Below are positions 1 to 62,233 of a stretch of 62,233 bases of DNA, piece after piece; position 1 is the first letter of the stretch, and every line of letters starts with the position of its first letter. The position numbers were made by a program, and so were the translations under genes. The notes under the pieces were generated by a model that was given only the letters and a program-made list of their open reading frames with translations, was not told the origin of the DNA and ran no database searches. Source of the stretch: an uncultured Lachnospiraceae bacterium (GTDB taxonomy: Bacteria > Bacillota > Clostridia > Lachnospirales > Lachnospiraceae); assembly GCA_900319245.1 (NCBI GenBank), contig ONNQ01000024.1, positions 1-62,233 of the forward strand, in the 5' to 3' direction.

Positions 1-237
1 CTTACTCATGTCGAAATAGTGAAACGCCAACGCTCACAAACAGGGAAGGAAAGGTACATGCACAGGCAATTCATCCCCTCCCTGTTCACTCGCAGGGACT
101 TTACTTCCGACCGACCAACTGTTAAGCTTGTGAACTGAGGAAGGGGTCTTCTTGCTATTACATGATAAACCCATATTCGCGGCATTGCCGCTGCATCTGC
201 TGTGCAAAGAATACGATCACAGAGGGGGAAATAAACT
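1..237. other. Intergenic start of window, no gene recognised
   Basis: I see no convincing coding sequence here. A reading frame on the reverse strand over 6-266 has no ribosome binding site and no family resemblance. The only clear signal is the purine-rich stretch AGAGGGGGAAA just before the start codon at 238. The promoter of the next gene presumably lies here but I cannot place it with confidence. Confidence 0.5.
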
Positions 238-771
238 ATGAACGACAAAGAAATCGGACTTGGCAATACCGGCTCGGACTACGGCGCCAGTGATCCCCGT
301 CCCAAGAGAAGCGTTGCGTTTTCCCAGGTAGAAAACGTTTATGTCATTCGATATGAGAACATCAATCCGACCGGAAGACTGTTCGGCGGACAGCTGGTCT
401 CCTGGATCGATGAAGTGGCGGGTGCCTGCGCCATGCGTCACTCTGGCCTTGCGGTGACCACTGCCTCCATCGACAATCTCACCTTCAAGCGGGGCGCCTA
501 TCTGGCGGACTGCCTCGTGCTTTTGGCCCGCATGACGTATGTGGGACGCACCTCCTGCGAGGTGCGCGTGGATTCCTATATTGAGGACAAGGAGGGCTTC
601 CGCCACACAATCAACCGTGCCTTCCTCTCCTACGTCGCGATTGACGAAAAAGGCAAGCCGATTCCGATTCCGTACGGTTTGGAAGTGAACACCGTCGCCG
701 AGAAGGCGCGCTGGGACGGCGCCCTTCTTCGCCGCAATAACCGCAAGTCCCGCAAGGACATTGGATTCTGA
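238..771 (+). CDS. Acyl-CoA thioesterase, hotdog fold (YciA/BACH type)
   Basis: A 177-residue single-domain hotdog protein predicted to hydrolyse acyl-CoA thioesters in the cytoplasm. The diagnostic stretch is NPTGRLFGGQLVSWIDEVAG at about residues 42-61, in which the N-x-x-G-x-x-F-G-G-x-x-x-x-W-x-D core matches the active-site helix of YciA/BACH-type hydrolases (Asp of the WIDE segment is the usual catalytic acid). The segment TTASIDNLTFKRGA is the usual second strand. An acidic/glycine N-terminal extension of about 25 residues precedes the fold. The start has AGAGGGGGAAATAAACT upstream. It stands alone and converges on the HAD gene at 812. Physiological substrate cannot be told from sequence. 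Confidence 0.85.
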   Translation: MNDKEIGLGNTGSDYGASDPRPKRSVAFSQVENVYVIRYENINPTGRLFGGQLVSWIDEVAGACAMRHSGLAVTTASIDNLTFKRGAYLADCLVLLARMTYVGRTSCEVRVDSYIEDKEGFRHTINRAFLSYVAIDEKGKPIPIPYGLEVNTVAEKARWDGALLRRNNRKSRKDIGF

Positions 772-811
772 CAGAAAGTCGCCGCGCCCCCGGTCTGCCG
801 CCCGTCCCGGG

Positions 812-1459
812 CTATGCCCGAAATCTGTCAAAATCCTCCAGTGAGTGCAGATAGATGCTGCACTCCGCCCGCATGGCTGCATTGTCCGCATCGCTGGCCG
901 CGTCATAGACGCCGACCGTCACGAAACCGGCGCTGTTCGCCGCCCGGACAGCGTGGATCACGTCCTCGAATACATAGACGTCTCCGGGGTCCTTTCCCAG
1001 CGCCTTAGCCGCCGCCAGGAAGATCCGCGGATCGCTCTTACTCGCGCCCGCTTCCTCACAGGTGATCATGCCGGCAAAATACCGGTATAATCCCAGCCGC
1101 TCCAGCGCCGCCTGCACATGCGCCCGGTTACTGGACGTCGCCAGATACATGGGAATCCCGGCCTTTTCCATCTGCGCAAGGAAAGTCCCTGCGCCGGGTT
1201 TGGCCTTGACTTCCTGCACATAGAAATCCCGGATCACACCCAGGACCCCGTCCTTGATCACCTGCTCGGAAAGGTCTGGCGTATAGGTTCTCTTCAAGTA
1301 GGCGGCGCCTTCGTCCAGACTCATGCGGAACAGGATCTGTCCCAGTCCGGCCTCGGCCTGTACGCCGATACTCCGCAGCCACCTTTCCGCGGCGTCGTCC
1401 CATATGGGCATGGAATCGATCAGCGTTCCGTCGATGTCAAAAATTGCGCCTTTGTTCAT
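812..1459 (-). CDS. HAD-superfamily phosphatase under TPP riboswitch control
   Basis: A 215-residue HAD subfamily-IA hydrolase. All four HAD motifs are visible: DIDGT (nucleophile and acid/base) near residue 7, TSS near the middle (motif II), the SKSDPRIF lysine (motif III) and FED (motif IV). A four-helix cap lies between motifs I and II. The start at 1459 was chosen because AAGAGGGACAT precedes it and because the in-frame upstream extension would run back into the leader terminator at 1561-1597. The gene is preceded by its own promoter, a TPP riboswitch and a terminator, so it is expected to be expressed when thiamine pyrophosphate is scarce. I infer a thiamine-pathway role such as dephosphorylation of thiamine monophosphate or a precursor phosphate, but the protein family alone only supports a generic phosphatase. 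Confidence 0.85.
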   Translation of the reverse strand: MNKGAIFDIDGTLIDSMPIWDDAAERWLRSIGVQAEAGLGQILFRMSLDEGAAYLKRTYTPDLSEQVIKDGVLGVIRDFYVQEVKAKPGAGTFLAQMEKAGIPMYLATSSNRAHVQAALERLGLYRYFAGMITCEEAGASKSDPRIFLAAAKALGKDPGDVYVFEDVIHAVRAANSAGFVTVGVYDAASDADNAAMRAECSIYLHSLEDFDRFRA

Positions 1460-1560
1460 ATGTCCCTCTTTGTCTCTGCCAATGCCATAGCCGCTCAAAC
1501 CGACAGGTCTCACATCGACAGCATTTCGTTCTCCTTTCTGCTTTCGCCTCCGCAGCACAT

Positions 1561-1597
1561 AAGAAAAAGCGGACATACAGCCTTAGTATGTCCGCTT
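1561..1597 (-). terminator. Rho-independent leader terminator of the TPP riboswitch
   Basis: On the reverse strand an 11-bp perfect stem (AGCGGACATAC with GTATGTCCGCT, 7-base loop) is followed by TTTTTCTT. It lies between the riboswitch aptamer and the HAD start codon, the arrangement of transcription-termination riboswitches. Confidence 0.9.
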
Positions 1598-1611
1598 ACA
1601 GTTCGCTCTGT

Positions 1612-1703
1612 GTGCATCCCTACGTTGGCATTATCCAAATCAGGTTTCCGGGTCGGCACAGTATAAGCGCCCTCTCAGCCTGCTCCTGCAAGCTCCCCTT
1701 TTG
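1612..1703 (-). promoter_or_regulatory. TPP riboswitch (THI element)
   Basis: Read on the reverse strand, the conserved THI-box pieces occur in order: GGGGAGC (P1/P2 side), GCTGAGAGG, CGACCCGG, AACCTGATTTGGATAATGCC and AACGTAGGGATG. CTGAGA, ACCTGAT-TGGATAATGCC and the closing GTAGGGA are the hallmark elements that bind the pyrimidine and pyrophosphate of TPP. The aptamer ends about 15 bases before the terminator hairpin and about 150 bases before the HAD start. Confidence 0.95.
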
Positions 1704-1707
1704 CTTT

Positions 1708-1736
1708 ATTATGTTACTTCATGAAAGTGTTGTCAA
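1708..1736 (-). promoter_or_regulatory. Promoter of the TPP-regulated HAD transcript
   Basis: Reverse strand TTGACA (1731-1736), 17-base spacer, CATAAT (1708-1713). It overlaps the last codons of the upstream MATE gene and begins transcription just before the GGGG of the riboswitch. Confidence 0.8.
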
Positions 1737-3109
1737 CCTCTGTCTGCGCCTATATTTTCATGGCGTGCTTTTCCCGTGATCACGTGGTACAGAAGGCCCA
1801 CTGAAACGGCCATCATGATCATCTCCGTAATGGGCTGTGCCTTGATCATGCCGCCAAATCCGAACAGCCTGTTGAGGATCACAAGAAGCGGCACATACAG
1901 AAGGAGCTGCCGCACAAGCGTGATGCCGAAGGCGTACTGGGGTTTTCCCATGGCCTGGAAGGACATCCGGCTCATGGAGATGGCGCCGACAAAGGGCAGG
2001 ATGCACATGATATTGCGCAGCACCCGGCTTCCCGTCGCGATGACCTCCGGCGACTGCGTGAAGATGCCGATCAGCTGCGGCGCGAAGATTCCGTAGATGG
2101 CCATGACGCACAGCTCTGTGCCGCTGACGACCATGACGCCGGCCTTAAGGACGTCCAGCATACGGCGGTAATTTCTGGCGCCGTAGTTGTATCCCATGAT
2201 GGGCTGCGTCCCGGCGGCAAAACCCTGATAGATGTAGTTGCCCAAAGAGAGAATCTTCTGCGCAATGCCCATGGCCGCGACCGTCAGTTCGCCGTACTGT
2301 ACAGCCAGGTTGTTGTTGACAATGTAGGCCGCGGACGTCAGAAGGGTCTCCAGCGTCGCCGGCACACCGACCCAGAAAATCTCGCGCAGGATCTCCGCTG
2401 TTGGCCGGATATAGGTGAAGGACGGCCTGAGCAGTGTTTTGCCAGACAGGTAATAATACAGGGAAACCAGCATGCCCGCCCCATTGCCCAGGATCGTTGC
2501 GATCGCGGCGCCGCGGATCTCCATGCCGAGCGTAAAGATGAAGATCGGGTCCAGGATGATATTGACCACCGTTCCCGCGATCATGCCCGCGACAGACTGT
2601 TTCACCGATCCCTCGCTTCGAAGGAGCTGCCCAAAGGTGTAATTGCCCATGGTCAAAAGACTGCCGGCTAGGATCACCTGCACATATTGCCGGGTGTAGT
2701 CGAAGGTGTTTTCCTGCGCGCCGAGGCCCTTCACGATGGCGTTCAGAAGAATCAAGCCGATCCCGGCGACGAGCACGCTGTTGACAACCGTCAGGACAAA
2801 GCCCGCGGTCAGGGTGTGATTGGCCTTTTCGTTGTCGCCCGCGCCGAGGCTTCTGGCGATTAGGGACGACGCGCCTGTGCCGATCATGTTGGAGATCGCA
2901 ATGGAGATCATCATGACCGGATAGGCCAGGTTGACGGCCGCCAGCTGGTAGTCGTCGTGCATCAGGCCTATGAAATAGGTGTCCACCAGGTTGTAGAGAA
3001 CCATGATGAACATGCCCGCGATCAGGGGGACGCCCAGTTTGACCACCGCCTTTGCCGGTTTCTCGCTTTTCAGTATATAAATTCTCTTGTCTTCACTCTG
3101 CTGTCTCAT
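1733..3109 (-). CDS. MATE-family multidrug/sodium antiporter
   Basis: About 458 residues with twelve hydrophobic segments in two related halves, the pattern of MATE (NorM/DinF-like) exporters. The segments GTGASSLIARSLGAGDNEKA in the N half and GFAAGTQPIMGYNYGARNYR in the C half are the paired MatE-domain signatures after TM2 and TM8. The start at 3109 is preferred over an upstream TTG (3142) because GGAAGGA precedes it. It is transcribed from the intergenic region shared with the phenylacetate-CoA ligase transcript. The promoter of the thiamine-linked HAD gene overlaps its 3' end; whether the pump is thiamine related is not indicated. Confidence 0.9.
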   Translation of the reverse strand: MRQQSEDKRIYILKSEKPAKAVVKLGVPLIAGMFIMVLYNLVDTYFIGLMHDDYQLAAVNLAYPVMMISIAISNMIGTGASSLIARSLGAGDNEKANHTLTAGFVLTVVNSVLVAGIGLILLNAIVKGLGAQENTFDYTRQYVQVILAGSLLTMGNYTFGQLLRSEGSVKQSVAGMIAGTVVNIILDPIFIFTLGMEIRGAAIATILGNGAGMLVSLYYYLSGKTLLRPSFTYIRPTAEILREIFWVGVPATLETLLTSAAYIVNNNLAVQYGELTVAAMGIAQKILSLGNYIYQGFAAGTQPIMGYNYGARNYRRMLDVLKAGVMVVSGTELCVMAIYGIFAPQLIGIFTQSPEVIATGSRVLRNIMCILPFVGAISMSRMSFQAMGKPQYAFGITLVRQLLLYVPLLVILNRLFGFGGMIKAQPITEMIMMAVSVGLLYHVITGKARHENIGADRG

Positions 3110-3332
3110 TTTTCTTCGGTCCTTCCAAGATGTCTGTATCAATTCTCTTTACACATACACTGTATACTTTGCATTGTATTATCATACCATTGTTCTCCCT
3201 TGCCTGACACATGGCATGTAAAATGTGGTCAATTCTTTTCATCTTTGCATGCTCACACTTTGAACTTTTTCCTTTTACACTGCAATTTGCTAAATTAACG
3301 CTTTTTTGAACTGTTTTGTGCCAAAAAACATG

Positions 3333-3361
3333 TTGACATCGTTTTTTTGCGATGGTATGAT
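3333..3361 (+). promoter_or_regulatory. Promoter of the leader-paaK-ACT transcript
   Basis: TTGACA at 3333-3338, exactly 17 bases, TATGAT at 3356-3361: a near-consensus vegetative promoter. Transcription would start near 3368, about 95 bases before the leader-peptide start codon. Confidence 0.85.
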
Positions 3362-3462
3362 TCATTCCAAGTTGCAGCAACTGAATATTTATTTGCACTT
3401 AGACGTTTTTATTCACTGTATTTGATTATTTATTCAAAATATCACACGTAAGGAGATTCAAG

Positions 3463-3555
3463 ATGAATCGCACACTCTGCACCGTCAACAACTTTTTCTT
3501 TAGCTTTTACTTTAGCTTTACTGGCGCACGCCGTAAGGTTGATTTGTCATGCTAA
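3463..3555 (+). CDS. Phenylalanine-rich attenuator leader peptide
   Basis: A 30-codon reading frame with a strong site AAGGAG placed 8 bases before its ATG. Residues 11-19 read FFFSFYFSF, so six Phe and one Tyr codon fall within nine codons. This is the composition of PheA/PheST leader peptides in enterobacteria. The frame ends at TAA 3553-3555 and a strong terminator follows at 3595-3629, ahead of the phenylacetate-CoA ligase. Codons 22-26 carry the DNA CACGCCGTAAGGTT, which could pair with AACC and GCGTG in the terminator's left side to form an antiterminator when a ribosome stalls on the Phe codons; this alternative fold is my inference. Confidence 0.85.
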   Translation: MNRTLCTVNNFFFSFYFSFTGARRKVDLSC

Positions 3556-3594
3556 AGAAAATGTGAGGACAGAGCGAAACAAAACCGTTCACAC

Positions 3595-3629
3595 AAGCGT
3601 GGCACTTCAACAGGTGCCACGCTTTTTTT
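3595..3629 (+). terminator. Attenuator terminator before the phenylacetate-CoA ligase
   Basis: Stem AAGCGTGGCAC / GTGCCACGCTT with a short loop and a run of seven T at 3623-3629. It lies 40 bases after the leader-peptide stop and 70 bases before the ligase start, so it would stop transcription unless an antiterminator forms. Confidence 0.9.
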
Positions 3630-3698
3630 GTGCGAAGCAATGAGCCATGCACAGCTAAAGTGAATGAAAAGATTTTCATAAAGGAAAGGAGTTATACA

Positions 3699-5006
3699 AT
3701 GAGCAACTATTACCAGAAAGAGATCGAGACCGCATCCCGCGAGGAGATCCTCAAGATTCAGAACGAAAAGATCGTCAAGCAGGTCAAGCACGTCTATGAG
3801 AACGTCCCCTACTACCGCAATCTCATGGACAAAAAGGGCGTCAAGCCGGAGGATATCCAGAGCGTCGATGATATCAAAAAGCTCCCTTTCCTCTCCAAGG
3901 ACGATCTGCGTGAAGCATATCCCTACGGCCTTCTCGGCACCGATCTCAAGAACTGCGTCCGCATCCAGTCCACGTCCGGTACGACCGGCAAGCGTGTTGT
4001 GGCTTTCTATACCCAGCACGACGTCGATATCTGGGAAGAGTGCTGTGCGAGAGCGATCATGGCAGCCGGCGGCACCAATGAAGACGTCTGCCAGATCAGC
4101 TACGGCTACGGCCTGTTCACCGGCGGTCCCGGTCTCAACGGCGGCTCCCACAAGGTCGGCTGCCTGACCCTTCCTATGTCTTCCGGTAACACAGACCGTC
4201 AGCTCCAGTTCATGATGGATCTTGGCGCAACCATTCTCTGCTGCACGCCTTCCTACGCGGCTTACCTCGGTGAGTCCCTTGCAGAGCGCGGCTATAAGCC
4301 TGAAGACAACAAGCTCAAGGCCGGTATCTTCGGCGCAGAGCCCTGGACCGAGGAGATGAGAAAGAGCATCGAAAAGAGTCTGGGCATCAAGGCCTATGAT
4401 ATCTATGGTCTGACAGAGACCTCCGGCCCCGGCGTCTCCTTCGAGTGTGAGGAGCAGACCGGCATGCACATCAATGAGGACCACTTCTACGCTGAGATCA
4501 TCGATCCCAAGACCGGCGAAGTGCTCCCGGAAGGTACCAAGGGCGAGCTCGTCTTCACTTCCCTCGACAAGGAAGGCTTCCCGCTCCTTCGCTACCGCAC
4601 CAAGGACATCTGTATTTTGTCCCGCAAGAAATGCTCCTGCGGCCGTACCCATGTCAAGATGACCAAGCCTCTGGGCAGAAGCGACGACATGATGATCATC
4701 CGCGGCGTCAACGTATTCCCGAGCCAGATCGAGGCCGTACTGCTCAAAGAGGGCTACACCCCCAACTACCAGATCGTCGTGGATCGCGCCAACAACACCG
4801 ATACCTTCGATATCTATGTCGAATTCGCACCGGAGCAGTTCTCCGATAAGATCGCGGACGTACAGGCCCGCGAGAAAGCGCTCAACGCAGCGATGCGCTC
4901 CATGCTCGGCATCGGACCCAAGATCCACCTTGTGGCGCCCAAGACCATCACAAGATCAGAAGGCAAGGCTGTGCGCGTCATCGATAAGCGCAAGCTCCAT
5001 GACTGA
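3699..5006 (+). CDS. paaK: Phenylacetate-CoA ligase (aryl-acid CoA ligase)
   Basis: A 435-residue ANL-superfamily adenylate-forming enzyme of the PaaK type that converts phenylacetate (and probably related aryl acids) to its CoA thioester with ATP. Visible motifs are the phosphate-binding loop QSTSGTTGKR near residue 90, the adenylate-binding YGLTETSG near residue 240 and the RYRTKD segment, followed by the mobile C-terminal domain with a CSCGR cluster common in this family. The start is set by AAAGGAG before ATG 3699. The following ACT-domain gene is 95 bases away and forms a pair often seen next to indolepyruvate/phenylpyruvate ferredoxin oxidoreductases. The Phe-codon attenuator upstream suggests expression when charged tRNA-Phe is low, pointing to aryl-acid salvage into Phe rather than Phe breakdown. 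Confidence 0.92.
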   Translation: MSNYYQKEIETASREEILKIQNEKIVKQVKHVYENVPYYRNLMDKKGVKPEDIQSVDDIKKLPFLSKDDLREAYPYGLLGTDLKNCVRIQSTSGTTGKRVVAFYTQHDVDIWEECCARAIMAAGGTNEDVCQISYGYGLFTGGPGLNGGSHKVGCLTLPMSSGNTDRQLQFMMDLGATILCCTPSYAAYLGESLAERGYKPEDNKLKAGIFGAEPWTEEMRKSIEKSLGIKAYDIYGLTETSGPGVSFECEEQTGMHINEDHFYAEIIDPKTGEVLPEGTKGELVFTSLDKEGFPLLRYRTKDICILSRKKCSCGRTHVKMTKPLGRSDDMMIIRGVNVFPSQIEAVLLKEGYTPNYQIVVDRANNTDTFDIYVEFAPEQFSDKIADVQAREKALNAAMRSMLGIGPKIHLVAPKTITRSEGKAVRVIDKRKLHD

Positions 5007-5101
5007 TGGGACCGGCGGCAGATACACTGCATGGCCGCAGCAGGATCTCGCGTAGATCCTGTATATGATCTATAAAGCGATTTATATAAGGAGGAATAAC
5101 C

Positions 5102-5533
5102 ATGGCAATCACACAGTTGTCCGCATTTCTTGAAAATACACCCGGCACCCTTTATCAGGCTGTCAGCACGATCTCTGACGCCGGCGTCAATCTCCGCGCG
5201 CTTTCCGTCGCGGACACCAGCGACTTCGGCATTCTTCGCGTCATTGTTTCCGACACGGAAAAGACCAAAGCGGCCCTCTCTGACGTCGCAGTCTGCACCG
5301 AGACCAAGGTCATCGCCGCCAAGATGAGCGACGAGGCGGGCGCCCTCAAGAAGATCCTCGCGATCATCCAGGAGACCGGCGTCAATATCGAATATGTCTA
5401 TGCCTTCACGTCGGCTGTCGCAGGAAACGCCTATGTCGTACTGCGCGTCAACGATGTAGAAAGCGCGGAGGAAGTCCTTGCCAAGGCCGGCATCGCGACA
5501 CTCTCCGATGAGGATCTGGAAGGTCTTCTGTAA
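5102..5533 (+). CDS. Tandem ACT-domain amino-acid-binding protein
   Basis: A 143-residue protein made of two ACT domains (about residues 3-68 and 70-137). Each has the Gly-bearing turn typical of ligand-binding ACT folds: NTPGTLYQAVSTISDAGVN in the first and DEAGALKKILAIIQETGVN in the second. AAGGAGG lies 7 bases before ATG 5102. Proteins of this type accompany PaaK-like ligases in anaerobes and are thought to sense aromatic amino acids. Here the shared attenuator supports Phe (or another aromatic amino acid) as the ligand; partner and ligand are not shown by the sequence. Confidence 0.88.
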   Translation: MAITQLSAFLENTPGTLYQAVSTISDAGVNLRALSVADTSDFGILRVIVSDTEKTKAALSDVAVCTETKVIAAKMSDEAGALKKILAIIQETGVNIEYVYAFTSAVAGNAYVVLRVNDVESAEEVLAKAGIATLSDEDLEGLL

Positions 5534-5572
5534 TCTTCTCTGAATACGTCAATACTCCTTCCATTATGAAAA

Positions 5573-5616
5573 GTCCCCGTCCTATGCCGGCTGGCATAGG
5601 GCGGGGACGCCTTTTT
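5573..5616 (+). terminator. Terminator after the paaK-ACT operon
   Basis: A 16-base stem (GTCCCCGTCCTATGCC with GGCATAGGGCGGGGAC, one internal mismatch pair) with a GGCT loop, followed by GCCTTTTTG. Confidence 0.9.
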
Positions 5617-5664
5617 GTATATAGGTATTTTGACACTCACCACGTGTCATACGGTATGGTCTTC

Positions 5665-6264
5665 TCAGGCAAGAAAGCCTTTACAGAAGATCTCGACCCC
5701 GATCGCAACCAGGATACATCCGCCCAGAATGGACGCTTTCCACGACAGCCTAGTGCCGGCTTTGCGGCCGATCAGAAGTCCGCCAACGCAGATCACGAAC
5801 GTGACTGCTCCGATGATCAGACATGCCGCATTGGCCTTCGCAAAGTTGTACTTCGCGATCGTAAATCCCACCGAAAGCGCATCGATGGAAGTAGCCACGC
5901 CTTGTAGGAAGAGGTCTTTGCCGGAGACGCTTCGCTGTGCGACCTCTTCCTTGGGACATTCTCCGCCTTTCCTCTCCTCAAGACCCTCCAGGATCATCTT
6001 CCCGCCGATATAAAGAAGAAGCAGAAGTGCGATCCACGGGATGAAATTTTCAAAGGCGGAGAAGGTCTCCACGATCGTGTGCACGCATACCCATCCGATC
6101 ATCGGCATGATGTACTGAAAGAACGCGTACACACCGGCAATCGCGCAGATTCTCTTTCTATGCATATGCGGTTCGTGCAGTCCGTTGGCCAGGGACACGG
6201 AAAAGGCGTCCATGGCAAGGCCTGCGCCGAGCGCCGCGCTGTTGAGTACAAAAATAAAGCCCAT
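5665..6264 (-). CDS. mntP: Manganese efflux pump MntP-like
   Basis: A 199-residue membrane protein with six hydrophobic segments in two inverted halves, each bearing a conserved Asp: AMDAFSVS near residue 18 and TSIDALSVGF near residue 129. These paired D-x-x-S/x-D-A motifs and the size are typical of MntP (DUF204) manganese exporters. Start at 6264 has GAAAGGG seven bases upstream. A long cytoplasmic loop with GGECPKEEVAQRS joins the halves. No mntP-type Mn riboswitch is obvious in the 50-base gap upstream. Confidence 0.85.
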   Translation of the reverse strand: MGFIFVLNSAALGAGLAMDAFSVSLANGLHEPHMHRKRICAIAGVYAFFQYIMPMIGWVCVHTIVETFSAFENFIPWIALLLLLYIGGKMILEGLEERKGGECPKEEVAQRSVSGKDLFLQGVATSIDALSVGFTIAKYNFAKANAACLIIGAVTFVICVGGLLIGRKAGTRLSWKASILGGCILVAIGVEIFCKGFLA

Positions 6265-6315
6265 ACAACCCTTTCTTATAAAGATAATACTCTGCGTTTC
6301 ACGCTTGTAAGGTTC

Positions 6316-7218
6316 TCACTCGCCGCGGATCTGCACGAGAATGATCGCCGCGAACATGATCACGCAGCCGATCAGCTCTCTGGTCGCCATCCGCTCTCCC
6401 AGGATCAGGGCGCCTGCGATCACTGCAAAGACAGACTCCAGACTCATCAGGAGCGATGCGATGGTCGGATCTGTGAATTTCTGTGCGACAATCTGCAGCG
6501 TATAGCCGGCGCCGCCGGAAATGATCCCGCAGTAGAGGATCGGAATGGCGGCGGACACTATTTTGTCCACCGTGGGTGCTTCCAGAATCAGGGCCGCAAC
6601 GGAAGAGATCACCGTGCAGGTCGCGAACTGGATTGCCGAGATCCGGATCGGATTGCCAAGCTTTACGAAATGATCGCAGCACAGGATATGGCCGCTGAAA
6701 AGCACGGCGCAGATACAGATCAGCGTGTCGCCCCGGGTCAGGCGAAAGCTGCCGTCCATGCACAAAAGGTACATGCCGGCAACACCCATGAGGACCGCCA
6801 GCCATACGATCCAGGAATTCCGCTTCCCCAAGAGGACGAAACCGATCACCGGCACGAGCAGCATGTACATTGCGGTGATAAAGCCCGCTTTGCCGGCCGT
6901 GGTATATACAATTCCCATCTGCTGAAAGATGCTCGCCGCTGCCAAAAAAGTGCCGCAGCAAATACCACCGAAAATCGTATTACGGCGGTACCTCTCTTTC
7001 TCTTTCTCGTTCATCGCGGAGAGCTTGTCCCTCTCCGCAGGCATCGGCACAGCAGAGACGAGTCCGACGGCCACTGCCGCCAGCGCCATCCGCGCCGCAT
7101 TAAAGGTGATGGGCTCGATGCGCTCCATCCCCACGCGCTGAAATACAAATGCTGTTCCCCAGATCATCGCTGTAAGAATCAGCAGCGCGTTTCCGAGCAT
7201 TTGTTTACTTCTGTCCAT
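6316..7218 (-). CDS. EamA/DMT-superfamily transporter
   Basis: About 300 residues with ten hydrophobic segments in two EamA repeats. Typical marks are MIWGTAFVFQ in TM1, PLxFNAARMA-like PITFNAARMALAA in TM2 and LLMSLESVFAVIAGALILGE in TM9/10. Substrate is unknown; relatives export metabolites or amino acids. The start is uncertain: ATG 7218 fits the usual length, a GTG lies at 7242, and neither has a clear ribosome site. It follows rpe closely on the same strand and may be co-transcribed with it. Confidence 0.85.
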   Translation of the reverse strand: MDRSKQMLGNALLILTAMIWGTAFVFQRVGMERIEPITFNAARMALAAVAVGLVSAVPMPAERDKLSAMNEKEKERYRRNTIFGGICCGTFLAAASIFQQMGIVYTTAGKAGFITAMYMLLVPVIGFVLLGKRNSWIVWLAVLMGVAGMYLLCMDGSFRLTRGDTLICICAVLFSGHILCCDHFVKLGNPIRISAIQFATCTVISSVAALILEAPTVDKIVSAAIPILYCGIISGGAGYTLQIVAQKFTDPTIASLLMSLESVFAVIAGALILGERMATRELIGCVIMFAAIILVQIRGE

Positions 7219-7257
7219 GCGTTTGTTGTACTTATTTCCCACGCCTTTCGCGTCCAG

Positions 7258-7331
7258 CTTCGTCTCAGTCCTTCAGAATCTGCATAAATGCCTGACTTCG
7301 TCTCAGGCTTTCAGGATCTGCATAAATGCCT
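7258..7331. repeat. Tandem duplication of the 3' end of rpe
   Basis: Two 36-base copies (7258-7293 and 7296-7331) differ at three positions. The rpe-proximal copy supplies the last codons and stop of rpe; the distal copy lies just after the stop and still encodes a second AFMQILK tail followed by TGA. Confidence 0.85.
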
Positions 7332-8046
7332 TGGTCTGTCCCAGCGTGTCTTTGCCATATACCGCGCTTCCGGCCACGATCAGGTTGGCGCCGGAATCCA
7401 GGATTTCCTTCACGTTGTCAAGCTTGACGCCGCCGTCCACCTCGATCTTGAGGGACGGATTGACCTTTTCGGCCTCCGCGCGCAGCTTCCGGATGCGGTC
7501 CGTGGATCCGGGGATCAGCTTCTGTCCGCCAAAACCCGGCTCAACGGTCATGACCAGAACCAGGTCCAGATCCTTCAGGATCGGGAACAGGACTTCCACC
7601 GGCGTCTTGGGCTTAATCGAAATACCCGCTTCGCAGCCCAGCGCATGGATGCGGTCGATCATTTCCTTGGCCGCTGCCGCTGCATCCTCCGCCGTCTTTC
7701 CTTCAAAGTCAAAATCGGAGGCGTAATAGGCGTTGGGATATTCCGTGTTTCCACCCGGCATCACTTCATAATGGAATGTGATGCTGTCGGCGCCGGCCTT
7801 GGCGAAGGGCTCCAGGTGCATCTCCGGATTGGTCACCATCAGGTGCACGTCCAGAATCTGATCTGTAAAAGGACGAATGCTGCGAACGATGCCCTCTCCG
7901 AAGGAGATCTCCGGAACGAAGTGTCCGTCCATCACGTCGATATGCGCATACAGTGCGCCGCCCTCTCTGGTATCTAACATGTCCTTTTTAAGGTTTCCTA
8001 AATCAGCTGCCAGAATTGAAGGTGCCAGTTCATTCTGTAATTTCAT
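7303..8046 (-). CDS. rpe: Ribulose-phosphate 3-epimerase
   Basis: A 247-residue TIM-barrel enzyme interconverting ribulose 5-phosphate and xylulose 5-phosphate in the pentose phosphate pathway. Landmarks: LAPSILAADLGNL at the N terminus, HIDVMDGHFVPEISFG (metal-binding His and Asp), DVHLMV, TFHYE, VMTVEPGFGGQ and EVDGGV, with the phosphate-binding ADLIVAGSAVYG-like NLIVAGSAVYG near the end. GGGG sits six bases before ATG 8046; an ATG two codons earlier is possible. It has its own promoter at 8154-8182. Confidence 0.95.
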   Translation of the reverse strand: MKLQNELAPSILAADLGNLKKDMLDTREGGALYAHIDVMDGHFVPEISFGEGIVRSIRPFTDQILDVHLMVTNPEMHLEPFAKAGADSITFHYEVMPGGNTEYPNAYYASDFDFEGKTAEDAAAAAKEMIDRIHALGCEAGISIKPKTPVEVLFPILKDLDLVLVMTVEPGFGGQKLIPGSTDRIRKLRAEAEKVNPSLKIEVDGGVKLDNVKEILDSGANLIVAGSAVYGKDTLGQTKAFMQILKA

Positions 8047-8153
8047 ATTCATCCCCGTTTCTATTGATATTGATTATTGGTATTGATGATTGGTGTTGAT
8101 AAGCCGGAGAAAGCGCTCTGCTCCCTCCGGCGGTCGGTTGTAAGCGTTATTTT

Positions 8154-8182
8154 ATTGTGGCCAATCCGGCTTTCAATGTCAA
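8154..8182 (-). promoter_or_regulatory. Promoter of rpe
   Basis: Reverse strand TTGACA (8177-8182), 17-base spacer, CACAAT (8154-8159). The leader contains a hairpin GCCGGAG...CTCCGGC (about 8102-8132) without a T-run. Confidence 0.65.
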
Positions 8183-8274
8183 GCGTGTCAGCTCTATTTG
8201 CGCTTTTGATCTGTGATTTGTGTCAACTGCTTGGCTGACGAGCGTTTGGCGCGCAATGTTTTGACGTCAATGGC

Positions 8275-9315
8275 TCATCGGCCGCCCGTGAGCGCCGCAT
8301 ACTCCTCCAGTTTCTTTCTGGCTTCGGGACTGATGTTTCTGGGCACTGCGATGCGGATCTCCACATATTCGTCACCCTTCTTGGGGGACCGGCCCTCCGT
8401 GTGGATGCCCTTCTCCCGCAGGCGGATCTTGCCGCCAGACTGCATGCCGGCAGGGATCTTACATTTGACGCTTCCGTGCAGGGTGGGCAGCATGGCTTCG
8501 CCGCCGAGCACGGCTGTCGCATAGGGTATCTGCGCGCTGGTATACAGGTCCAGACCGTCTCTTGTGTACTCGCTGTCGGGGTCGATGTGGATCTCGATGA
8601 GAAGATCGCCCTTCTTGCCATCTGTGCCCGCCATACCGCGGCCGCGCAGGCGGATCTTCTTGCCCTCTTCGATGCCGGCCGGTATCTTGATCTCCAGGGT
8701 TGTGATCCCGGCGTTCTTACCGGTTGCGCCGGGGTCCTGGAGCTGAATCCGCTTGGTGGCGCCGAGAGCTGCATCCCGGAAGCTGACTGTCAGAGATGAG
8801 GTCATATCCAGGGACTGCGGGCGGGCGGCACTCCTGCCGCCTCTTCCGCCGGTAAAGCTGCCGCCGCCAAAACCGTCGTCCCAATAGCCGCCGCCAAATC
8901 CGGAACCGCCTGTAAATCTGCTGCCGCCAAATCCGGATCGGCCTGAGCCTCCAAACATATCGCCGAACATGCTGCGGAACAGGTCCTCCGCATCTTGTCC
9001 GCTGAAGTGGAAGGACTGATATCCATTGCCGTTACTGTAATACTGATAGCCTCCAGGGCCGCCTGCACCGCCCGCCTGTCCGGCGCCGCTGCCATCAAAG
9101 GCCGCATAGCCGTACGTGTCATAGAGCTTCCTCTTCTCAGGGTCGCTCAATATTGCGTAGGCCTCGCCTACGTCCTTGAACTTCTGCTCGGCTTCTTTGT
9201 CGCCGGGATTGGCATCGGGATGATACTTCTTGGCAAGTTTCCTATATGCTGATTTCAATTTTTTGTCGTCCGCGGTGCGGTCCACACCGAGGATTCCATA
9301 TAAATCTTTGTTCAT
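8275..9315 (-). CDS. DnaJ-class co-chaperone without zinc fingers (CbpA-like)
   Basis: A 346-residue type II DnaJ. The J domain covers residues 1-65 with HPD at 32-34. A Gly/Phe-rich linker spans about residues 73-160 and is unusually rich in GG, GGY and GFGG repeats. Two C-terminal beta-barrel substrate domains follow (about 168-335) with [17 protein letters not shown] and [17 protein letters not shown]. The four-repeat zinc-binding domain of DnaJ is absent, so it resembles CbpA/DjlA-type helpers of DnaK. GGAGG lies seven bases before ATG 9315. No grpE or dnaK is nearby. Confidence 0.92.
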
Positions 9316-9502
9316 AGCGTTTCCTCCAATCTATTGTTATGGGGTCGTCCCCTTTGTACTGCACAGGGGCGTCCCCTGTGTGCTGTTGTGCTGTGTGGTA
9401 CGGACCCGGTACGATGCCGCATGGGTCCTTCCTTGCACGAATTATTATAATTGTTCTATCTTGAATATAACAGCCATCTGCGCCTATGACAAGGGGTAAG
9501 TA

Positions 9503-9549
9503 CAAAAAAATTGGGAGCAAACCCCTACGCATTGTAGAGGTCTGCCCCC
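9503..9549 (-). terminator. Terminator after the DUF3298-like lipoprotein gene
   Basis: Reverse strand hairpin GGGGGCAGACCTCTAC / GTAGGGGTTTGCTCCC with small internal mismatches, followed by AATTTTTTTG (T-run at 9504-9510). Confidence 0.85.
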
Positions 9550-9611
9550 ATATATCTATACATATGCCTGTCCTGGATGATTGATCGCCCAGGCACTCCC
9601 CCGTCACACAC

Positions 9612-11327
9612 TTAGCCTGCAAACACGACTCCGTCAAACGCCTCTTCCAGGTTGACGCCATTCACGGTCTGCGGGAAATTGCCGTCCACATGGAAGCGGA
9701 CAATCGTGCCGTCCTCCATCCGCAGATCGACGGTATCGCTTCCGTTGGTCCCATAGAACGTGCACTTGCTTCCAACCGGAAGATCAACCTCCTTGCCGGT
9801 CAATGCACCGGTCATCTCATCCACTTCCTCCGCCTTCAGTTCCACAAGGCTTGTCAGTTCAATGCCGTTCCGAATCTGATACTGCTCCGTCTGCGGGACA
9901 GGCATTCCATCGCTTCCCACCTCATAATAGCGCATCGCGCTGCAGCTGCTCATGAGCTGCATTCTGGTAGCCAGCGCAAAGTGCGCGGGATCTGTGAAAG
10001 GGAACCACTCGCTAAAACTCTTCTCTGCATCGAATTCGCCGTCGTCATCCACCATGGTCACAAAACTAACACCGGCACCGGTTCCCTCCATCTGGCCGAC
10101 GGTAGAGACCACCTTGTCCTTGATCGCGAACACGGTCAGCGTCTGGTAATCGTTGTCGCTTCCGGTAATGGCGTAGACATAGTTACCGCCGTCCTCTGTA
10201 TGGAAGAGATAAGCGGAGAAATCATAGAATTCCACTTCCTGCGTGTAGGCCTCCTCGCCGACGTGCACCTCCAGCCCCGTGTGATAGTAGCTGTCGGTCT
10301 CCTCTTCGATGCCGTTCACAGAAAGCGTCTCCTTGCTTCCGTCTCCATCCAGGTCCACCGCATAGAGCTCATAGGGGTTAAGCTTTTGCACATAGCTGCC
10401 GGACGCCGTTCCATATTTACCTGTAAACAGTTCCGGATGTTCGTCAAAATAGAGCCGTGCCTCCACCGTACCGAGCGCATAGGGCGCCACATCGGACGGT
10501 CCAAAGAGGAAACGAACGCTCTCTCTGTCGATCACCCAGTTCAGGTTCTCATACGCGTCCTCAAAGGCGAATTCCAGCATACTGTCCTCTACCGGAACTT
10601 TTTCGCCGGTCGCCGTAGAGACCAGGTTGTCAGCGATGGCGGTTTCCATCGCCTTCATATCCGCGAACACGTCCGAAAGTTCGATCGGATTGCCGCTCGC
10701 TGTGTCGTAATTATATCCGTCAAAACCGGTCATGCCATGTGCTGAACCGGGATAATAGATATAGGTGGTGTCCAGGAGGCTGAGAACAGATGTGTCGCAG
10801 CGGACCACTTCCATCGTTCCCTCGATCTCACCGGACGGGAAATCCTCCGCATCGCCTTCCATATTGTCGTAGGCGGATTCTGCCGCCTCTTCGATCTCGT
10901 CAAAACTCTTCTCATACTGCGCTGCGATTGCATCACTGTCGGTTGTCAGTGTTTTGTTCAGCTGCGGATACGCAATGGCGGCCTCCTCGATGAGCGCCGG
11001 CGCGTCATACGAGCAGCTGGCAATCGTCGTCATATCTTTATCTTCATATTTATTGAAGCGCATAAGCGAGACAGAGGGGCGCACATCGGACAGATCCGCG
11101 TCTTCCTGCGCGAGGGTATCTGCCTCCGCAGCCGTATCGTCTGCGGCTGCCTCTTCCGCATCGGTCAGCGATACGCTCTGCTCCTGAGTAGTTTCCGTCC
11201 CCGATTCCGCTTCGTCCGATGCATCTTCCTGTGCTGTCTGCGCAGGCTGGGCTGTTTCTGAACCGCAGGCACACATAGAAGCAGCAACACAAATACTCAT
11301 AAGTACAGCTGCAATTCTATTCTTCAT
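9612..11327 (-). CDS. Secreted lipoprotein with DUF3298/RsiV-like domain
   Basis: A 571-residue lipoprotein: signal peptide with lipobox-like MCAC (Cys near 20), then an acidic, Ala/Glu/Thr/Gln-rich linker to about residue 80 that would span the wall. Residues 90-300 carry a segment with YYPGSAHGMTGFDGYNYD and GNPIELSDVF, which resembles the DUF3298 (RsiV C-terminal type) fold preceded by a DUF4163-like part. The C-terminal half (about 310-571) is a mixed beta region of unknown family, with DLDGDGSKE resembling a calcium-binding loop. GAGGAG precedes ATG 11327. Function is unknown; DUF3298 proteins bind ligands such as lysozyme or cell-wall pieces in characterised cases. Confidence 0.75.
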   Translation of the reverse strand: MKNRIAAVLMSICVAASMCACGSETAQPAQTAQEDASDEAESGTETTQEQSVSLTDAEEAAADDTAAEADTLAQEDADLSDVRPSVSLMRFNKYEDKDMTTIASCSYDAPALIEEAAIAYPQLNKTLTTDSDAIAAQYEKSFDEIEEAAESAYDNMEGDAEDFPSGEIEGTMEVVRCDTSVLSLLDTTYIYYPGSAHGMTGFDGYNYDTASGNPIELSDVFADMKAMETAIADNLVSTATGEKVPVEDSMLEFAFEDAYENLNWVIDRESVRFLFGPSDVAPYALGTVEARLYFDEHPELFTGKYGTASGSYVQKLNPYELYAVDLDGDGSKETLSVNGIEEETDSYYHTGLEVHVGEEAYTQEVEFYDFSAYLFHTEDGGNYVYAITGSDNDYQTLTVFAIKDKVVSTVGQMEGTGAGVSFVTMVDDDGEFDAEKSFSEWFPFTDPAHFALATRMQLMSSCSAMRYYEVGSDGMPVPQTEQYQIRNGIELTSLVELKAEEVDEMTGALTGKEVDLPVGSKCTFYGTNGSDTVDLRMEDGTIVRFHVDGNFPQTVNGVNLEEAFDGVVFAG

Positions 11328-11400
11328 GCTTTTCTCCTCACTAAATCCTCAATAAATATTGAATATGGTTTATAGGCAATCTCTCTTTTTCCCCGTCTGC

Positions 11401-11429
11401 TTGCAGATTTGGGTTATACTGATTATATG
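11401..11429 (+). promoter_or_regulatory. Promoter of pepC-pepT
   Basis: TTGCAG at 11401-11406, 17-base spacer, TATATG at 11424-11429, about 48 bases before the pepC start. Confidence 0.6.
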
Positions 11430-11477
11430 CCTAGAGACAGGTATTAGAAAAGACGAATTATAGAAGGAGAAATGCAA

Positions 11478-12785
11478 ATGATCACACAGGAACAGATTGG
11501 CCGTTTTCATACACTATACAGACAGGACAGAAATGCCAAAGCACTGACCGCCGCGATGGCAGGAACCGACATCAATGATCTTGCCTTTATCCCCGTAAAT
11601 GCAGCCAAATTAAACGGTGCTTTCGAAGTAGAGGTAAAGACCCACGGCATCACAGCCCAGCAAAAGAGTGGGCGCTGCTGGCTCTTTGCCGCGATGAACA
11701 TCCTGCGGGAAGAAGTGATGAAGAAGACGGGCCTTACCGAGTTTGAGCTCTCCGGCAATTATCTGGCCTTTTTTGACAAGCTCGAGAAGGCCAACAATGT
11801 TCTGGAAATGGCCATCCGGGAAGCGGCAAGGCCCTTCGACGACCGCATGACGGAATATATCCTGAACGGCTTTCACGATGGCGGCTACTGGGATATGGCT
11901 GCCGATCTTGTCCGCAAGTACGGCGTCGTGCCTCTGAGCGCCATGCCGGAATCCTATCAGTCCACCCACACGGCCAATTTCATGGAAAAGTTCACGTTTT
12001 TGGTGCGCAAGGACGCATGGGAGCTGCGGGAAATGGTTCGCCGCGGCGAGGACCCTGCTGCCCGCAAGGAGGAAATGCTGGCAGAACTCTTCCGCATAGA
12101 GTGTATCGCCTTTGGAGAGCCTGTGACCGAGTTCGATTTTGACTACACGGACGCGGACGGCGTCTATCACGCCAACCGGAATATGACGCCCGCTTCTTTT
12201 TATAAGGAATTCATTGGCCTCGATCTTGGCGAATACGTCACGGTGACCCACCATCCCACGCCCGGGCTTCCCATGAACTACTATTACCGCTTCCACTACA
12301 TCGGCTCCATGGCGGAAGGCAACGTCTACAACCTCAATCTGACCATGGAGGAGATGGAGGATCTCTGCATCCGCCAGCTGCGGGCCGGCATGAGTGTATG
12401 GTTCGGCTGCGACTCCGACTGCTACGGCAACCGCAAGAACGGCGTCTGGGATCCCGACAGCCTCGACTACGAGGGCGTCATGGGCGGCGCCGACCTCTTT
12501 ATGGAAAAAGGCGCAAGGCTTCAGTCTCACGCCAGCTACGCCACTCACGCCATGATCCTGACCGGCGTCAACTTTGATGAGAACGGAAAGCCCAACCGCT
12601 GGAAGATCGAAAACTCCTGGGGCGGCGACGTCGGCAAGAAGGGCTATTTTGTCTGCAGCGAGAACTACTTCCGCGAATATGTCTACGAAGCGATCATCCA
12701 CAAATCGCTCCTGAGCGCATCCCAGCTGGCCCTCCTGGACGGCGAGCCCGCGGAGATCCCCGCCTGGCTCAGCGACTGCATGTGA
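11478..12785 (+). CDS. pepC: Aminopeptidase C (bleomycin hydrolase family, C1B)
   Basis: A 435-residue cytoplasmic cysteine aminopeptidase that trims N-terminal residues from peptides. Catalytic residues are visible: QQKSGRCW (oxyanion Gln and nucleophile Cys near residue 67), His in ASYATHAMILTG and Asn in WKIENSWGG near residue 378. ATG 11478 is eight bases after AAGGAG; the in-frame ATG two codons earlier is too close to the site. The C terminus extends past the catalytic Asn as in hexameric PepC. It lies 12 bases before pepT, so the two peptidases are co-transcribed for peptide utilisation. Confidence 0.95.
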   Translation: MITQEQIGRFHTLYRQDRNAKALTAAMAGTDINDLAFIPVNAAKLNGAFEVEVKTHGITAQQKSGRCWLFAAMNILREEVMKKTGLTEFELSGNYLAFFDKLEKANNVLEMAIREAARPFDDRMTEYILNGFHDGGYWDMAADLVRKYGVVPLSAMPESYQSTHTANFMEKFTFLVRKDAWELREMVRRGEDPAARKEEMLAELFRIECIAFGEPVTEFDFDYTDADGVYHANRNMTPASFYKEFIGLDLGEYVTVTHHPTPGLPMNYYYRFHYIGSMAEGNVYNLNLTMEEMEDLCIRQLRAGMSVWFGCDSDCYGNRKNGVWDPDSLDYEGVMGGADLFMEKGARLQSHASYATHAMILTGVNFDENGKPNRWKIENSWGGDVGKKGYFVCSENYFREYVYEAIIHKSLLSASQLALLDGEPAEIPAWLSDCM

Positions 12786-12797
12786 GAGGCAGTATCT

Positions 12798-14048
12798 ATG
12801 GGCATTTTTTATGAAGAAGTAAAGGAACGAATGATCCGCTACGCCCGGATCAATACGCAGTCCGCGCGCTTTACGGGCACTTGGCCCACAACCGAGCGCC
12901 AGTTCGATCTGGCAAGGCTCCTGGGGGCAGAACTGCGGGAAATCGGCGCGTCCGACGTGTACCTGGACCCGGTCCACTGTGTCGTATATGGCAAAATACC
13001 GGCGACAGTAGAGGTAAGCAGCACAAGCCCGGTCGGCTTCATAGCGCATATGGATACGGCGCCGGACGCCAGCGGAGAAAATGTCAGGCCCTGGGTACTG
13101 GAGAACTATGACGGATCGGATATTGTGTTAAATCCTGAAAAAGGGATTGTCATGCGCGCCGCGGATTATCCTGTTCTTTCCAACTACATCGGGCAGGACC
13201 TGATTCTGACGGATGGCACAACACTCCTTGGCGGCGACGATAAAGCTTCCATCGCGGCCATCATGACAATGGCTTCTTATTATTGTGCGCACCCGGAGAT
13301 TCCTCATGGGCTGATCTGCCTTGCTTTTACGCCGGACGAGGAAGTCGGCGGCCTGGCCCACACGCTGGACCTTACCCGCTTCGGATCCCCCGTCGCCTAT
13401 ACGCTGGACGGCGACCATCTGGGCTGGTACGAGGACGAGACCTTCAACGCGTCCGGCGCCCTGCTCCGGATCAGGGGACGCAGCGTGCACACCGGTACCG
13501 CCAAAGGAATCATGATCAACGCGGCGGACATCGCATCCGCTTTTATGCAGATGCTGCCGCCACATGAAAAGCCCCAGTTTACAGAAAAAAAAGAGGGCTT
13601 CTACCATGTTGTCAGCTGCAATGCAACCTGCGAGGAGGCGGAGGTGTATCTGATCGTTCGGGATTTTGACCGAGATGCATTTGAGAGGCGGGAAGCATAC
13701 CTTGCGGAATGCGTCGACGCGCTCAACGCGCAGTATGGGCCGGGAACCGCGACCATCGAGATCACGGAACAGTACAGAAATATGAAGGAAGTCCTGCGGA
13801 ACCACCCGGCGCTGGTGGCAAACCTCAAGCGGGCCATCTCGGACGTCGGCCTCGTGCCGGTCTGCGAGCCCTTCCGGGGCGGAACCGACGGCGCGGCGCT
13901 CTCCTTTAGGGGACTGCCCTGCCCCAACCTGTCCGCGGGCTATGAAAACGCCCACGGGCGCTTCGAATTTGTGCCGATTCAGTCGATGGAGAAGAATGTG
14001 GAGATCCTGCTGCGGCTGTGCAGCATTTTCGCGGGCACAGCGGTTTGA
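12798..14048 (+). CDS. pepT: Peptidase T (tripeptide aminopeptidase)
   Basis: A 416-residue M20-family di-zinc tripeptidase. Metal and catalytic motifs: HMDTAPDASG (first His/Asp), LLGGDDKAS (bridging Asp), FTPDEEVGG (catalytic Glu and metal Glu), DGDHLG (Asp) and SAGYENAHGRFEFVP (last His). The dimerisation domain lies between about residues 208 and 320. The ribosome site AGAGG is modest, and the start is 12 bases after pepC, suggesting coupling. Together with PepC it completes breakdown of small peptides. Confidence 0.95.
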   Translation: MGIFYEEVKERMIRYARINTQSARFTGTWPTTERQFDLARLLGAELREIGASDVYLDPVHCVVYGKIPATVEVSSTSPVGFIAHMDTAPDASGENVRPWVLENYDGSDIVLNPEKGIVMRAADYPVLSNYIGQDLILTDGTTLLGGDDKASIAAIMTMASYYCAHPEIPHGLICLAFTPDEEVGGLAHTLDLTRFGSPVAYTLDGDHLGWYEDETFNASGALLRIRGRSVHTGTAKGIMINAADIASAFMQMLPPHEKPQFTEKKEGFYHVVSCNATCEEAEVYLIVRDFDRDAFERREAYLAECVDALNAQYGPGTATIEITEQYRNMKEVLRNHPALVANLKRAISDVGLVPVCEPFRGGTDGAALSFRGLPCPNLSAGYENAHGRFEFVPIQSMEKNVEILLRLCSIFAGTAV

Positions 14049-14117
14049 AGAGCGCAAAGAAGCCGGCGCATTCCCGTGTTTTCCAACATGGGGCAGCCGG
14101 AGAATTCATGGCATAGT

Positions 14118-14153
14118 AAAAGGGATGCTCCCGCGAACGGGAACATCCCTTTT
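14118..14153. terminator. Bidirectional terminator between pepT and GH32
   Basis: AAAAGGGATGcTCCCG, CGAA loop, CGGGAaCATCCCTTTT. T-runs are present on both strands, serving the convergent pepT and GH32 genes. Confidence 0.9.
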
Positions 14154-14184
14154 GATTTACTTAAGCGGTTTTACTCTACAGAAC

Positions 14185-15819
14185 TCACACTTCAATGTCG
14201 TACTTGACCAGTTCCCTGAAGGTGCAGCTGCCGCCCTCGGCAAAGAAATAGATCTCATCGTCCTTGCCGAGATCCGGGTAGACATTGCCGGACATGACAT
14301 AGCGTCCTCCGTCAATGAAGACCTCGATGGAGTTGATGTCGAGGAATACATGAAGATCGATGCTGTCCTTCTTTCCGACGACGCAGACTCTGTGGTCGAC
14401 GTCCTCCTCACTGCCCTTGAAAGGAATTCCGCTCTTACTGCGGTCAAAGATGATCTTTCCCGCCTCCTTGTCATAATAGATGAGCGTCTCATGTTCCTCG
14501 CCGCAGAAGAGTTTGATGCCGGCCTTACCGGCGGTTCCAAGCTCCAGAGTGACCTGAAGTTCCGTGCAGGTTCCGCGCACTCCCTTGACAGCGAATTCGC
14601 CGTCCGAGATCGTGACAGGACCGGAAGTGACCTTATTACCTCTGTACTTCTCGATCTCGCGAACCGGTCTCTGAATGAATACTCCGTCCTCGATCCGCAG
14701 TTCGCGCGGAAGAATGTAGGTGCCGGCCCAGCCCTCTTCCCGGGTCGGGAAGTTGCGGTCCCACATTTCCTTCCAGGCGGTCATGACCACGCGGCCGTCA
14801 GGCATGCGGAAGGTCTGCGCCGCGTAAAAGTCGAATCCATGGTCCAGCTCGCCGATCTTGTCCACTCTGAATCGGCCGTTTTCAAAATTCAGCTCGCCCA
14901 TCATATAGACGCCTGAGTGCACATTCTGGTATGCATCGCCCATCTGCGGAAGATTCTGCGGGCTTGTCAGAACCACGTCCACTCCGTCCAGTTTCATATA
15001 ATCAGGGCACTCATAGACGCCGTCCAGACAGAAATACTCGTGTTCCATCGGGATCTGTCCCTCAGTATCCTCTTCCAGAAGATGTCCCACATACTCCCAG
15101 TGAATAAGGTCTTCGCTGCGGGCAATGATCAGGTTTCCGAATCCATCCTTCTCGATCACCTCTTCTCCCTGAAGAGCGCCTGCAGAGGGTGAGCGCAGAT
15201 CTGTGTAGCCCATACCGGAGATGAATTCAGGATCCCAGAAGTCCAGACCTGACAGTCTGGCCGGGATGACCACTTCGCCTTTGCGATTCTTGACAGGCTT
15301 GATCATTCCTTTTGAGACCGCATCAAGCTCTTCCCTGGTCAGCACGCGCGCGCCGCCGATAAAGTAGTACATGCCGTCCTTGACGAAGATACGGGGATCG
15401 CGGCAGTCCGTCTCTGTGACTTCAGGGCTGAGCATCTCAGAGGTCAGGATCGGATTGTCAGCGCTCTTTGCGAAAGTAACGCCGCCGTCCGTGGAGATCG
15501 CGATACACTGCCTCTGGCGCTCGGGCTGTGCCGCCGTATACATGAGCCACAGATTGCCGTCCTTCTCGATGGCGCTTCCGGAGCAGCATCCGCAGATGAT
15601 CTCATAATCCTTGTCCGGCACGAGCGCGACGGGCTCGTTTTCCCATTTAATAAAATCATTCGTGGTAAAGTGTCCCCAGTGCATGGTTCCCCATTCCGGT
15701 TTATAGGGGAAATGCTGATAAAAGAGGTGCGCTTTGCCGTTATAAAAAACTGTACCGTTCGGGTCATTCGACCATCCCTTCGGCACACTTGCATGATACC
15801 TCGGACGATAACTCTGCAT
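14185..15819 (-). CDS. GH32 beta-fructosidase / sucrose-6-phosphate hydrolase type
   Basis: A 544-residue intracellular glycoside hydrolase family 32 enzyme (no signal peptide) acting on sucrose, sucrose phosphate or fructo-oligosaccharides. Catalytic motifs: WSNDPNG with nucleophile Asp19, CRDPRIF (transition-state Asp) and YECPDY (acid/base Glu). The five-blade propeller spans about residues 5-350 and a beta-sandwich occupies the C-terminal 170 residues. The nucleophile motif has Ser where most have Met (WMNDPNG). It stands alone between terminators, separate from the fructan operon at 25-33 kb, and its promoter lies in the AT-rich stretch 15860-15960. Confidence 0.9.
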   Translation of the reverse strand: MQSYRPRYHASVPKGWSNDPNGTVFYNGKAHLFYQHFPYKPEWGTMHWGHFTTNDFIKWENEPVALVPDKDYEIICGCCSGSAIEKDGNLWLMYTAAQPERQRQCIAISTDGGVTFAKSADNPILTSEMLSPEVTETDCRDPRIFVKDGMYYFIGGARVLTREELDAVSKGMIKPVKNRKGEVVIPARLSGLDFWDPEFISGMGYTDLRSPSAGALQGEEVIEKDGFGNLIIARSEDLIHWEYVGHLLEEDTEGQIPMEHEYFCLDGVYECPDYMKLDGVDVVLTSPQNLPQMGDAYQNVHSGVYMMGELNFENGRFRVDKIGELDHGFDFYAAQTFRMPDGRVVMTAWKEMWDRNFPTREEGWAGTYILPRELRIEDGVFIQRPVREIEKYRGNKVTSGPVTISDGEFAVKGVRGTCTELQVTLELGTAGKAGIKLFCGEEHETLIYYDKEAGKIIFDRSKSGIPFKGSEEDVDHRVCVVGKKDSIDLHVFLDINSIEVFIDGGRYVMSGNVYPDLGKDDEIYFFAEGGSCTFRELVKYDIEV

Positions 15820-16000
15820 TCTGATTCTCCTTCCCTGATCGATCCGTTTCCCTCCGGATTACTAATCTGATTGGATCTTTTATTATAATACCATGTTTCT
15901 ATGTGATCTTTTGCTCTGATATAATTAATAATGAATTTTTTAACAAATTAGAGTCAAAATATCGTAAATGGCACGCTGAAGAACTATTTGCGTCCAAAAA

Positions 16001-16041
16001 GAGGCTTGCGCCGCGCGTGATCATCACGCGGCGCAAGCCTC
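16001..16041. repeat. 15-bp perfect inverted repeat
   Basis: GAGGCTTGCGCCGCG at 16001-16015 pairs perfectly with 16027-16041 around an 11-base loop containing TGATCA. No T-run follows directly, so it may be a protein-binding site or RNA structure rather than a terminator. Confidence 0.8.
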
Positions 16042-16051
16042 GAATTAGATC

Positions 16052-16075
16052 AAAAAAGGGCCGATGGCCCTTTTT
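16052..16075. terminator. Bidirectional terminator-like hairpin
   Basis: AAAAAAGGGCC GAT GGCCCTTTTT: a short GC stem flanked by A-run and T-run, able to end transcription in either direction. No gene clearly ends here, so it may insulate the flanking units. Confidence 0.7.
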
Positions 16076-16232
16076 CTCAATTGATTATAAAAAACCGAAG
16101 ATCTAAGCTGAAGGATCAGCACCAGGCTTTCCCGGCTCATGTTTAAAAACACGAGAATGCGCCGATTAATTTTCAAGTGTGTGCCACTTCCGCTCTTTCC
16201 TGTTTCCGCAGGAAAATGCTACAATAGAGGAC

Positions 16233-16661
16233 ATGAACACAAGCAAGCGAAACAACCACGTAATTCAGATGCTGCTGATCCTCTTGATCCTCAGTGTCAC
16301 CGGCACTATGCTGACCTGCACTCGTCCTGAAGTCCGGACGGGCGCGGTCTTTTCGGGTGCGCTTGCAACGGCGCCGGGAGAGCCCGTGCTAGGTGCCTCG
16401 TTCGCAGAGGAAACCAACGAGGCGGATCCGCACGCCGGGTTCGCCGCCATGCGGACTGTACAGAGCAGGCTCCTCTCTCTGCACAACCAGAACAAGCAGA
16501 AGCGCACTGCTTTCATGTGCGCTGTCGTGCTGCTGCTCTGCGCGATTGTCGCGCTGGGCCTTTTTATGGCGCGCCGGTTTCGTCTCAACCTGTCCTGCCT
16601 GGTTCCTGTCAGGCAGACGATCATTCACTATATCCATTCGCAGGACGGTCCCAAATCCTGA
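16233..16661 (+). CDS. Small two-TM membrane protein, unknown function
   Basis: A 142-residue protein I do not recognise. It has a hydrophobic segment at about residues 10-29 (MLLILLILSVTGTML), an extracytoplasmic-looking middle, and a second segment (FMCAVVLLLCAIVALGLFM) followed by basic residues, so it is probably a membrane hairpin. ATG 16233 is preceded by AGAGGAC only two bases away, and a TACAAT box lies just eight bases upstream, so the leader would be almost absent. The alternative start at 16179 lacks a ribosome site. It stands alone upstream of an AraC-type gene. Confidence 0.55.
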   Translation: MNTSKRNNHVIQMLLILLILSVTGTMLTCTRPEVRTGAVFSGALATAPGEPVLGASFAEETNEADPHAGFAAMRTVQSRLLSLHNQNKQKRTAFMCAVVLLLCAIVALGLFMARRFRLNLSCLVPVRQTIIHYIHSQDGPKS

Positions 16662-16868
16662 TCCTTTCTATCACAACGTATCGCAACGAATCATAACAAA
16701 AAAACCACACGAACCAATGATTGCAAATGACTTCAAATGAATTCATTTGAACGGCTCTATTTTGCCCCGGACGAACGCCGGGTCTGTTTTTGTTGCTGTT
16801 TTGGCCAAAACCCTGTGCCGGCGCAGCAGCGGATGCGCGAAATAGGCCGTATCAGGAAAGGGATACGC

Positions 16869-17282
16869 ATGCACAGAATACTGATTGCAGACAATGCGCC
16901 GGCCGGTCACGGCGGTTCGCCCATGGAAGCGGACAATACGACGGACCATCATGACGGAAACCAAATCCGTCTCCTGTCCTTTATTTACAATCATTATATG
17001 GAGGACATCTCCGTACAGGATCTGTCCGCCCATATGGGATACTCGGAGGTTCATACCAGCCGGCTTTTCAAGCAATACTTTGGCCAGACTTTCGTCAGCT
17101 ACCTGGCGCATTACCGCATGCGCAAAGCGGCGCATCTTCTGCTCTACACCGACATGACTGTCAAGGAGATCGGAAGCGCCGTGGGATATTCCAATCCCAA
17201 TTACTTTGGCAAGGTCTTTCACCGGATTTATGAGATGACGCCTACGGAATACCGGGAGCAAAAAAGAAACTACTCAGTCTGA
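16869..17282 (+). CDS. Short AraC-family DNA-binding protein
   Basis: A 137-residue protein that is essentially an AraC/XylS DNA-binding domain. The two helix-turn-helix units are at about residues 52-70 (DLSAHMGYSEVHTSRLFKQY) and 98-118 (EIGSAVGYSNPNYFGKVF), followed by the conserved MTPTEYR. The start at 16869 follows GGAAAGGG; an open frame extends upstream to 16737 without a ribosome site. The first residues MHRILIADN match the first strand of response-regulator receiver domains (YesN type), after which the sequence jumps to a polar linker, so the receiver domain seems lost. Targets unknown. Confidence 0.8.
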   Translation: MHRILIADNAPAGHGGSPMEADNTTDHHDGNQIRLLSFIYNHYMEDISVQDLSAHMGYSEVHTSRLFKQYFGQTFVSYLAHYRMRKAAHLLLYTDMTVKEIGSAVGYSNPNYFGKVFHRIYEMTPTEYREQKRNYSV

Positions 17283-17357
17283 TCCTGTGTGGAAATGGGT
17301 GAAGTGACAGGAATATGATGTCAGACATCGATATTTTGACGCCAAAATGCAATTAAA

Positions 17358-17400
17358 AGTCCCCGGAAAGCTTTCAAACTTTCCGGGGATTCTTTTCTTT
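17358..17400. terminator. Bidirectional terminator between the AraC-type gene and pfp
   Basis: TCCCCGGAAAG / CTTTCCGGGGA, eight-base loop, then TTCTTTTCTTTT on the forward strand and CTTTTAATT on the reverse strand. Confidence 0.85.
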
Positions 17401-17468
17401 TCATAGTAATCTGCTTTACGCTGCTCGATCAAATGATTCCGAGCCGCCAATGATTACCTGTGTTCCAA

Positions 17469-19130
17469 TTATTTCTGGTGCTCCAGTGCCAGCGTCTTGG
17501 TTGTGGCATCGCAGACCTCGGAAGGTCCGTAGTACTGGATTGCGCCGGGATACAGGAAGCAGGTCTCCACTGCCCATTTCGCTCTGTTGGCCTCGAAATA
17601 TTTGAAAGGTGCGCCGTCAAGATCAACGAGTGCCTTTCTGATTACGGGCTTGTCCTCGCCGTTTCTGCGCTCGATGTTCATCATCTTGGTGATCGGCATA
17701 CCGCCTGCTACCCACTCTTCTGCCGGTGCAGAGAGGTTGGAAACCTTTGACAGATAGCCTGTGAAACCATACTGGATCAGCATGAAGGCGTTGTAGCCCA
17801 GGGAGTAGCAATAGTCACTGTCGAAGTTGGACGGGAATGCGCATCTTCCTTCATAGCCAAAGAAGTGTGTAAGGGTAGAGAATTTGCCCTTATACGTGCC
17901 GGCTGCCTTGCGCTCTGCCAGTTTGTTCTTCACCAGCTCTGCGAACAGTTTCTCAGACTCGATCAGGGATACCTGTACGTTGCCGTGAGGGTCTCTCTCG
18001 AGGAAGAGCTGCTGCTGGATACCAATGGGAAGGATTGCAAATACTGCCATGGATTCCTTGGTCAGACCTTTTTCGATGAAAGCATACTTATCTGCCCATG
18101 TGGGAAGTGCGTTGAACTCAGCGGTCTTCTCGCCTGCGAGGAGCTCGTTGATCTCAGCGATCAGCTTGGAGAACTCGGGAACGAATTCTACGATACCTTC
18201 CGGAATGATCGCAACGCCGAAGTTCTCGCCGTTGTTTCCGCGGGTCTCTACAGAGTCTGCGATCTGGTCAGCGATCTCGGAAAGAGACTGCTTCTTGGCA
18301 GCGACTTCCTCGCCTACCAGGCAGATATTGGGCTGTGTCTGCAGTGCGCACTCGAGTGCGACGTGGGAAGCGCTGCGGCCCATGACCTTGATGAAGTGCC
18401 AGTACTTCTTGGCGGAATTGGCATCGCGCTCGATATTACCGATTACTTCGCTGTAGGTCTTGGTTGCGGTATCAAAACCGAAGGAAGTCTCGATATCCTC
18501 GTTCTTGAGGTCGCCGTCGATGGTCTTGGGGCATCCGATGACCTGCACGCCGGTATTGTGCGCTGCCATATACTCAGCAAGGACTGCTGCGTTTGTGTTG
18601 GAATCGTCGCCGCCGATGATGACGATGGCGGTAAGGCCGTGCTTCTTGGCTACTTCTACAACAACCTCAAACTGTGCTGTTGTCTCGAGTTTGGTTCTGC
18701 CGGAGCCGATGATATCGAATCCGCCGGTGTTTCTGTACTGATCGATGAAATCGTCAGTCATCTCGATATAGTCATCCTCGATCAGTCCGCTGGGGCCGCC
18801 CTTGAAGCCGAGAAGAACGTTGTCCTTGTCGGTCGCTTTGAGTGCGTCATACAGACCGCAGATAACGTTGTGTCCGCCGGGTGCCTGTCCGCCGGAAAGG
18901 ATTACGCCGACAACCTGCTTCTTGGCTGTAGAGGTATTCGCGCCTTTCTGGAAGGTGATCTCATTCTTGCCGTAGGTGTTAGGGAAGAGGGCCTTGATCT
19001 TTTCCTGATCCGCAACGCTCTCTGTCGGTGCGCCGTCCTTGACGCAGATCTCGGAAATGCCGTTTCTCAGCATGCCCGGAAGCTTGGGGGCATAGCTGTA
19101 TCTTGCCTTCTGAAGTGTTGAAATGTTCAT
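17469..19130 (-). CDS. pfp: PPi-dependent 6-phosphofructokinase
   Basis: A 553-residue diphosphate-fructose-6-phosphate 1-phosphotransferase, the reversible glycolytic enzyme using pyrophosphate. GGDDS at 173-177 has the Asp that excludes ATP (ATP enzymes have GGDG) and [10 protein letters not shown] at 201-210 carries the Lys and catalytic TIDx[13 protein letters not shown] near 78 is the N-terminal phosphate loop and MGRSASH the sugar-binding segment. Length fits the long group shared by plants, spirochaetes and some Clostridia. AAGGAG lies nine bases before ATG 19130. It is a single-gene unit ending at the 17358-17400 terminator. Confidence 0.95.
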
Positions 19131-19205
19131 AACAGTGATCTCCTTTTATATAGAATGTTGATAGTCACTATCTCTATAATAAGATATCTGGCCAAGAATT
19201 AAAAG

Positions 19206-19244
19206 TTAAAAAAGCCCGGAATGCCCAAATAAAAACATCCCGGG
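19206..19244 (-). terminator. Terminator-like hairpin upstream of pfp
   Basis: Reverse strand CCCGGGATG / CATTCCGGGC with a 12-base loop, followed by TTTTTT (19208-19213). It is 76 bases before the pfp start on the same strand and no gene ends here, so it is either a leader attenuator of pfp or a relic. Confidence 0.65.
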
Positions 19245-19419
19245 AACAGATCTTGTATGCACTTTATGCGCGGGTCCCTGCCCCGCATTTGCGCCTTTTT
19301 ACGCGCCCGGCGCATTCCTGTCGAATCTTGTCATTTCGATGTACGTATGTTGCTTTTTTCTTGTTTTAAAGCTACACTTCATTTTGTTCATTACTTAAAA
19401 AGGCTTATAGAGGGCTTAT

Positions 19420-20814
19420 ATGAAACAGGTAGATTACAAAAACGGAAAAATCTTCAGTAATGTCATGCAGAGCGTGCTCCCCATGCTGGTCGCGCAGGTC
19501 CTGAGCCTTCTCTACAGCATCGTGGATCGCATCTATATCGGCCGGATCCCCAGTGAAGGAACTTCCGCGCTGGGTGGCATTGGACTATGCTTCCCGATCA
19601 TCATCATGGTCACCGCCTTTACAAATCTCTTTGGATTGGGAGGCGCACCGCTCTGCTCGATTGCGCGCGGCAAAGGTGATATCAAGAGAGCCGCCGAGGT
19701 CATGAATACGGCATTCTCCATGCTCGTCCTGACGGGCGTTGTCATCACGGTGACCGGCGAGCTCTTCGCCGCCCCTCTCCTGCGCCTGTTCGGAGCCACG
19801 GACGGCAATCTTCCGTATGCGCTGGACTATCTTCATATTTATCTGCTCGGCACGATTTGTACCATGCTGGCAACCGGACTCAATCCCTACATCAACGCAC
19901 AGGGATTCGCTTCTACAGGCATGTTCACCGTTGTGATCGGTGCCGTGACAAACATTCTTCTGGACCCCCTGTTCATCTTCACCTTCGGCATGGGCGTCCG
20001 CGGGGCCGCTCTCGCCACCATCCTGTCCCAGTTTCTGTCTGCCGCCTTCGTACTGCGCTTTCTGACCGGTGAAAAGGCCGAGTTGCGCCTCACACCCCTG
20101 GAAGATCTGCGCGCGCTTCCCGCCAATCTAACGGGAAGAAATCCAGACGACAGATTCCGCACCATAGCGATGGACATCGCAGGTCTGGGCTCCTCTGCCT
20201 TTGTCATGCAGTTCACCAACAGTCTGGTCAGCATCGTCTGCAACAGCACATTGTCAAAATATGGCGGGGAGGTCATGATCTCGGTATATACCATTATCAA
20301 TTCCGTCCGGCAGGTCCTGGAAACGCCGGTCATCGCAATCGGCGAAGGAACTTCTCCCGTGATCAGCTATAATTACGGTGCGCGCAGGCCCGGACATGTC
20401 CGAAAGGCAATGCTTCTCATGAGTTGTCTTGGCATCGGCTACACCTTGATCGTCTGGCTTTTGATCGAGCGCTTTCCGGGCTTTTTCATCTCCATGTTCA
20501 GCACAGATGCAGCCTTGATGAAAGACGCAATCCCTGCGCTCCACCTGTACTTCTTTGCATTTGTATTCCAATCCCTTCAATACACCGGGCAGACCACCTT
20601 CAAGGCGCTTGGCAAGAAAAAGCAGGCTATCTTCTTCTCCCTCTTCCGCAAAGTAGTGATGGTTGTGCCTCTTACGCTCCTTCTGCCGGGTGTCTTTCAC
20701 CTCGGAGCCGACGGCGTGTTCATGGCAGAGCCCATCTCCAATGTCATAGGCGGCACCGCATGTATGACCACGATGCTTCTGATGGTGCTTCCGGAGCTGA
20801 AGAAGATGGAGTAA
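19420..20814 (+). CDS. MATE-family efflux transporter
   Basis: A 464-residue MATE protein with twelve hydrophobic segments. The halves carry GLGGAPLCSIARGKGDIKRA and IAIGEGTSPVISYNYGARRP, the paired MatE signatures. It resembles the Firmicutes DinF/VmrA group rather than NorM. The ATG at 19420 follows AGAGGG by six bases. Upstream 19260-19419 has promoter-like AT-rich DNA. Substrate cannot be predicted. It is clearly diverged from the MATE genes at 1733 and 45955. Confidence 0.9.
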   Translation: MKQVDYKNGKIFSNVMQSVLPMLVAQVLSLLYSIVDRIYIGRIPSEGTSALGGIGLCFPIIIMVTAFTNLFGLGGAPLCSIARGKGDIKRAAEVMNTAFSMLVLTGVVITVTGELFAAPLLRLFGATDGNLPYALDYLHIYLLGTICTMLATGLNPYINAQGFASTGMFTVVIGAVTNILLDPLFIFTFGMGVRGAALATILSQFLSAAFVLRFLTGEKAELRLTPLEDLRALPANLTGRNPDDRFRTIAMDIAGLGSSAFVMQFTNSLVSIVCNSTLSKYGGEVMISVYTIINSVRQVLETPVIAIGEGTSPVISYNYGARRPGHVRKAMLLMSCLGIGYTLIVWLLIERFPGFFISMFSTDAALMKDAIPALHLYFFAFVFQSLQYTGQTTFKALGKKKQAIFFSLFRKVVMVVPLTLLLPGVFHLGADGVFMAEPISNVIGGTACMTTMLLMVLPELKKME

Positions 20815-21209
20815 AGCGAGACTTTTCTCCCGCAAACGATCCAGATATCTGGCCACATGATAATATTGGCTTTCCGGACCGATTTGCGAAAGGCCGCCGG
20901 CTTTCTCTGCTTCTCGTGCTACTTCCTCCAGAAATTCGTCATCGAGCAGCCGGCCTTCCAACTCCTGTTCTCTCTCCATTTACGGCTCCGTACAGGTCTA
21001 TATAACGCACAAATGACTCTTGTACAATATCCTGCGCCACTTCTTTATTCCGAAGCCGGAAGTAGCAGAATCGATAGAGCTGGTCATATACTTCACTGAT
21101 ATCAAAGCGCATCGGTAATCTCCTCTACTATGTATAACGAATGAGAGGCTCCAAATGTGCGGGGCATGCATAGGTTTTGCTGCGCTTTCTTCAGAAATTT
21201 TGCGTGGTC
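20815..21209. other. Intergenic DNA with remains of a sigma-factor gene
   Basis: Apart from the ECF sigma fragment at 20939-21112, an overlapping frame beginning at ATG 20979 on the reverse strand reads MEREQELEGRLLDDEFLEEV and continues charged and helical until about 20820, where it runs antisense into the MATE gene. It may be a remnant of the adjacent regulator or of the sigma gene after a frameshift. I cannot assign it to a family. Confidence 0.4.
20939..21112 (-). pseudogene. Truncated ECF sigma factor (region 2 only)
   Basis: A 57-codon frame with a good ribosome site (AGAGGAG, 8 bases before ATG 21112). Residues 8-40 (YDQLYRFCYFRL, then AQDIVQESFVRYIDLY) match sigma-70 region 2.1-2.2, the core-RNA-polymerase-binding part of ECF sigma factors. 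The match stops at about residue 46 and the frame ends at residue 57; region 2.4 and region 4 (promoter recognition) are missing. A full ECF sigma has about 160-190 residues, so this is a 5' remnant with a still intact start. Confidence 0.75.
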
Positions 21210-21527
21210 TTAATACCACTCCGGCTCTTTTCTGTCTGTAAAATTGCTTTCTAACATGCGCACATGGGACAGAAACGCTGCATCGTCCCAATATTTGGCC
21301 CCCTCAGGACATTTCAACACGCACGCCTGACACTTGATGCATATTCCCGGCACGTCTGCGTAATTCTCTTTTGAGACAGAACCCATGGGACATACTTCTG
21401 CGCATATTCCGCAGTTGGTACATTTGGCAGTATCTGTGAGGGGCTTGGCCTTGAGGAACTTGGCAGGCTCGCCGTCTTCTCCCTTTGGAATGTAGTAAGG
21501 CGCCACCGGCTCCCCGCCGCGGATCAC
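21210..21527 (-). CDS. 2x[4Fe-4S] ferredoxin-like protein
   Basis: A small protein with two four-cysteine clusters, CTNCGICAEVCP near residue 36 and CIKCQACVLKCP near residue 63, predicted to carry two [4Fe-4S] clusters for electron transfer. The GTG at 21527 has no ribosome site. The open frame continues upstream to a CTG at 21603-21605 that overlaps the stop of the preceding gene; that extension reads as protein, with VVIICGQCSKESAEEEW, and the true start may be this or another non-ATG codon coupled to the upstream gene. Co-transcription with the C_GCAxxG_C_C gene is likely. Partner enzyme unknown. Confidence 0.75.
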   Translation of the reverse strand: MIRGGEPVAPYYIPKGEDGEPAKFLKAKPLTDTAKCTNCGICAEVCPMGSVSKENYADVPGICIKCQACVLKCPEGAKYWDDAAFLSHVRMLESNFTDRKEPEWY

Positions 21528-21601
21528 CGGACTCTTCCATTCCTCTTCCGCAGATTCCTTCGAACATTGTCCACAGATGATAACAACAGAATCCTTTGTG
21601 A

Positions 21602-22072
21602 TCAGAAACTTTGCTTATCCTCAATCTCCTGTTCGCGCAGCATGTCATCCACGATCTGCGCCGCCTCGCCCACGTGGCGAAGGCAGGGCCGGGAGGCGTA
21701 ATAGTCCTTGGTCCTTTCCTCCGGCTCGTTGCCGGGCTTTGTCTTCACACCACTGAGGAGTTCTCTGCAGATGATGCTTCCGTTGATCTGGCGAAAGCGT
21801 CGGGCAAACTCCTGGACCAGGTGATAGTGGTCTGTTTTGGCTCGCAGGTCCTTGGGATCCGAATACCCACAGAGCTGTCCCAGTACGAGAAGAGCACCGC
21901 TCACGGTGCCGCAGACTTCCCGCATGCGTCCCATTCCTCCTCCAAAGGAAGAGGCAAGGCGCGCAGACGTCTCCCGGTCCAGCCCGGTCAGGTCGTCAAA
22001 AGCGCACAGCACTGCCTGCGCGCAGTTATATCCTTCCAGGAACAGAGCCCTGGCCTTTTCTGCATGGTCCAT
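21602..22072 (-). CDS. C_GCAxxG_C_C family (redox/metal) protein
   Basis: A 156-residue protein with the family-defining pattern: Cys17 in GYNCAQAVLCAF, GGGMGRMREVCGTVSGALLVLG (the GxCGAxSGAxxVLG-like core) near 45-66, and Cys residues further on in SIICRELL and ASRPCLRHVG. The helical DVU_1555-type family is found in anaerobes and is thought to bind a metal or redox cofactor; its biochemistry is unknown. AAAGGAT precedes ATG 22072. It directly precedes the ferredoxin-like gene and follows the GGGtGRT group on the same strand, after a terminator. Confidence 0.85.
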   Translation of the reverse strand: MDHAEKARALFLEGYNCAQAVLCAFDDLTGLDRETSARLASSFGGGMGRMREVCGTVSGALLVLGQLCGYSDPKDLRAKTDHYHLVQEFARRFRQINGSIICRELLSGVKTKPGNEPEERTKDYYASRPCLRHVGEAAQIVDDMLREQEIEDKQSF

Positions 22073-22160
22073 TTTATGTATCCTTTAAAAAACAAATGAG
22101 TAAAGCGGACATTCGCCTCCGCCTCTGGGCTTAGAGGAGGGGGACTGATTGATGCGGTTC

Positions 22161-22195
22161 AAAAAAAGGCCCCCGAATTACCTTCGGGGGCCTTC
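22161..22195 (-). terminator. Terminator after the GGGtGRT gene
   Basis: Reverse strand AAGGCCCCCGAAG / (C)TTCGGGGGCCTT with loop GTAA, followed by TTTTTTT (22161-22167). It separates the GGGtGRT unit from the C_GCAxxG_C_C unit. Confidence 0.9.
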
Positions 22196-22207
22196 TTGTA
22201 CCGTAGT

Positions 22208-23227
22208 TTATTTGGACATTGCCTCCTGAACAGCAACTGCGACTGCTACAGTCATACCGACCATAGGGTTGTTGCCTGCTCCAAGGAAGCCCATCATCTC
22301 AACGTGCGCGGGAACGGAGGAGGATCCTGCGAACTGCGCATCGGAGTGCATGCGGCCCATGGTATCTGTCATACCGTAGGAAGCGGGACCTGCAGCCATG
22401 TTATCGGGATGCAGTGTACGACCTGTGCCGCCACCGGAAGCAACTGAGAAATACTTCTTGCCAGCTTCCCAGCGCTCTTTCTTGTAGGTTCCTGCTACAG
22501 GGTGCTGGAAACGAGTGGGGTTGGTGGAGTTACCGGTGATGGAAACATCCGCGCCTTCATGCCACATGATTGCAACGCCTTCACGAACGTCGTCTGCGCC
22601 GTAGCAGTTGACCTTCGCGCGATCGCCGTTGGAATAAGCGGTCTTGCTGACGATGGTCAGTGCGTGGTCTTCCTTGACATCTGCGGACAGATAGTCATAC
22701 TTGGTCTGCACATAGGTGAAACCATTGATGCGGCTGATGATCATAGCTGCATCTTTTCCAAGTCCGTTCAGGATAACGCGAAGCGGTTTCGTACGAACCT
22801 TGTTCGCATTCAGAGCGATCTTGATCGCGCCTTCTGCAGCTGCGAAGGACTCGTGTCCTGCCAGGAAGGCAAAACATTCTGTGTCTTCGTCAAGCAGCAT
22901 AGCACCCAGATTACCATGGCCGATACCGACCTGACGCTGATCTGCAACAGATCCGGGAATGCAGAATGCCTGCAGTCCTACGCCGATCCATTTAGCTGCG
23001 TCAGCAGCCTTCTTAGCGCCTTCTTTCATGGCGATCGCTGCGCCGAGCTCATAAGCCCATTTTACGTTTTCAAAGCAGATCGGCTGAGTGCTCTCTACGA
23101 TGCTGTAAGCATCGACACCCTTGCCGTTCGTGTAAGCCTTAACATCCTCAAAGCTGGAAAAGCCGTACTTGTCAAGAACGGGCTGCAGCTGAGGCATACG
23201 TCCTTCATAGTTTTCAAACAAAGCCAT
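22208..23227 (-). CDS. GGGtGRT protein
   Basis: A 339-residue protein of the family named for its motif, seen here as SGGGTGRTLHPDNMA near residue 266, followed by a Gly/Ala-rich C terminus (GFLGAGNNPMVGMTVAVAVAVQEA). The family occurs in anaerobes almost always next to a NifU-N-like scaffold, as here with a 15-base gap. Conserved GIGHGNLG and AFLAGHESFAAAEGA suggest a nucleotide or cofactor pocket, but no reaction is established. A role in iron-sulfur or related cofactor metabolism is inferred from the neighbour. AGGAGGTGCAGTT precedes the ATG. Confidence 0.9.
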   Translation of the reverse strand: MALFENYEGRMPQLQPVLDKYGFSSFEDVKAYTNGKGVDAYSIVESTQPICFENVKWAYELGAAIAMKEGAKKAADAAKWIGVGLQAFCIPGSVADQRQVGIGHGNLGAMLLDEDTECFAFLAGHESFAAAEGAIKIALNANKVRTKPLRVILNGLGKDAAMIISRINGFTYVQTKYDYLSADVKEDHALTIVSKTAYSNGDRAKVNCYGADDVREGVAIMWHEGADVSITGNSTNPTRFQHPVAGTYKKERWEAGKKYFSVASGGGTGRTLHPDNMAAGPASYGMTDTMGRMHSDAQFAGSSSVPAHVEMMGFLGAGNNPMVGMTVAVAVAVQEAMSK

Positions 23228-23242
23228 AACTGCACCTCCTTC

Positions 23243-23944
23243 TTATTCTTTGCGCGGATCGATCCACTTGACCGCTCCGTCCTCTGCTTTAAAGCGACCG
23301 TATGTGCCCAGATTCTTCTCATAGGCTTCATTCGGGGACATGCCGCCCTTGATCGCATCCATCATCTTGCCAAGGCTGAGGAACTGATAACCGCAAACCT
23401 GATTGTCTTTGTCGAGAGCCATCTTTACAACATAGCCTTCTGTCATCTCAAGATAGCGGGTTCCTTTTGCCTTTGTTCCATACATTGTGCCTACCATGGA
23501 TCTGAGTCCCTTACCGAGATCTTCCATGCCGGCGCCGATGCGCAGACCGTCATCAGAGAATGCGGACTGTGTGCGGCCGTAAGCGATCTGCAGGAACAGC
23601 TCACGCATAGCAGTATTTATCGCATCGCAAACCAGGTCAGTATTGAGTGCTTCCAGAATGGTCTTGCCCGGAAGGATCTCACTCGCCATTGCTGCCGAAT
23701 GAGTCATACCAGAACATCCGATTGTCTCTACCAGTGCTTCCTCGATCACACCTTCCTTGACATTCAGGCTCAGTTTGCAAGCTCCCTGCTGCGGAGCGCA
23801 CCAGCCGATGCCGTGTGTGTAACCGGAGATGTCCTTAACCTCTTTCGCCTGAACCCATTTTCCCTCTTCAGGAATCGGAGCAGGACCATGATTCGGGCCT
23901 TTAGCGACACAAATCATGTCTTCTACTTCTTTTGTGTATTGCAT
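23243..23944 (-). CDS. Iron-sulfur cluster scaffold-like protein (NifU-N related)
   Basis: A 233-residue relative of the IscU/NifU N-terminal scaffold, longer than IscU (about 130). The scaffold core is seen in IEEALVETIGCSGMTHSAAMASEI, where the Cys near residue 77 and the G-C-x-x-x-x-x-S pattern correspond to IscU's cluster-ligand region, and a second Cys in GWCAPQQGACK near 49-55. It pairs with the GGGtGRT gene downstream. AAAAGGAGG precedes ATG 23944. A promoter is visible at 23994-24022. Probable function: assembly or donation of an Fe-S or related metallocluster to an unknown client. Confidence 0.85.
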   Translation of the reverse strand: MQYTKEVEDMICVAKGPNHGPAPIPEEGKWVQAKEVKDISGYTHGIGWCAPQQGACKLSLNVKEGVIEEALVETIGCSGMTHSAAMASEILPGKTILEALNTDLVCDAINTAMRELFLQIAYGRTQSAFSDDGLRIGAGMEDLGKGLRSMVGTMYGTKAKGTRYLEMTEGYVVKMALDKDNQVCGYQFLSLGKMMDAIKGGMSPNEAYEKNLGTYGRFKAEDGAVKWIDPRKE

Positions 23945-23993
23945 ATGACACTTATCCTCCTTTTATTAAGTTTGGAATTCGGTACGTATTTTT

Positions 23994-24022
23994 AATTTAA
24001 CATATGCCCTATTTGTTTTCAA
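23994..24022 (-). promoter_or_regulatory. Promoter of the scaffold-GGGtGRT operon
   Basis: Reverse strand TTGAAA (24017-24022), 17-base spacer, TAAATT (23994-23999), about 50 bases before the start at 23944. Confidence 0.65.
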
Positions 24023-24081
24023 TATTTATGAAGATTTAACAAAAAAAGATGCACATTTTGCCGTATACTTATTTGTTGTAA

Positions 24082-24363
24082 CTAATCGCAGTCAAAGATT
24101 GCCTTCTTTGCGATCCTGTCTCCGTACTCCTTTTTCCATCTCAGATGCGGCTCTGATTCGGCATACGCGGGAAGTGCTTCCTTATCCATATCAAATACGA
24201 TCATCAGATCGTAGCGATTAGCAATATCTGAATTGGAGACATGGATGTCCAGGGAGTGGATCCCGGGGATATCCAACGTCTTTTCAAAGATCGCCCGAAC
24301 AGGTTCCACCAGCGCTTTTACATCCGTTCCCTCTGTAAACTTTGCTATGATGTAGTGCTTCAT
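24082..24363 (-). CDS. Dabb-family (stress-responsive A/B barrel) small protein
   Basis: A 93-residue dimeric alpha/beta-barrel-type protein. The pattern KHYIIAKFTEG at the start, IPGIHSLDIHVSN in the middle and YDLMIVFDMDKEALPAYAESEPH with the typical H near the C terminus matches the Dabb family. Such proteins act as small hydrolases, cyclases or stress proteins; the role here is unknown. It is 14 bases downstream of the NifU-C-like gene and probably co-transcribed with it. Confidence 0.85.
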   Translation of the reverse strand: MKHYIIAKFTEGTDVKALVEPVRAIFEKTLDIPGIHSLDIHVSNSDIANRYDLMIVFDMDKEALPAYAESEPHLRWKKEYGDRIAKKAIFDCD

Positions 24364-24377
24364 TTCTATACTCCTTT

Positions 24378-24683
24378 CTAGAAACTGGGATGCGCTCGCA
24401 GAAGCGCCAATGTCTGCTCAAGAAGCTCTGGGCTGATCCCGTTAACCATAACCGCTTTTTTAATATCCGGCACACGCTCCACTAATTCTCTGTTGATCAG
24501 TTCCTCGCTGGTCTGGTCGGCGGCAGCACATCCCACGCAGCGCCCCATCAAGTGAAAAAATACTACGCCTTCTGCCACGCCATCCACCTTCAGATCCCCG
24601 CCGTGCGCAGCGAGAAGAGGACGCACATGCTCGTCCAATACAGCTTCCACTTCCGAAGCGATATCCCTTCCGTCAGTACCCAT
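24378..24683 (-). CDS. NifU C-terminal-domain-like Fe-S protein
   Basis: A 101-residue stand-alone NifU C-terminal (Nfu) domain. VLDEHVRPLLAAHGGDLKVDGV is the usual beginning and GRCVGCAAAD contains the CxxC that binds a cluster in the dimer. AAGGAG lies upstream of ATG 24683. It probably carries or transfers [4Fe-4S] clusters. With the GGGtGRT protein, NifU-N-like scaffold and ferredoxin-like protein it makes an iron-sulfur neighbourhood, all on the same strand. Confidence 0.88.
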   Translation of the reverse strand: MGTDGRDIASEVEAVLDEHVRPLLAAHGGDLKVDGVAEGVVFFHLMGRCVGCAAADQTSEELINRELVERVPDIKKAVMVNGISPELLEQTLALLRAHPSF

Positions 24684-24879
24684 ATAAACTCCTTCTTCCT
24701 AAATCTTAGCGGAATTCTCCGCGATGTGCTGTGCTGCCCTAAGATATGGCAGCGGCCCTGTTGTGTCGATACCAGAAGTATTCCTTGCAAGGCTATATGC
24801 CAGCCACATTTGATTTTATCCTGTAAATGGCCTTGTGTAAACGGGGGATTCGGCGGCGTATCCCAATGAGATCACCATG

Positions 24880-24921
24880 AAAAAATCCCGGAAAGCCCTA
24901 CATAAAGGCTTGCCGGGATAC
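24880..24921 (-). terminator. Terminator of the fructan operon
   Basis: Reverse strand ATCCCGGcAAGCC / GGGCTTtCCGGGAT with an 8-base loop, followed by TTTTTC. It ends the long reverse operon that begins at 33421. Confidence 0.9.
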
Positions 24922-24974
24922 ATGCATGTTTTTCAGCTCGACCGCGCGGAGCGCGTTCTCGCACATGATTTCCT

Positions 24975-26573
24975 TCACTCTGATAGTTTCATTGTAATGT
25001 TCTCAAAGCTCGCCCCGCACCCATTGGAAAAGACACCGATGTGGGCGCCGCCGATGGAATGGGTAATCCGGCTGCTGAGGGCCTTCACATCGTCCACGTA
25101 GAGAACGACAATCTCATTCTCACAGACCAGTTTGACATGATGGACATCCTCCTGCGAAAAATCAAATTTCGTGAGCGCCTGAGGCTCCATCGCATCGAGA
25201 TCTGAAATTTCATACCCCTCGTAGTGCAGAAGGTTCTGCTTTGCATCCAGGCATAGAGCAGTGTACGCCGCATCCTCTTCGCTCCCACCGAAAGCAAAGC
25301 CGGCACATCCGTTCTCGTCGATCGTCACATCGCATTCGAGAGTCATGGAAGCTGGACGCGTTCCCATATCCGCCACACTATATGACCCCTCCTCAGCAAA
25401 GAGAGAAACGTTGTTTCCGCTGATCTTACCTTCACCAACCGCCATCTCAGCTCTGAAAGGCTTGTCGACGGTGAAAAAGTCGTCGTAAGGTTCCGGTGCC
25501 TTGACACCCAGGGTTCCGTCCTCATGCTGGACCAACTGGTGGTTCATCACATTTCCAGCCCACTGATAGATGCCCGAATCGGCGGACAAGCCCGCTCTCC
25601 CAAGCCATCCGCAGAGGTAGGTATTGCCGTCCATTTCCGCTGTTTTGGCGGCGTAGAAGACAAATCCATTTCCATCAATCATTCCTTTTCCGTCGAGGAT
25701 ATTGTCTTCCGGCGCAACAAAAGGCCCGTCGATAGAGTCGCTCATCGCGTAGTAGGTCACACAGTCCCAGCTGTAGGTGATGTACCAGTAATCCCCGATT
25801 TGGAAGAGGTCCGGGCATTCACACATATACTGCTTCTGAGGGGCGAAAATCGGTCCGATCAGCTCCCAGTTCTTGAGATCCTGTGAAGTATACTTGAGCA
25901 CCACTCCGCCCTGTGTGTTGTTGTTCGCTGCGATCAGGAGCCAATAACACTGGTCCTTTTCCACCCAGAATACTTCAGGGTCACGAAAGTCGTCCTTGGA
26001 ATATCCTTCCGGGGCAAAAAACAGAACTTCCTCATCTTTGACCCAGTTCTCACGGTCCGTGCTGGTGGCATGCATAACGCATTCCTTGCCTTTTCCACCG
26101 TTACCCGTGTCGTTGTGTCCGGTATAGAAGAGGTGGTAGAGACCGTTTTGATCCTGCATAACAGACCCGGTTCCAATCGCAGGATCCGGATCGGACATCT
26201 GACCGTATTCAAGCACCATGCCGTGGTCCTCAAAACCGCTTAGATCCTGCGTGCTGTATTTGTAGATCGGGTGATATCCCTGGCCATTGGCGTCCGTATC
26301 GTAGAGATAATACAGTTCCAGTTCCCCTTCATCCGTCACGAATGGCATTACATCGCCCACATAGCCGCCCTCAGGCGAGGGATACAGGCTGTACTCCACC
26401 GCTTCGTAAGGCTCGTCCGGAATCGCCGGTATTAACAATTCCGCACTCTCATTTGCTGCAACTTCCGCTGCCGCATCCTGGCCTGTCTGTGCAGGAGCAC
26501 TCCCTGCACCGCAGGCAGTGAGAAGCAGTGACATTATGAGAAATATCGAAAGCACATTCTTCTGTTTCCGCAT
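24975..26573 (-). CDS. Cell-surface GH32-like lipoprotein (fructan-processing)
   Basis: A 532-residue lipoprotein with lipobox LLTAC (Cys21) and a five-blade propeller plus C-terminal beta-sandwich as in GH32. Retained motifs are FRDPEVFW and CECPDLF, with the acid/base Glu. The usual WMNDPNG at the nucleophile is replaced by GGYVGDVMPF near residue 72, keeping an Asp in a changed setting. It lies 34 bases after a cytoplasmic GH32 in the sugar ABC operon, so it probably binds or cleaves fructan outside the cell. Activity on levan, inulin or a related fructoside cannot be decided; a binding-only role is possible. Confidence 0.82.
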   Translation of the reverse strand: MRKQKNVLSIFLIMSLLLTACGAGSAPAQTGQDAAAEVAANESAELLIPAIPDEPYEAVEYSLYPSPEGGYVGDVMPFVTDEGELELYYLYDTDANGQGYHPIYKYSTQDLSGFEDHGMVLEYGQMSDPDPAIGTGSVMQDQNGLYHLFYTGHNDTGNGGKGKECVMHATSTDRENWVKDEEVLFFAPEGYSKDDFRDPEVFWVEKDQCYWLLIAANNNTQGGVVLKYTSQDLKNWELIGPIFAPQKQYMCECPDLFQIGDYWYITYSWDCVTYYAMSDSIDGPFVAPEDNILDGKGMIDGNGFVFYAAKTAEMDGNTYLCGWLGRAGLSADSGIYQWAGNVMNHQLVQHEDGTLGVKAPEPYDDFFTVDKPFRAEMAVGEGKISGNNVSLFAEEGSYSVADMGTRPASMTLECDVTIDENGCAGFAFGGSEEDAAYTALCLDAKQNLLHYEGYEISDLDAMEPQALTKFDFSQEDVHHVKLVCENEIVVLYVDDVKALSSRITHSIGGAHIGVFSNGCGASFENITMKLSE

Positions 26574-26607
26574 TGTAGATCCGCCTCTCTATATCAGAAG
26601 TGTTAAA

Positions 26608-28194
26608 TCACTTATCCTGCAGACGGTATTTTGTCACCGTAAACTCTGCCTCTCCGTCCGCGAAAAACGAAATTCCATCCGCGCGCACGTCTGTATAGAA
26701 GGTGATCGTCATGACTTTCTCTCCTCCGTTTACAAAGACTTCTGCGCTATACCGATCCAGAATGATCCGGAGTTTCAATACGCCGTCCTTTGGCTTTGCG
26801 TAAGCTCTCCTCTGATGAATGATTGCTCTCCTTGAGCCCGAGAACTTACGGTCGACTTTCAACGTTGATTCCGCAGGACGGAAACTGATGCCGGTATGAT
26901 ATCTGCTATCCCTGGCGAAGTGAATGGCGAATTTGGTGAAAGGATAATGCCCATTTCCGTCTTCATCCATGACCTTCAGCTCCAGTTCCATGTCTACGAG
27001 CCTTCCTCTGATCCCGTCAAGCTCGATCTCGTCGTCCTGTACACGAACATTCTCGTAGTGTACTTTGTCCCGTCTCATCGAAAGAAGTTCGCGGATCGGC
27101 CACTGGTAAAGCCGCCCGTCCTTAACAGACAATTCTCTGGGAAGCGTCATCTGCCCAAACCACGGGATACTCTTCGTATGCAGGTTGCATGTATCCCAGT
27201 TCTGCATCCATGCGATCATGATCCTGCGTCCGTCTGGTGCAAGAACTGTCTGTTCCGCGTAGAAATCAATCCCGTAATCCACGCTCTGATCCGCCTCAGG
27301 AACAAATCTTCCAGTCTCCTGATCGTATTCTCCGATCAGGCAGAAAGTCCCATTGCCGTTGTGATATTCCAGCCCGTCAGGCAGCATATCCATTGCGCTG
27401 GCCAGGATTACTTGTTTGCCGTCCAATTCAAAGAGATCCGGACATTCCCACATTCTTCCGAGCCGATAGCCGTTGACCGCGAGCTTTCTTTCAAATTTCC
27501 AGTGGTACGGATCCTTTGCCGAGAACAGCAGGATCTGTCCGCCCTCCTCTTCTTCGTGGATCATTGTGGTGGCAAGAAGGCCGTCCGCATTATCCGAATT
27601 GCGGTCATGCAGCACTTCTTTTTGCTTGCGAAGTGAATAGCTCACCGCCGCGGCTTTATACGTTCCGTCTTCTTCCTGCCAGATCCGCGGATCCCTGAAG
27701 TCGTATCTGCTGCACTCCTCCGGCAGGTCCTCGAAAGCAAGTACGGGATTGCCGGCGTACTTGGTATAGTTTTCCCCGTCTCCGAAAGCAACACACTGCG
27801 TCTGCACTTCCAGATTTCTCTCGCCGATCGTCATCTCCTTGCATACGCCGGTGTACATAAGCATATGCGTGCCATCCTTCATCACCAAGGCGCCGCCGGA
27901 AAAGCATCCATCCCTGTCATATGGCATGTCTGGTGCCAATGCGGCAGGCAGGTATCTCCAGTGTATAAGGTCCGTGCTCACAGCATGTCCCCAGTGCATC
28001 GGTCCCCAGTGTGAATCGTACGGGTGATATTGGTAAAAGAGATGATACTCCCCTTTATACCTTGAAAAACCGTTGGGATCGTTCATCCACCCGACGCGGG
28101 ACGACAAGTGAAATGCCGGTCTCTCCTCCGGTAAGATTTTTTTCTCGAATTCTTCTTCATATCTTCGAGCATCTCTTAGTGCCTGACTGCTCAT
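26608..28194 (-). CDS. GH32 beta-fructosidase (cytoplasmic)
   Basis: A 528-residue GH32 enzyme without signal peptide. WMNDPNG carries nucleophile Asp39, FRDPRIW the transition-state Asp and WECPDLF the acid/base Glu; the C-terminal beta-sandwich includes the EVFVNGGE segment of sucrose-6-phosphate-hydrolase-like enzymes. Start 28194 is chosen because GGGAGG precedes it by seven bases; the upstream in-frame ATG at 28296 lies across the hairpin after the ATPase gene. It would hydrolyse imported fructo-oligosaccharides to fructose. It belongs to the ABC operon. Confidence 0.93.
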   Translation of the reverse strand: MSSQALRDARRYEEEFEKKILPEERPAFHLSSRVGWMNDPNGFSRYKGEYHLFYQYHPYDSHWGPMHWGHAVSTDLIHWRYLPAALAPDMPYDRDGCFSGGALVMKDGTHMLMYTGVCKEMTIGERNLEVQTQCVAFGDGENYTKYAGNPVLAFEDLPEECSRYDFRDPRIWQEEDGTYKAAAVSYSLRKQKEVLHDRNSDNADGLLATTMIHEEEEGGQILLFSAKDPYHWKFERKLAVNGYRLGRMWECPDLFELDGKQVILASAMDMLPDGLEYHNGNGTFCLIGEYDQETGRFVPEADQSVDYGIDFYAEQTVLAPDGRRIMIAWMQNWDTCNLHTKSIPWFGQMTLPRELSVKDGRLYQWPIRELLSMRRDKVHYENVRVQDDEIELDGIRGRLVDMELELKVMDEDGNGHYPFTKFAIHFARDSRYHTGISFRPAESTLKVDRKFSGSRRAIIHQRRAYAKPKDGVLKLRIILDRYSAEVFVNGGEKVMTITFYTDVRADGISFFADGEAEFTVTKYRLQDK

Positions 28195-28251
28195 TCCATA
28201 CCTCCCAGTCGGATTAGTGTTTATTGAGTATTTCCAATCATTAACAACAGA

Positions 28252-28270
28252 GCAGGCGCTTTGCGCCTGC
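28252..28270 (-). repeat. Hairpin between the ATPase and GH32 genes
   Basis: GCAGGCGC AAA GCGCCTGC, an 8-bp perfect stem with no T-run. Probably a processing or stability element inside the operon. Confidence 0.6.
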
Positions 28271-28335
28271 ACTGCCGTTATTGAATCCTTATTCACTGAT
28301 TTTCTTTAGAAATCTATTCTCAAGAACTCAAATCA

Positions 28336-29517
28336 TCAGTACTCGAGATTCTTGCCTGTCTCCTTAGAAAAGACGTGTGCGACATTGCCAGCAAAAGTAA
28401 AGTGCACAAGATCTCCGTAATTGTAGTTGTCTTCCATGTCAAGAATCGGAACGATAATGATGACATCGCGGCCATCTGCATTGACATGCAGATGCACAGA
28501 GGATCCCATCATCTCGCTGACATCTACCTTGGCAGGAACGCCTTTGTCTGAGATATTTGTATGTTCAGGACGGACACCAAGTGTAATCGGCTGGCTCTGG
28601 ACATTGTTCGCCAGAAGACGGGCTGTCTTTTTCTCATCCAACTGAACCTTTACGCCGCTGAGTTCAACAAAGAAATTGTTGCCTTCACGCTTAAGCTCTG
28701 CATCGAAGAAATTCATGACGGGCATGCCGATGAATCCTGCGACAAAGAGGTTGGCCGGATGATTGAAGACTTCCTGCGGTGTTCCGATCTGCTGGATGTA
28801 TCCATCGCGCATGATAACGATACGATCACCCAGAGTCATTGCTTCCGTCTGGTCATGCGTAACATACATGAAGGTTGTGTCAATGCGCTTGCGCAGCTTA
28901 ATGATCTCAGCACGCATTTCGTTTCTGAGCTTCGCATCCAGGTTGGACAGAGGCTCATCCATCAGCATAACCTTCGGCGCACGGACGATTGCGCGGCCGA
29001 TCGCAACACGCTGACGCTGACCACCTGACAGAGCCTTCGGTTTACGCTCAAGATACTGTGTGATATCAAGGATTCTGGCTGCTTCGCGGACCTTTTTGTC
29101 AATCTCCTCCTTAGGCGTATGGCGGAGCTTTAAGGAGAAAGCCATGTTTTCATATACTGTCATGTGCGGATACAGGGCGTAGTTCTGGAAGACCATGGCG
29201 ATATCGCGATCCTTCGGAGCTACGTCATTCATAACCTTGCCATCGATGACCAGCTCGCCGCCGGAGATCTCCTCAAGTCCGGCAACCATACGCAGGGTGG
29301 TGGATTTTCCACATCCGGAAGGGCCTACCAGCACGATGAACTCTTTGTCTTTGATATCAAGGCTGAACTGCTGCACTGCCACGACGCCTTCATCTGTGAT
29401 CTGCAGATTGATCTTCTTCTCCGGCTCGTCGGCGTTCTTTTTCTTATTTTTCTTCTTATCTTCGCCGCTGATATAAGGATATACTTTCTTAATGTTTTTG
29501 AGCTGAACACTCGCCAT
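28336..29517 (-). CDS. Sugar ABC transporter ATPase (MsmK/UgpC type)
   Basis: A 393-residue MalK-like ATPase. Walker A GPSGCGKST at 65-73, Q-loop VFQNYALYPHMT, signature LSGGQRQRVAIGRA, Walker B VMLMDEPLSNLD and the H-loop THDQTEAM are all present, followed by an OB-fold regulatory domain (about 250-390). Unusual is a 25-residue Lys/Asp-rich insertion (GEDKKKNKKKNADEPEKK, residues 18-35) between the first two strands. It powers the two permeases of this operon. Many Lpl/Ytc-type systems borrow a shared ATPase from elsewhere, so its presence here makes the importer complete. Confidence 0.95.
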   Translation of the reverse strand: MASVQLKNIKKVYPYISGEDKKKNKKKNADEPEKKINLQITDEGVVAVQQFSLDIKDKEFIVLVGPSGCGKSTTLRMVAGLEEISGGELVIDGKVMNDVAPKDRDIAMVFQNYALYPHMTVYENMAFSLKLRHTPKEEIDKKVREAARILDITQYLERKPKALSGGQRQRVAIGRAIVRAPKVMLMDEPLSNLDAKLRNEMRAEIIKLRKRIDTTFMYVTHDQTEAMTLGDRIVIMRDGYIQQIGTPQEVFNHPANLFVAGFIGMPVMNFFDAELKREGNNFFVELSGVKVQLDEKKTARLLANNVQSQPITLGVRPEHTNISDKGVPAKVDVSEMMGSSVHLHVNADGRDVIIIVPILDMEDNYNYGDLVHFTFAGNVAHVFSKETGKNLEY

Positions 29518-29736
29518 GTTTATTCGCTCCGGACGTTCTGCCTCCGCAAGGAACGTCCTCGCGCGGGCTTATGCCTCGCACCTTACGGCAGGTCTCCACA
29601 CTGCCGCAGCCCGAGCAGGGCTTTTCCTCCTTTCTTTCATGTCCGGCAGTCCAAAAAGTGGAGTGGTCTGCCGTCATGGAATTAAGCTGTTCATAATATT
29701 ACTTCATGGTTAATTCTTATGCTCTATAGGCTGTGT

Positions 29737-29770
29737 CCAAAATGAAGAGAGAATTCTCTCTTCATTTTGG
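29737..29770. repeat. 34-base perfect palindrome between binding-protein and ATPase genes
   Basis: CCAAAATGAAGAGAGAA followed by its exact reverse complement. The RNA would form a 17-bp stem with minimal loop about 23 bases after the binding-protein stop. It has no clean T-run. It may stabilise the binding-protein mRNA or damp transcription into the ATPase gene. Confidence 0.85.
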
Positions 29771-29792
29771 AGTGCCAAAACAATAGGGGGGT

Positions 29793-31508
29793 TTATTCTG
29801 CAGTTAAAGCGCTGTCAGAAGAAGAATCTACATACTTCTGGAAGATTGCCAGATACTCGTCCAGCTTGTAGGACTGCAGGTCGCTCTGCAGCTTATCCCA
29901 ATCAGCATCTGTAAAGCCATTCATGATACCATCTGCTCTTGCGGTCTTGATGCATTTGTCGATGTCTGCACTCAGGTTGGACAGAGTCTTAGTATCATCA
30001 GCTGTCATAAACACGTTCGGGAATACATACTTCGTGTGCATGTCAGGTGTGTAAATGTCCTTGATCCAGTTCAGGCGATACTGAGCGTCGTCAGGGCATG
30101 TGACATATACACCGTAGTAACTGTCGAGAACTGCCAGAGGGCCGTCAACCATCTCAGCTTCACGAACTTCAACAGGAGAAGCATCGCCAAGAGGAGCATG
30201 CTGGAGCATAGGCTCACCCTTGTCATTTTTACCCATCACGAAGATATCAAATTCGTCGTCTTCACCATAGGTACCCCAGTTGTTCTGAGGAGACTGGAGC
30301 GGATCATACATCTGGTCGAACCATGCGCAGATCAGGGCAGGGTTCTGGGCATTTGCAGTCACAACAGCGCCGCGGCCGCGGTCAAATCCGGAAGTGTAGG
30401 AGCCGTTCTGAGGAGTGAGGTTGAGGACATCCGCCTTCAGCATAGGCATGGGCTGCCAGTCACCGGTGTTGTTAACAATGTCATCCATACTGATATTAAC
30501 AATGTTTGCTACGTCCCAAGAGAAGCAGACGCCGAAGCGGCCAGACTTGCCCTTAGCAACATAAGTGGACCATTCCTGTGTGAATGCATCGGGATCGATC
30601 AGGTTCTCGCTGTAGAGCTTGTGGAGCCACTCCACTCCCTTGCGCCAGCCTTCTGTAGTAGCTGTGCAGACGACCTGCTTGTTGTCATCGATAACAATGT
30701 GGCGGCCAGGATCCGGATCGCCATAGCCTTCTCCGAAACCGTTGCAGAGAATGGTGCAGTCCTCATTGCCGCCGCTGATGATGCAGGACATAGGAACGAT
30801 ATCGCCATCGATATTGAATTCCTTCTTAAGTGCATCAGCATTGTCACGGAATGCGATCAGAACCTGCTCAAACTCATCGGTTGTCTTGGGCATCTCGAGG
30901 CCAAGGAAGTTGAGCCAAGCAACATTGATGAAAGGCATATTTCCAATCGTCTGGATTGCGGTCTTTCCGACACCAAGCTGCTCGATCCAGGGCAGAGTCC
31001 AGATGTGGCCGTTCTCGTCCGTGCACATGTCGCGGTACTCAGGAGCCTGTTCGAAGACCTTGCAAAGGTTGGGCATATATTTGTCAATGTAATCCTCAAG
31101 CGGGATGATAACGCCCTGCTTGGCATACTTGAGAATATCCGTATCGCTAAGGCCTGCAGGGGAGATGAACTCCGGCAGTGTCTTGATGTTGGACATTTCA
31201 AGAGCGATCTTGTCGCTCCACTGATCACCCTGGATGCTCTTCCAGTTGACATGGACATTCGTCTTTTCCTCAAGACGCTTGTAGATTGTACGGTTATTGG
31301 GATCAGCTTCTGTACCGGCCGCATATCTGGTAAGGCCGGAAATCTCTGCCTTTTCCGCAAGCGGGAATGTCAGAGATGCAGGATCAACATCTTCCGTGGA
31401 TGCAGCAGCACCGCCGCCGGATGAAGAGGAACCGCCGCCGCAACCTGCCAGCAGCGTGACTGACATAGCTGCTGCCAGCACTAATGCTAATACTCTTTTA
31501 TGCTTCAT
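29793..31508 (-). CDS. Extracellular solute-binding lipoprotein of sugar ABC importer
   Basis: A 571-residue LplA/YtcQ-type binding protein. Signal peptide with lipobox LLAGC (Cys near 23) and a Gly/Ser linker, then the two-lobe family-1 binding fold. The size (over 500 residues) is characteristic of binding proteins that work with YtcP/LplC permeases and often bind oligosaccharides. GGAGAAAATC precedes ATG 31508. With GH32 enzymes downstream, fructo-oligosaccharide or a fructan fragment is the likely ligand. Confidence 0.93.
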   Translation of the reverse strand: MKHKRVLALVLAAAMSVTLLAGCGGGSSSSGGGAAASTEDVDPASLTFPLAEKAEISGLTRYAAGTEADPNNRTIYKRLEEKTNVHVNWKSIQGDQWSDKIALEMSNIKTLPEFISPAGLSDTDILKYAKQGVIIPLEDYIDKYMPNLCKVFEQAPEYRDMCTDENGHIWTLPWIEQLGVGKTAIQTIGNMPFINVAWLNFLGLEMPKTTDEFEQVLIAFRDNADALKKEFNIDGDIVPMSCIISGGNEDCTILCNGFGEGYGDPDPGRHIVIDDNKQVVCTATTEGWRKGVEWLHKLYSENLIDPDAFTQEWSTYVAKGKSGRFGVCFSWDVANIVNISMDDIVNNTGDWQPMPMLKADVLNLTPQNGSYTSGFDRGRGAVVTANAQNPALICAWFDQMYDPLQSPQNNWGTYGEDDEFDIFVMGKNDKGEPMLQHAPLGDASPVEVREAEMVDGPLAVLDSYYGVYVTCPDDAQYRLNWIKDIYTPDMHTKYVFPNVFMTADDTKTLSNLSADIDKCIKTARADGIMNGFTDADWDKLQSDLQSYKLDEYLAIFQKYVDSSSDSALTAE

Positions 31509-31556
31509 GATTTTCTCCTTTTGTTATTGAATGACTCGTTTCTTTCAAAACATCGC

Positions 31557-32471
31557 TCAGCCTTTGACTGCGCCAGCCATAATGCCGTTATCAAAGTATT
31601 TCTGGAAGAAGGGATACATGATCATCAAAGGCAAACTCGAAATGATGATCGTAGCGTACTTCAAAAGTTCAGCCAGCTGCGCACGAGCGGCAGTGGACTG
31701 CATATCAGAGACCATGCCGGGTTCGGGTTGGCTTTGAATCAGGATGGCTCTCAGTACCAGCTGCAGGGGCTGCTTCGATGCACTGTTGAGGTAGATCATC
31801 GCGTCGAAGTAGCTGTTCCACATACCGACAAACTGCCACATGGCGATCGTGGCTATGATCGGTGTGCAGACAGGCAGAAGGATCTGGAAAAAGTAGACCA
31901 TCTCGGTCGCGCCGTCGATCTCTGCCGCTTCCTGCAGGTCGCGGGGGATTCCCATGTAGTAGGTACGGGCAATGATCATGTTCCACACACTGAAGGCGCC
32001 GGGGATGAGGATGGCCCAAATGGTATCCAGCATACCCAGTCTGGAGATCAGCAAGTAGGTGGGGATCAGGCCGCCGCCAAAGAACATTGTGATCACGAAG
32101 ATCGTATTAAAGAATCCTCTTCCCTTAAAATCAGCACGGGACATGGGATAAGCTGCCAACAGCGTCACTACCACGGAAATGATCGTGAACAGGATCGAGT
32201 AGATCAGCGCATTCTTGAAGCCGACCCAAATCTGTGCGTTGCCCAAAACGCGCTCATAAGCTGTAAGCGTCCACTTGCTGAAGTCGAAAGTCAAGCCGCT
32301 GTTCTGCAGCGTGACCGGATCAATAAAGGAAGCAAGGATAATGTAGATGATCGGAAGAATGATCGCTACAAGGAACAATCCAAGAATCGCATAGGCAATA
32401 ATCAGCAAAGTTTTATCGCCGGAAGGAAGCTTGGAAAACTCACTTTTCTTCTTGGTTTTCATAATCCGCAC
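31557..32471 (-). CDS. Sugar ABC permease, LplC/YtcP type
   Basis: A 304-residue inner-membrane permease with six hydrophobic segments. The EAA loop that contacts the ATPase is EAAEIDGATEMVYFFQILLPVC near residue 180. The C terminus reads FFQKYFDNGIMAGAVKG, the hallmark ending of MalG-like permeases. Its start is five bases after the stop of the other permease, so they are translationally coupled. Confidence 0.95.
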   Translation of the reverse strand: MRIMKTKKKSEFSKLPSGDKTLLIIAYAILGLFLVAIILPIIYIILASFIDPVTLQNSGLTFDFSKWTLTAYERVLGNAQIWVGFKNALIYSILFTIISVVVTLLAAYPMSRADFKGRGFFNTIFVITMFFGGGLIPTYLLISRLGMLDTIWAILIPGAFSVWNMIIARTYYMGIPRDLQEAAEIDGATEMVYFFQILLPVCTPIIATIAMWQFVGMWNSYFDAMIYLNSASKQPLQLVLRAILIQSQPEPGMVSDMQSTAARAQLAELLKYATIIISSLPLMIMYPFFQKYFDNGIMAGAVKG

Positions 32472-32476
32472 CTCCT

Positions 32477-33421
32477 TTAAATACCCTTGCCGTCATTCAT
32501 CTTCTTAACAAGAGAGTTCATTGTTACCAGAAGAATGACATTAATGACGGTATTGAACAGGCCGACGGCAGTTGAAAAGCCGTAATCACCATCCAAAAGA
32601 CCCTTCTTATACACGTAAGTAGAGATAATCTCCGACGCATTCAGGTTAAGGTCTGTCTGCAGTGCATATGCCTTTTCAAAACCTACGGACATGATATTAC
32701 CGACGGACATGATGAACTGGATCAGCACCGTGTCCTTGATGGCAGGCCATTCAACGGCCTGAATCTGCTGGATAATATTCGCACCGTCAATCACGGCTGC
32801 TTCCTTCAATTCCTTACTGGCATTGGACAAAGCCGCAGTATAAATGATGGATGCCCAGCCTGCGCCTTGCCAGATACCGGAGGCGATGTAGATCGTCCTG
32901 AAGGCAGAAGGCATTGTCATGAAGTTGAAAGAAGTACCAAGCATCATATTGATCATGCCGGTAGGTGCCAGCAAGATACGGACAATACCGCAGAGGACGA
33001 TGACAGAGATAAAGTTCGGCATATAGAGCACGAGCTGAATTTTCTGTTTCGTCTTAGCGCTGAGAATACGGTTGAGCAAAAATGCCAGCAGGATCGGTGC
33101 AGGAAAGCCCCAAAGCAGACCGAAGACACTCAGCTTCAGGGTATTTACCAGATACCGCATGAAGTCCGGAGACGACAGAAAACGTTGGAAATGCTCAAAT
33201 CCAACCCATTCACTGCCGAATATTCCTCGGATGGGGTTGTATTCCGTAAAAGCGATCGCGATACCGCCCATCGGGATGTAGCGGAAGATAATCGTCAACA
33301 GGAATGCCGGCAGCATGAAGATGACATACAGCTGCCAGTGCTGCCGAAAATAAACTAATGTGTTGTGCAATTTGGAATTCCCGCCGCTTCCGGCTGCAGC
33401 GGATTCCGGAGTTTTTTTCAT
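32477..33421 (-). CDS. Sugar ABC permease, LplB/YteP type
   Basis: A 314-residue permease with six hydrophobic segments and an EAA loop KELKEAAVIDGANIIQQIQ near residue 210. A Ser/Gly-rich N-terminal tail precedes TM1 (YVIFMLPAFLLTII). First gene of the fructan operon, read from the promoter at 33520-33548. It forms a heterodimeric channel with the following permease. Confidence 0.95.
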   Translation of the reverse strand: MKKTPESAAAGSGGNSKLHNTLVYFRQHWQLYVIFMLPAFLLTIIFRYIPMGGIAIAFTEYNPIRGIFGSEWVGFEHFQRFLSSPDFMRYLVNTLKLSVFGLLWGFPAPILLAFLLNRILSAKTKQKIQLVLYMPNFISVIVLCGIVRILLAPTGMINMMLGTSFNFMTMPSAFRTIYIASGIWQGAGWASIIYTAALSNASKELKEAAVIDGANIIQQIQAVEWPAIKDTVLIQFIMSVGNIMSVGFEKAYALQTDLNLNASEIISTYVYKKGLLDGDYGFSTAVGLFNTVINVILLVTMNSLVKKMNDGKGI

Positions 33422-33471
33422 TGATTTCCCTCCCTTCCATTAACAAAAACATAGTGCAAAAGTAATCTTGG

Positions 33472-33506
33472 CGTGTGCGCACACGGCTCAAAATGTGCAT
33501 TCGCAC
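33472..33506. promoter_or_regulatory. Candidate LacI-type operators of the fructan operon
   Basis: Two palindromes: CGTGTGCGCACACG (33472-33485, 14 bases perfect) and GTGCattcGCAC (33495-33506). They lie about +7 to +41 downstream of the predicted transcription start, where a bound repressor would block elongation. The LacI-family gene starts 275 bases away on the other strand. Confidence 0.6.
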
Positions 33507-33519
33507 TTTTGATGGTGCA

Positions 33520-33548
33520 ATTGTAACTTATAAATCACAAAATGTCAA
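33520..33548 (-). promoter_or_regulatory. Promoter of the fructan ABC-GH32 operon
   Basis: Reverse strand TTGACA (33543-33548), 17-base spacer, TACAAT (33520-33525). Confidence 0.85.
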
Positions 33549-33779
33549 TATATATCCTCCTATATGAATCAATTAAGCTATTTATTTTGGTCATTTTTCT
33601 CGCAATTTATGCATTTGTAAGCTATTTTTTGTCATTTTGTTATTTTTGCATATTTACAATTGCACTATTTATGCAGTTTCATTTGTTTGACCATTTTCTT
33701 TCTTTATGGTATTATTGTAAAGTATAATACAAGCTTTATTGTTTACATTTGGGAGTTATATGAATTGGAGGGTCTCGAA
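33549..33779. other. AT-rich divergent regulatory region before the LacI-type gene
   Basis: No gene. Very AT-rich with several hydrophobic open frames that are not coding. A TATAAT box at about 33722-33727 can serve the LacI-type gene, and GGAGGG lies before its ATG. Confidence 0.55.
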
Positions 33780-34820
33780 ATGAAGAGAGTAACTTTGCAG
33801 GACATCGCCGAGGAGCTCGGTATCTCCCGTAACACAGTATCCAAGGCGATTAATAATTCCGACGGCATTGCGGCGGCTACGCGGGATAAGATACTGCAGA
33901 AGGCCATGGAAATGGGATACAAACAGTTCTCCTACGTCAACGCCATCATGGCATCTGACGAAATAACCTCCTTCCCCATAACCCAGCAATATCAGGGAGA
34001 AATCGCACTGCTGACCTCCGCTTTTCTGACACAGTCACACTTTGCCTCTACTATGTTGGACAAATTCCAGCGCGAGATCTCTCAGGCAGGCTTCACAATG
34101 AATTCCCACCGTGTCACAAAGGATAATCTTCGTACAATGACACTCCCATTCACATTCCGCAAGGATCTGGTGAAAGCTGTCATCTGCATCGAGATGTTCG
34201 ATTATGACTATTGTAAGATGATCTGCGAGCTCGATGTCCCGGTCCTCTTTGTGGACGGTCCTGTCAAGAGCGGCGGCCAGTCTCTTCCCGCCGATCAGCT
34301 TTATATGGACAATACGACCGAGATCACCCGTTTTATCAATGATATGCTTGCTGCGGGGAAGACTCGCATCGGCTTCATCGGCAACTATAATCACTGCCAG
34401 TCCTTCTATGAGCGCTACACCGCCTTTCGGATGACCATGCTTATGGCGGGCGTACCGGTGGACGAGCGATTTGTGTTCTGCAACAACCGCGTCGATGAGA
34501 TCATCGAGACGATCGCCGGACTGGAGGAGCTGCCGGATGTATTTATCTGCGCCAACGATTTTTTGGCAGGTGATCTGATCCGCAACTTATTCTCCATCGG
34601 AAAGTCTGTGCCGGAGGATGTGCTGGTGCTGGGTTTTGACAATTCGCCTGAGTCGCGCCTTTTCCGCCCTGCCCTCAGCACAGTCCACATCCATACACAG
34701 GTCATGGCATTCGCTGCTATGCAGCTGCTCATTTCCCGCAAGCATGAGCCCTCGCTGGATTCCCGCGTTGTCCATACTGAGACGGAACTGATCTACCGCG
34801 ATTCGACCCGACTTGATTGA
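33780..34820 (+). CDS. LacI-family transcriptional regulator
   Basis: A 346-residue regulator with the LacI helix-turn-helix at residues 1-50 (VTLQDIAEELGISRNTVSKAINN) and a periplasmic-binding-protein-like sensor domain after it. The hinge contains AAATRDKILQKAMEMGY. The sensor ends VVHTELIYRDST-like. ATG 33780 follows GGAGGG; the open frame upstream to 33660 is non-coding AT-rich DNA. It most likely controls the divergent fructan operon through the palindromes at 33472-33506, with a fructose-containing sugar as effector (inference from context). Confidence 0.92.
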   Translation: MKRVTLQDIAEELGISRNTVSKAINNSDGIAAATRDKILQKAMEMGYKQFSYVNAIMASDEITSFPITQQYQGEIALLTSAFLTQSHFASTMLDKFQREISQAGFTMNSHRVTKDNLRTMTLPFTFRKDLVKAVICIEMFDYDYCKMICELDVPVLFVDGPVKSGGQSLPADQLYMDNTTEITRFINDMLAAGKTRIGFIGNYNHCQSFYERYTAFRMTMLMAGVPVDERFVFCNNRVDEIIETIAGLEELPDVFICANDFLAGDLIRNLFSIGKSVPEDVLVLGFDNSPESRLFRPALSTVHIHTQVMAFAAMQLLISRKHEPSLDSRVVHTETELIYRDSTRLD

Positions 34821-34833
34821 AAGGACACTTACT

Positions 34834-35556
34834 ATGAGATTTTTTTCGTATGAAAGCAGGTTCAGCCAGGTGCTCATGAAGCTGAGCTGCAGTTGTCTTC
34901 TGAATATACTTTGGTTTATCTGTTCTCTGCCGGTCTTCACCATTGGTGCCTCCACGACAGCTCTTTACTACGCGAGCCTTAAGGTCATCCGCGATGAAGA
35001 GTCCCATGCGTGGACACTGTTTTTCCGTTCTTTTAAAGAAAATTTCAAGCAGGCAACACAGCTTTGGCTGATCCTTCTAGCTGCGGGTCTGTTCCTTGGC
35101 GCTGACGGATATATCCTCTATCATCTGCGCAAGAGTTCAACGGGCGGCATGGCAGTAATCTGGACGCTGATCCTGGCATTGGTGATCGCAGCCTCAGTCC
35201 TATACGTGATCGAGCTTTTGTACATCTTTCCTCTTCTGGCCAGCGTACATAACACCAACGCCGCCATGCTCAAAAACGCTTTTTTGATTGGCACACACTA
35301 TCTCTTCGCAACGATTCTGGTTTTTGCCGTCCATTTTGCCATGTTTTTTGCCGTGGTCGCAGTATTTACGCCACTGATCATATTCGGCGAGGGGCTGTGC
35401 GCCATGATCAGCGCATGGATCCTCAACAGTCTCCTGATCGCTGTTTCCGGTACGCCGGAGGATTATATGGAGGATGACCCGGAAGAATACCCGGAGGAAG
35501 TGACAAAGAATATTTCCGATAACAGCGCAGAAAACCGCTTGGAGGAAAATGACTGA
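34834..35556 (+). CDS. YesL-like (DUF624) membrane protein
   Basis: A 240-residue protein with five hydrophobic segments. The N-terminal pattern ...MKLSCSCLLNILWFICSLPVFTIGASTTALYYASLKVIRDEE is split over residues 13-60 and is typical of YesL/DUF624 proteins, which accompany Lpl/Ytc-type sugar ABC systems. The tail is acidic and rich in Glu/Asp. AAAGGA precedes ATG 34834 and the gene follows the regulator by 13 bases. Role unknown; probably accessory to the importer. Confidence 0.85.
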   Translation: MRFFSYESRFSQVLMKLSCSCLLNILWFICSLPVFTIGASTTALYYASLKVIRDEESHAWTLFFRSFKENFKQATQLWLILLAAGLFLGADGYILYHLRKSSTGGMAVIWTLILALVIAASVLYVIELLYIFPLLASVHNTNAAMLKNAFLIGTHYLFATILVFAVHFAMFFAVVAVFTPLIIFGEGLCAMISAWILNSLLIAVSGTPEDYMEDDPEEYPEEVTKNISDNSAENRLEEND

Positions 35557-36275
35557 TGGTTAAATTATCAGAAAAAGAAAAAGCCGCCCATAAGGCGGCT
35601 TTTGAAGCGATGAGCCCGGCCCAAAAGGCCGAGCATATTTTTACTTACCACAAATGGACGATCCTCCTTATCCTGCTGACAATTCTCGTCCTAGGCTCCA
35701 TCATTCACCGGCAGTTGACGCAGAAAAAGCCTGTATTGTATCTGGCTGTGATCAACGCCGCCTTTGGAGAGGATGTAGAAAAGGGCTTGACGGAGGACTT
35801 TTTAGTCAAAGCAGGCTTCGACACACGCAGACAGGAAGTCTATCTCTATCGCGATCTGTATCTGTCGGAGAACGCCGACGCCCTCAACCATGAATACGCC
35901 TATGCCTCAAAGGTGAAACTCAGCGGTGCGATCAGCGCTGAGAAACTGGACCTCGTGCTGATGAATCGGGACGCTTACGACATCTTCTCTCGGCAGGGGT
36001 ATCTCATGGAACTGCCTTCTCATTCGGATGCGCTCTCCCCATATGTTACGGAGAACGAGGTCATTCTCTCCGATAATTCTGTGGACTATCTGCTTGGAAA
36101 TGCGGCACAGGAACAGATTGTCACCAAAACGGTCCCCAACGCCCTCATAGTCTCGTCTCTTCCGCTGTTTCGCGACGCCGGTTTTGACGGAGATCTCTAT
36201 CTCGGTGTTATTTCCAACAGCCCCAGACAGGAGGAGGCGGAAGCGTATTTCCAATATATCTTTGGCTTCGAGTAG
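35556..36275 (+). CDS. Membrane-anchored extracytoplasmic protein of fructan locus
   Basis: A 239-residue protein I cannot assign to a named family. A Lys/Ala-rich cytoplasmic head (1-30) is followed by one hydrophobic segment (WTILLILLTILVLGSII, about 34-50) and an outside domain of mixed alpha/beta. Its outer domain has a solute-binding-like feel, with DLVLMNRDAYDIFSRQGYLMELP resembling the hinge of type-2 binding proteins. The ATG overlaps the stop of the YesL-like gene by one base and uses GGAGG, so the two are coupled. It may help sense or deliver sugars. Confidence 0.7.
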   Translation: MVKLSEKEKAAHKAAFEAMSPAQKAEHIFTYHKWTILLILLTILVLGSIIHRQLTQKKPVLYLAVINAAFGEDVEKGLTEDFLVKAGFDTRRQEVYLYRDLYLSENADALNHEYAYASKVKLSGAISAEKLDLVLMNRDAYDIFSRQGYLMELPSHSDALSPYVTENEVILSDNSVDYLLGNAAQEQIVTKTVPNALIVSSLPLFRDAGFDGDLYLGVISNSPRQEEAEAYFQYIFGFE

Positions 36276-36342
36276 AGATTCGCTCAGACAGGGATTTGGA
36301 ATATAGTGCCCAAATACCGTCCCTTTGCAGCAATAAAAAAAG

Positions 36343-36380
36343 AAAACGGGAAGCCTCTGTTTTTAGGACTTCCCGTTTTT
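36343..36380. terminator. Bidirectional terminator after the regulator operon
   Basis: AAAACGGGAAG / CTTCCCGTTTTT around a 15-base loop, with A-run and T-run on either side; shared with the convergent MBL-fold gene. Confidence 0.85.
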
Positions 36381-36408
36381 CAGGTCAAGGGATTTCTCGC
36401 TATATTTA

Positions 36409-37233
36409 CTATCTCCTGACACGGTATTTGTCATATATTACGTTTCCAAGTCCTCCATCAAGCGGTAAACCATCATCGCCCTGAGCTTTCGCCGCCACAA
36501 CCTGCGGAAGAGGTATGAGCGGAAAATCTGCAGAATCGTCTGTACCATCAAGAATCAGACCGCAAACACCAATCACATCATCCAGGATATGTTTGTCGAC
36601 TTCATCGATCTCGTGGCAAAGATATACCGAATCATATTCTCTTTCGCGACCTTTCAGACGAATCAGATTCTGCCTGTAAACATCTATGCCGGATGATTCG
36701 TTATGCCACAAAAAGGTCACTGTGTTGCAGGCATCTCCAAAGATAATCCGACGCTCCTCCTTGATCAGAATACAAACGATACCTTGTGTATGACCTGCTG
36801 CCGAAATTGCCTCTAAAGTGATGCCTCCCAGATCAAAAATCTGACCGTCCTCCAAAGGGAGGTACCCTTCAGTCCGATCAGGAATCAGATCCTTTTCTGT
36901 GACATTATACCGCCCTCCGGTAGTCGCATTCACATACTGGACACGGCTGCTTATGGCTGCGCTTTCTTTTACAAGATCCCAGTCCAGTCTGTTCAGATAT
37001 ACTGTCTGAAATGATCCTGCCCCGCCCGCATGATCACAATGCCCATGCGTCAATATCACAATGATCGGCAAATCTGTCAGCTGCGCTGTCAGAGCAGAAA
37101 TATCTCCAAATCCAGTGCCGGTGTCAATAAGAGCCGCCCTCTCTTCACCTATGACCAGATAACTGAAAACGTTCGTTCTGTCCGTAATCCTGATAATGTG
37201 GTCGGTCATTCTCTTTGTCTCAAAATACTGCAT
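36409..37233 (-). CDS. MBL-fold metallo-hydrolase
   Basis: A 274-residue metallo-beta-lactamase-fold hydrolase. The metal site is clear: THGHCDHAGG (HxHxDH) near residue 71, AAGHTQG (His) near 148, FGDACN (bridging Asp) near 170. GAGGAG precedes ATG 37233; the longer frame upstream overlaps the GPH gene. Probably a thioesterase or lactonase-like hydrolase of the glyoxalase II group; substrate unknown. It is 31 bases downstream of the GPH symporter and likely in one operon with it. Confidence 0.9.
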   Translation of the reverse strand: MQYFETKRMTDHIIRITDRTNVFSYLVIGEERAALIDTGTGFGDISALTAQLTDLPIIVILTHGHCDHAGGAGSFQTVYLNRLDWDLVKESAAISSRVQYVNATTGGRYNVTEKDLIPDRTEGYLPLEDGQIFDLGGITLEAISAAGHTQGIVCILIKEERRIIFGDACNTVTFLWHNESSGIDVYRQNLIRLKGREREYDSVYLCHEIDEVDKHILDDVIGVCGLILDGTDDSADFPLIPLPQVVAAKAQGDDGLPLDGGLGNVIYDKYRVRR

Positions 37234-37264
37234 GCTTATTCTCCTCAGGATTTGCGATACCGGA

Positions 37265-38611
37265 TTATTCGCTGACCATACGAGCAGAAAGTGCTTCCTG
37301 CATTTCATCACTATATTTACCGACATTGAGGAAAATACTGAGAATGATCATCAGTACGCCGATGATCGCATTCAGCCATCCGAACGAGAATTTGATCGCG
37401 GAGAGCGCTGAGGCACTCTGTACTGCCGCAAGTCCGTCATAACCGCCGGACGCAAGGATCCAGCTTGCTATTGCTGCGCCAAATCCCATGCCGAGCTTGG
37501 CGCCGAATCCATAACTTATGCTGATAAGTCCTTCTGTACGAACGTTAAACTTCCAATCACCATAGTCAACCACCTGTGCGATAGTAGCAAAAATATTTGC
37601 GTAAAATGCTCCCTGCCCAGCGCCTCTGATCACCTGTCCGATCATAATCAGAATGAGATTCGATCCACCGATGCCAATGATCACAAACCCCAGTGTATAT
37701 ACGATCGCACTGGCAATAAGTGCTTTGTGGCTGCCGATCTTACGAACGATTGCCGGCACGAAGAAATTAATTCCTATAGCAGATACAGATAATGCAAATG
37801 TGACAGGCGTAAGGTATTTGACGTCCCCAAGTACATTGTTGCAGAAATAGAACAGTGTTGTTCCGTTTGCTGCGGTTGCACCTACAACAAGCATTGCGGC
37901 AATAATGAGCATGTAAAAATATTTGTTCTTCATTGCTGCAGAAAGGCTGACTTTAAAAGGGACTTTTTCCGCAGGATGTGTTCCGTCGTTTTCAGCTGAA
38001 TCAACGATTTCCTGTGTTCCAAAGAAGCAGATCAGACTGCCTGCTGCTGTGAGAATCGCATAGAACCAGGCCACATATTTCCAGCCCACTGCTGCGACCA
38101 TTCCGGCAGTAACAGCGTTGAGTACCAGCGTTACAACGGTGTTCGCGATCTGGTTGATCGATGTCATGGACTGACGTTCATTGGGATCGAGGGTAATACG
38201 TGCAAGCAATGCGCTGTGTGCTGTCTGGAATGCTGTATATGTTATGCAGTTAAGAAGAATGTATGTAAGATAAATATATACAAGCTTTCCTGAATCACCC
38301 AATCTCTCCGGTACATTCAATGTTAAGACGACAGAAGCGATGATCAGCGGAACGCTGTAGAGCATCCACGGTCTCGCCTTTCCCCACTTGGTATTTGTCT
38401 TCTCTATGATTGCCCCCATGATGATATCCGAGATGCCATCCAGGAACCTGACATACAGCATCATTGTGCCGATTGCCGCAATCGCCATTCCGACAGTATC
38501 TGTATAATATGCTGTCAGGAAAGTCGACATTAACGTGATAATAACATTGCCTGCACCGGACCCGATCGCATAGCTGGCTTTTTGCATTTTGCTGACTTTC
38601 TGGTTTTTCAT
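37265..38611 (-). CDS. GPH-family sugar:cation symporter
   Basis: A 448-residue transporter with twelve hydrophobic segments and the MelB/GPH layout. KASYAIGSGAGNVI in TM1, RFLDGISDIIMGAIIEKTNTKWGKARPW after TM2 (split here as the conserved D-G-x-x-D and the R-x-W-G-K-x-R-P-W loop) and AQVVDYGDWKFNVRTEG near TM9-10 are family signatures. It would import a glycoside, glucuronide or related sugar with a cation. Upstream lies a candidate AraC-type site at 38721-38738. Confidence 0.92.
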   Translation of the reverse strand: MKNQKVSKMQKASYAIGSGAGNVIITLMSTFLTAYYTDTVGMAIAAIGTMMLYVRFLDGISDIIMGAIIEKTNTKWGKARPWMLYSVPLIIASVVLTLNVPERLGDSGKLVYIYLTYILLNCITYTAFQTAHSALLARITLDPNERQSMTSINQIANTVVTLVLNAVTAGMVAAVGWKYVAWFYAILTAAGSLICFFGTQEIVDSAENDGTHPAEKVPFKVSLSAAMKNKYFYMLIIAAMLVVGATAANGTTLFYFCNNVLGDVKYLTPVTFALSVSAIGINFFVPAIVRKIGSHKALIASAIVYTLGFVIIGIGGSNLILIMIGQVIRGAGQGAFYANIFATIAQVVDYGDWKFNVRTEGLISISYGFGAKLGMGFGAAIASWILASGGYDGLAAVQSASALSAIKFSFGWLNAIIGVLMIILSIFLNVGKYSDEMQEALSARMVSE

Positions 38612-38720
38612 TATGACACTTCCTTTGCTTTAGAATTCAGTGCGCCCTGGCGGAGCGCCGTTTCAGGTTATGTCATTATTCTATGGCAGGCTGTATTTTG
38701 ATTCATTTCGATAATTTGCA

Positions 38721-38738
38721 AAAAATTACGCTATTTTG
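38721..38738. promoter_or_regulatory. Candidate AraC-type site upstream of the GPH symporter
   Basis: AAAAATTACGCTATTTTG. The core AAATTACGCT recurs at the other AraC-linked promoter (39695-39711). It spans the stop codon of the AraC gene, 110 bases before the symporter start. Confidence 0.45.
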
Positions 38739-39588
38739 ACATGATACTCTTGCGATATTGCAGCGGAGGCTTTCCATAGATCTTCTTGAAGGAGTTGATA
38801 AAGCTGCGATTGTCACTGAATCCATTGCTAAGCGCTATATCGGTAATACTGTCATTGGTCTCGAGAAGATCCTTTTTGGCATGATTTACACGGAATCTAA
38901 CAAGGTAATCAGTAAAAGTGATGCCCATACATTGCTTGAAAAGCCGTGAAAAGTGTGATGAATCGAAGAAGAAAGTCTCCGCGATCTCCTTCTGTGATAT
39001 TGGTTCAGCGTAGTGATCTGCTATATAGGTCAGAACCTCTTTCAGGCGGTCCGCACTCTTGTGAGCCTTGATCACTGACGCATCATCCTGCATCTTGGCA
39101 CCTTCATTGTACAAATAGTATACAAGGTGCAGAAGAAGCCCGTTTAAATACAGATAGTCCTGAGGCTCGTGACCGGCACTTTTTTGATAATCAGATATCT
39201 TCATAATAGTATCCGCAAGAGCCGGTGCGGCCTGTGTTTTTTCATTCGTGAAGTAAATCCTTTTATACTCCGGAAAATAGCGTTTCAAAAAAGCTTCACT
39301 TATAAGGATCACAACACAGTCCATGAGGCCGTCGTCCAATGGGCGTTCTTCAGGCAGAATATTGTGTACACATTCACAATTAGTGACAATAACGCGTCCC
39401 GGGATTCCCTGTATGCACTTGCCATCAATATAGTGAAGCGTTTTCCCCCGAAGGTAATAGACAATCTCCAGTTCCTTATGCCAGTGGCTGCTGACAATCC
39501 CTTCGGCCGCTATATTCATGTTGTAAATTATGCATGGATCCTGATCTGAATATTCAAAAATCTGATATCGTGTTAACTGTCTGGCCAT
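38731..39588 (-). CDS. AraC-family regulator with cupin sensor
   Basis: A 285-residue regulator: N-terminal cupin (HWHKELEIVYYLRG with metal/sugar-facing His, residues 35-50) and C-terminal double helix-turn-helix (ISQKEIAETFFFDSSHFSRLF near 200 and ITDIALSNGFSDNRSFINSF near 250). Typical for sugar- or glycoside-sensing AraC regulators. It lies between the symporter and the divergent esterase, and the shared motif AAATTACGCT suggests it controls both. Confidence 0.92.
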   Translation of the reverse strand: MARQLTRYQIFEYSDQDPCIIYNMNIAAEGIVSSHWHKELEIVYYLRGKTLHYIDGKCIQGIPGRVIVTNCECVHNILPEERPLDDGLMDCVVILISEAFLKRYFPEYKRIYFTNEKTQAAPALADTIMKISDYQKSAGHEPQDYLYLNGLLLHLVYYLYNEGAKMQDDASVIKAHKSADRLKEVLTYIADHYAEPISQKEIAETFFFDSSHFSRLFKQCMGITFTDYLVRFRVNHAKKDLLETNDSITDIALSNGFSDNRSFINSFKKIYGKPPLQYRKSIMSK

Positions 39589-39676
39589 AGGATGAAACTC
39601 CTTTTAATGATAGTGTTCTGAAACAATTGTAGATTACCGGTCGGTCAGTGTCAAAACAGTGATTCAGAATGAATTG

Positions 39677-39711
39677 AATTACGTTCTTAGTTACAAATAA
39701 GCGTAATTTTC
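39677..39711. promoter_or_regulatory. Inverted-repeat operator between AraC and esterase genes
   Basis: AATTACG (39677-39683) and CGTAATT (39702-39708) face each other, with CTTA/TAAG inside. The right half on the reverse strand reads AAAATTACGCTTATTTG, matching the site at 38721-38738. A TATAAT for the esterase lies about 40 bases further on. Confidence 0.5.
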
Positions 39712-39825
39712 AGTCAGCAAATGGAATGAAAGTCACCCCTTACACTGTTTATAATTGACTAAGAAAAGGTAAACACCATTCATTTGATTAACAGCTGCGG
39801 ACAGCTTAGGGAAAGGGATACAGAA

Positions 39826-40731
39826 ATGTCAGATTTCAGCCGCAAAATGCGAAAAGAGTTTAAAAGGAACGATGATATTCGGGATTATGGTCTGTCCACC
39901 CCTATCGATATCATAAGGTATGACAACATTCCATATGGGAACGATCCCGAATGGAATGTCCTTGATGTATATCGTCCTGAATCAGCAGGAAACAAAGATC
40001 TTCCGGTCATTGTCAGCGTACATGGCGGCGGCTGGATCTACGGAGATAAGAATCGGTACCAGTTTTACTGCATGAGTCTGGCGCAGAGAGGATTTGCAGT
40101 TGTCAATTTTACTTACAGGCTGGCACCGGAGAACAAATTTCCGGCAGCTGTTGAAGACACTAACAGCGTTTTCTCCTGGGTACTATCTCATAAAAGGCAG
40201 TATCATTTCGATACTTCAAACGTATTTGCCGTCGGCGATTCTGCGGGAGCGCAGATTTTGGGAATCTATACAAATATCTGTACAAATCCTGAATTCGCCG
40301 CTCTATTCAGTTTCCGTTCACCGGAGAGATTTGCACCGAGAGCCATCGCTTTGAACTGCGGTGTTTATGATGTAACATGCTCATGTTTCATGGAGGATGG
40401 CAGTGATCTGGCTTTACTGGCTATGACAGAATATCTCCATCACAGTGATGATCCGGAGGAAGTGAATCTGATCGATATTGTAAGCCATCTTACACCTGCC
40501 TATCCTCCTGTGTTCTTAATGACATGTACCGGAGATTTTTTTCAAAAGCAAACCATCTCTCTTGCCGATAAGCTAATGGAGAACTGTATCCCCTTTATAT
40601 ATCGCTTTTATGGAAACAGGGAGTTACAGCTGGGACATGTTTTTCATTGTAATATCAGATCAGCAGAGGCAAAGATTTGTAATGATGATGAATGCGTTTT
40701 CTTTAAAAATAATATGATAGTCTCAGAGTGA
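39826..40731 (+). CDS. Alpha/beta-hydrolase (carboxylesterase/acetyl-esterase type)
   Basis: A 301-residue HSL/carboxylesterase-like enzyme. The oxyanion motif HGGGW is near residue 67, nucleophile elbow GDSAG near 131, and the likely acid and base are Asp in TCTGDFF and His in QLGHVFH. No signal peptide, so it works in the cytoplasm. ATG 39826 follows AAAGGG. It likely removes acetyl or similar ester groups from the glycoside brought in by the GPH symporter, whose gene shares the AraC regulator. Confidence 0.9.
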   Translation: MSDFSRKMRKEFKRNDDIRDYGLSTPIDIIRYDNIPYGNDPEWNVLDVYRPESAGNKDLPVIVSVHGGGWIYGDKNRYQFYCMSLAQRGFAVVNFTYRLAPENKFPAAVEDTNSVFSWVLSHKRQYHFDTSNVFAVGDSAGAQILGIYTNICTNPEFAALFSFRSPERFAPRAIALNCGVYDVTCSCFMEDGSDLALLAMTEYLHHSDDPEEVNLIDIVSHLTPAYPPVFLMTCTGDFFQKQTISLADKLMENCIPFIYRFYGNRELQLGHVFHCNIRSAEAKICNDDECVFFKNNMIVSE

Positions 40732-40750
40732 TTATCTCAGTTGTCGAAAT

Positions 40751-40803
40751 AAAGTGCCTGGCACCATGAACTGATTGTTCATGATACCAGGCATTCCTTT
40801 TCT
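40751..40803. terminator. Bidirectional terminator between esterase and flavoprotein
   Basis: TGCCTGGcAcCATGAAC / GTTCATGaTaCCAGGCA (17-base arms, two mismatched positions), TGATT loop, then TTCCTTTT forward and CTTTATTT reverse. Confidence 0.85.
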
Positions 40804-40819
40804 CCGGCTTACTGATCGC

Positions 40820-42781
40820 TTACAGTATATCCATAGCTGCAAAATATCCCTGATGAATCGCCTTCTTTACAATTCCGGCACCGGTGCAGTCTCCGATCGC
40901 CCTAAAGCTCTCCCAGTCGGGCCACTCGCGAAGTTCATCAACTACTGCGGAATTCGGGATGCTTCCGACGGCATAGAGCACAGTGTCCGCCGGGACTTCA
41001 AACTCGTTTCCGTCTTTATCGGTATAAGTTACAGAATTTTCGGAAATCGACTTTGTCGCCGCCTCGGTGATCACATGGATTGACTCCGCTCTCTGCGCAA
41101 ACAGCTCGTCCAATGTGGGCTTTATGAACATGTTCGCGTCTCTGGCCGTTCCGTCCAACAGCTCTATGATCGTCACATCCTTGCCCTCATCTGCCAGGCT
41201 GACCGCGATCTCGCAGTTGATCATTCCGCCGCCGATTAGGACTACTTTGTTTCCAATCGTCTCCGGTTCAAAATAGGCAGCCGTTGCATATTTTGCATTT
41301 TCCACACCGGGTACGCCGAGCACTCTGTGAGTTGATCCCGAAGCAACAATGATGTCTGTCGGGTGAAGCTGGTCCATGAGTGCCGTGTCAGCTTCTGTGC
41401 CCAGCATGACTTTGATATCTCTTTTTTCTATCTGGCGGACGTAGTAGTCTTTAAGCTTTCTCAAGTCCTCTTTGTGGCCGTGGTCCGCAAACAGAAGCGT
41501 TCCACCGAGCTTGTCACCCTTCTCCACGAGCGTCACATCGTGACCTCTGTCGAAAGCCGTGATGGCAGCTTCCATTCCGCCTACCCCGCCGCCTACAACA
41601 ACAACTTTCTTTCTGGCTTTAGGTGCCGGCGTTCCCAGAAGGTATGCTTCCTGACCTGCTGCCGGGTTGATGTTGCACTGGTAATATCCGGTGTAGAGGC
41701 CTGCCATACAATCACTGCAGCGGATGCACGGTTTGACGTCCTCTTCTCTGCCGCAAAGGAATTTCTTGGGAAGATCGGGATCTGCGAGTATGCCGCGGCC
41801 GATCGAGAAGAAGTCAATCACGCCTTCCCCAATGAGCTGATCCATCTTAGCGGGATCATTGTGTCCGCCGACTGCCGTGAGCCTGGCCTGAACACCTGCT
41901 TCCTTGAGCGCCTTGGCGATCGGGATGTTCACAAAGTGGCCCATAAGAGGATTGACCCAGCAATAGTGCTCGGAATTGTGGTAATCGCCGGACGAGATCT
42001 CAATGATGTCAACAATGCCGTCGGTCATCTTGCAGAAAGCGATGCAGTCGTCAAGAGTCCAGCCATTTTTCTGATGCTCGTCGCCGCTGATGCGGATCTG
42101 AATGACGACGCGGGGACCGACTTTTTCTCTGACTGCTCTGAGGACCTGGAGCGGGAACTTGGCACGGTTCTCAATGGAGCCGCCGTATTCGTCTGTTCTT
42201 GTATTCCAAGCAGGGGACAGGAACTGGGCAAGGAGCCATCCGTGACAGCACTGCACCATGACCTGATTGAATCCTGACTGGACTGCGCAGAGAGCTGCCT
42301 CGGCAAAATCACCCGCAATGCGGGCCATATCTTCTTCATCCATTGCCGTGACATGTGTGCCGTTTTCCTTGTCCATCTCCACCGGGCCGATGACTTTTCC
42401 GGTCGACGCACCGTTGAAAAAAGGCTCAGCAAAAAGTCCCGCATGGGCCAGCTGCACACAAGGGTTGGCGCCGTGTCTGTGGATCGCGTCCGTAAACTTG
42501 ATCCAGTCTTTGGCGGGAAGGATCATCCGTGAGAAGTCGGGCCGGATCACATCCACGTTCGGTCTTCTCACTGCGTCCACGTTGTTGACCGGTGTCTCTC
42601 CGTAATTGACGCTGGCTGCTCCGCCGCGCGCCTTCTTCTCATAGAAAAGAACTGTCCTGAAATCAGGTGCTCCGCTGTATTCATCCGGATAAGTAAGTCC
42701 GGTCGGTGTGCTGAAGATCCTGTTTCTGTATGTGACTCCGCGAATGGTGCATGTCTTGCTGAGGTTGGGGTATTTTTTCAT
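40820..42781 (-). CDS. NADH:flavin oxidoreductase / 2,4-dienoyl-CoA-reductase-like enoate reductase
   Basis: A 653-residue old-yellow-enzyme fusion. Residues 1-360 are the FMN TIM barrel (HRHGANPCVQLAHAG and NTRTDEYGGSIENR for FMN and substrate). The 4Fe-4S cysteines are in CIRCSDCMAGLYTGYYQC near 345-362. The C-terminal half binds FAD and NAD(P) (VVVVGGGVGGMEAA and KVVLIGGGMINCE). The same architecture is found in dienoyl-CoA reductase FadH and in the bile-acid enzymes BaiCD/BaiH; which C=C bond it reduces is not decided by sequence. A PucR-type regulator is directly upstream. Confidence 0.93.
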   Translation of the reverse strand: MKKYPNLSKTCTIRGVTYRNRIFSTPTGLTYPDEYSGAPDFRTVLFYEKKARGGAASVNYGETPVNNVDAVRRPNVDVIRPDFSRMILPAKDWIKFTDAIHRHGANPCVQLAHAGLFAEPFFNGASTGKVIGPVEMDKENGTHVTAMDEEDMARIAGDFAEAALCAVQSGFNQVMVQCCHGWLLAQFLSPAWNTRTDEYGGSIENRAKFPLQVLRAVREKVGPRVVIQIRISGDEHQKNGWTLDDCIAFCKMTDGIVDIIEISSGDYHNSEHYCWVNPLMGHFVNIPIAKALKEAGVQARLTAVGGHNDPAKMDQLIGEGVIDFFSIGRGILADPDLPKKFLCGREEDVKPCIRCSDCMAGLYTGYYQCNINPAAGQEAYLLGTPAPKARKKVVVVGGGVGGMEAAITAFDRGHDVTLVEKGDKLGGTLLFADHGHKEDLRKLKDYYVRQIEKRDIKVMLGTEADTALMDQLHPTDIIVASGSTHRVLGVPGVENAKYATAAYFEPETIGNKVVLIGGGMINCEIAVSLADEGKDVTIIELLDGTARDANMFIKPTLDELFAQRAESIHVITEAATKSISENSVTYTDKDGNEFEVPADTVLYAVGSIPNSAVVDELREWPDWESFRAIGDCTGAGIVKKAIHQGYFAAMDIL

Positions 42782-42879
42782 CTTTCTTCTCCTTCTTGAT
42801 CCTGCTCTTTCTTAATCTGCTCTTTGCCTGGCCGTGGTTTCCTTCCGCCGGCTGTGTTCCTCTGTCTGTTAATATCATA

Positions 42880-42915
42880 ACAAAAGGACTGATGAGCAAA
42901 TACGTTCATCAGTCC
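42880..42915 (-). terminator. Terminator after the PucR-type gene
   Basis: Reverse strand GGACTGATGA / TCATCAGTCC, 10-bp perfect stem with 10-base loop, then TTTTGTT. It separates the regulator from the flavoprotein gene. Confidence 0.85.
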
Positions 42916-42949
42916 AATGTTTTGGCAAAATATTCGTACTTTTGTACAA

Positions 42950-44149
42950 CTAACGGATCATCCGGTACATACGAAGGGAGAACTGGAGGTTGAAGCAGGT
43001 GTTCTCATCCGTCAGATCAAGATCAAAAAGTGACTGGGCTCTCTCCAGCCTGTATCGCAGTGTGTTTTTGTGGATATTCATCTTTCCAGCGGCGCGCTGC
43101 ACATTGCGTCCGGATTCCAGGTATGTCTCCACGCTTTCCTTGAGCGCAGTTCCATACTTGCGGTCGTACTCCTCCATCTCGCGGATTTCGGGACGGCAAA
43201 ACCGCTCAAGGTCATTGCTTTGAGATGCGATCTCCATGAAATGGTACAGAATGATGTCTTCGTAGTACACGACAAGACTGTCCACCTCCAGCTTCTGGTA
43301 GACCCGCTGTATAGCCAGCATCTCCCCGAAAGCATTGTGAAGGTCCATGATGCTCCTGAAGGGCCTGCTGATTCCTATTCGGGTATCATTGCCGCCCACC
43401 AGCGACCGGATGGAGTCGATCAGTTTGCTGCTGACATATTTCTTGTCCATCACGATGATCAGGCTCTCATCGTAAATTATGCAATATGCTGAGGCCGGCA
43501 GCGAATGCATGACCGTATCGCGCATAAAATAGAGAGACAGGGAGTTGCGAAGATCTATGCTCTTGATTGCAATGAGCTGCATGGTCTTTGGAAATGTGAG
43601 GTTCAGCAGACGGCAGCGCTCTATGATCGCCTGCTCGGCAGCAGTCTTTTCTATAATGTCCTTAAAAACGCTGAAGTAAGGGACAACCTGCATCGCCGTG
43701 CGCTCGCGGTAAAGCATTTCAAATAAGACAGCTTTGCAGATAATGATCAGGAGTTCAGCGTCTTCATCCCGAAAGGGTTCCACCTCTACAAGCACAACAA
43801 TGCCGATAGATCCGTCGCGGTCCCTCACCCGGCATCCCATCACGCGGTACGGACAGAATACTGGCTTGCTGATGACCGGCTCGTCGCTGTTAAGCAGCTG
43901 CGCAAAAGTTCCACCCGACTCGGCGAGTCTGGTGTACTCTTCTTTGAGATGTCCTTCCGGAAGAAGCTGCTCCCAAATCAGTTCGTCTCCGGGCCGCCTG
44001 CTTACCGCCAGCACTTTGCCGCTTATGTCAAACAGCAGCATAGGGTTCCGCAGCGTTGTCGAGGCAACATCCGTCAGGTACTGCATTCCTTTTCGCTCGA
44101 TCAGTGCATTTAGAATTGTATCTTTTCTTTCTATGAAACTGCTGTCCAT
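42950..44149 (-). CDS. PucR/CdaR-type transcriptional regulator
   Basis: A 399-residue regulator. The N-terminal half has a sensor region of PAS/GAF-like composition (PMLLFDISGKVLAVSR), the middle a GGDEF-degenerate-like GIGISRPFR segment, and the C terminus a PucR helix-turn-helix: RNVQRAAGKMNIHKNTLRYR followed by LERAQSLFDLDLTD. Such regulators usually activate the adjacent catabolic gene on binding its substrate. It lies upstream of the enoate reductase on the same strand. It is a distant relative of the regulator at 57018. Confidence 0.88.
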   Translation of the reverse strand: MDSSFIERKDTILNALIERKGMQYLTDVASTTLRNPMLLFDISGKVLAVSRRPGDELIWEQLLPEGHLKEEYTRLAESGGTFAQLLNSDEPVISKPVFCPYRVMGCRVRDRDGSIGIVVLVEVEPFRDEDAELLIIICKAVLFEMLYRERTAMQVVPYFSVFKDIIEKTAAEQAIIERCRLLNLTFPKTMQLIAIKSIDLRNSLSLYFMRDTVMHSLPASAYCIIYDESLIIVMDKKYVSSKLIDSIRSLVGGNDTRIGISRPFRSIMDLHNAFGEMLAIQRVYQKLEVDSLVVYYEDIILYHFMEIASQSNDLERFCRPEIREMEEYDRKYGTALKESVETYLESGRNVQRAAGKMNIHKNTLRYRLERAQSLFDLDLTDENTCFNLQFSLRMYRMIR

Positions 44150-44229
44150 AGATGTCCTCCTATATCGCCGTCTCTTTTTTCAACAGTCTTCTTGGAAACA
44201 CCCAGGCATTTGGCAAAGCCATTTAGCGA

Positions 44230-44718
44230 CTATGCGGGATATTTCCTTATCTTTCGCAATATTTTAACGCCTTCTGCAATCTGCTCTTCTTCCCGGAATG
44301 AAAACCCTTTTGCTTCCATTAATCTCTGGATCGCCTGCAGAGGATCCAGTGTGTGATAAGCATAATAAACCGAGTGCATCTCACGGACATTACTCATTTT
44401 ATACACTGCTTTGCTGGAAAAGCCATAAGCACAGACCCAGTACCTGTATATATATCCCAGCCAAAACATCTCCTCCGGTGAATACAGTTCCCTTCCGTAC
44501 TGACTGCTCCCATATTGTGCGTCAAGCGATGCAAATGCTTCCTGTGCGTCTGTAGGCCTGTCAATAAATCCGACCCGGTCCATTCTGGCGGCATAGTCGG
44601 AATTCATATATCTCCGCACAAAGACGGCTGAACTTGTCCCGTATTCTTCGACAGATTTTTCAAATATTTTCCCCTGTAATTCACACAGCAGCCTTCCGTC
44701 TTTCTCTAATTCTTTCAT
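44230..44718 (-). CDS. Partner protein of the HTH-DUF3990-like gene
   Basis: A 162-residue acidic protein of no family I recognise with certainty. The motif SSAVFVRRYMNSDYAARMDRVGF near residues 29-51 resembles helices of small antitoxin-like partners, and a C-terminal half has WLGYIYRYWVCAYG. Its ATG overlaps the stop of the upstream gene by 4 bases (44715-44718), so the two are translated together. Together they resemble a two-gene toxin-antitoxin or defence module. It could be either the neutralising partner or an effector. Confidence 0.7.
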   Translation of the reverse strand: MKELEKDGRLLCELQGKIFEKSVEEYGTSSAVFVRRYMNSDYAARMDRVGFIDRPTDAQEAFASLDAQYGSSQYGRELYSPEEMFWLGYIYRYWVCAYGFSSKAVYKMSNVREMHSVYYAYHTLDPLQAIQRLMEAKGFSFREEEQIAEGVKILRKIRKYPA

Positions 44719-45572
44719 AGCAATTCGTCTATATATTTGCCCTTTCCTCTGTATTTGATCCTTGCTGCCCGTACTTTATCTTCCGCTGCCCGAAAATCGC
44801 TGCTCCTTGCCGTATAGTAATCTTCTTTTTCTTCCGAACACAAATAACAGCGTTCCAGTACTTCCGCGCATTCCGCGGCCTTAGCGGTCTTGATCACATA
44901 CTGCATTCCCAGTTCTGTCGCCGCCAGCGCATGCCTGCATTGTTCATCCGTTATCTCACCGTCTATAAAACTGTCTATGATCTGATACATCCTGTTGTCT
45001 GCGATCGGCGCAATAATATAGTCCGCTTTATCAGCTTTTGCGCAGATCTCAGCTTGTTTTTCCGCAGAGATCCTTCCTTTCAGTCTGCCTCTGAAGCATG
45101 CGACTGTAAGCATCCATTCTGTATTCACAGAATACGACACCTTTCTCAGGCCTCCGTTCATGAACTTTATGCAATAAACGCTGGAACTTTCAAAATTGGA
45201 AACAAACAACGCTGCCTGACGGAAAGTCTCCCCCATATAGAACCCCCGGCCAAAATCATTGTTGTATCTGGACGCATCCGCCCGGATCTTACCGTCAATA
45301 ATAGTTTTGGCTCCATGAAACAGCAGTACAGCTTCGCTCTCCAGCTCTTCTCTGTAGAATTGTTCCTTGATCCTGTTAAGCCTGATCCCGCTGTGATAGG
45401 CATATGCATAAAACTTCTCTAAGTTTTCTGTCATCGGTTCTTTTTGCCTGTTTTCCCAGCGATTAATCGTTGCTATCCCGACTCCAAGCTGATCTGCCAG
45501 CTCTGTCTGTGAAAGCTGCCGCATTTCCCTTAGCAATCTGCTGTCTTCTTCTATCCTGAATTGATTGTCCAT
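44715..45572 (-). CDS. HTH-DUF3990-like protein (predicted ADP-ribosyltransferase-fold toxin)
   Basis: A 285-residue fusion: an Xre-type helix-turn-helix at about 12-55 (MRQLSQTELADQLGVGIATINRWENR) followed by a domain with LFHGAK and NNDFGRGFYMGE at about 83-115, the pattern of DUF3990. From memory DUF3990 is grouped with ADP-ribosyltransferase-like folds, whose F-G-x-G-F-Y core sits in the NAD site. This supports a NAD-dependent toxin with a built-in DNA-binding domain for autoregulation. Two palindromes at its promoter are candidate self-operators. The catalytic residues are not proven. Confidence 0.75.
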   Translation of the reverse strand: MDNQFRIEEDSRLLREMRQLSQTELADQLGVGIATINRWENRQKEPMTENLEKFYAYAYHSGIRLNRIKEQFYREELESEAVLLFHGAKTIIDGKIRADASRYNNDFGRGFYMGETFRQAALFVSNFESSSVYCIKFMNGGLRKVSYSVNTEWMLTVACFRGRLKGRISAEKQAEICAKADKADYIIAPIADNRMYQIIDSFIDGEITDEQCRHALAATELGMQYVIKTAKAAECAEVLERCYLCSEEKEDYYTARSSDFRAAEDKVRAARIKYRGKGKYIDELL

Positions 45573-45590
45573 AGTATACCCTCCAACTTA

Positions 45591-45641
45591 TATATATCAT
45601 ATGATAAAATATAGTTCAATCACTTCATTTTATCACGTGAT
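45591..45641 (-). promoter_or_regulatory. Promoter with two palindromic operators of the HTH-DUF3990 unit
   Basis: Reverse strand TTGAAC (45614-45619), 17-base spacer, TATATA (45591-45596). The palindrome TATCATATGATA (45595-45606) overlaps the -10 box, and ATCACGTGAT (45632-45641) lies just upstream of -35. Both fit TATCAnnTGATA and their centres are 36 bases apart. Confidence 0.7.
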
Positions 45642-45954
45642 TAAATTAAGTTTCCAAGGGGTCGTCGATCATTCATATTTTAACGTAGCAGGGGTAAAGT
45701 ATTGTTTAAAAGCAATCGTCTTTTTGATTTTTGGTTGTGTACAATCGGGAAAAAAAGGGTTCATGGTGTCAGGCACTTCGTTCGGAGATGGAGAAAAAGG
45801 GCTGAAAGAATGACTGTTCTCATCATATGAAAAAAACATTTCGTCTCCTGAGCGAAAGGAAAAGATTCAGTTTGCCTTCAAAGACCTGAAGGATTATAAT
45901 TCTCTGCGTGTCATCAGAGTATCGTTAGGAAACAGTGAAGGAGGCAGTCAGCAG
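45642..45954. other. Intergenic DNA before the MATE gene, partly coding-like
   Basis: No complete gene. From about 45838 the frame of the MATE gene stays open upstream of its ATG and reads PERKEKIQFAFKDLKDYNSL, which looks like protein but has no start; it may be the tail of a lost upstream gene. A motif ATGGTGTCAGGCACTT at about 45764 resembles the reverse of the stem at 40753-40768. Confidence 0.45.
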
Positions 45955-47346
45955 ATGGCTCACAATAACACTGCACGCAGCAGAGATCTTCTGCATGGCT
46001 CGCTGGGGGACAAAATCATTCTGTTTGTGCTTCCTCTGGCGGCTACGGGAATTCTTCAGCAGCTTTTTAATGCGGTGGATATTGCCGTAATAGGTCGCTT
46101 TGTCGGCAAAAACGCGATGGCGGCGGTAGGCAGCAACAGCCCGATCATCGGCCTTCTCATAAATCTCTTCGTGGGGATTTCGCTGGGGGCAAACGTCGTC
46201 ATTGCAAGACTAATCGGTCAGAAAGACGAAAAGGGTGTAAACAGGGCGGTTCACACGGCAATCGTGGTGGCGGTGCTGAGCGGTCTGGCCGCGGCGGTTT
46301 TCGGCGAAATCATCGTGGCGCCCCTTCTTCATTTCATGGGGGTCCCGCCGGAAGTATATGGCATGGCGCTCCTGTACATGCGGATCTATCTGGCCGGTAT
46401 GCCGGTGATCCTGCTCTACAATTTCGAGGCTGCCATTTTCAGAAGCCACGGAGATACAAGGACGCCTCTCCTGTGTCTGACTACCTCTGGCCTTGTGAAT
46501 GTTGTACTCAACGTTTTCTTTGTCGTGGCGCTGGGGATGACGGTGGACGGTGTCGCGCTTGCGACGGTCTTATCTAACCTGATCAGCTCGGTGCTTATGT
46601 TTGGGATCCTTACAAGAAAGGAAGGGATGCTGCGCGTCGAACCGGGAAAGCTCAGAGTGGACGGCCGCATTCTCGTGGAAATTTTTCGGATTGGAATTCC
46701 TGCCGGCATTCAGAGCATGATCTTTTCGCTGGCCAATATGTCGGTGCAGTCATCGGTCAATTCTCTGGGAGCAGACATCATGGCGGCATCGTCCGCGGCT
46801 CAAAACCTGGAGATATTTTCCTACTATGTTGTCAATTCATTCGGCCAAGCCTGCACGACCTTCGTGGGACAGAACTACGGCGCCGGCAATGAGAAACGAT
46901 GTAGGCGAAGCATACTGCTGTGCCTTCTGCAGGGCGAGCTCTGTACGTTGGTCATGATCACTTTGATCCTGATCTTTGCCAAACCGCTCCTTAGTATTTT
47001 CACCCGGGATCCCGTTGTCATCGAATACGGGACGGTTCGGATGCGCATCATCATGGTATCCCATCTGCTCTCTCTGTTCATAGAAGTCGTATCAGGAGCG
47101 ATGCGCGGCTTCGGGCAATCCTTAGTACCGGCGCTCATCTCCCTGATCGGTATATGCGGCATCAGAATCTTGTGGGTGACACTTATCTTTTCACGCTTTC
47201 AGACTTTCAGCGTGCTCATGGCGGTGTATCCGGTGAGCCTTGGAATCACGGCGGTTATAGTGACTGTGTCCTATCTCATGCGAAGGAGTAGGATTTTTGC
47301 CGAACTGGAGCAGAAACTGGAGGAAGCAAGTGAGTCGCTGGGATAA
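45955..47346 (+). CDS. MATE-family efflux transporter
   Basis: A 463-residue MATE pump with twelve hydrophobic segments. The signatures are NLFVGISLGANVVIARLIGQ near 63-82 and NSFGQACTTFVGQNYGAGNEKR near 285-306. AAGGAGG lies ten bases before ATG 45955. It has a different sequence from the other two MATE genes in the window. Substrate unknown. Confidence 0.9.
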   Translation: MAHNNTARSRDLLHGSLGDKIILFVLPLAATGILQQLFNAVDIAVIGRFVGKNAMAAVGSNSPIIGLLINLFVGISLGANVVIARLIGQKDEKGVNRAVHTAIVVAVLSGLAAAVFGEIIVAPLLHFMGVPPEVYGMALLYMRIYLAGMPVILLYNFEAAIFRSHGDTRTPLLCLTTSGLVNVVLNVFFVVALGMTVDGVALATVLSNLISSVLMFGILTRKEGMLRVEPGKLRVDGRILVEIFRIGIPAGIQSMIFSLANMSVQSSVNSLGADIMAASSAAQNLEIFSYYVVNSFGQACTTFVGQNYGAGNEKRCRRSILLCLLQGELCTLVMITLILIFAKPLLSIFTRDPVVIEYGTVRMRIIMVSHLLSLFIEVVSGAMRGFGQSLVPALISLIGICGIRILWVTLIFSRFQTFSVLMAVYPVSLGITAVIVTVSYLMRRSRIFAELEQKLEEASESLG

Positions 47347-47434
47347 GCCCAGTGACTCGTTTTATCACCCTCTATTTTCTGCCCCCTTATAGTATTGTTA
47401 AACAACTACATCAACTGTATCACAATCGGACCAT

Positions 47435-47460
47435 CAAAAAAGCGCCCCTGAAGGAGCGCT
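47435..47460 (-). terminator. Terminator, possibly of the lost formate transporter gene
   Basis: Reverse strand AGCGCTCCTT CA GGGGCGCT followed by TTTTTT. No intact reverse-strand gene ends here; the formate/nitrite transporter fragment at 48528-48629 points toward it. Confidence 0.65.
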
Positions 47461-47592
47461 AATACTTACTTATCTGCACATGAAAGTTCAATCATTTATC
47501 CTGAACGCAAAAAAGAATCCCCTCTGCCCGGAACCATAATTTGCCCGAGCAGCAGGAATCCTTTATTTTAAAGGATTTCTACGAGTTCAACT

Positions 47593-48474
47593 TATAGTCT
47601 CGATGTGCTCCGAAGCAGGCGCAGCGACGTTACAGAGCCGTATTTCGCTTCTATTCCTCTTCAGGAACGCACTGCCGTACGATACCTTCTCTCTGACATG
47701 TACAATCCCTATCTTTCCTATGTCGACAAATATTTCCCCAACGCGGTCCCTGTGGTCGATTCTTTTCATGTCATCCAGTGGGTTGTCAGATCTATTGACG
47801 CCTTCATACGTTCTTTGATTCGGACCTACCGGCAGCGGGATCGTGAGCGCGAAGAGAAGAAATCTGCCGAATTGGGGCGTCCCCTTTCATTACCGTTATC
47901 GGATGAACTCTACCTTCTACAGAAATACAGATGGCTCATCCTGGCCAGTCAGGATAACATCACATACCGTAAGGATCTCCGAATGGATCCGCATTTTCGC
48001 CGTCTGATGAATACCTATGATTACGAGGATGCTCTTTTCCGTGTTTCTCCACGTCTCAGAACACTTCGGGATCTAAAGGAGCTCTATATCCGTTTTAATG
48101 CCAGAAACGCGGGTAATCCTATGCGGGCTGACATAGAGATCGAGGATCTGATTGATTGCTATTATCACTGCGGTGATTCCATCTTTGTAGACTTTGCCGG
48201 CCTTCTCTCAAAGTACCACGATCCCATCATTAACTCATTTGTCATGGTCGAAAAAAACGGTGCTGGAAAGATCTACGACAGCCGTCTTTCCAATGGCCCC
48301 ATTGAATCCCTCAACAGAAAAGTGAAGGATCTGAAACGATTGGGTCGTGGTTTTCGGAGCTTTGAACACTTTCGGAACCGCTTTCTTTACGCTACAAGGA
48401 ACGCACCGGTCCTGAATGCGGTGCAGGATAATCATGCAGTACTGTACTTAATGGATGATGACCAGGAGGACTGA
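47593..48474 (+). pseudogene. 5'-truncated ISL3-family transposase
   Basis: The catalytic half of an ISL3 transposase. YSLDVLRSRRSD, VVDSFHVIQW near 50 and SNGPIESLNRKVKDLKRLGR near 232 with FRSFEHFRNRFLY are ISL3 DDE-domain signatures. A stop (TAA) sits about 25 bases before the first recognisable residue, and the zinc-ribbon and HTH half is missing, so the element cannot move by itself. GTG 47605 is a possible but likely meaningless start. The 3' end at 48474 is intact. It lies against a formate transporter fragment. Confidence 0.88.
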
Positions 48475-48527
48475 TCAGTGGAATGCCAATATAAACTACT
48501 CACCAAAGAACAACTGTACAACCTAAC

Positions 48528-48629
48528 GCCGGCCGCCATGCCGAGCAAAATCATCTTAAAGACCGGCAGATTGGCCTTCTTGACGCCGTTTCCTATCCAG
48601 ATCTGCAAAATCTCAGCAGGTGTATTCAT
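48528..48629 (-). pseudogene. N-terminal fragment of a formate/nitrite transporter (FocA/NirC family)
   Basis: ATG 48629 follows a weak purine site. Thirty-four residues remain: an N-terminal helix (PAEILQIWIGNGVKKANLP) and the first TM (KMILLGMAAG), where the FNT signature begins; after this the reading runs into unrelated DNA next to the transposase end. It is the last gene of the reverse one-carbon cluster, 20 bases after folD. Formate export is its expected role, so the loss would leave the cluster without its own exporter. Confidence 0.75.
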
Positions 48630-48647
48630 GATTTCTCTTCTCCACTA

Positions 48648-49499
48648 TTACAGAGTTCGCTTTGCCGCTTCCACGACATGTCCGATCAGCACGCAGGTCG
48701 TCACGCTTCCCACACCGCCCGGCACGGGAGTGATGGCCGCCACATTGGGCTCCACGTCCTCGAAGTCCACATCGCCGGAGATGCCGCCCTTGGCTTCATC
48801 CCAGTTGATGCCGACGTCGATGACCACCTGGTCGGGGTTCGTGAACTCTTTCTTCACACTGTGGAGCTGGCCAGAGGCTGCGATCAGGATGTCCGCCTCC
48901 CTCGTGATGGAGGGTACATCCACCGTACGGGTGTGGCAGTTGACCACCGTCGCGTTCTCGTGCATCAGCATCATGGCCACAGGGCGGCCGATGACCAGGG
49001 AGCGGCCGATGACAGCTGCTTTTTTGCCCTTGATCTGGATTCCGAAGTGGTGCAGGATCTCCATGGCCGCCTGCGCGGTGCAGGGCGGGAAGCCGGTCTT
49101 CGTGTTGGTGAAAACACCGGCCAGGGAGAGATCGGTGCAGCCGTCGATGTCCTTGGCAGGGTCCAGCATCTGCCTCGCCTTCTCGTTGTCGAGCTGCTTG
49201 GGAAGAGGCCTGAACAGAAGGATGCCGTGGATGCTGTCGTCCTCGTTGACTTTCTTAAACGCTTCGTCAAAGGCTTCCTGGGTGACATCCACGGGAAGAA
49301 CGACGTTCTTCACTTCGATCCCCACGGTCTGCGCGCGCTTGGTGGCGCCGCGCTCATAGGACAGATCGTCCGGACGTTCGCCCACTCTGAAGATGCAGAG
49401 GGTCGGGTTCACGCCCTGCGCCTTAAGTTCTTCCACATCCTGCTGCATCTGCGCGGTCAGCGCGTCCGCTACTTCCTTGCCTTTCAGAATTCTGGCCAT
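48648..49499 (-). CDS. folD: Methylene-THF dehydrogenase / methenyl-THF cyclohydrolase
   Basis: A 283-residue bifunctional enzyme converting 5,10-methylene-THF to methenyl-THF (NADP or NAD linked) and on to 10-formyl-THF. SYERGATKRAQTVGI carries the catalytic Tyr and Lys (Y-x-x-x-K), and PKQLD, PAKDIDGC, VIGRSLVIGRPVA (nucleotide loop) and TPVPGGVGSVT complete the signatures. In the cluster it works with fchA and fhs to take one-carbon units to formate, or the reverse. Ribosome site AAGAAG upstream. It has its own promoter-like element at 49689-49717. Confidence 0.95.
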   Translation of the reverse strand: MARILKGKEVADALTAQMQQDVEELKAQGVNPTLCIFRVGERPDDLSYERGATKRAQTVGIEVKNVVLPVDVTQEAFDEAFKKVNEDDSIHGILLFRPLPKQLDNEKARQMLDPAKDIDGCTDLSLAGVFTNTKTGFPPCTAQAAMEILHHFGIQIKGKKAAVIGRSLVIGRPVAMMLMHENATVVNCHTRTVDVPSITREADILIAASGQLHSVKKEFTNPDQVVIDVGINWDEAKGGISGDVDFEDVEPNVAAITPVPGGVGSVTTCVLIGHVVEAAKRTL

Positions 49500-49853
49500 C
49501 TTCTTCTCCTCTTTGTTCCCTGCAGCCCTGAAGAGCTGCTGCCCTGGTATTTGTAAATATCCAAGTGTTTTTCAAAAATGACATCCATCCTCTTCCTGTT
49601 CCAGCCAATAACATGGATGTCAATTTCTCATCTCACCCCAATAATTCACCAGAATAACAATCGAAGACGATATTCCGTCCGCGTTTATCCTATATATGAA
49701 TCATTGATGGATGTCAAAATTTGAGAGCCGGCTGTTTTCCCCAACTGCACGGATCGTCCGGCATCCGGCTGCGGCCGCAGGGTCTGCCCCGGCTCGGCCG
49801 CAGGGTCTTCCCGTGAAGGCCCGCATATCGGTCAGCCCCGGATCTATGCACGA
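49500..49853. other. 354-base intergenic region between fchA and folD
   Basis: No gene. Three copies of ATGGATGTCA or its complement: 49579-49588 (inverted), 49613-49622 and 49707-49716. The last overlaps a promoter. Between 49772 and 49808 the motif CGGCCGCAGGGTCT appears twice with a 23-base period, close after the fchA stop. Confidence 0.55.
49689..49717 (-). promoter_or_regulatory. Promoter before folD
   Basis: Reverse strand TTGACA (49712-49717), 17-base spacer, TATAGG (49689-49694). The -35 overlaps a copy of the repeated ATGGATGTCA motif. Confidence 0.6.
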
Positions 49854-50444
49854 TCATCCCCGGATCTTGCCGAGGACCGTCCCGAAGATCTCGTCGCCCA
49901 TAGCAGTGTACTTGTCCAGCAGCTCGTTGGCTTCCTTCTCCAATGCCTCCGCGCACGCCCGGTCCTTCATGGACTTGGTGTTGATGAAGACATTGAGGGA
50001 TGCGGCCTGCATTGCGGCCTTGCACAGGACTGCCCCGCAGCCCGCGTCAGAGATGGCAAGTTTAGATCCTTTGGCGGCAAACTCCTCGATGAGATCCAAG
50101 GCTTCCCCGCAGGCGCGCATGATGTCCATCGGCACGCCGCAGGCGACCTTCAGGGCATTCTCCATGACCTCGTCCCGGGTAGGGTCGTCCTTGGGGATCC
50201 CGTAGGCCTTTGCCAGAGGAGCAAAAGCTTCCGCGTCGCCGTCGATCAGCTCCAGGAACCTTCTGCGCAGCTCCTGCGCGTTCACCATGAGGGCTTTGAC
50301 ATCCTCTTCCACATCGGCATATTTCTTCTTGCCCACGGTGAGCTCGCCGACCATATCGCCCAGCGCGCCGCCGCCGCCCGGTACGGGTGCGGGAGAGGCC
50401 AGTTCCTCCGTAAAGACAGTAACTGTCTTGTCGATCATTTTCAT
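49854..50444 (-). CDS. fchA: Formiminotransferase-cyclodeaminase-like cyclohydrolase FchA, with internal deletion
   Basis: A 196-residue methenyl-THF cyclohydrolase of the FTCD C-terminal domain family. LTVGKKKYADVEEDVK, LIDGDAEAFAPLAKAYG (catalytic Asp) and the helical C terminus fit. The start ATG 50444 follows GGAGG by eight bases. Family members read PGGGG then about a dozen Ala/Leu/Gly residues before LGDMVGELTVG; here PVPGGGGALGDMVGEL directly joins the two, so roughly 12 residues of helix 1 seem deleted in frame. FolD can do the same reaction, so loss may be tolerated. Confidence 0.85.
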   Translation of the reverse strand: MKMIDKTVTVFTEELASPAPVPGGGGALGDMVGELTVGKKKYADVEEDVKALMVNAQELRRRFLELIDGDAEAFAPLAKAYGIPKDDPTRDEVMENALKVACGVPMDIMRACGEALDLIEEFAAKGSKLAISDAGCGAVLCKAAMQAASLNVFINTKSMKDRACAEALEKEANELLDKYTAMGDEIFGTVLGKIRG

Positions 50445-50473
50445 ATTCAGATCCTCCAAAAAGACAGGAAAAC

Positions 50474-50507
50474 GGCCCTCTGCCTCCCGGGCAGGAAACA
50501 GAGAGCC
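50474..50507 (-). terminator. Partial terminator between fhs and fchA
   Basis: Reverse strand GGCTCTCTG / CAGAGGGCC with an inner CCT/AGG pairing, followed by GTTTTCCTGTCTTTTT. Likely reduces but does not abolish read-through. Confidence 0.65.
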
Positions 50508-50544
50508 GTCCTCTACTCCCCTCTTTTTCTTAAAGCGCTATGAC

Positions 50545-52221
50545 TCAGAACAGTCCGCTGATCACGCCGTTCTCGTCCACATCGATCCGCTCCGCCGCGG
50601 GGACCTTGGGCAGGCCGGGCATCGTCATGATGTCGCCGGTCAGGGCTACGATAAAGCCCGCGCCCGCGCTCACCTTGAGGTTGCGCACGGAGACCGTAAA
50701 GCCCTTGGGCGCGCCGAGCTTCGCAGCATCGTCCGAGAAGGAATACTGGGTCTTCGCCATGCAGATCGGCATCTTATCGAAGCCGAGCTCGGTCAGCTGT
50801 TTGACCTGCTTGACCGCGTTGCCGACCAGCTGCACGCCGTCCGCGTGATAGATCTTCCTGCAGATCGCGTCGAGCTTCTCCTCGATGGAGAGATCCAGCT
50901 CGTAGGACTGACGGAAGTCATTGGGCAGCTCGCACAGGCGGACGACTTCTTCCGCGAGGGCCTTGCCGCCTTCGCCGCCCTTTGCCCAGACTTCGGACAG
51001 AGCGACATTGACGCCCAGCTCTTTGCACTTCTCCTCGACCAGGTCAAGTTCCGCCTTAGTGTCGGTCGGGAACGCGTTGATGGCGACGACGCAGGGAAGT
51101 CCGAACACATCCTTGATATTGCTGACGTGCTGCAGGAGGTTCGGAAGGCCCTTCTCCAGTGCGTCGAGGTTTTCGTTATTCAGGTCAGCCTTCGGCACGC
51201 CGCCGTGATACTTGAGTGCACGGACGGTCGCAACGATGACGACTGCGCTCGGATGCAGGTCTGCCAGACGGCACTTGATGTCGAGGAACTTCTCCGCGCC
51301 GAGGTCAGCAGCGAAGCCTGCCTCTGTGACGATGTAGTCGCCGAGCTTGAGAGCCATCTTGGTGGCGGTCACAGAATTGCAGCCGTGCGCGATGTTCGCG
51401 AAGGGGCCGCCGTGAATGAATGCGGGGGTGTGCTCCAGAGTCTGGACCAGGTTAGGCTTGAGGGCATCCTTCAGGAGGGCTGCCATCGCACCTTCCGCCT
51501 TCAGGTCGTGGGCCGTAACCGGCTTGCCGTCAAAAGTATAAGCGACGATAATTTTGCCAAGGCGGGCCTTCAGATCTACGATATCGCTGGCCAGGCAAAG
51601 GACTGCCATGACCTCGGAAGCGACCGTGATATCGAAGCCGTCTTCCCTCGGAACGCCCTGCATGCGGCCGCCGAGACCGTCCACGATGTTGCGGAGCTGG
51701 CGGTCATTCATGTCCACTGCGCGCTTCCAGGTGATCTGCTTGACATCGATGCCGAGCTTGTTGCCCTGCTGTACATGGTTGTCCAGCATGGCGGCAAGGA
51801 GGTTATTGGCTGCGCCGATGGCATGGAAGTCGCCGGTGAAGTGGAGGTTGATGTCCTCCATGGGAATGACCTGCGCGTAGCCGCCGCCGGCCGCGCCGCC
51901 TTTGACGCCGAAGACCGGGCCCAGGGAAGGCTCACGGAGCGCCACGACGGACTTCTTGCCGATCTTGCGCAGGCCGTCTGCCAGGCCGACGCTGGTCGTG
52001 GTCTTGCCTTCGCCCGCGGGCGTGGGGGTGATGGCGGTCACCAGGATCAGCTTGCCGTTGGGGGCGTCCGCGTGGTCCTTGAGGTAGTTGTAGTCGATCT
52101 TTGCCTTGTAGTTGCCGTACTGCTCGATGTACTTCTCGTCGATCCCGAGGGAAGCTGCGATCTCTGTGATCTTCTTCGGCGATGCTTCCTGCGCGATCTC
52201 GATGTCAGACTTGAATCCCAT
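50545..52221 (-). CDS. fhs: Formate-tetrahydrofolate ligase
   Basis: A 558-residue full-length enzyme making 10-formyl-THF from formate and ATP, or ATP plus formate in reverse. [18 protein letters not shown] is the nucleotide loop near 67, [23 protein letters not shown] the THF-pocket segment near 97, FTGDFHAI and [13 protein letters not shown] follow. The first gene of the fhs-fchA-folD part; in catabolic direction it harvests ATP. AAAGGAGG precedes ATG 52221, itself lying inside the tail of an SDR remnant. Confidence 0.97.
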
Positions 52222-52468
52222 GGTTCCTGTACCTCCTTTTTTTCAAAAAAACATCCTGGACTGCATAGGTTTCCGTATGCTGTTCATACCATTGTATGGT
52301 TTCCTCATACGTCCTGCAGGCGATCACCTGTTTGCATAATGCATAACTTTGTTCCCAGCCGAAACCGCCAGCTGATGAAATGATCGTAATGGATCCATTA
52401 TCCACAATGCGGGGAGCCAGCGCCAGGCCGCTCCCGCCGCCTGTAAATACATAGACCTGCTTTTTCAT
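52205..52468 (-). pseudogene. Decayed SDR (3-alpha-HSD / coniferyl-alcohol-dehydrogenase type)
   Basis: An 87-codon frame that joins an SDR cofactor start (QVYVFTGGGSGLALA) directly to a later segment (GSITIISSAGGFGWEQSYALCK and TYEETIQWYEQH). In intact relatives these are about 80-100 residues apart, with the catalytic Tyr-x-x-x-Lys after the second segment. Both the middle and the catalytic end are missing; the frame then runs into the fhs ribosome site. It suggests an SDR that once acted on a steroid- or aryl-alcohol-like substrate stood here. Confidence 0.7.
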
Positions 52469-52485
52469 TCTGTAATAATCTTCCC

Positions 52486-53250
52486 TTAGCCTGCGTTCCA
52501 GCCGCCGTCCACATACATCACATCGCCGCTGATATAGGAGGAATCATCCGAAGCAAAGAACAGCGCCGCTGCCGCCACATCCTCCGCTTTCCCCACTTCA
52601 GGCGCTGCCGCAAGCACTTTCTGCACACGGGCATATCCTCCCATGTTGGGCATTCCCATGGAAGAACTGATCTCGGTGGCGATTCCGCCGGGCGCGATCA
52701 CGTTGACACGGATCTTCTGCGGCATGTACATGAACGCTGTGTTTTTGCTCATGGAAACAAGCGCCGCTTTGGAGGAGCAGTACACGGGTCCGGCCACGAC
52801 CTTGACGCAGCCAAGGGAGGCCACATTGATGATGCTCCCGCCGCTCTCCTGCGCCAGGAAAACGTTAACAGCCTTGCGCATGGCATACGCAGGTCCGAAA
52901 ACATTCAGCGCATAGACTTTCTGCAGGCGGTCATCAGACATCTCTCCGATCGGAGCCATATCATCCATCATGCCGGCGTTGTTGATCAGGACATCCAGCT
53001 TGCCGAATTTCTCGACAGCACAGTCGATCATCGCTTCATTGACTTCCTCTTTCGTGACGTCTCCCTGGTACACGATCACTTCGCCGGGGGCGTCAGCCAA
53101 GGAAGCGGCCAGCTCCTCCAGACGCTCTTTCCGGCGGGCGACGGCGACGACCTTCGCGCCTTCTCTTACAAAGAGCTCCACAATAGCCTTCCCCATGCCG
53201 GAAGAAGCCCCGGTGACGACAACAGATTTGCTTTCGAGTCTCATACTCAT
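52486..53250 (-). CDS. SDR-family oxidoreductase
   Basis: A 254-residue classical short-chain dehydrogenase. Cofactor motif TGASSGMG near 14, NNAG near 90, catalytic Ser in INVASLG and YCSSK near 153-157, then PGGIATEI after it. VAVARRKERLEEL suggests an Arg next to the adenine ribose, favouring NADP. AAAGGA precedes ATG 53250. It is in the reverse catabolic cluster between another SDR and the SDR remnant. Substrate unknown; SDRs here probably oxidise an alcohol group released or exposed by the pathway. Confidence 0.9.
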   Translation of the reverse strand: MSMRLESKSVVVTGASSGMGKAIVELFVREGAKVVAVARRKERLEELAASLADAPGEVIVYQGDVTKEEVNEAMIDCAVEKFGKLDVLINNAGMMDDMAPIGEMSDDRLQKVYALNVFGPAYAMRKAVNVFLAQESGGSIINVASLGCVKVVAGPVYCSSKAALVSMSKNTAFMYMPQKIRVNVIAPGGIATEISSSMGMPNMGGYARVQKVLAAAPEVGKAEDVAAAALFFASDDSSYISGDVMYVDGGWNAG

Positions 53251-53335
53251 CCCAGTCCTTTCACTTGAAAACCCTATGTGCGTCAGGCCGGCAGCTTGTT
53301 CACTGTCGGCCTGCCCAATCTAAACAATTTTCCGT

Positions 53336-54256
53336 TTACTCTGCCTTCGGAGGGAACTCCTTGATCGCAGGCTGCCTGTACAGGCAGTTGTGGGTCATGC
53401 CCTTGTCCGCGAGGACGCAGTCTCCGTTGATGCCGTCCGCCAAGTTCGTGCACATCATGTACACAGCCAGTGCCACAGCATCGGTATCCGGATTGACATC
53501 CACCTGGTTGACTGTCATCTCAGCACCGAACTCCGCCTTTTTCTCATCCGGCAGTGAGCGGACAACCTGGTTGTAAATTCCGCCAGGTGTAGACATCGGT
53601 CCGGGAGCGACGGTATTGACAACGATCCCAAAGCGCTTGAGCTCTTTGGCGAGCTCGGTCGTCAGGGCAACGATACCGCCCTTGGAAGCTGCATAATGGG
53701 AATAGCCGCCGAAAACGGGGAAGGGCATCGTGTAGCAGTCAGAAGAGATGAAGACCATCTTGCCCTGGATGCCGTTCTTAACCATGTAATCGCTGACATG
53801 CTTGGCCACGCGGAAGGACCCGTTCAGGTTCACGTTGATGACACGCACGAACTCCTCTTCCGGCATGTCGTAAATATGCGCGTAGCTCCACACACCGGCG
53901 GAATTAACCAGAATATCGAGGGAGCCGAAGGTTTCTGCCGTGAACTCCACGGCTGCCTTCACACTCTCTTCGCTCGTCACATCACATTTACAGAACTTCA
54001 CTCTGTCTTCACCAAAGCCGGCCTGGGCAAACAGCGGCATGGCTCTCCCCGCTTCCTCCTCGGAGAAGCTCGCCACAACCACCTTCGCGCCGCCCTGCAG
54101 AAGGCGAAGGGATGTGCAGAAGCCGAGGCCTGAGGTACCGCCCGTCACGAGAGCCACTTTGCCGGTGACATGGATGAGGTCTTCCAGCGGTCTCGCTTTT
54201 GCCACATATCCCTGCATCATCATCTGAGAAATTACCTTGGGATCAAAGTTGTTCAT
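53336..54256 (-). CDS. SDR-family oxidoreductase
   Basis: A 306-residue short-chain dehydrogenase with an N-terminal extension of about 25 residues. TGGTSGLGF near 34 is the cofactor loop, NSAGVW near 110, then SSDCY and YAASK near 180 are the catalytic Ser and Tyr-Lys. PGPMSTPGG follows. Start 54256 is chosen by AAAGGAAG; an upstream TTG frame has no site. It lies 44 bases after the GcvT-like gene and 85 before the next SDR. It probably acts on the same pathway's substrate, but which is not known. Confidence 0.9.
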   Translation of the reverse strand: MNNFDPKVISQMMMQGYVAKARPLEDLIHVTGKVALVTGGTSGLGFCTSLRLLQGGAKVVVASFSEEEAGRAMPLFAQAGFGEDRVKFCKCDVTSEESVKAAVEFTAETFGSLDILVNSAGVWSYAHIYDMPEEEFVRVINVNLNGSFRVAKHVSDYMVKNGIQGKMVFISSDCYTMPFPVFGGYSHYAASKGGIVALTTELAKELKRFGIVVNTVAPGPMSTPGGIYNQVVRSLPDEKKAEFGAEMTVNQVDVNPDTDAVALAVYMMCTNLADGINGDCVLADKGMTHNCLYRQPAIKEFPPKAE

Positions 54257-54299
54257 AAACTCTTCCTTTCTGATCGCACAAAACTGATACAACTATAAA

Positions 54300-55352
54300 T
54301 CAGGAAAGAAACGTCGTACCGCAGATCACTGCGTCGTGTCCGTGGAGCGATACGTGGTCGCCGGCCTTGAGCACGCCCTTTTTGCAGATGATCAGGCCGT
54401 TGTTGATCTCGTTGACATAGCTGTAGACGATCTTCATGACGCGGCCGATCTCCTCTCCGTCCACGAAGACCTTCTCGCCCTCATTCCCCATGTGGCGTCC
54501 CTTGATGTGGATGTTGTCCTCCGCCACTGTGAAGCCGACGACCTCGCGCGCCGGACCTTCGTCGCGGATCTTCATCAGGGCTTCCTTGCCGATGAAATCC
54601 TTGTCAAAATTGATGCCGTTCGCCAGGCCCACTTCGTAGGGATTGGTGTGGCGCAGGTCACGCATATAGTAGAAGCCGGCCTCACAGGGCAGCGTCCAGG
54701 CCATGACCTGGAATTCAGTCACTTCACGGCCGCCGAAATTCGGCGCCAGTGCTCGCAGCTTCTCTTCCTGCGCAGGGGCTTCCGCCTTCGGGAAATAGAG
54801 CTCGTAGCCCAGCTTTTCGCCGGTGAAGCCCGCGCGATTGACATACACCGGAATTCCGTCGATCTCATTGGCCTTCATCTCGAAGAACTTCTGATTGTCC
54901 ACCGGATTTTTCACCAGTGCATTGACCATCTCTATGGAGCGGGGACCCTGCACCGCGTACATCTCCCACTCCTTCGTGATGTCCTTGAACTCCACCTGGT
55001 AGGAGCCTTTGTGTGCCTCGAACCAGGGGAACATCATCATCTTGAACAGTGTGGAGATCCAGAACTTCTCATCCTCCATGCGGAAGACCACGACATCGTC
55101 GATGATCTGGGCATTCTCGTCCAGCATCGTGGTGTAGCGCTCGCGGCCGTTTTTCAGGTTGCTGATGTTCTTGGGGAAGATGTAGTCGAGGAAAGCCGCG
55201 GCATCCTTGCCGGTCACTTCCACCAGCTGGTGGGTCCAGAGGTACCAGCCCACCGCATCGCGGACGGCCATATGCTCGCTGCGCTTCATATCGTCAAATT
55301 TATAGACATTCTTGTACATCACAGGATAAGGTACAGGATAGGTTTCTTTCAT
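54300..55352 (-). CDS. GcvT-family THF-dependent aminomethyl/methyltransferase
   Basis: A 350-residue T-protein-like enzyme that transfers a one-carbon group to THF. Family marks: MLDENAQIIDDVVVFR with the catalytic Asp, YAVQGPRSIEMV, NRAGFTGEKLGYELYFP, the EVGLANGINFDKDFIGKEAL segment and a C-terminal domain. No glycine-cleavage P or H genes are near. Related enzymes demethylate dimethylglycine/sarcosine, DMSP (DmdA) or lignin aryl ethers (LigM/DesA). Here it lies beside two SDRs, a 412-residue unknown protein and fhs-fchA-folD, which suggests a demethylation route. No metF is in the window, so product may be methylene-THF. Confidence 0.85.
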   Translation of the reverse strand: MKETYPVPYPVMYKNVYKFDDMKRSEHMAVRDAVGWYLWTHQLVEVTGKDAAAFLDYIFPKNISNLKNGRERYTTMLDENAQIIDDVVVFRMEDEKFWISTLFKMMMFPWFEAHKGSYQVEFKDITKEWEMYAVQGPRSIEMVNALVKNPVDNQKFFEMKANEIDGIPVYVNRAGFTGEKLGYELYFPKAEAPAQEEKLRALAPNFGGREVTEFQVMAWTLPCEAGFYYMRDLRHTNPYEVGLANGINFDKDFIGKEALMKIRDEGPAREVVGFTVAEDNIHIKGRHMGNEGEKVFVDGEEIGRVMKIVYSYVNEINNGLIICKKGVLKAGDHVSLHGHDAVICGTTFLS

Positions 55353-55408
55353 CTTATTTCACTCCTTTCTGCGATCGGATCTTTCTTCCTTGCCGCTCTG
55401 CCTGGGGA

Positions 55409-56647
55409 TCAGCAGAATTTGTCAACCTTCTTCGCGATCTTGATGCGGACCTTGCCGGCAGGGGAATCTTCCTCCCACAGGGACCACTGTGCGTTCACCA
55501 TTGATTTCACGGTCCCGTACCAGAACCAGATATAAGCGTCCTTGAAGCGGGGAAGGCTGCCCATGACAGTCAGATTGGTGGGATCAAAGGTATAAATGCA
55601 TTCCCTGGCGTTGAAGGCCTCGATCTCATAAGACACATGGCAGGCCTGCAGATACATCTCGAGGTAGCCGCCCATCAGCCTTCCGTCATCCGGTCCGATG
55701 CTGTGCGGAACGCCCATCCACTGGCGAAGGCCTTCCTTGGAGAAATTGTCGACAAAGGTTGCCTTGCCGGCTGCCTCACAGACACAGTGGATCGCGTAAT
55801 CCACCTGCTCCGCCGTCAGCTTTCCTTCGCGGATGAGATCATCAAGGGTCGGGAAAATATAGGAGCCGGCGTTAGACATAGTCACCATTGGATATGCCGC
55901 GTGCCAGTCCTCTTCGCAGTTCGTACCGTTGGAGAAGGTAAAATCGCACTCCTCACGGAACATCATGGATTCGTCGATCGTGTCCTCTTCCTTCGTGAAC
56001 TTGATCTGATCCTCGGAGCCGACGGGACCGAAGCACTCCCACTGCTCGTGCTCGGGCATAGGATATTTTTCCCTGCACTCCGCTACGATGCGGCAGTGGC
56101 GGTCGCCGGCGCCCTTAGCTTCGACCATGTGGTATTCCAGACGCGGTCCATTGGGACGAATTCTTGCGGCGCAGTCCGCGCAGGCCTGCAGAGACTGGGT
56201 CGTGGCGCGGCAGAGCTCGGTTCCCACAAGATCCCAGTAACATACGTCGAGTTCCTTCTCCGCCCGATAGGTGCCGAAGTCATTCACGCGGCCGCACATC
56301 AGCAGCTCGTCGTCGCCGCGGTCTCCGATCAGGCCGCCGACGAAGTTGCCGCGCATGAAGGGATGCATGTGCAGGTCCTCCGCATTGTTCTCCGTATAGC
56401 CGGGCATCATGCTATACACATAAGCCAGACGGTTGTAGGCGTTGGTGCACATGGCCTTGCTGCGCTCCACATAGTCCGGTACGAGGATCCGGAAAGCCTG
56501 CATCACTGCTGCAGCCACGACATTGCTGTAACGCTGGGCATAGTGCGCGCCTTCGCTGTAGGAGACGATTTTGTCCCAGGGGGATTTGATCGGCTCGATG
56601 CCTGTGTCGATCTTCTTGGGGATACGGGGGTCGATTTTTCCGCTCAT
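55409..56647 (-). CDS. Unknown protein of the one-carbon cluster (412 aa)
   Basis: A 412-residue soluble protein without signal peptide or TM. I recognise no family firmly. It is rich in Cys, Trp and acidic residues; LQACADCAARIRPNGPRLEYHMVEAKGAG and DRHCRIVAEC (about residues 165-205) weakly recall the ATC-hydrolase family. It is translated immediately upstream of the GcvT-like gene (56 bases) and is the first gene of the cluster, facing the PucR-type regulator, so it probably provides the substrate-specific step. It could be a methyl-group-releasing enzyme or substrate-binding partner. Confidence 0.75.
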   Translation of the reverse strand: MSGKIDPRIPKKIDTGIEPIKSPWDKIVSYSEGAHYAQRYSNVVAAAVMQAFRILVPDYVERSKAMCTNAYNRLAYVYSMMPGYTENNAEDLHMHPFMRGNFVGGLIGDRGDDELLMCGRVNDFGTYRAEKELDVCYWDLVGTELCRATTQSLQACADCAARIRPNGPRLEYHMVEAKGAGDRHCRIVAECREKYPMPEHEQWECFGPVGSEDQIKFTKEEDTIDESMMFREECDFTFSNGTNCEEDWHAAYPMVTMSNAGSYIFPTLDDLIREGKLTAEQVDYAIHCVCEAAGKATFVDNFSKEGLRQWMGVPHSIGPDDGRLMGGYLEMYLQACHVSYEIEAFNARECIYTFDPTNLTVMGSLPRFKDAYIWFWYGTVKSMVNAQWSLWEEDSPAGKVRIKIAKKVDKFC

Positions 56648-57017
56648 AACATTTTCTCCTTCCGAATAGTGTGAACAGGTGTATAAATATATTTTTCCAA
56701 AAAACTGATGCTGCTGTTGATCCTATGGTAACAAGCCCTGAGAGAGTTGATAAGACGGCAGAGATTCCGAACCTCGCATGAGAAAGGTGTAAGCTTTGTA
56801 CCCGCTTAGAGCGTCTGCGCTGACCTGTCTTTACGTCAAATAATAGACAATTGGTGGAGATTCCGTCCGTTTTCGCCCCAAAACGTGTGCAAAATGCATT
56901 ATCATTTCTAAAAATTGCAAAACCCCCCCCATTTATCCCTTCATAAGGTATAATGTAATACAACATAGTGCACACCTCTTGTCTGTCTTCACAGGTATTA
57001 CATGGGGGATTTTTGAG
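56648..57017. other. 370-base divergent regulatory region of the one-carbon cluster
   Basis: No gene. GAGATTCCG occurs as a direct repeat at 56761-56769 and 56857-56865 (96 bases apart). A TATAAT box at 56949-56954 serves the regulator gene, which follows an oligo-C tract (eight C). Region resembles an activator-controlled promoter pair with weak -35 boxes. I looked for the THF riboswitch and did not find its conserved core. Confidence 0.5.
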
Positions 57018-58526
57018 ATGAAACTCAACTTGGATGTGATCGCTGACTATCTGCCGGAACACTATCAGGTTCGCCGATACGGCTCCAAAGAGCGCCGGCT
57101 CCTCTGCGGAAGGCCGCGCCTATATGATTTAGAAACAGCTTCGGAAGACGGACGAGTCTATATCACAGCCTCCGATTTCCTGCAGGAACCAATGCAGGAA
57201 GGGATGAACATGATCTGTGTGGGAGGAAAATTCCCCAAGCACCTGCTCAGGGACGGCGCACAAGCACTGCATATCGAGAACAATACTGACGTCATGCAGG
57301 TCCTTTGGGATGTTCAGGCGGTCTATGACCGGTTTGACGCATGGAACGATAAGCTGCGGGATATTCTGGAGGCGTCCGGGGAACCCGATATGGAACAGTT
57401 TTTCCTGACAGGCATTAACATCCTTAAAAACCGCATCGGCCTTTCCGACTATGGCCTGCATCCGATGTTCAATTGCAATATGGAAGATGAGAAGCCTCAT
57501 TTCCATGATATGCGGGATGGCCATAGTGCGTTCGATATGACGAACCTGGAAGGGATCCGGGATGTCGGCCTCGTGGAGCGGGAGATCCAGGTTCCTTACC
57601 TCTCTGCTATTCCCAATGTCTCCACGAAAAATTACTGCCAGAATATTTATTCCTTCGGACGCTATATGGGATGTGCCTACTTCACAAATGATGTGCATCC
57701 TTTCCGGGAGAGTGACTATCCGCTGATGGACCATTTTTTCAATTATCTGTGCAAAATGGCCCTCCGCTATTTCAGCACCACTTCCACCGGCGATTCCCTT
57801 GAAACTGCAATTATCCGCGACATTCTGAACAGCCGCATTCCTCAGGGTGCGCGGCTCCGCCAGGTCCGTCTGGCTCCGGGGGAAAGCTGGCTCTGCCTGA
57901 GAGCACGCGAACGGCAGGGAGCCCGTTATCTTCCCCACAACTATATGTGCGAGCAGCTTCGGATGCTTCTCCCGGGAAGGGTTCATGTTCTGCAGTACGG
58001 GGACGGAATTGTAGGGATCCTGCACCGGGCTGCGGATCCATCGGATAATCCGGAAGCGGATTTTGAAGAGCTGCTGCAGCGAATGGGATATATCTGCGGA
58101 CTGAGCAATCCCTTCAGAGAACTCAGCCTGTTCCCGCATTTCTATGAGCAGGCGTCCTTTGCCCTCGAGAGTTTCATGGAAAGCGATTCCTCTGAAACCA
58201 TCAGCCGCTTCGGAGAAAACATTCTCCGCTACATGCTCTCCGCCTGCACCGGCACCATGCCGAAGGGCGTCCTGTATCCCGCCGGACTCCTTCGCCTTGT
58301 GGAGCATGATCTGCAGAAGGGATCCGACTATGTGCGGACCCTTCGCGTTTATCTCAATAGTGAATGCAACGCCTCCCGCACGGCGGACCAGCTCTATGTC
58401 CACCGCAACAGCTTTCTCAAGAGGCTGGAGCGGATCACCCGGATTCTGGAGATGGATCTGGAAGATGCAGATACGAGGCTCCTGCTGCGGATCTGCCTGA
58501 AGCTTTTGGAGAGTACGGGCACTTAA
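57018..58526 (+). CDS. PucR-type regulator of the one-carbon cluster
   Basis: A 502-residue regulator with a long N-terminal sensor region (about 1-330) of unfamiliar sequence and a C-terminal PucR helix-turn-helix: RTADQLYVHRNSFLKRLERI near 460-480, then LEMDLEDADTRLLL. ATG 57018 follows GGGGGA. It is divergent from the unknown 412-residue protein gene, the typical position for a substrate-responsive activator of the cluster. It is longer than and only distantly similar to the regulator at 42950. Confidence 0.88.
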   Translation: MKLNLDVIADYLPEHYQVRRYGSKERRLLCGRPRLYDLETASEDGRVYITASDFLQEPMQEGMNMICVGGKFPKHLLRDGAQALHIENNTDVMQVLWDVQAVYDRFDAWNDKLRDILEASGEPDMEQFFLTGINILKNRIGLSDYGLHPMFNCNMEDEKPHFHDMRDGHSAFDMTNLEGIRDVGLVEREIQVPYLSAIPNVSTKNYCQNIYSFGRYMGCAYFTNDVHPFRESDYPLMDHFFNYLCKMALRYFSTTSTGDSLETAIIRDILNSRIPQGARLRQVRLAPGESWLCLRARERQGARYLPHNYMCEQLRMLLPGRVHVLQYGDGIVGILHRAADPSDNPEADFEELLQRMGYICGLSNPFRELSLFPHFYEQASFALESFMESDSSETISRFGENILRYMLSACTGTMPKGVLYPAGLLRLVEHDLQKGSDYVRTLRVYLNSECNASRTADQLYVHRNSFLKRLERITRILEMDLEDADTRLLLRICLKLLESTGT

Positions 58527-58593
58527 TTGACAAGCTTATTCGTCAATGCTACAATGCGCTTGTGTGGCATGAAGCCATGCGAAGAATGCCGAA

Positions 58594-58616
58594 GCATTCG
58601 CCGTATGAAATAAAAA
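58594..58616. repeat. Intergenic repeat, copy 1
   Basis: GCATTCGCCGTATGAAATAAAAA; copy 2 at 60418-60440 differs at one base. Each copy is followed by GAG and a strong hairpin. The pair brackets the Fic gene. Confidence 0.75.
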
Positions 58617-58673
58617 ATGAGAGGCTCTTCCTGGATGCGAGCATCCGGAATCGCCTCTCATTTTTTATTTCGC
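58606..58673. terminator. Large bidirectional terminator hairpin
   Basis: GAAATAAAAAATGAGAGGC pairs with GCCTCTCATTTTTTATTTC, enclosing a second small hairpin TGGATGC/GCATCC. Further out, GCCATGCGA and TCGCATGGC also pair, so the whole is a multi-arm palindrome. Confidence 0.8.
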
Positions 58674-58900
58674 ATGGCTCAAAGCTTATTCGTACTCTAT
58701 GATGACCTTTTGGTTTGTAGGATATATAGTGGTTTGCATTATAAATTACCACAACAAATATACGTATTATATGACCTATCCTGTTTTACCAATATCTTTT
58801 GGGTCAATAATTGGTCGCCAAATGGTACTTGTTACACGCTCCGGCAAACATTGCATTCAGTTTGTCCTGTATTCTTTTAGATCCATTCCGTCAACCTCTT

Positions 58901-59902
58901 TCAGGTCTTATCAACAACTTCCCAAAAACCATTTTTGCTTGCGCCATGGCGAATCAGCACGCCCTGTTTCTTAAGGGAAGCCACAAGCCTCTCAACCTGT
59001 CGTTCTGTTAATCCCAAGGTGGATGCAAGTACTTTTGCGGTCAATCTCCCATCCTGACGAAGAAGTGCCAGCACTTTCTCCTCATTTGTCCCGACATTTA
59101 TCCCGACATTTGTCCCGACATTCTGGTGGCTATTCTGCGTTTTGATAATATCCGCCAGCGCATCCCGTATGATCTGAAGCATGAACGTGACAAAGATTGT
59201 TGATTCTCCCTCTGTGTTTGATGCATTCAAAGCGGCATAGTATCCATCCTGCTGTTCATGAATCAACGTCTCAACAGGAAGCCATGCGAAAAACGGTTTC
59301 CATTTCTGTAATATCAGCGACTGCCACAGTCTGCCGGTTCTGCCATTTCCATCCGCGAAGGGATGAATAAACTCAAACTCATAATGAAAAATACATGATT
59401 TCACTAACGGATGCAGCTTGGACTGCTTCAGCCAGGTAAACAGCTGATCTATCAGATCCGGCACATAATTTGCCGGAGTACCGGCATGAATCAGCTGCGT
59501 GCCTGCATACACACCGACATTCGTACCCCTGAATACCCCTGCCTCCTTCACAAGGCCATCCATCATGATCCTGTGCGCCAGTAACAGGTTCTTCACACTG
59601 TAAGGATCCAATGCGGAAACTCTCTCATAAGCCTCGTAGGCATTCTTAACTTCTCTGATATCCTGAGGCGGTCCCAGTACGCGTTTACCCTCAATAACGT
59701 CGCTTACCTGTTCCAGCGTGAGAGTATTCTGCTCAATCGCCAGCGAGGAGTGGATCGACTTGATTCGACTCTCCCTGCGCAGTGTCGGATTAGGATGCAA
59801 GGAGTCATAGGTTGCAACAGCGCCGACCTGCTCTCCGATCTCGATCACCAAATTCGTTATTTCTTCTGTCATTGTAAAAGGAGGCTGATAAAACTCACCC
59901 AT
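58901..59902 (-). CDS. Fic-family protein (AMPylase) with C-terminal HTH
   Basis: A 333-residue Fic protein. The catalytic motif HPFADGNGRTGR is at about 180-191 and the N-terminal helix with SSLAIEQN near 52-59 matches the autoinhibitory (S/T)xxxE region. A 12-base tandem repeat encodes NVGTNVGINVGTN near residue 272, linking to a winged-helix domain (LTERQVERLVASLKKQG). Start ATG 59902 follows AAGGGGG. Fic proteins of this type AMPylate targets and often regulate themselves; a toxin or defence role is possible but not shown. Confidence 0.9.
   Translation of the reverse strand: MGEFYQPPFTMTEEITNLVIEIGEQVGAVATYDSLHPNPTLRRESRIKSIHSSLAIEQNTLTLEQVSDVIEGKRVLGPPQDIREVKNAYEAYERVSALDPYSVKNLLLAHRIMMDGLVKEAGVFRGTNVGVYAGTQLIHAGTPANYVPDLIDQLFTWLKQSKLHPLVKSCIFHYEFEFIHPFADGNGRTGRLWQSLILQKWKPFFAWLPVETLIHEQQDGYYAALNASNTEGESTIFVTFMLQIIRDALADIIKTQNSHQNVGTNVGINVGTNEEKVLALLRQDGRLTAKVLASTLGLTERQVERLVASLKKQGVLIRHGASKNGFWEVVDKT
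59083..59118. repeat. 12-base tandem repeat inside fic
   Basis: Three copies of CATTT(G/A)TCCCGA (59083-59094, 59095-59106, 59107-59118) plus a partial fourth. Read on the coding strand they give the NVG(T/I) repeats. Units are multiples of three, so copy-number change keeps the frame. Confidence 0.85.
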
Positions 59903-60093
59903 ACCTGTATCCCCCTTTTTATATCTTTGACAACAAGTTGATTGTCTGTTTCTTCTTTGTCTCCCTCGCTCTCTCCGTCGCACTGGTCGTTGTGGAGATG
60001 ATGTACTCAGAGTTCTGCAGGGTTCTTTTGCCCCCACTGCATTGTTTCCTCTTTTTCTTTAACTCTTTATCTTCATCCCATAGAGTAGCAACT

Positions 60094-60109
60094 TCCTGTA
60101 TATACAGGA
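60094..60109. promoter_or_regulatory. Perfect 16-base palindrome upstream of Fic
   Basis: TCCTGTATATACAGGA. Perfect two-fold symmetry, typical of a dimeric repressor site. It is about 190 bases before the Fic start on the reverse strand. Confidence 0.5.
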
Positions 60110-60417
60110 TTACTACTGAATCCTTCCATCATCATACCATACATCTCGGCCATTTTGCTAAGCTATCATAGGGATTAGTTTAATCAAACGCCAAATATCT
60201 TCACCCACTTTGTATGTTTTCAAACGTTTTCATAAATCTGTTGTTTTACTTGTGGAAGCGAAATACACTCTCGTTTGCAGGAAGCTCTTTAAGCAGCAGC
60301 TTGCGATCGAGAATATCCCCGAAGAAGTAGTCGATACTTACTACAAGAATGATGCGCCGCATGATATGTATATTGCGGAGGTACTTGAGATCCTTACTTG
60401 AGATGGCGGACTATGCG

Positions 60418-60440
60418 GCATTCGCTGTATGAAATAAAAA
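60418..60440. repeat. Intergenic repeat, copy 2
   Basis: GCATTCGCTGTATGAAATAAAAA; see copy 1 at 58594-58616. Followed by GAGGGGCT and the terminator hairpin. Confidence 0.75.
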
Positions 60441-60494
60441 GAGGGGCTGTCGCATTAAGCGAAGGATTCCTTACCGCTTAGTGCGACAGCCTCT
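60441..60494. terminator. Large bidirectional terminator before GH13
   Basis: GAGGGGCTGTCGCATTAAGCG / CGCTTAGTGCGACAGCCTCTC with two mismatches, loop 12 bases; CTCTTTTTATTT follows on the reverse strand, serving the GH13 gene that ends at 60506. Confidence 0.85.
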
Positions 60495-60505
60495 CCTGTC
60501 GTTTT

Positions 60506-62164
60506 TTAACCCAGTGTAAAAACTGCGATGCTGTAACCGGGCAGCGTCAGCACACCATTTTCATCCAGCTCCTTCACTGCCGCCTCGCCGCGCAGGTTCA
60601 TCACGATCAGCAGGTCGCCTTCCGATGCTCCGGCCGCCGATGATCCTCCATCCGCGCCGCTCTCCGCATACCTTCTGAAAAACGCCGCTACATTGTCATC
60701 ACTGATCGAGTCCGCGCCTTCCGTCCTGCCACGCGCGATCGCCGGAAAAGCATTCCGCACACGGATGACTTCCCTGAACCACGTCCAAAGCGAAAGCCCG
60801 TCCTCCCTCTGCGCCTTTGCAGGAGCAAACTTCATCGGCATCTCGTCCATGTCCGGCGGTCCGGCGCACATGTCGGGGTCTTTGGGGTCGTCGCTCCAGT
60901 ACATCGGGACGCGCTTGTTTTCGTCCTTGCCGGCGCCCTTCATGCCGATCTCCTCGCCGTAATATACAAACGAATTGCCGCTCATGAAAAGACTCATCGC
61001 GTACGCCATTTTTGTAACAGGTCCCTCATCCGCGCCGTAATACCCTGCGCTCCTGGCCATATCGTGATTCGTGTAGAACGGCGCGTCGACATAGTCCGGA
61101 TTCGCGGCGCTGAACGCTTCCTGCGCCAGCAGCATTCCCTTCACGTAATCCGAAGCCTTGTAGTTTCCGCGCACAATATTGGCGATGAACCCCTCGTTTC
61201 CGGAAAACGGGAAGTCGAACAGCGAGTCGATACCGCTCTCGTAAAGCTTTGCGATCTCGTTCCGGCCCGTCCACGCTTCTCCGACAAAATAGCAATCAGC
61301 CTTAATACTTCTCCCCGCCTCCGTCAGGAACCGCAGGAATTCCACGTTGGCATCCGGATTCCCGTTAATATAGTATGTCACCGCATCCAGCCTGAATCCG
61401 TCAACTCCCTTCCCCAGCCAGTATTCGAGGATCGAACGGATCTCGCCTCTTACGGCTTCGCTCGAAAGATTCAGGTCCGGCATTTCCGACCAGAATCTCG
61501 CCTCGTAATACCACTCCGTACCTTCCACAGGCGCATACCCGTCAGCAGGCTGCCTGGTGAAATTGTAATAATCGTAATACTTACAGTAGGAAGTGTCAGG
61601 CTCCCATCCGGAAGGCAGTTCGTGCAGGTAATCCACCGCCGCCTTGAACCAGGCGTTGTCGTCCGAAGTGTGGTTCAGCACCAGGTCCATATATACACGG
61701 ATGCCCCGCTCGTGGCATTCCGCAAGTAGCGCTTCATAATCTTCCATCGTGCCAAAAGCCGGATCGATCGCATAGTAATCATCCACATCATACTTGTGGT
61801 ACGTCGACGACGGGTGTACGGGTGTCAGCCAGATCGCGTCAAACCCCAGATCCTGAATGTAATCCAGCTTGGAGCGAATGCCGTTCAGGTCGCCGATCCC
61901 GTCCCCGTTTGAGTCGCAGAACGAGTAGACAAAAATTTCATACGTCGTGCGGTAATCGTCGTCTTTTACTGCTTTCGTGAGATCTTTGTTATAATCCAGC
62001 ATCTGGACAGAAACAGCAGCTGTCGTTTCGCCGTCCGCCGCCTGTTCAGCGCCGGAAAAAGCGGCGGGCTGCCTGGCAGCCGCCGCCTGATCTGTGTTTT
62101 GGCTCTTATTGCATCCGGTCAAGCACAATACCGCGCACAATAACACATATAGTATTCTCTTCAT
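60506..62164 (-). CDS. Secreted GH13 alpha-amylase-like lipoprotein
   Basis: A 552-residue GH13 alpha-glucan hydrolase anchored as a lipoprotein (lipobox LTGC, Cys near 18). The four GH13 regions are DLVLNHTSDD near 160, GFRLDAVTYY near 249 (nucleophile Asp), VGEAWTG near 282 (acid/base Glu) and YTNHDMARS near 345 (third Asp). It has a Thr/Ala/Gln-rich linker after the lipobox. It follows a MalG-type permease gene at the window end, so it belongs to a maltodextrin-type import locus that degrades alpha-glucans outside the cell. Confidence 0.92.
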   Translation of the reverse strand: MKRILYVLLCAVLCLTGCNKSQNTDQAAAARQPAAFSGAEQAADGETTAAVSVQMLDYNKDLTKAVKDDDYRTTYEIFVYSFCDSNGDGIGDLNGIRSKLDYIQDLGFDAIWLTPVHPSSTYHKYDVDDYYAIDPAFGTMEDYEALLAECHERGIRVYMDLVLNHTSDDNAWFKAAVDYLHELPSGWEPDTSYCKYYDYYNFTRQPADGYAPVEGTEWYYEARFWSEMPDLNLSSEAVRGEIRSILEYWLGKGVDGFRLDAVTYYINGNPDANVEFLRFLTEAGRSIKADCYFVGEAWTGRNEIAKLYESGIDSLFDFPFSGNEGFIANIVRGNYKASDYVKGMLLAQEAFSAANPDYVDAPFYTNHDMARSAGYYGADEGPVTKMAYAMSLFMSGNSFVYYGEEIGMKGAGKDENKRVPMYWSDDPKDPDMCAGPPDMDEMPMKFAPAKAQREDGLSLWTWFREVIRVRNAFPAIARGRTEGADSISDDNVAAFFRRYAESGADGGSSAAGASEGDLLIVMNLRGEAAVKELDENGVLTLPGYSIAVFTLG

Positions 62165-62185
62165 CCTATCAACACCCTAACCATC

Positions 62186-62233
62186 TTAACCTTTGACCGC
62201 TCCTGACATGCCTTCGACATAGAACCTCTGCAG
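62186..62233 (-). CDS. Sugar ABC permease, C-terminal end (MalG/LplC type, partial)
   Basis: The last 15 codons and stop of a MalG-like permease: LQRFYVEGMSGAVKG, matching the F-x-x-G-x-x-x-G-A-V-K-G ending seen also at 31557. The rest lies beyond the window. Partner of the GH13 lipoprotein downstream. Confidence 0.8.
   Translation of the reverse strand: MQRFYVEGMSGAVKG

What the first reader, a model, noticed from the sequence alone, without database searches (positions are those of the whole stretch)
3333..5533. Phe-codon leader-peptide attenuator driving a phenylacetate-CoA ligase/ACT pair
Seen: near-consensus promoter, 30-codon ORF with AAGGAG and FFFSFYFSF, strong terminator, then paaK and tandem-ACT genes. 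Known: leader peptides with runs of the regulatory codon (pheA, pheST, his, trp) allow attenuation; Clostridia usually use T-boxes for tRNA sensing instead; methanogens and some rumen bacteria take up aryl acids and carboxylate aryl-acetyl-CoA with IOR-type oxidoreductases to make aromatic amino acids. Inference: the ligase is induced when charged tRNA-Phe is scarce, so it serves salvage of phenylacetate into Phe, not Phe breakdown, and the ACT protein gives feedback. The leader reveals the metabolic direction.
Basis: partly seen in the sequence, partly recalled or inferred. Interest (0 to 1): 0.85.

Follow-up and report, generated by a model that had tools for sequence, protein, structure and literature searches.

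The report
Phenylalanine-sensing switch before phenylacetate ligase gene
A gut or rumen bacterium appears to switch on a gene for activating phenylacetate only when it runs short of phenylalanine, using a tiny phenylalanine-rich peptide as the sensor, which suggests that the enzyme helps to build the amino acid rather than break it down.

Summary
Window 3333-5533 holds a sigma-70 promoter, a 30-codon leader ORF (MNRTLCTVNNFFFSFYFSFTGARRKVDLSC) with a ribosome site, three mutually exclusive hairpins (1:2, 2:3 antiterminator, 3:4 terminator), then paaK and a tandem-ACT gene. The leader stands directly before paaK in 23 loci compared here; its Phe codons are kept, and the antiterminator pairs are kept through compensatory changes. 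Covariance models find sister leaders before other aromatic genes in the same bacterial family, with codons that tend to match the product: Phe or Phe/Tyr before pheA, Tyr/Phe before aroF-tyrA, Trp (with Phe) before trpB2. None of those scanned matches Rfam. The window's own genome has two T-box candidates, on pheST and trpB2, so both systems coexist. An IOR of the kind linked to paaK elsewhere lies on another contig.

Best reading: ribosome-mediated attenuation induces paaK when Phe-tRNA is scarce, for phenylacetate salvage into Phe. The mechanism is strongly supported by sequence; the direction of flux is inferred. Leader-peptide attenuation is a known kind, reported in Firmicutes for other amino acids. 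The aromatic-codon family in this clade and the arylacetate-ligase target were not found in the literature searched.

The parts
3333..3361 (+). sigma-70 promoter, TTGACA-17-TATGAT with extended -10 (TG)
   Evidence: a promoter-like match of 9 of 12 or better lies within 220 bases before 18 of the 20 aligned leaders, own included
3450..3455 (+). ribosome binding site AAGGAG of the leader ORF
3463..3555 (+). leader peptide ORF, 30 codons plus TAA
   Evidence: conserved in orthologues
3493..3519 (+). control codons: FFFSFYFSF, 6 Phe and 1 Tyr in 9 codons
3494..3561 (+). 1:2 hairpin; the Phe codons form its 5' arm; -26.4 kcal/mol
   Evidence: pairs counted
3538..3611 (+). 2:3 antiterminator; 14 pairs, 3538-3553 with 3596-3611
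   Evidence: covariation
3595..3629 (+). 3:4 intrinsic terminator, 13-pair stem 3595-3624 and T tract
   Evidence: covariation
3685..3691 (+). ribosome binding site of paaK, AAAGGAG
   Evidence: read
3699..5006 (+). paaK-type AMP-forming arylacetate--CoA ligase, 435 aa
5102..5533 (+). tandem ACT-domain protein, 143 aa
   Evidence: a homologue on the same strand as paaK in 101 of 109 loci L013-L121
5573..5616 (+). hairpin and T run that probably end the operon
   Evidence: read by eye; not scanned

Best explanation
This is a classical ribosome-mediated transcription attenuator. When charged tRNA-Phe is ample, the ribosome runs to the stop codon at 3553 and covers region 2; the terminator 3595-3624 forms and transcription stops before paaK. 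When charged tRNA-Phe is scarce, the ribosome stalls on the Phe codons at 3493-3519; region 1 is covered, region 2 (3538-3553) pairs with region 3 (3596-3611), the terminator is blocked and paaK and the ACT gene are made. Without translation, the 1:2 hairpin leaves region 3 free and the terminator forms. The ligase makes phenylacetyl-CoA, which an indolepyruvate-type oxidoreductase (IOR) encoded elsewhere in the genome would carboxylate to phenylpyruvate, to be aminated to Phe: salvage, not breakdown. Shown by sequence: ORF, codons, three exclusive helices, covariation, conservation, related leaders before Phe, Tyr and Trp genes. Inferred: response to Phe-tRNA, substrate, direction of flux.
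For: Anatomy. With modelled ribosome positions, 2:3 forms in the best fold of a transcript ending at 3612 when the ribosome is on a Phe codon, and cannot form when it is at the stop. Antiterminator on 20 sequences: 98.6% of 280 cells paired, 9 cells changed on both sides, covariation score reached by 0 of 500 shuffles. On 37 more diverse sequences (13 of them before other genes), aligned by a model that does not contain this helix: 89.6% of 489 cells paired, 24 double-change cells, 0 of 500. Terminator: 24 double-change cells, 0 of 500. Conservation: 23 of 62 genus genomes, all 23 among the 24 that have this paaK type. Codons and genes: 22 leaders directly before paaK hold 140 Phe, 12 Tyr, 1 Trp; 6 before aroF-tyrA hold 27 Phe, 24 Tyr, 1 Trp, p = 6e-5 without correction for kinship; Trp codons occur in 3 of 3 leaders before trpB2. 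Phe or Phe/Tyr leaders precede pheA. IOR in the genome; iorA and iorB within 3 kb upstream of paaK in 32 of 80 relatives.
Against: No expression, ribosome or flux data. In the complete transcript the terminator wins in each modelled case, though 2:3 alone (-21.9) and 3:4 alone (-20.8 kcal/mol) are about equal; antitermination rests on timing, as in known attenuators. Two covariation measures do not exceed shuffles (pairs with a double change 104 of 500, further pair types 370 of 500, 35 and 488 of 500). The outer part of the 1:2 hairpin (4 pairs) is only 61% paired in relatives. PaaK scores below the NCBIfam equivalog cut-off (509 of 646 bits), so phenylacetate as substrate is not certified. 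54 of 62 genus genomes have prephenate dehydratase, so salvage is not the sole route there. Leaders before CM-PDT hold about as many Tyr as Phe codons, so the codon match is not strict. PMC13285125 cites work in which IOR of B. thetaiotaomicron takes part in turning Phe into phenylacetate.
Confidence: 0.82

Rival explanations
1. The attenuator is real and senses Phe-tRNA, but the ligase does not serve Phe synthesis: it runs in reverse to make ATP from phenylacetyl-CoA in Phe fermentation, or traps phenylacetate for another use.
For: 2-Oxoacid oxidoreductases of acetogens oxidise Phe to phenylacetate (passages of PMC13290082). IOR of B. thetaiotaomicron is cited as acting from Phe to phenylacetate (PMC13285125, section 14). 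The genome has further paaK paralogues and four POR-family matches.
Against: A breakdown gene switched on by lack of its own substrate makes no sense. Sister leaders stand before biosynthetic genes. The authors of PMC13285125 argue that AMP-forming ligases favour acyl-CoA synthesis and that IOR in Bacteroides may be biosynthetic (section 14).
Confidence: 0.12
2. The leader senses something else that stalls ribosomes, such as a translation inhibitor, and the Phe run is incidental.
For: Leader peptides upstream of resistance genes work so in Gram-positives (macrolide efflux, abstract start in the listing; a hflX uORF in PMC8632094, passages).
Against: The leader precedes metabolic, not resistance, genes; aromatic codons vary with the gene that follows; the number of Phe is held at 5-7 in 22 leaders while the residues between change.
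Confidence: 0.03
3. The 5' region is not an attenuator: the ORF is chance and the terminator has another role.
For: Short Phe-rich ORFs can arise by chance in T-rich DNA; one of 21 scanner hits looks like chance (L276 at 2764).
Against: Promoter lies just upstream and the neighbouring gene is divergent; conservation in 23 of 62 genomes; covariation of two exclusive helices; z -6.5. A mechanical scan of 93 loci on both strands gave 21 hits, 20 of them in sense before aromatic or symporter genes (67 of the loci were fetched for prephenate dehydratase, the others mostly because the model matched). A plus-strand scan of 80 loci gave 4 hits, all of them model matches too.
Confidence: 0.02

Closest known systems
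E. coli pheA / pheST leader-peptide attenuators (Phe_leader in Rfam; recalled)
   Same: Phe-rich leader peptide, 1:2, 2:3 and 3:4 hairpins, stop codon placed to cover region 2 (recalled for E. coli)
   Different: No match to any Rfam family at gathering score; different target gene; another phylum
Firmicute leader-peptide attenuators: his operons in B. cereus group, some Eubacteriales and Erysipelotrichales (PMC9413887, passages); hisS*/hisZ in Bacillus (PMC2965389, passages); ilv-leu in S. aureus and Listeria (PMC6123439, passages)
   Same: Ribosome-mediated attenuation in Gram-positives
   Different: Other amino acids and operons; not aromatic, not a salvage ligase
uORFC-13-1 motif before aroF of Acholeplasma (PMC8632094, passages)
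   Same: Short ORF with Phe codon(s), terminator, aroF target, proposed attenuation
   Different: Distant genus; described with 'at least one' Phe residue; relation by sequence not tested here
T-box riboswitch (RF00230)
   Same: Senses tRNA charging and controls a terminator; same genome has two candidates, on pheST and trpB2
   Different: Reads tRNA directly, without a leader peptide; no Rfam match at the paaK leader
PaaK phenylacetate--CoA ligases of known structure (4r1l, 2y27, 2y4o)
   Same: Full-length homology, E 1e-118 or better
   Different: Substrate not tested; below the TIGR02155 cut-off
IOR and arylacetate-CoA ligase clusters of anaerobes (discussed in PMC13285125, sections 13 and 14)
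   Same: The ligase is a close relative of the paaK found behind iorAB in 32 of 80 relatives
   Different: Here paaK-ACT is detached from iorAB and has its own Phe leader

Membership tests
Ribosome-mediated leader-peptide attenuator | short ORF with own RBS behind a promoter and before the operon | tested here: met
   RBS and promoter in relatives. Translation itself not testable
Ribosome-mediated leader-peptide attenuator | run of codons for the regulating amino acid, conserved | tested here: met
Ribosome-mediated leader-peptide attenuator | mutually exclusive antiterminator and terminator | tested here: met
Ribosome-mediated leader-peptide attenuator | stop codon placed so that a terminating ribosome covers region 2 and a stalled one does not | tested here: met
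   stop 3553 lies at the end of region 2; the last Phe codon, 3517, is 21 bases before it begins (a footprint of about 15 bases each side is assumed)
Ribosome-mediated leader-peptide attenuator | expression responds to charging of the cognate tRNA | not testable with these tools
   needs an experiment
Rfam Phe_leader and all other Rfam families | covariance model match at gathering score | tested here: not met
   window; 16 related loci; only a tRNA found; which includes L050 and L056; no match at their leaders
T-box riboswitch | RF00230 match with specifier and T-box sequence | tested here: not met
   no match at the leader (gathering score); the genome-wide search, which reports matches under that score, found two places on other contigs and none here
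Phenylacetate--CoA ligase PaaK (TIGR02155) | score above the equivalog cut-off | tested here: not met
   509.3 of 646.3 bits, full length
AMP-forming ligase of the PaaK type | AMP-binding and AMP-binding_C_2 domains | tested here: met
   PF00501 and PF14535 above cut-off
Aryl acid salvage by ligase and IOR | IOR alpha and beta encoded in the genome | tested here: met
   C38: IorA 690 bits over the TIGR03336 cut-off of 651; IorB over NF005325 (255 of 230) though under TIGR03334 (176 of 206); 55% and 50% identical to those next to paaK in L047
Aryl acid salvage by ligase and IOR | phenylacetate carbon enters Phe | not testable with these tools
   needs labelling

The most novel reading that the evidence does not exclude
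Lachnospiraceae carry one recognisable family of leader-peptide attenuators for the whole aromatic network (DAHP synthase, pheA, tyrA, aroD, trpB2, arylacetate ligase, a sodium symporter). Its codons are swapped between Phe, Tyr and Trp according to the gene, and it replaces T-boxes at the same gene within one genus (trpB2: T-box candidate in the window's genome, Trp/Phe leader in G059). The codons then act as a readable label: the ligase behind a Phe leader makes Phe from phenylacetate, the trpB2-paaK operons behind Trp/Phe leaders serve Trp and Phe, and the symporter-paaK operons import aryl acids for Tyr or Phe. This gives regulatory evidence that IOR/ligase pathways in some gut anaerobes run towards synthesis.
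Probability: 0.6. Interest if true: 0.76.

Novelty: new variant of a known kind. Interest (0 to 1): 0.64.

Why it matters
Whether IOR and arylacetate-CoA ligases of gut and rumen anaerobes break down or build aromatic amino acids is argued in current papers (PMC13285125, section 14; PMC13290082, passages). A gene switched on by lack of Phe points to the direction without an enzyme assay, and makes the question testable in a reporter or by labelling. The related leaders also suggest that classical attenuation is a working alternative to T-boxes for aromatic genes in Lachnospiraceae; those scanned match no Rfam family. Phenylacetate and its products reach the host, so bacteria that consume it are of interest.

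Tried and rejected
Rfam as an explanation: no family at the leader, none at 16 related leaders. T-boxes near paaK in 20 relatives (L046-L065, two of which, L050 and L056, have leaders further upstream): none at gathering score; but the two T-box candidates of the own genome also lie under that score, so this search could miss such ones. More leaders in the window's own genome with R1 at lax settings: only the window copy; the five other matches have E of 0.07 or worse. Members outside the family: R2 over 392 genomes of the order gave 13 genomes at E up to 0.001, own included; a relaxed scan of 13 loci found no leader ORF, yet it also missed the real one of G254, so it is weak evidence; apart from the window and G254 I judge the rest chance. 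Only seven candidates per genome were scored, so counts there are lower bounds. Of 20 weaker places that I fetched, 7 proved to hold a leader (six, L189 by eye); the other weak matches were not examined. My scanner misses real leaders: L189, L261 and L264 were seen only by eye. A frame error was corrected. Missing prephenate dehydratase in the window's genome was not used as evidence, since the assembly is 87% complete. Papers: (ligase + leader peptide + attenuation + phenylalanine) found none; one search found two; of the longer results I saw only the top of the list (20 of 117, 15 of 1,439, 12 of 88) and noticed no aromatic leader peptide in Lachnospiraceae there. That is a claim about the held library only.
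Full report
WHAT IS THERE. The operon starts with a near-consensus extended promoter at 3333-3361. About 100 bases later AAGGAG and ATG begin a 30-codon ORF, 3463-3555, MNRTLCTVNNFFFSFYFSFTGARRKVDLSC, with six Phe codons and one Tyr in nine codons. A 13-pair terminator with a T tract follows at 3595-3629, then paaK 3699-5006 and a tandem ACT gene 5102-5533. The neighbour upstream is divergent.

ALTERNATIVE FOLDS. Folding 3463-3629 gives -60.1 kcal/mol, z -6.5, none of 200 shuffles as stable. Folding from successive start points shows three elements: a 1:2 hairpin (3494-3561) whose 5' arm is the Phe codons, a 2:3 antiterminator (3538-3553 with 3596-3611) and the 3:4 terminator. With a ribosome modelled on a Phe codon and the transcript not beyond 3612, 2:3 forms in the best fold, wholly or in part; with the ribosome at the stop codon it cannot form and, once transcribed, the terminator does. 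Footprints are assumptions. In the transcript to 3629 the terminator wins in all four modelled cases, so the switch is one of timing; 2:3 alone (-21.9) and 3:4 alone (-20.8 kcal/mol) are about equal.

CONSERVATION. A search of 62 genomes of the genus, own included, found the ligase at 88% identity or more in 24: 20 full copies and four in pieces. The leader model R1 was built from 20 loci: window, 18 other genus loci and L045. It matches with 90 bits or more in 23 of 62 genomes. All 23 are among the 24; in G006 the gene is in pieces and no leader was found. In 20 genus genomes the leader is directly before paaK; in G059 a trpB-like gene lies between; in G005 and G054 the leader is at a contig end and no paaK is seen behind it. 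With L045, L154 and L155 this makes 23 loci with the leader directly before paaK. Three loci (L042-L044) have the contig lengths and identities of contigs already held and were dropped as copies. Ten genus loci with 68-76% identical paaK (L032-L041, two with less than 500 bases upstream) show no such leader.

COVARIATION. On the 20-sequence alignment A1 the antiterminator is paired in 98.6% of 280 cells, with 9 cells changed on both sides, and none of 500 shuffles reaches the covariation score; yet the number of pairs with a double change (2) is reached by 104 of 500 and the number of further pair types by 370. The terminator has 24 double-change cells and 0 of 500 for the score, 35 and 488 of 500 for those two measures. 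The 1:2 hairpin is paired in 84.4% of cells; its outermost four pairs only in 61%. These structures were derived from the window sequence, which favours them over the slid controls. A better test is alignment A3: 37 sequences (36 distinct), 13 of them before other genes, fitted to a model that holds 1:2 and 3:4 but not 2:3. There 2:3 is paired in 89.6% of 489 cells with 24 double-change cells (0 of 500), 7 pairs with double change (1 of 500) and score 0 of 500. The terminator arm anchors region 3 in that alignment, so the test is not wholly free.

RELATED LEADERS BEFORE OTHER GENES. R1 and then R2 over 397 genomes of the family led to leader ORFs in 16 genomes outside the genus. Genes after them were named by Pfam or NCBIfam for representatives and otherwise by eye. 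Examples: MTTSFAFFFAFTSNRCKGDL and MNSRANLKSASYFFFFAFTSSRCKGNL before prephenate dehydratase and a DAHP synthase; MNRKYNFTYYYFYFNFTDRK, MRQQFTIADLYYYYLYFTP and four others before aroF-tyrA; MKNIRIANLFWWWRFTEKQ before trpB2; MNRTLGTAFYWFWFSFTDSFGKVDLRCDEA (L056) and MRQSRNDNFWRFFSFTGTDSKVGLLC (G059) before trpB2-paaK; MRNELSIANVKKYYYFYFYPSCQMG and MNRVLSIAKYFYFYLSFSGRDNLQCLKQCF before a sodium symporter and paaK. Among 67 fetched prephenate dehydratase loci of the genus (of 70 rows) the scanner found 9 leaders, and two more were seen by eye (L261 and L264).

CODONS FOLLOW THE GENE. In 22 leaders directly before paaK (G058 left out) there are 140 Phe, 12 Tyr and 1 Trp codons; in 6 before aroF-tyrA 27 Phe, 24 Tyr and 1 Trp. 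The Tyr share differs with p = 6e-5 if loci are taken as independent, which they are not. All three leaders before trpB2 hold Trp codons (1, 2 and 3), with 4, 5 and 2 Phe. Against a strict rule: the six CM-PDT leaders tabulated hold 3-6 Phe and 1-4 Tyr, L261 is Tyr-rich too, and seven leaders before other genes hold a single Trp codon. For the finding this matters in one way: the class as a whole stands before genes that make the amino acids it reads, so a nearly pure Phe leader on paaK points to Phe synthesis.

METABOLISM. PaaK is a full-length relative of solved phenylacetate ligases but lies under the equivalog cut-off. In 32 of 80 relatives of this ligase type iorA and iorB lie within 3 kb upstream, one more has iorB alone. 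The window's genome has an IOR on contig C38 (IorA 690 bits against a cut-off of 651), 55% identical to the IorA next to paaK in L047, about 6 kb before a second paaK, and another iorAB-paaK on C61. Phe from phenylacetate in rumen fermentation is cited in PMC7356843 (passage, citing Allison 1965, not read). PMC13285125 (abstract and sections 13 and 14) argues that AMP-forming ligases favour CoA ester synthesis and that IOR in Bacteroides may be biosynthetic; the same text cites work in which that IOR takes part in turning Phe into phenylacetate. PMC13290082 (passages) shows flux from Phe to phenylacetate in an acetogen. The leader is regulatory evidence for synthesis in this clade; flux itself is not shown.

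T-BOXES. The genome has two T-box candidates, both under the Rfam cut-off (66.5 and 61.6 of 93 bits), before pheS-pheT and before a trpB-like gene. I read the specifiers as UUC and UGG by eye from the alignments. So tRNA-Phe seems to be sensed in two ways in one cell, and trpB2 has a T-box candidate here but a leader peptide in G059, a species of the same genus.

KNOWN OR NEW. Leader-peptide attenuation is textbook, and in Firmicutes it is reported for histidine and branched-chain genes (PMC9413887, PMC2965389, PMC6123439; passages), with a Phe-containing candidate before aroF of Acholeplasma (PMC8632094, passages). I noticed no report of an aromatic leader family in Lachnospiraceae or of a leader before an arylacetate ligase in the listings. 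Hence new variant of a known kind.

Noticed in passing
L281 and L282 (own genome, contigs C49 and C42): Two T-box candidates under the Rfam cut-off, before pheS-pheT and before a trpB-like gene; specifiers read by eye as UUC and UGG.
   Followed up: partly
L275 (G059:C109) 179-3687: Operon with a Trp/Phe leader before trpB2, paaK and ACT, in a species of the same genus whose ligase is 92% identical to the window's.
   Followed up: partly
L050 1163-2910 and L081 1060-2786: Tyr/Phe leaders before a sodium:solute symporter followed by paaK-ACT: a candidate aryl acid importer.
   Followed up: partly
L277 / L151 (G039:C55): Leader with Phe, Tyr and Trp codons before a sodium:solute symporter gene at a contig end; perhaps an aromatic amino acid carrier.
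   Followed up: no
L201 (G230:C75): Phe/Tyr leader MKNLYSANFFYFFSFAAFTGKARLRTAELPNPV before type I 3-dehydroquinate dehydratase.
   Followed up: no
window 1600-1709 (-): TPP riboswitch at 58.0 bits (cut-off 54.3), on the minus strand.
   Followed up: no
window 29512-29681 (-): malK-I RNA motif, 134 bits.
   Followed up: no
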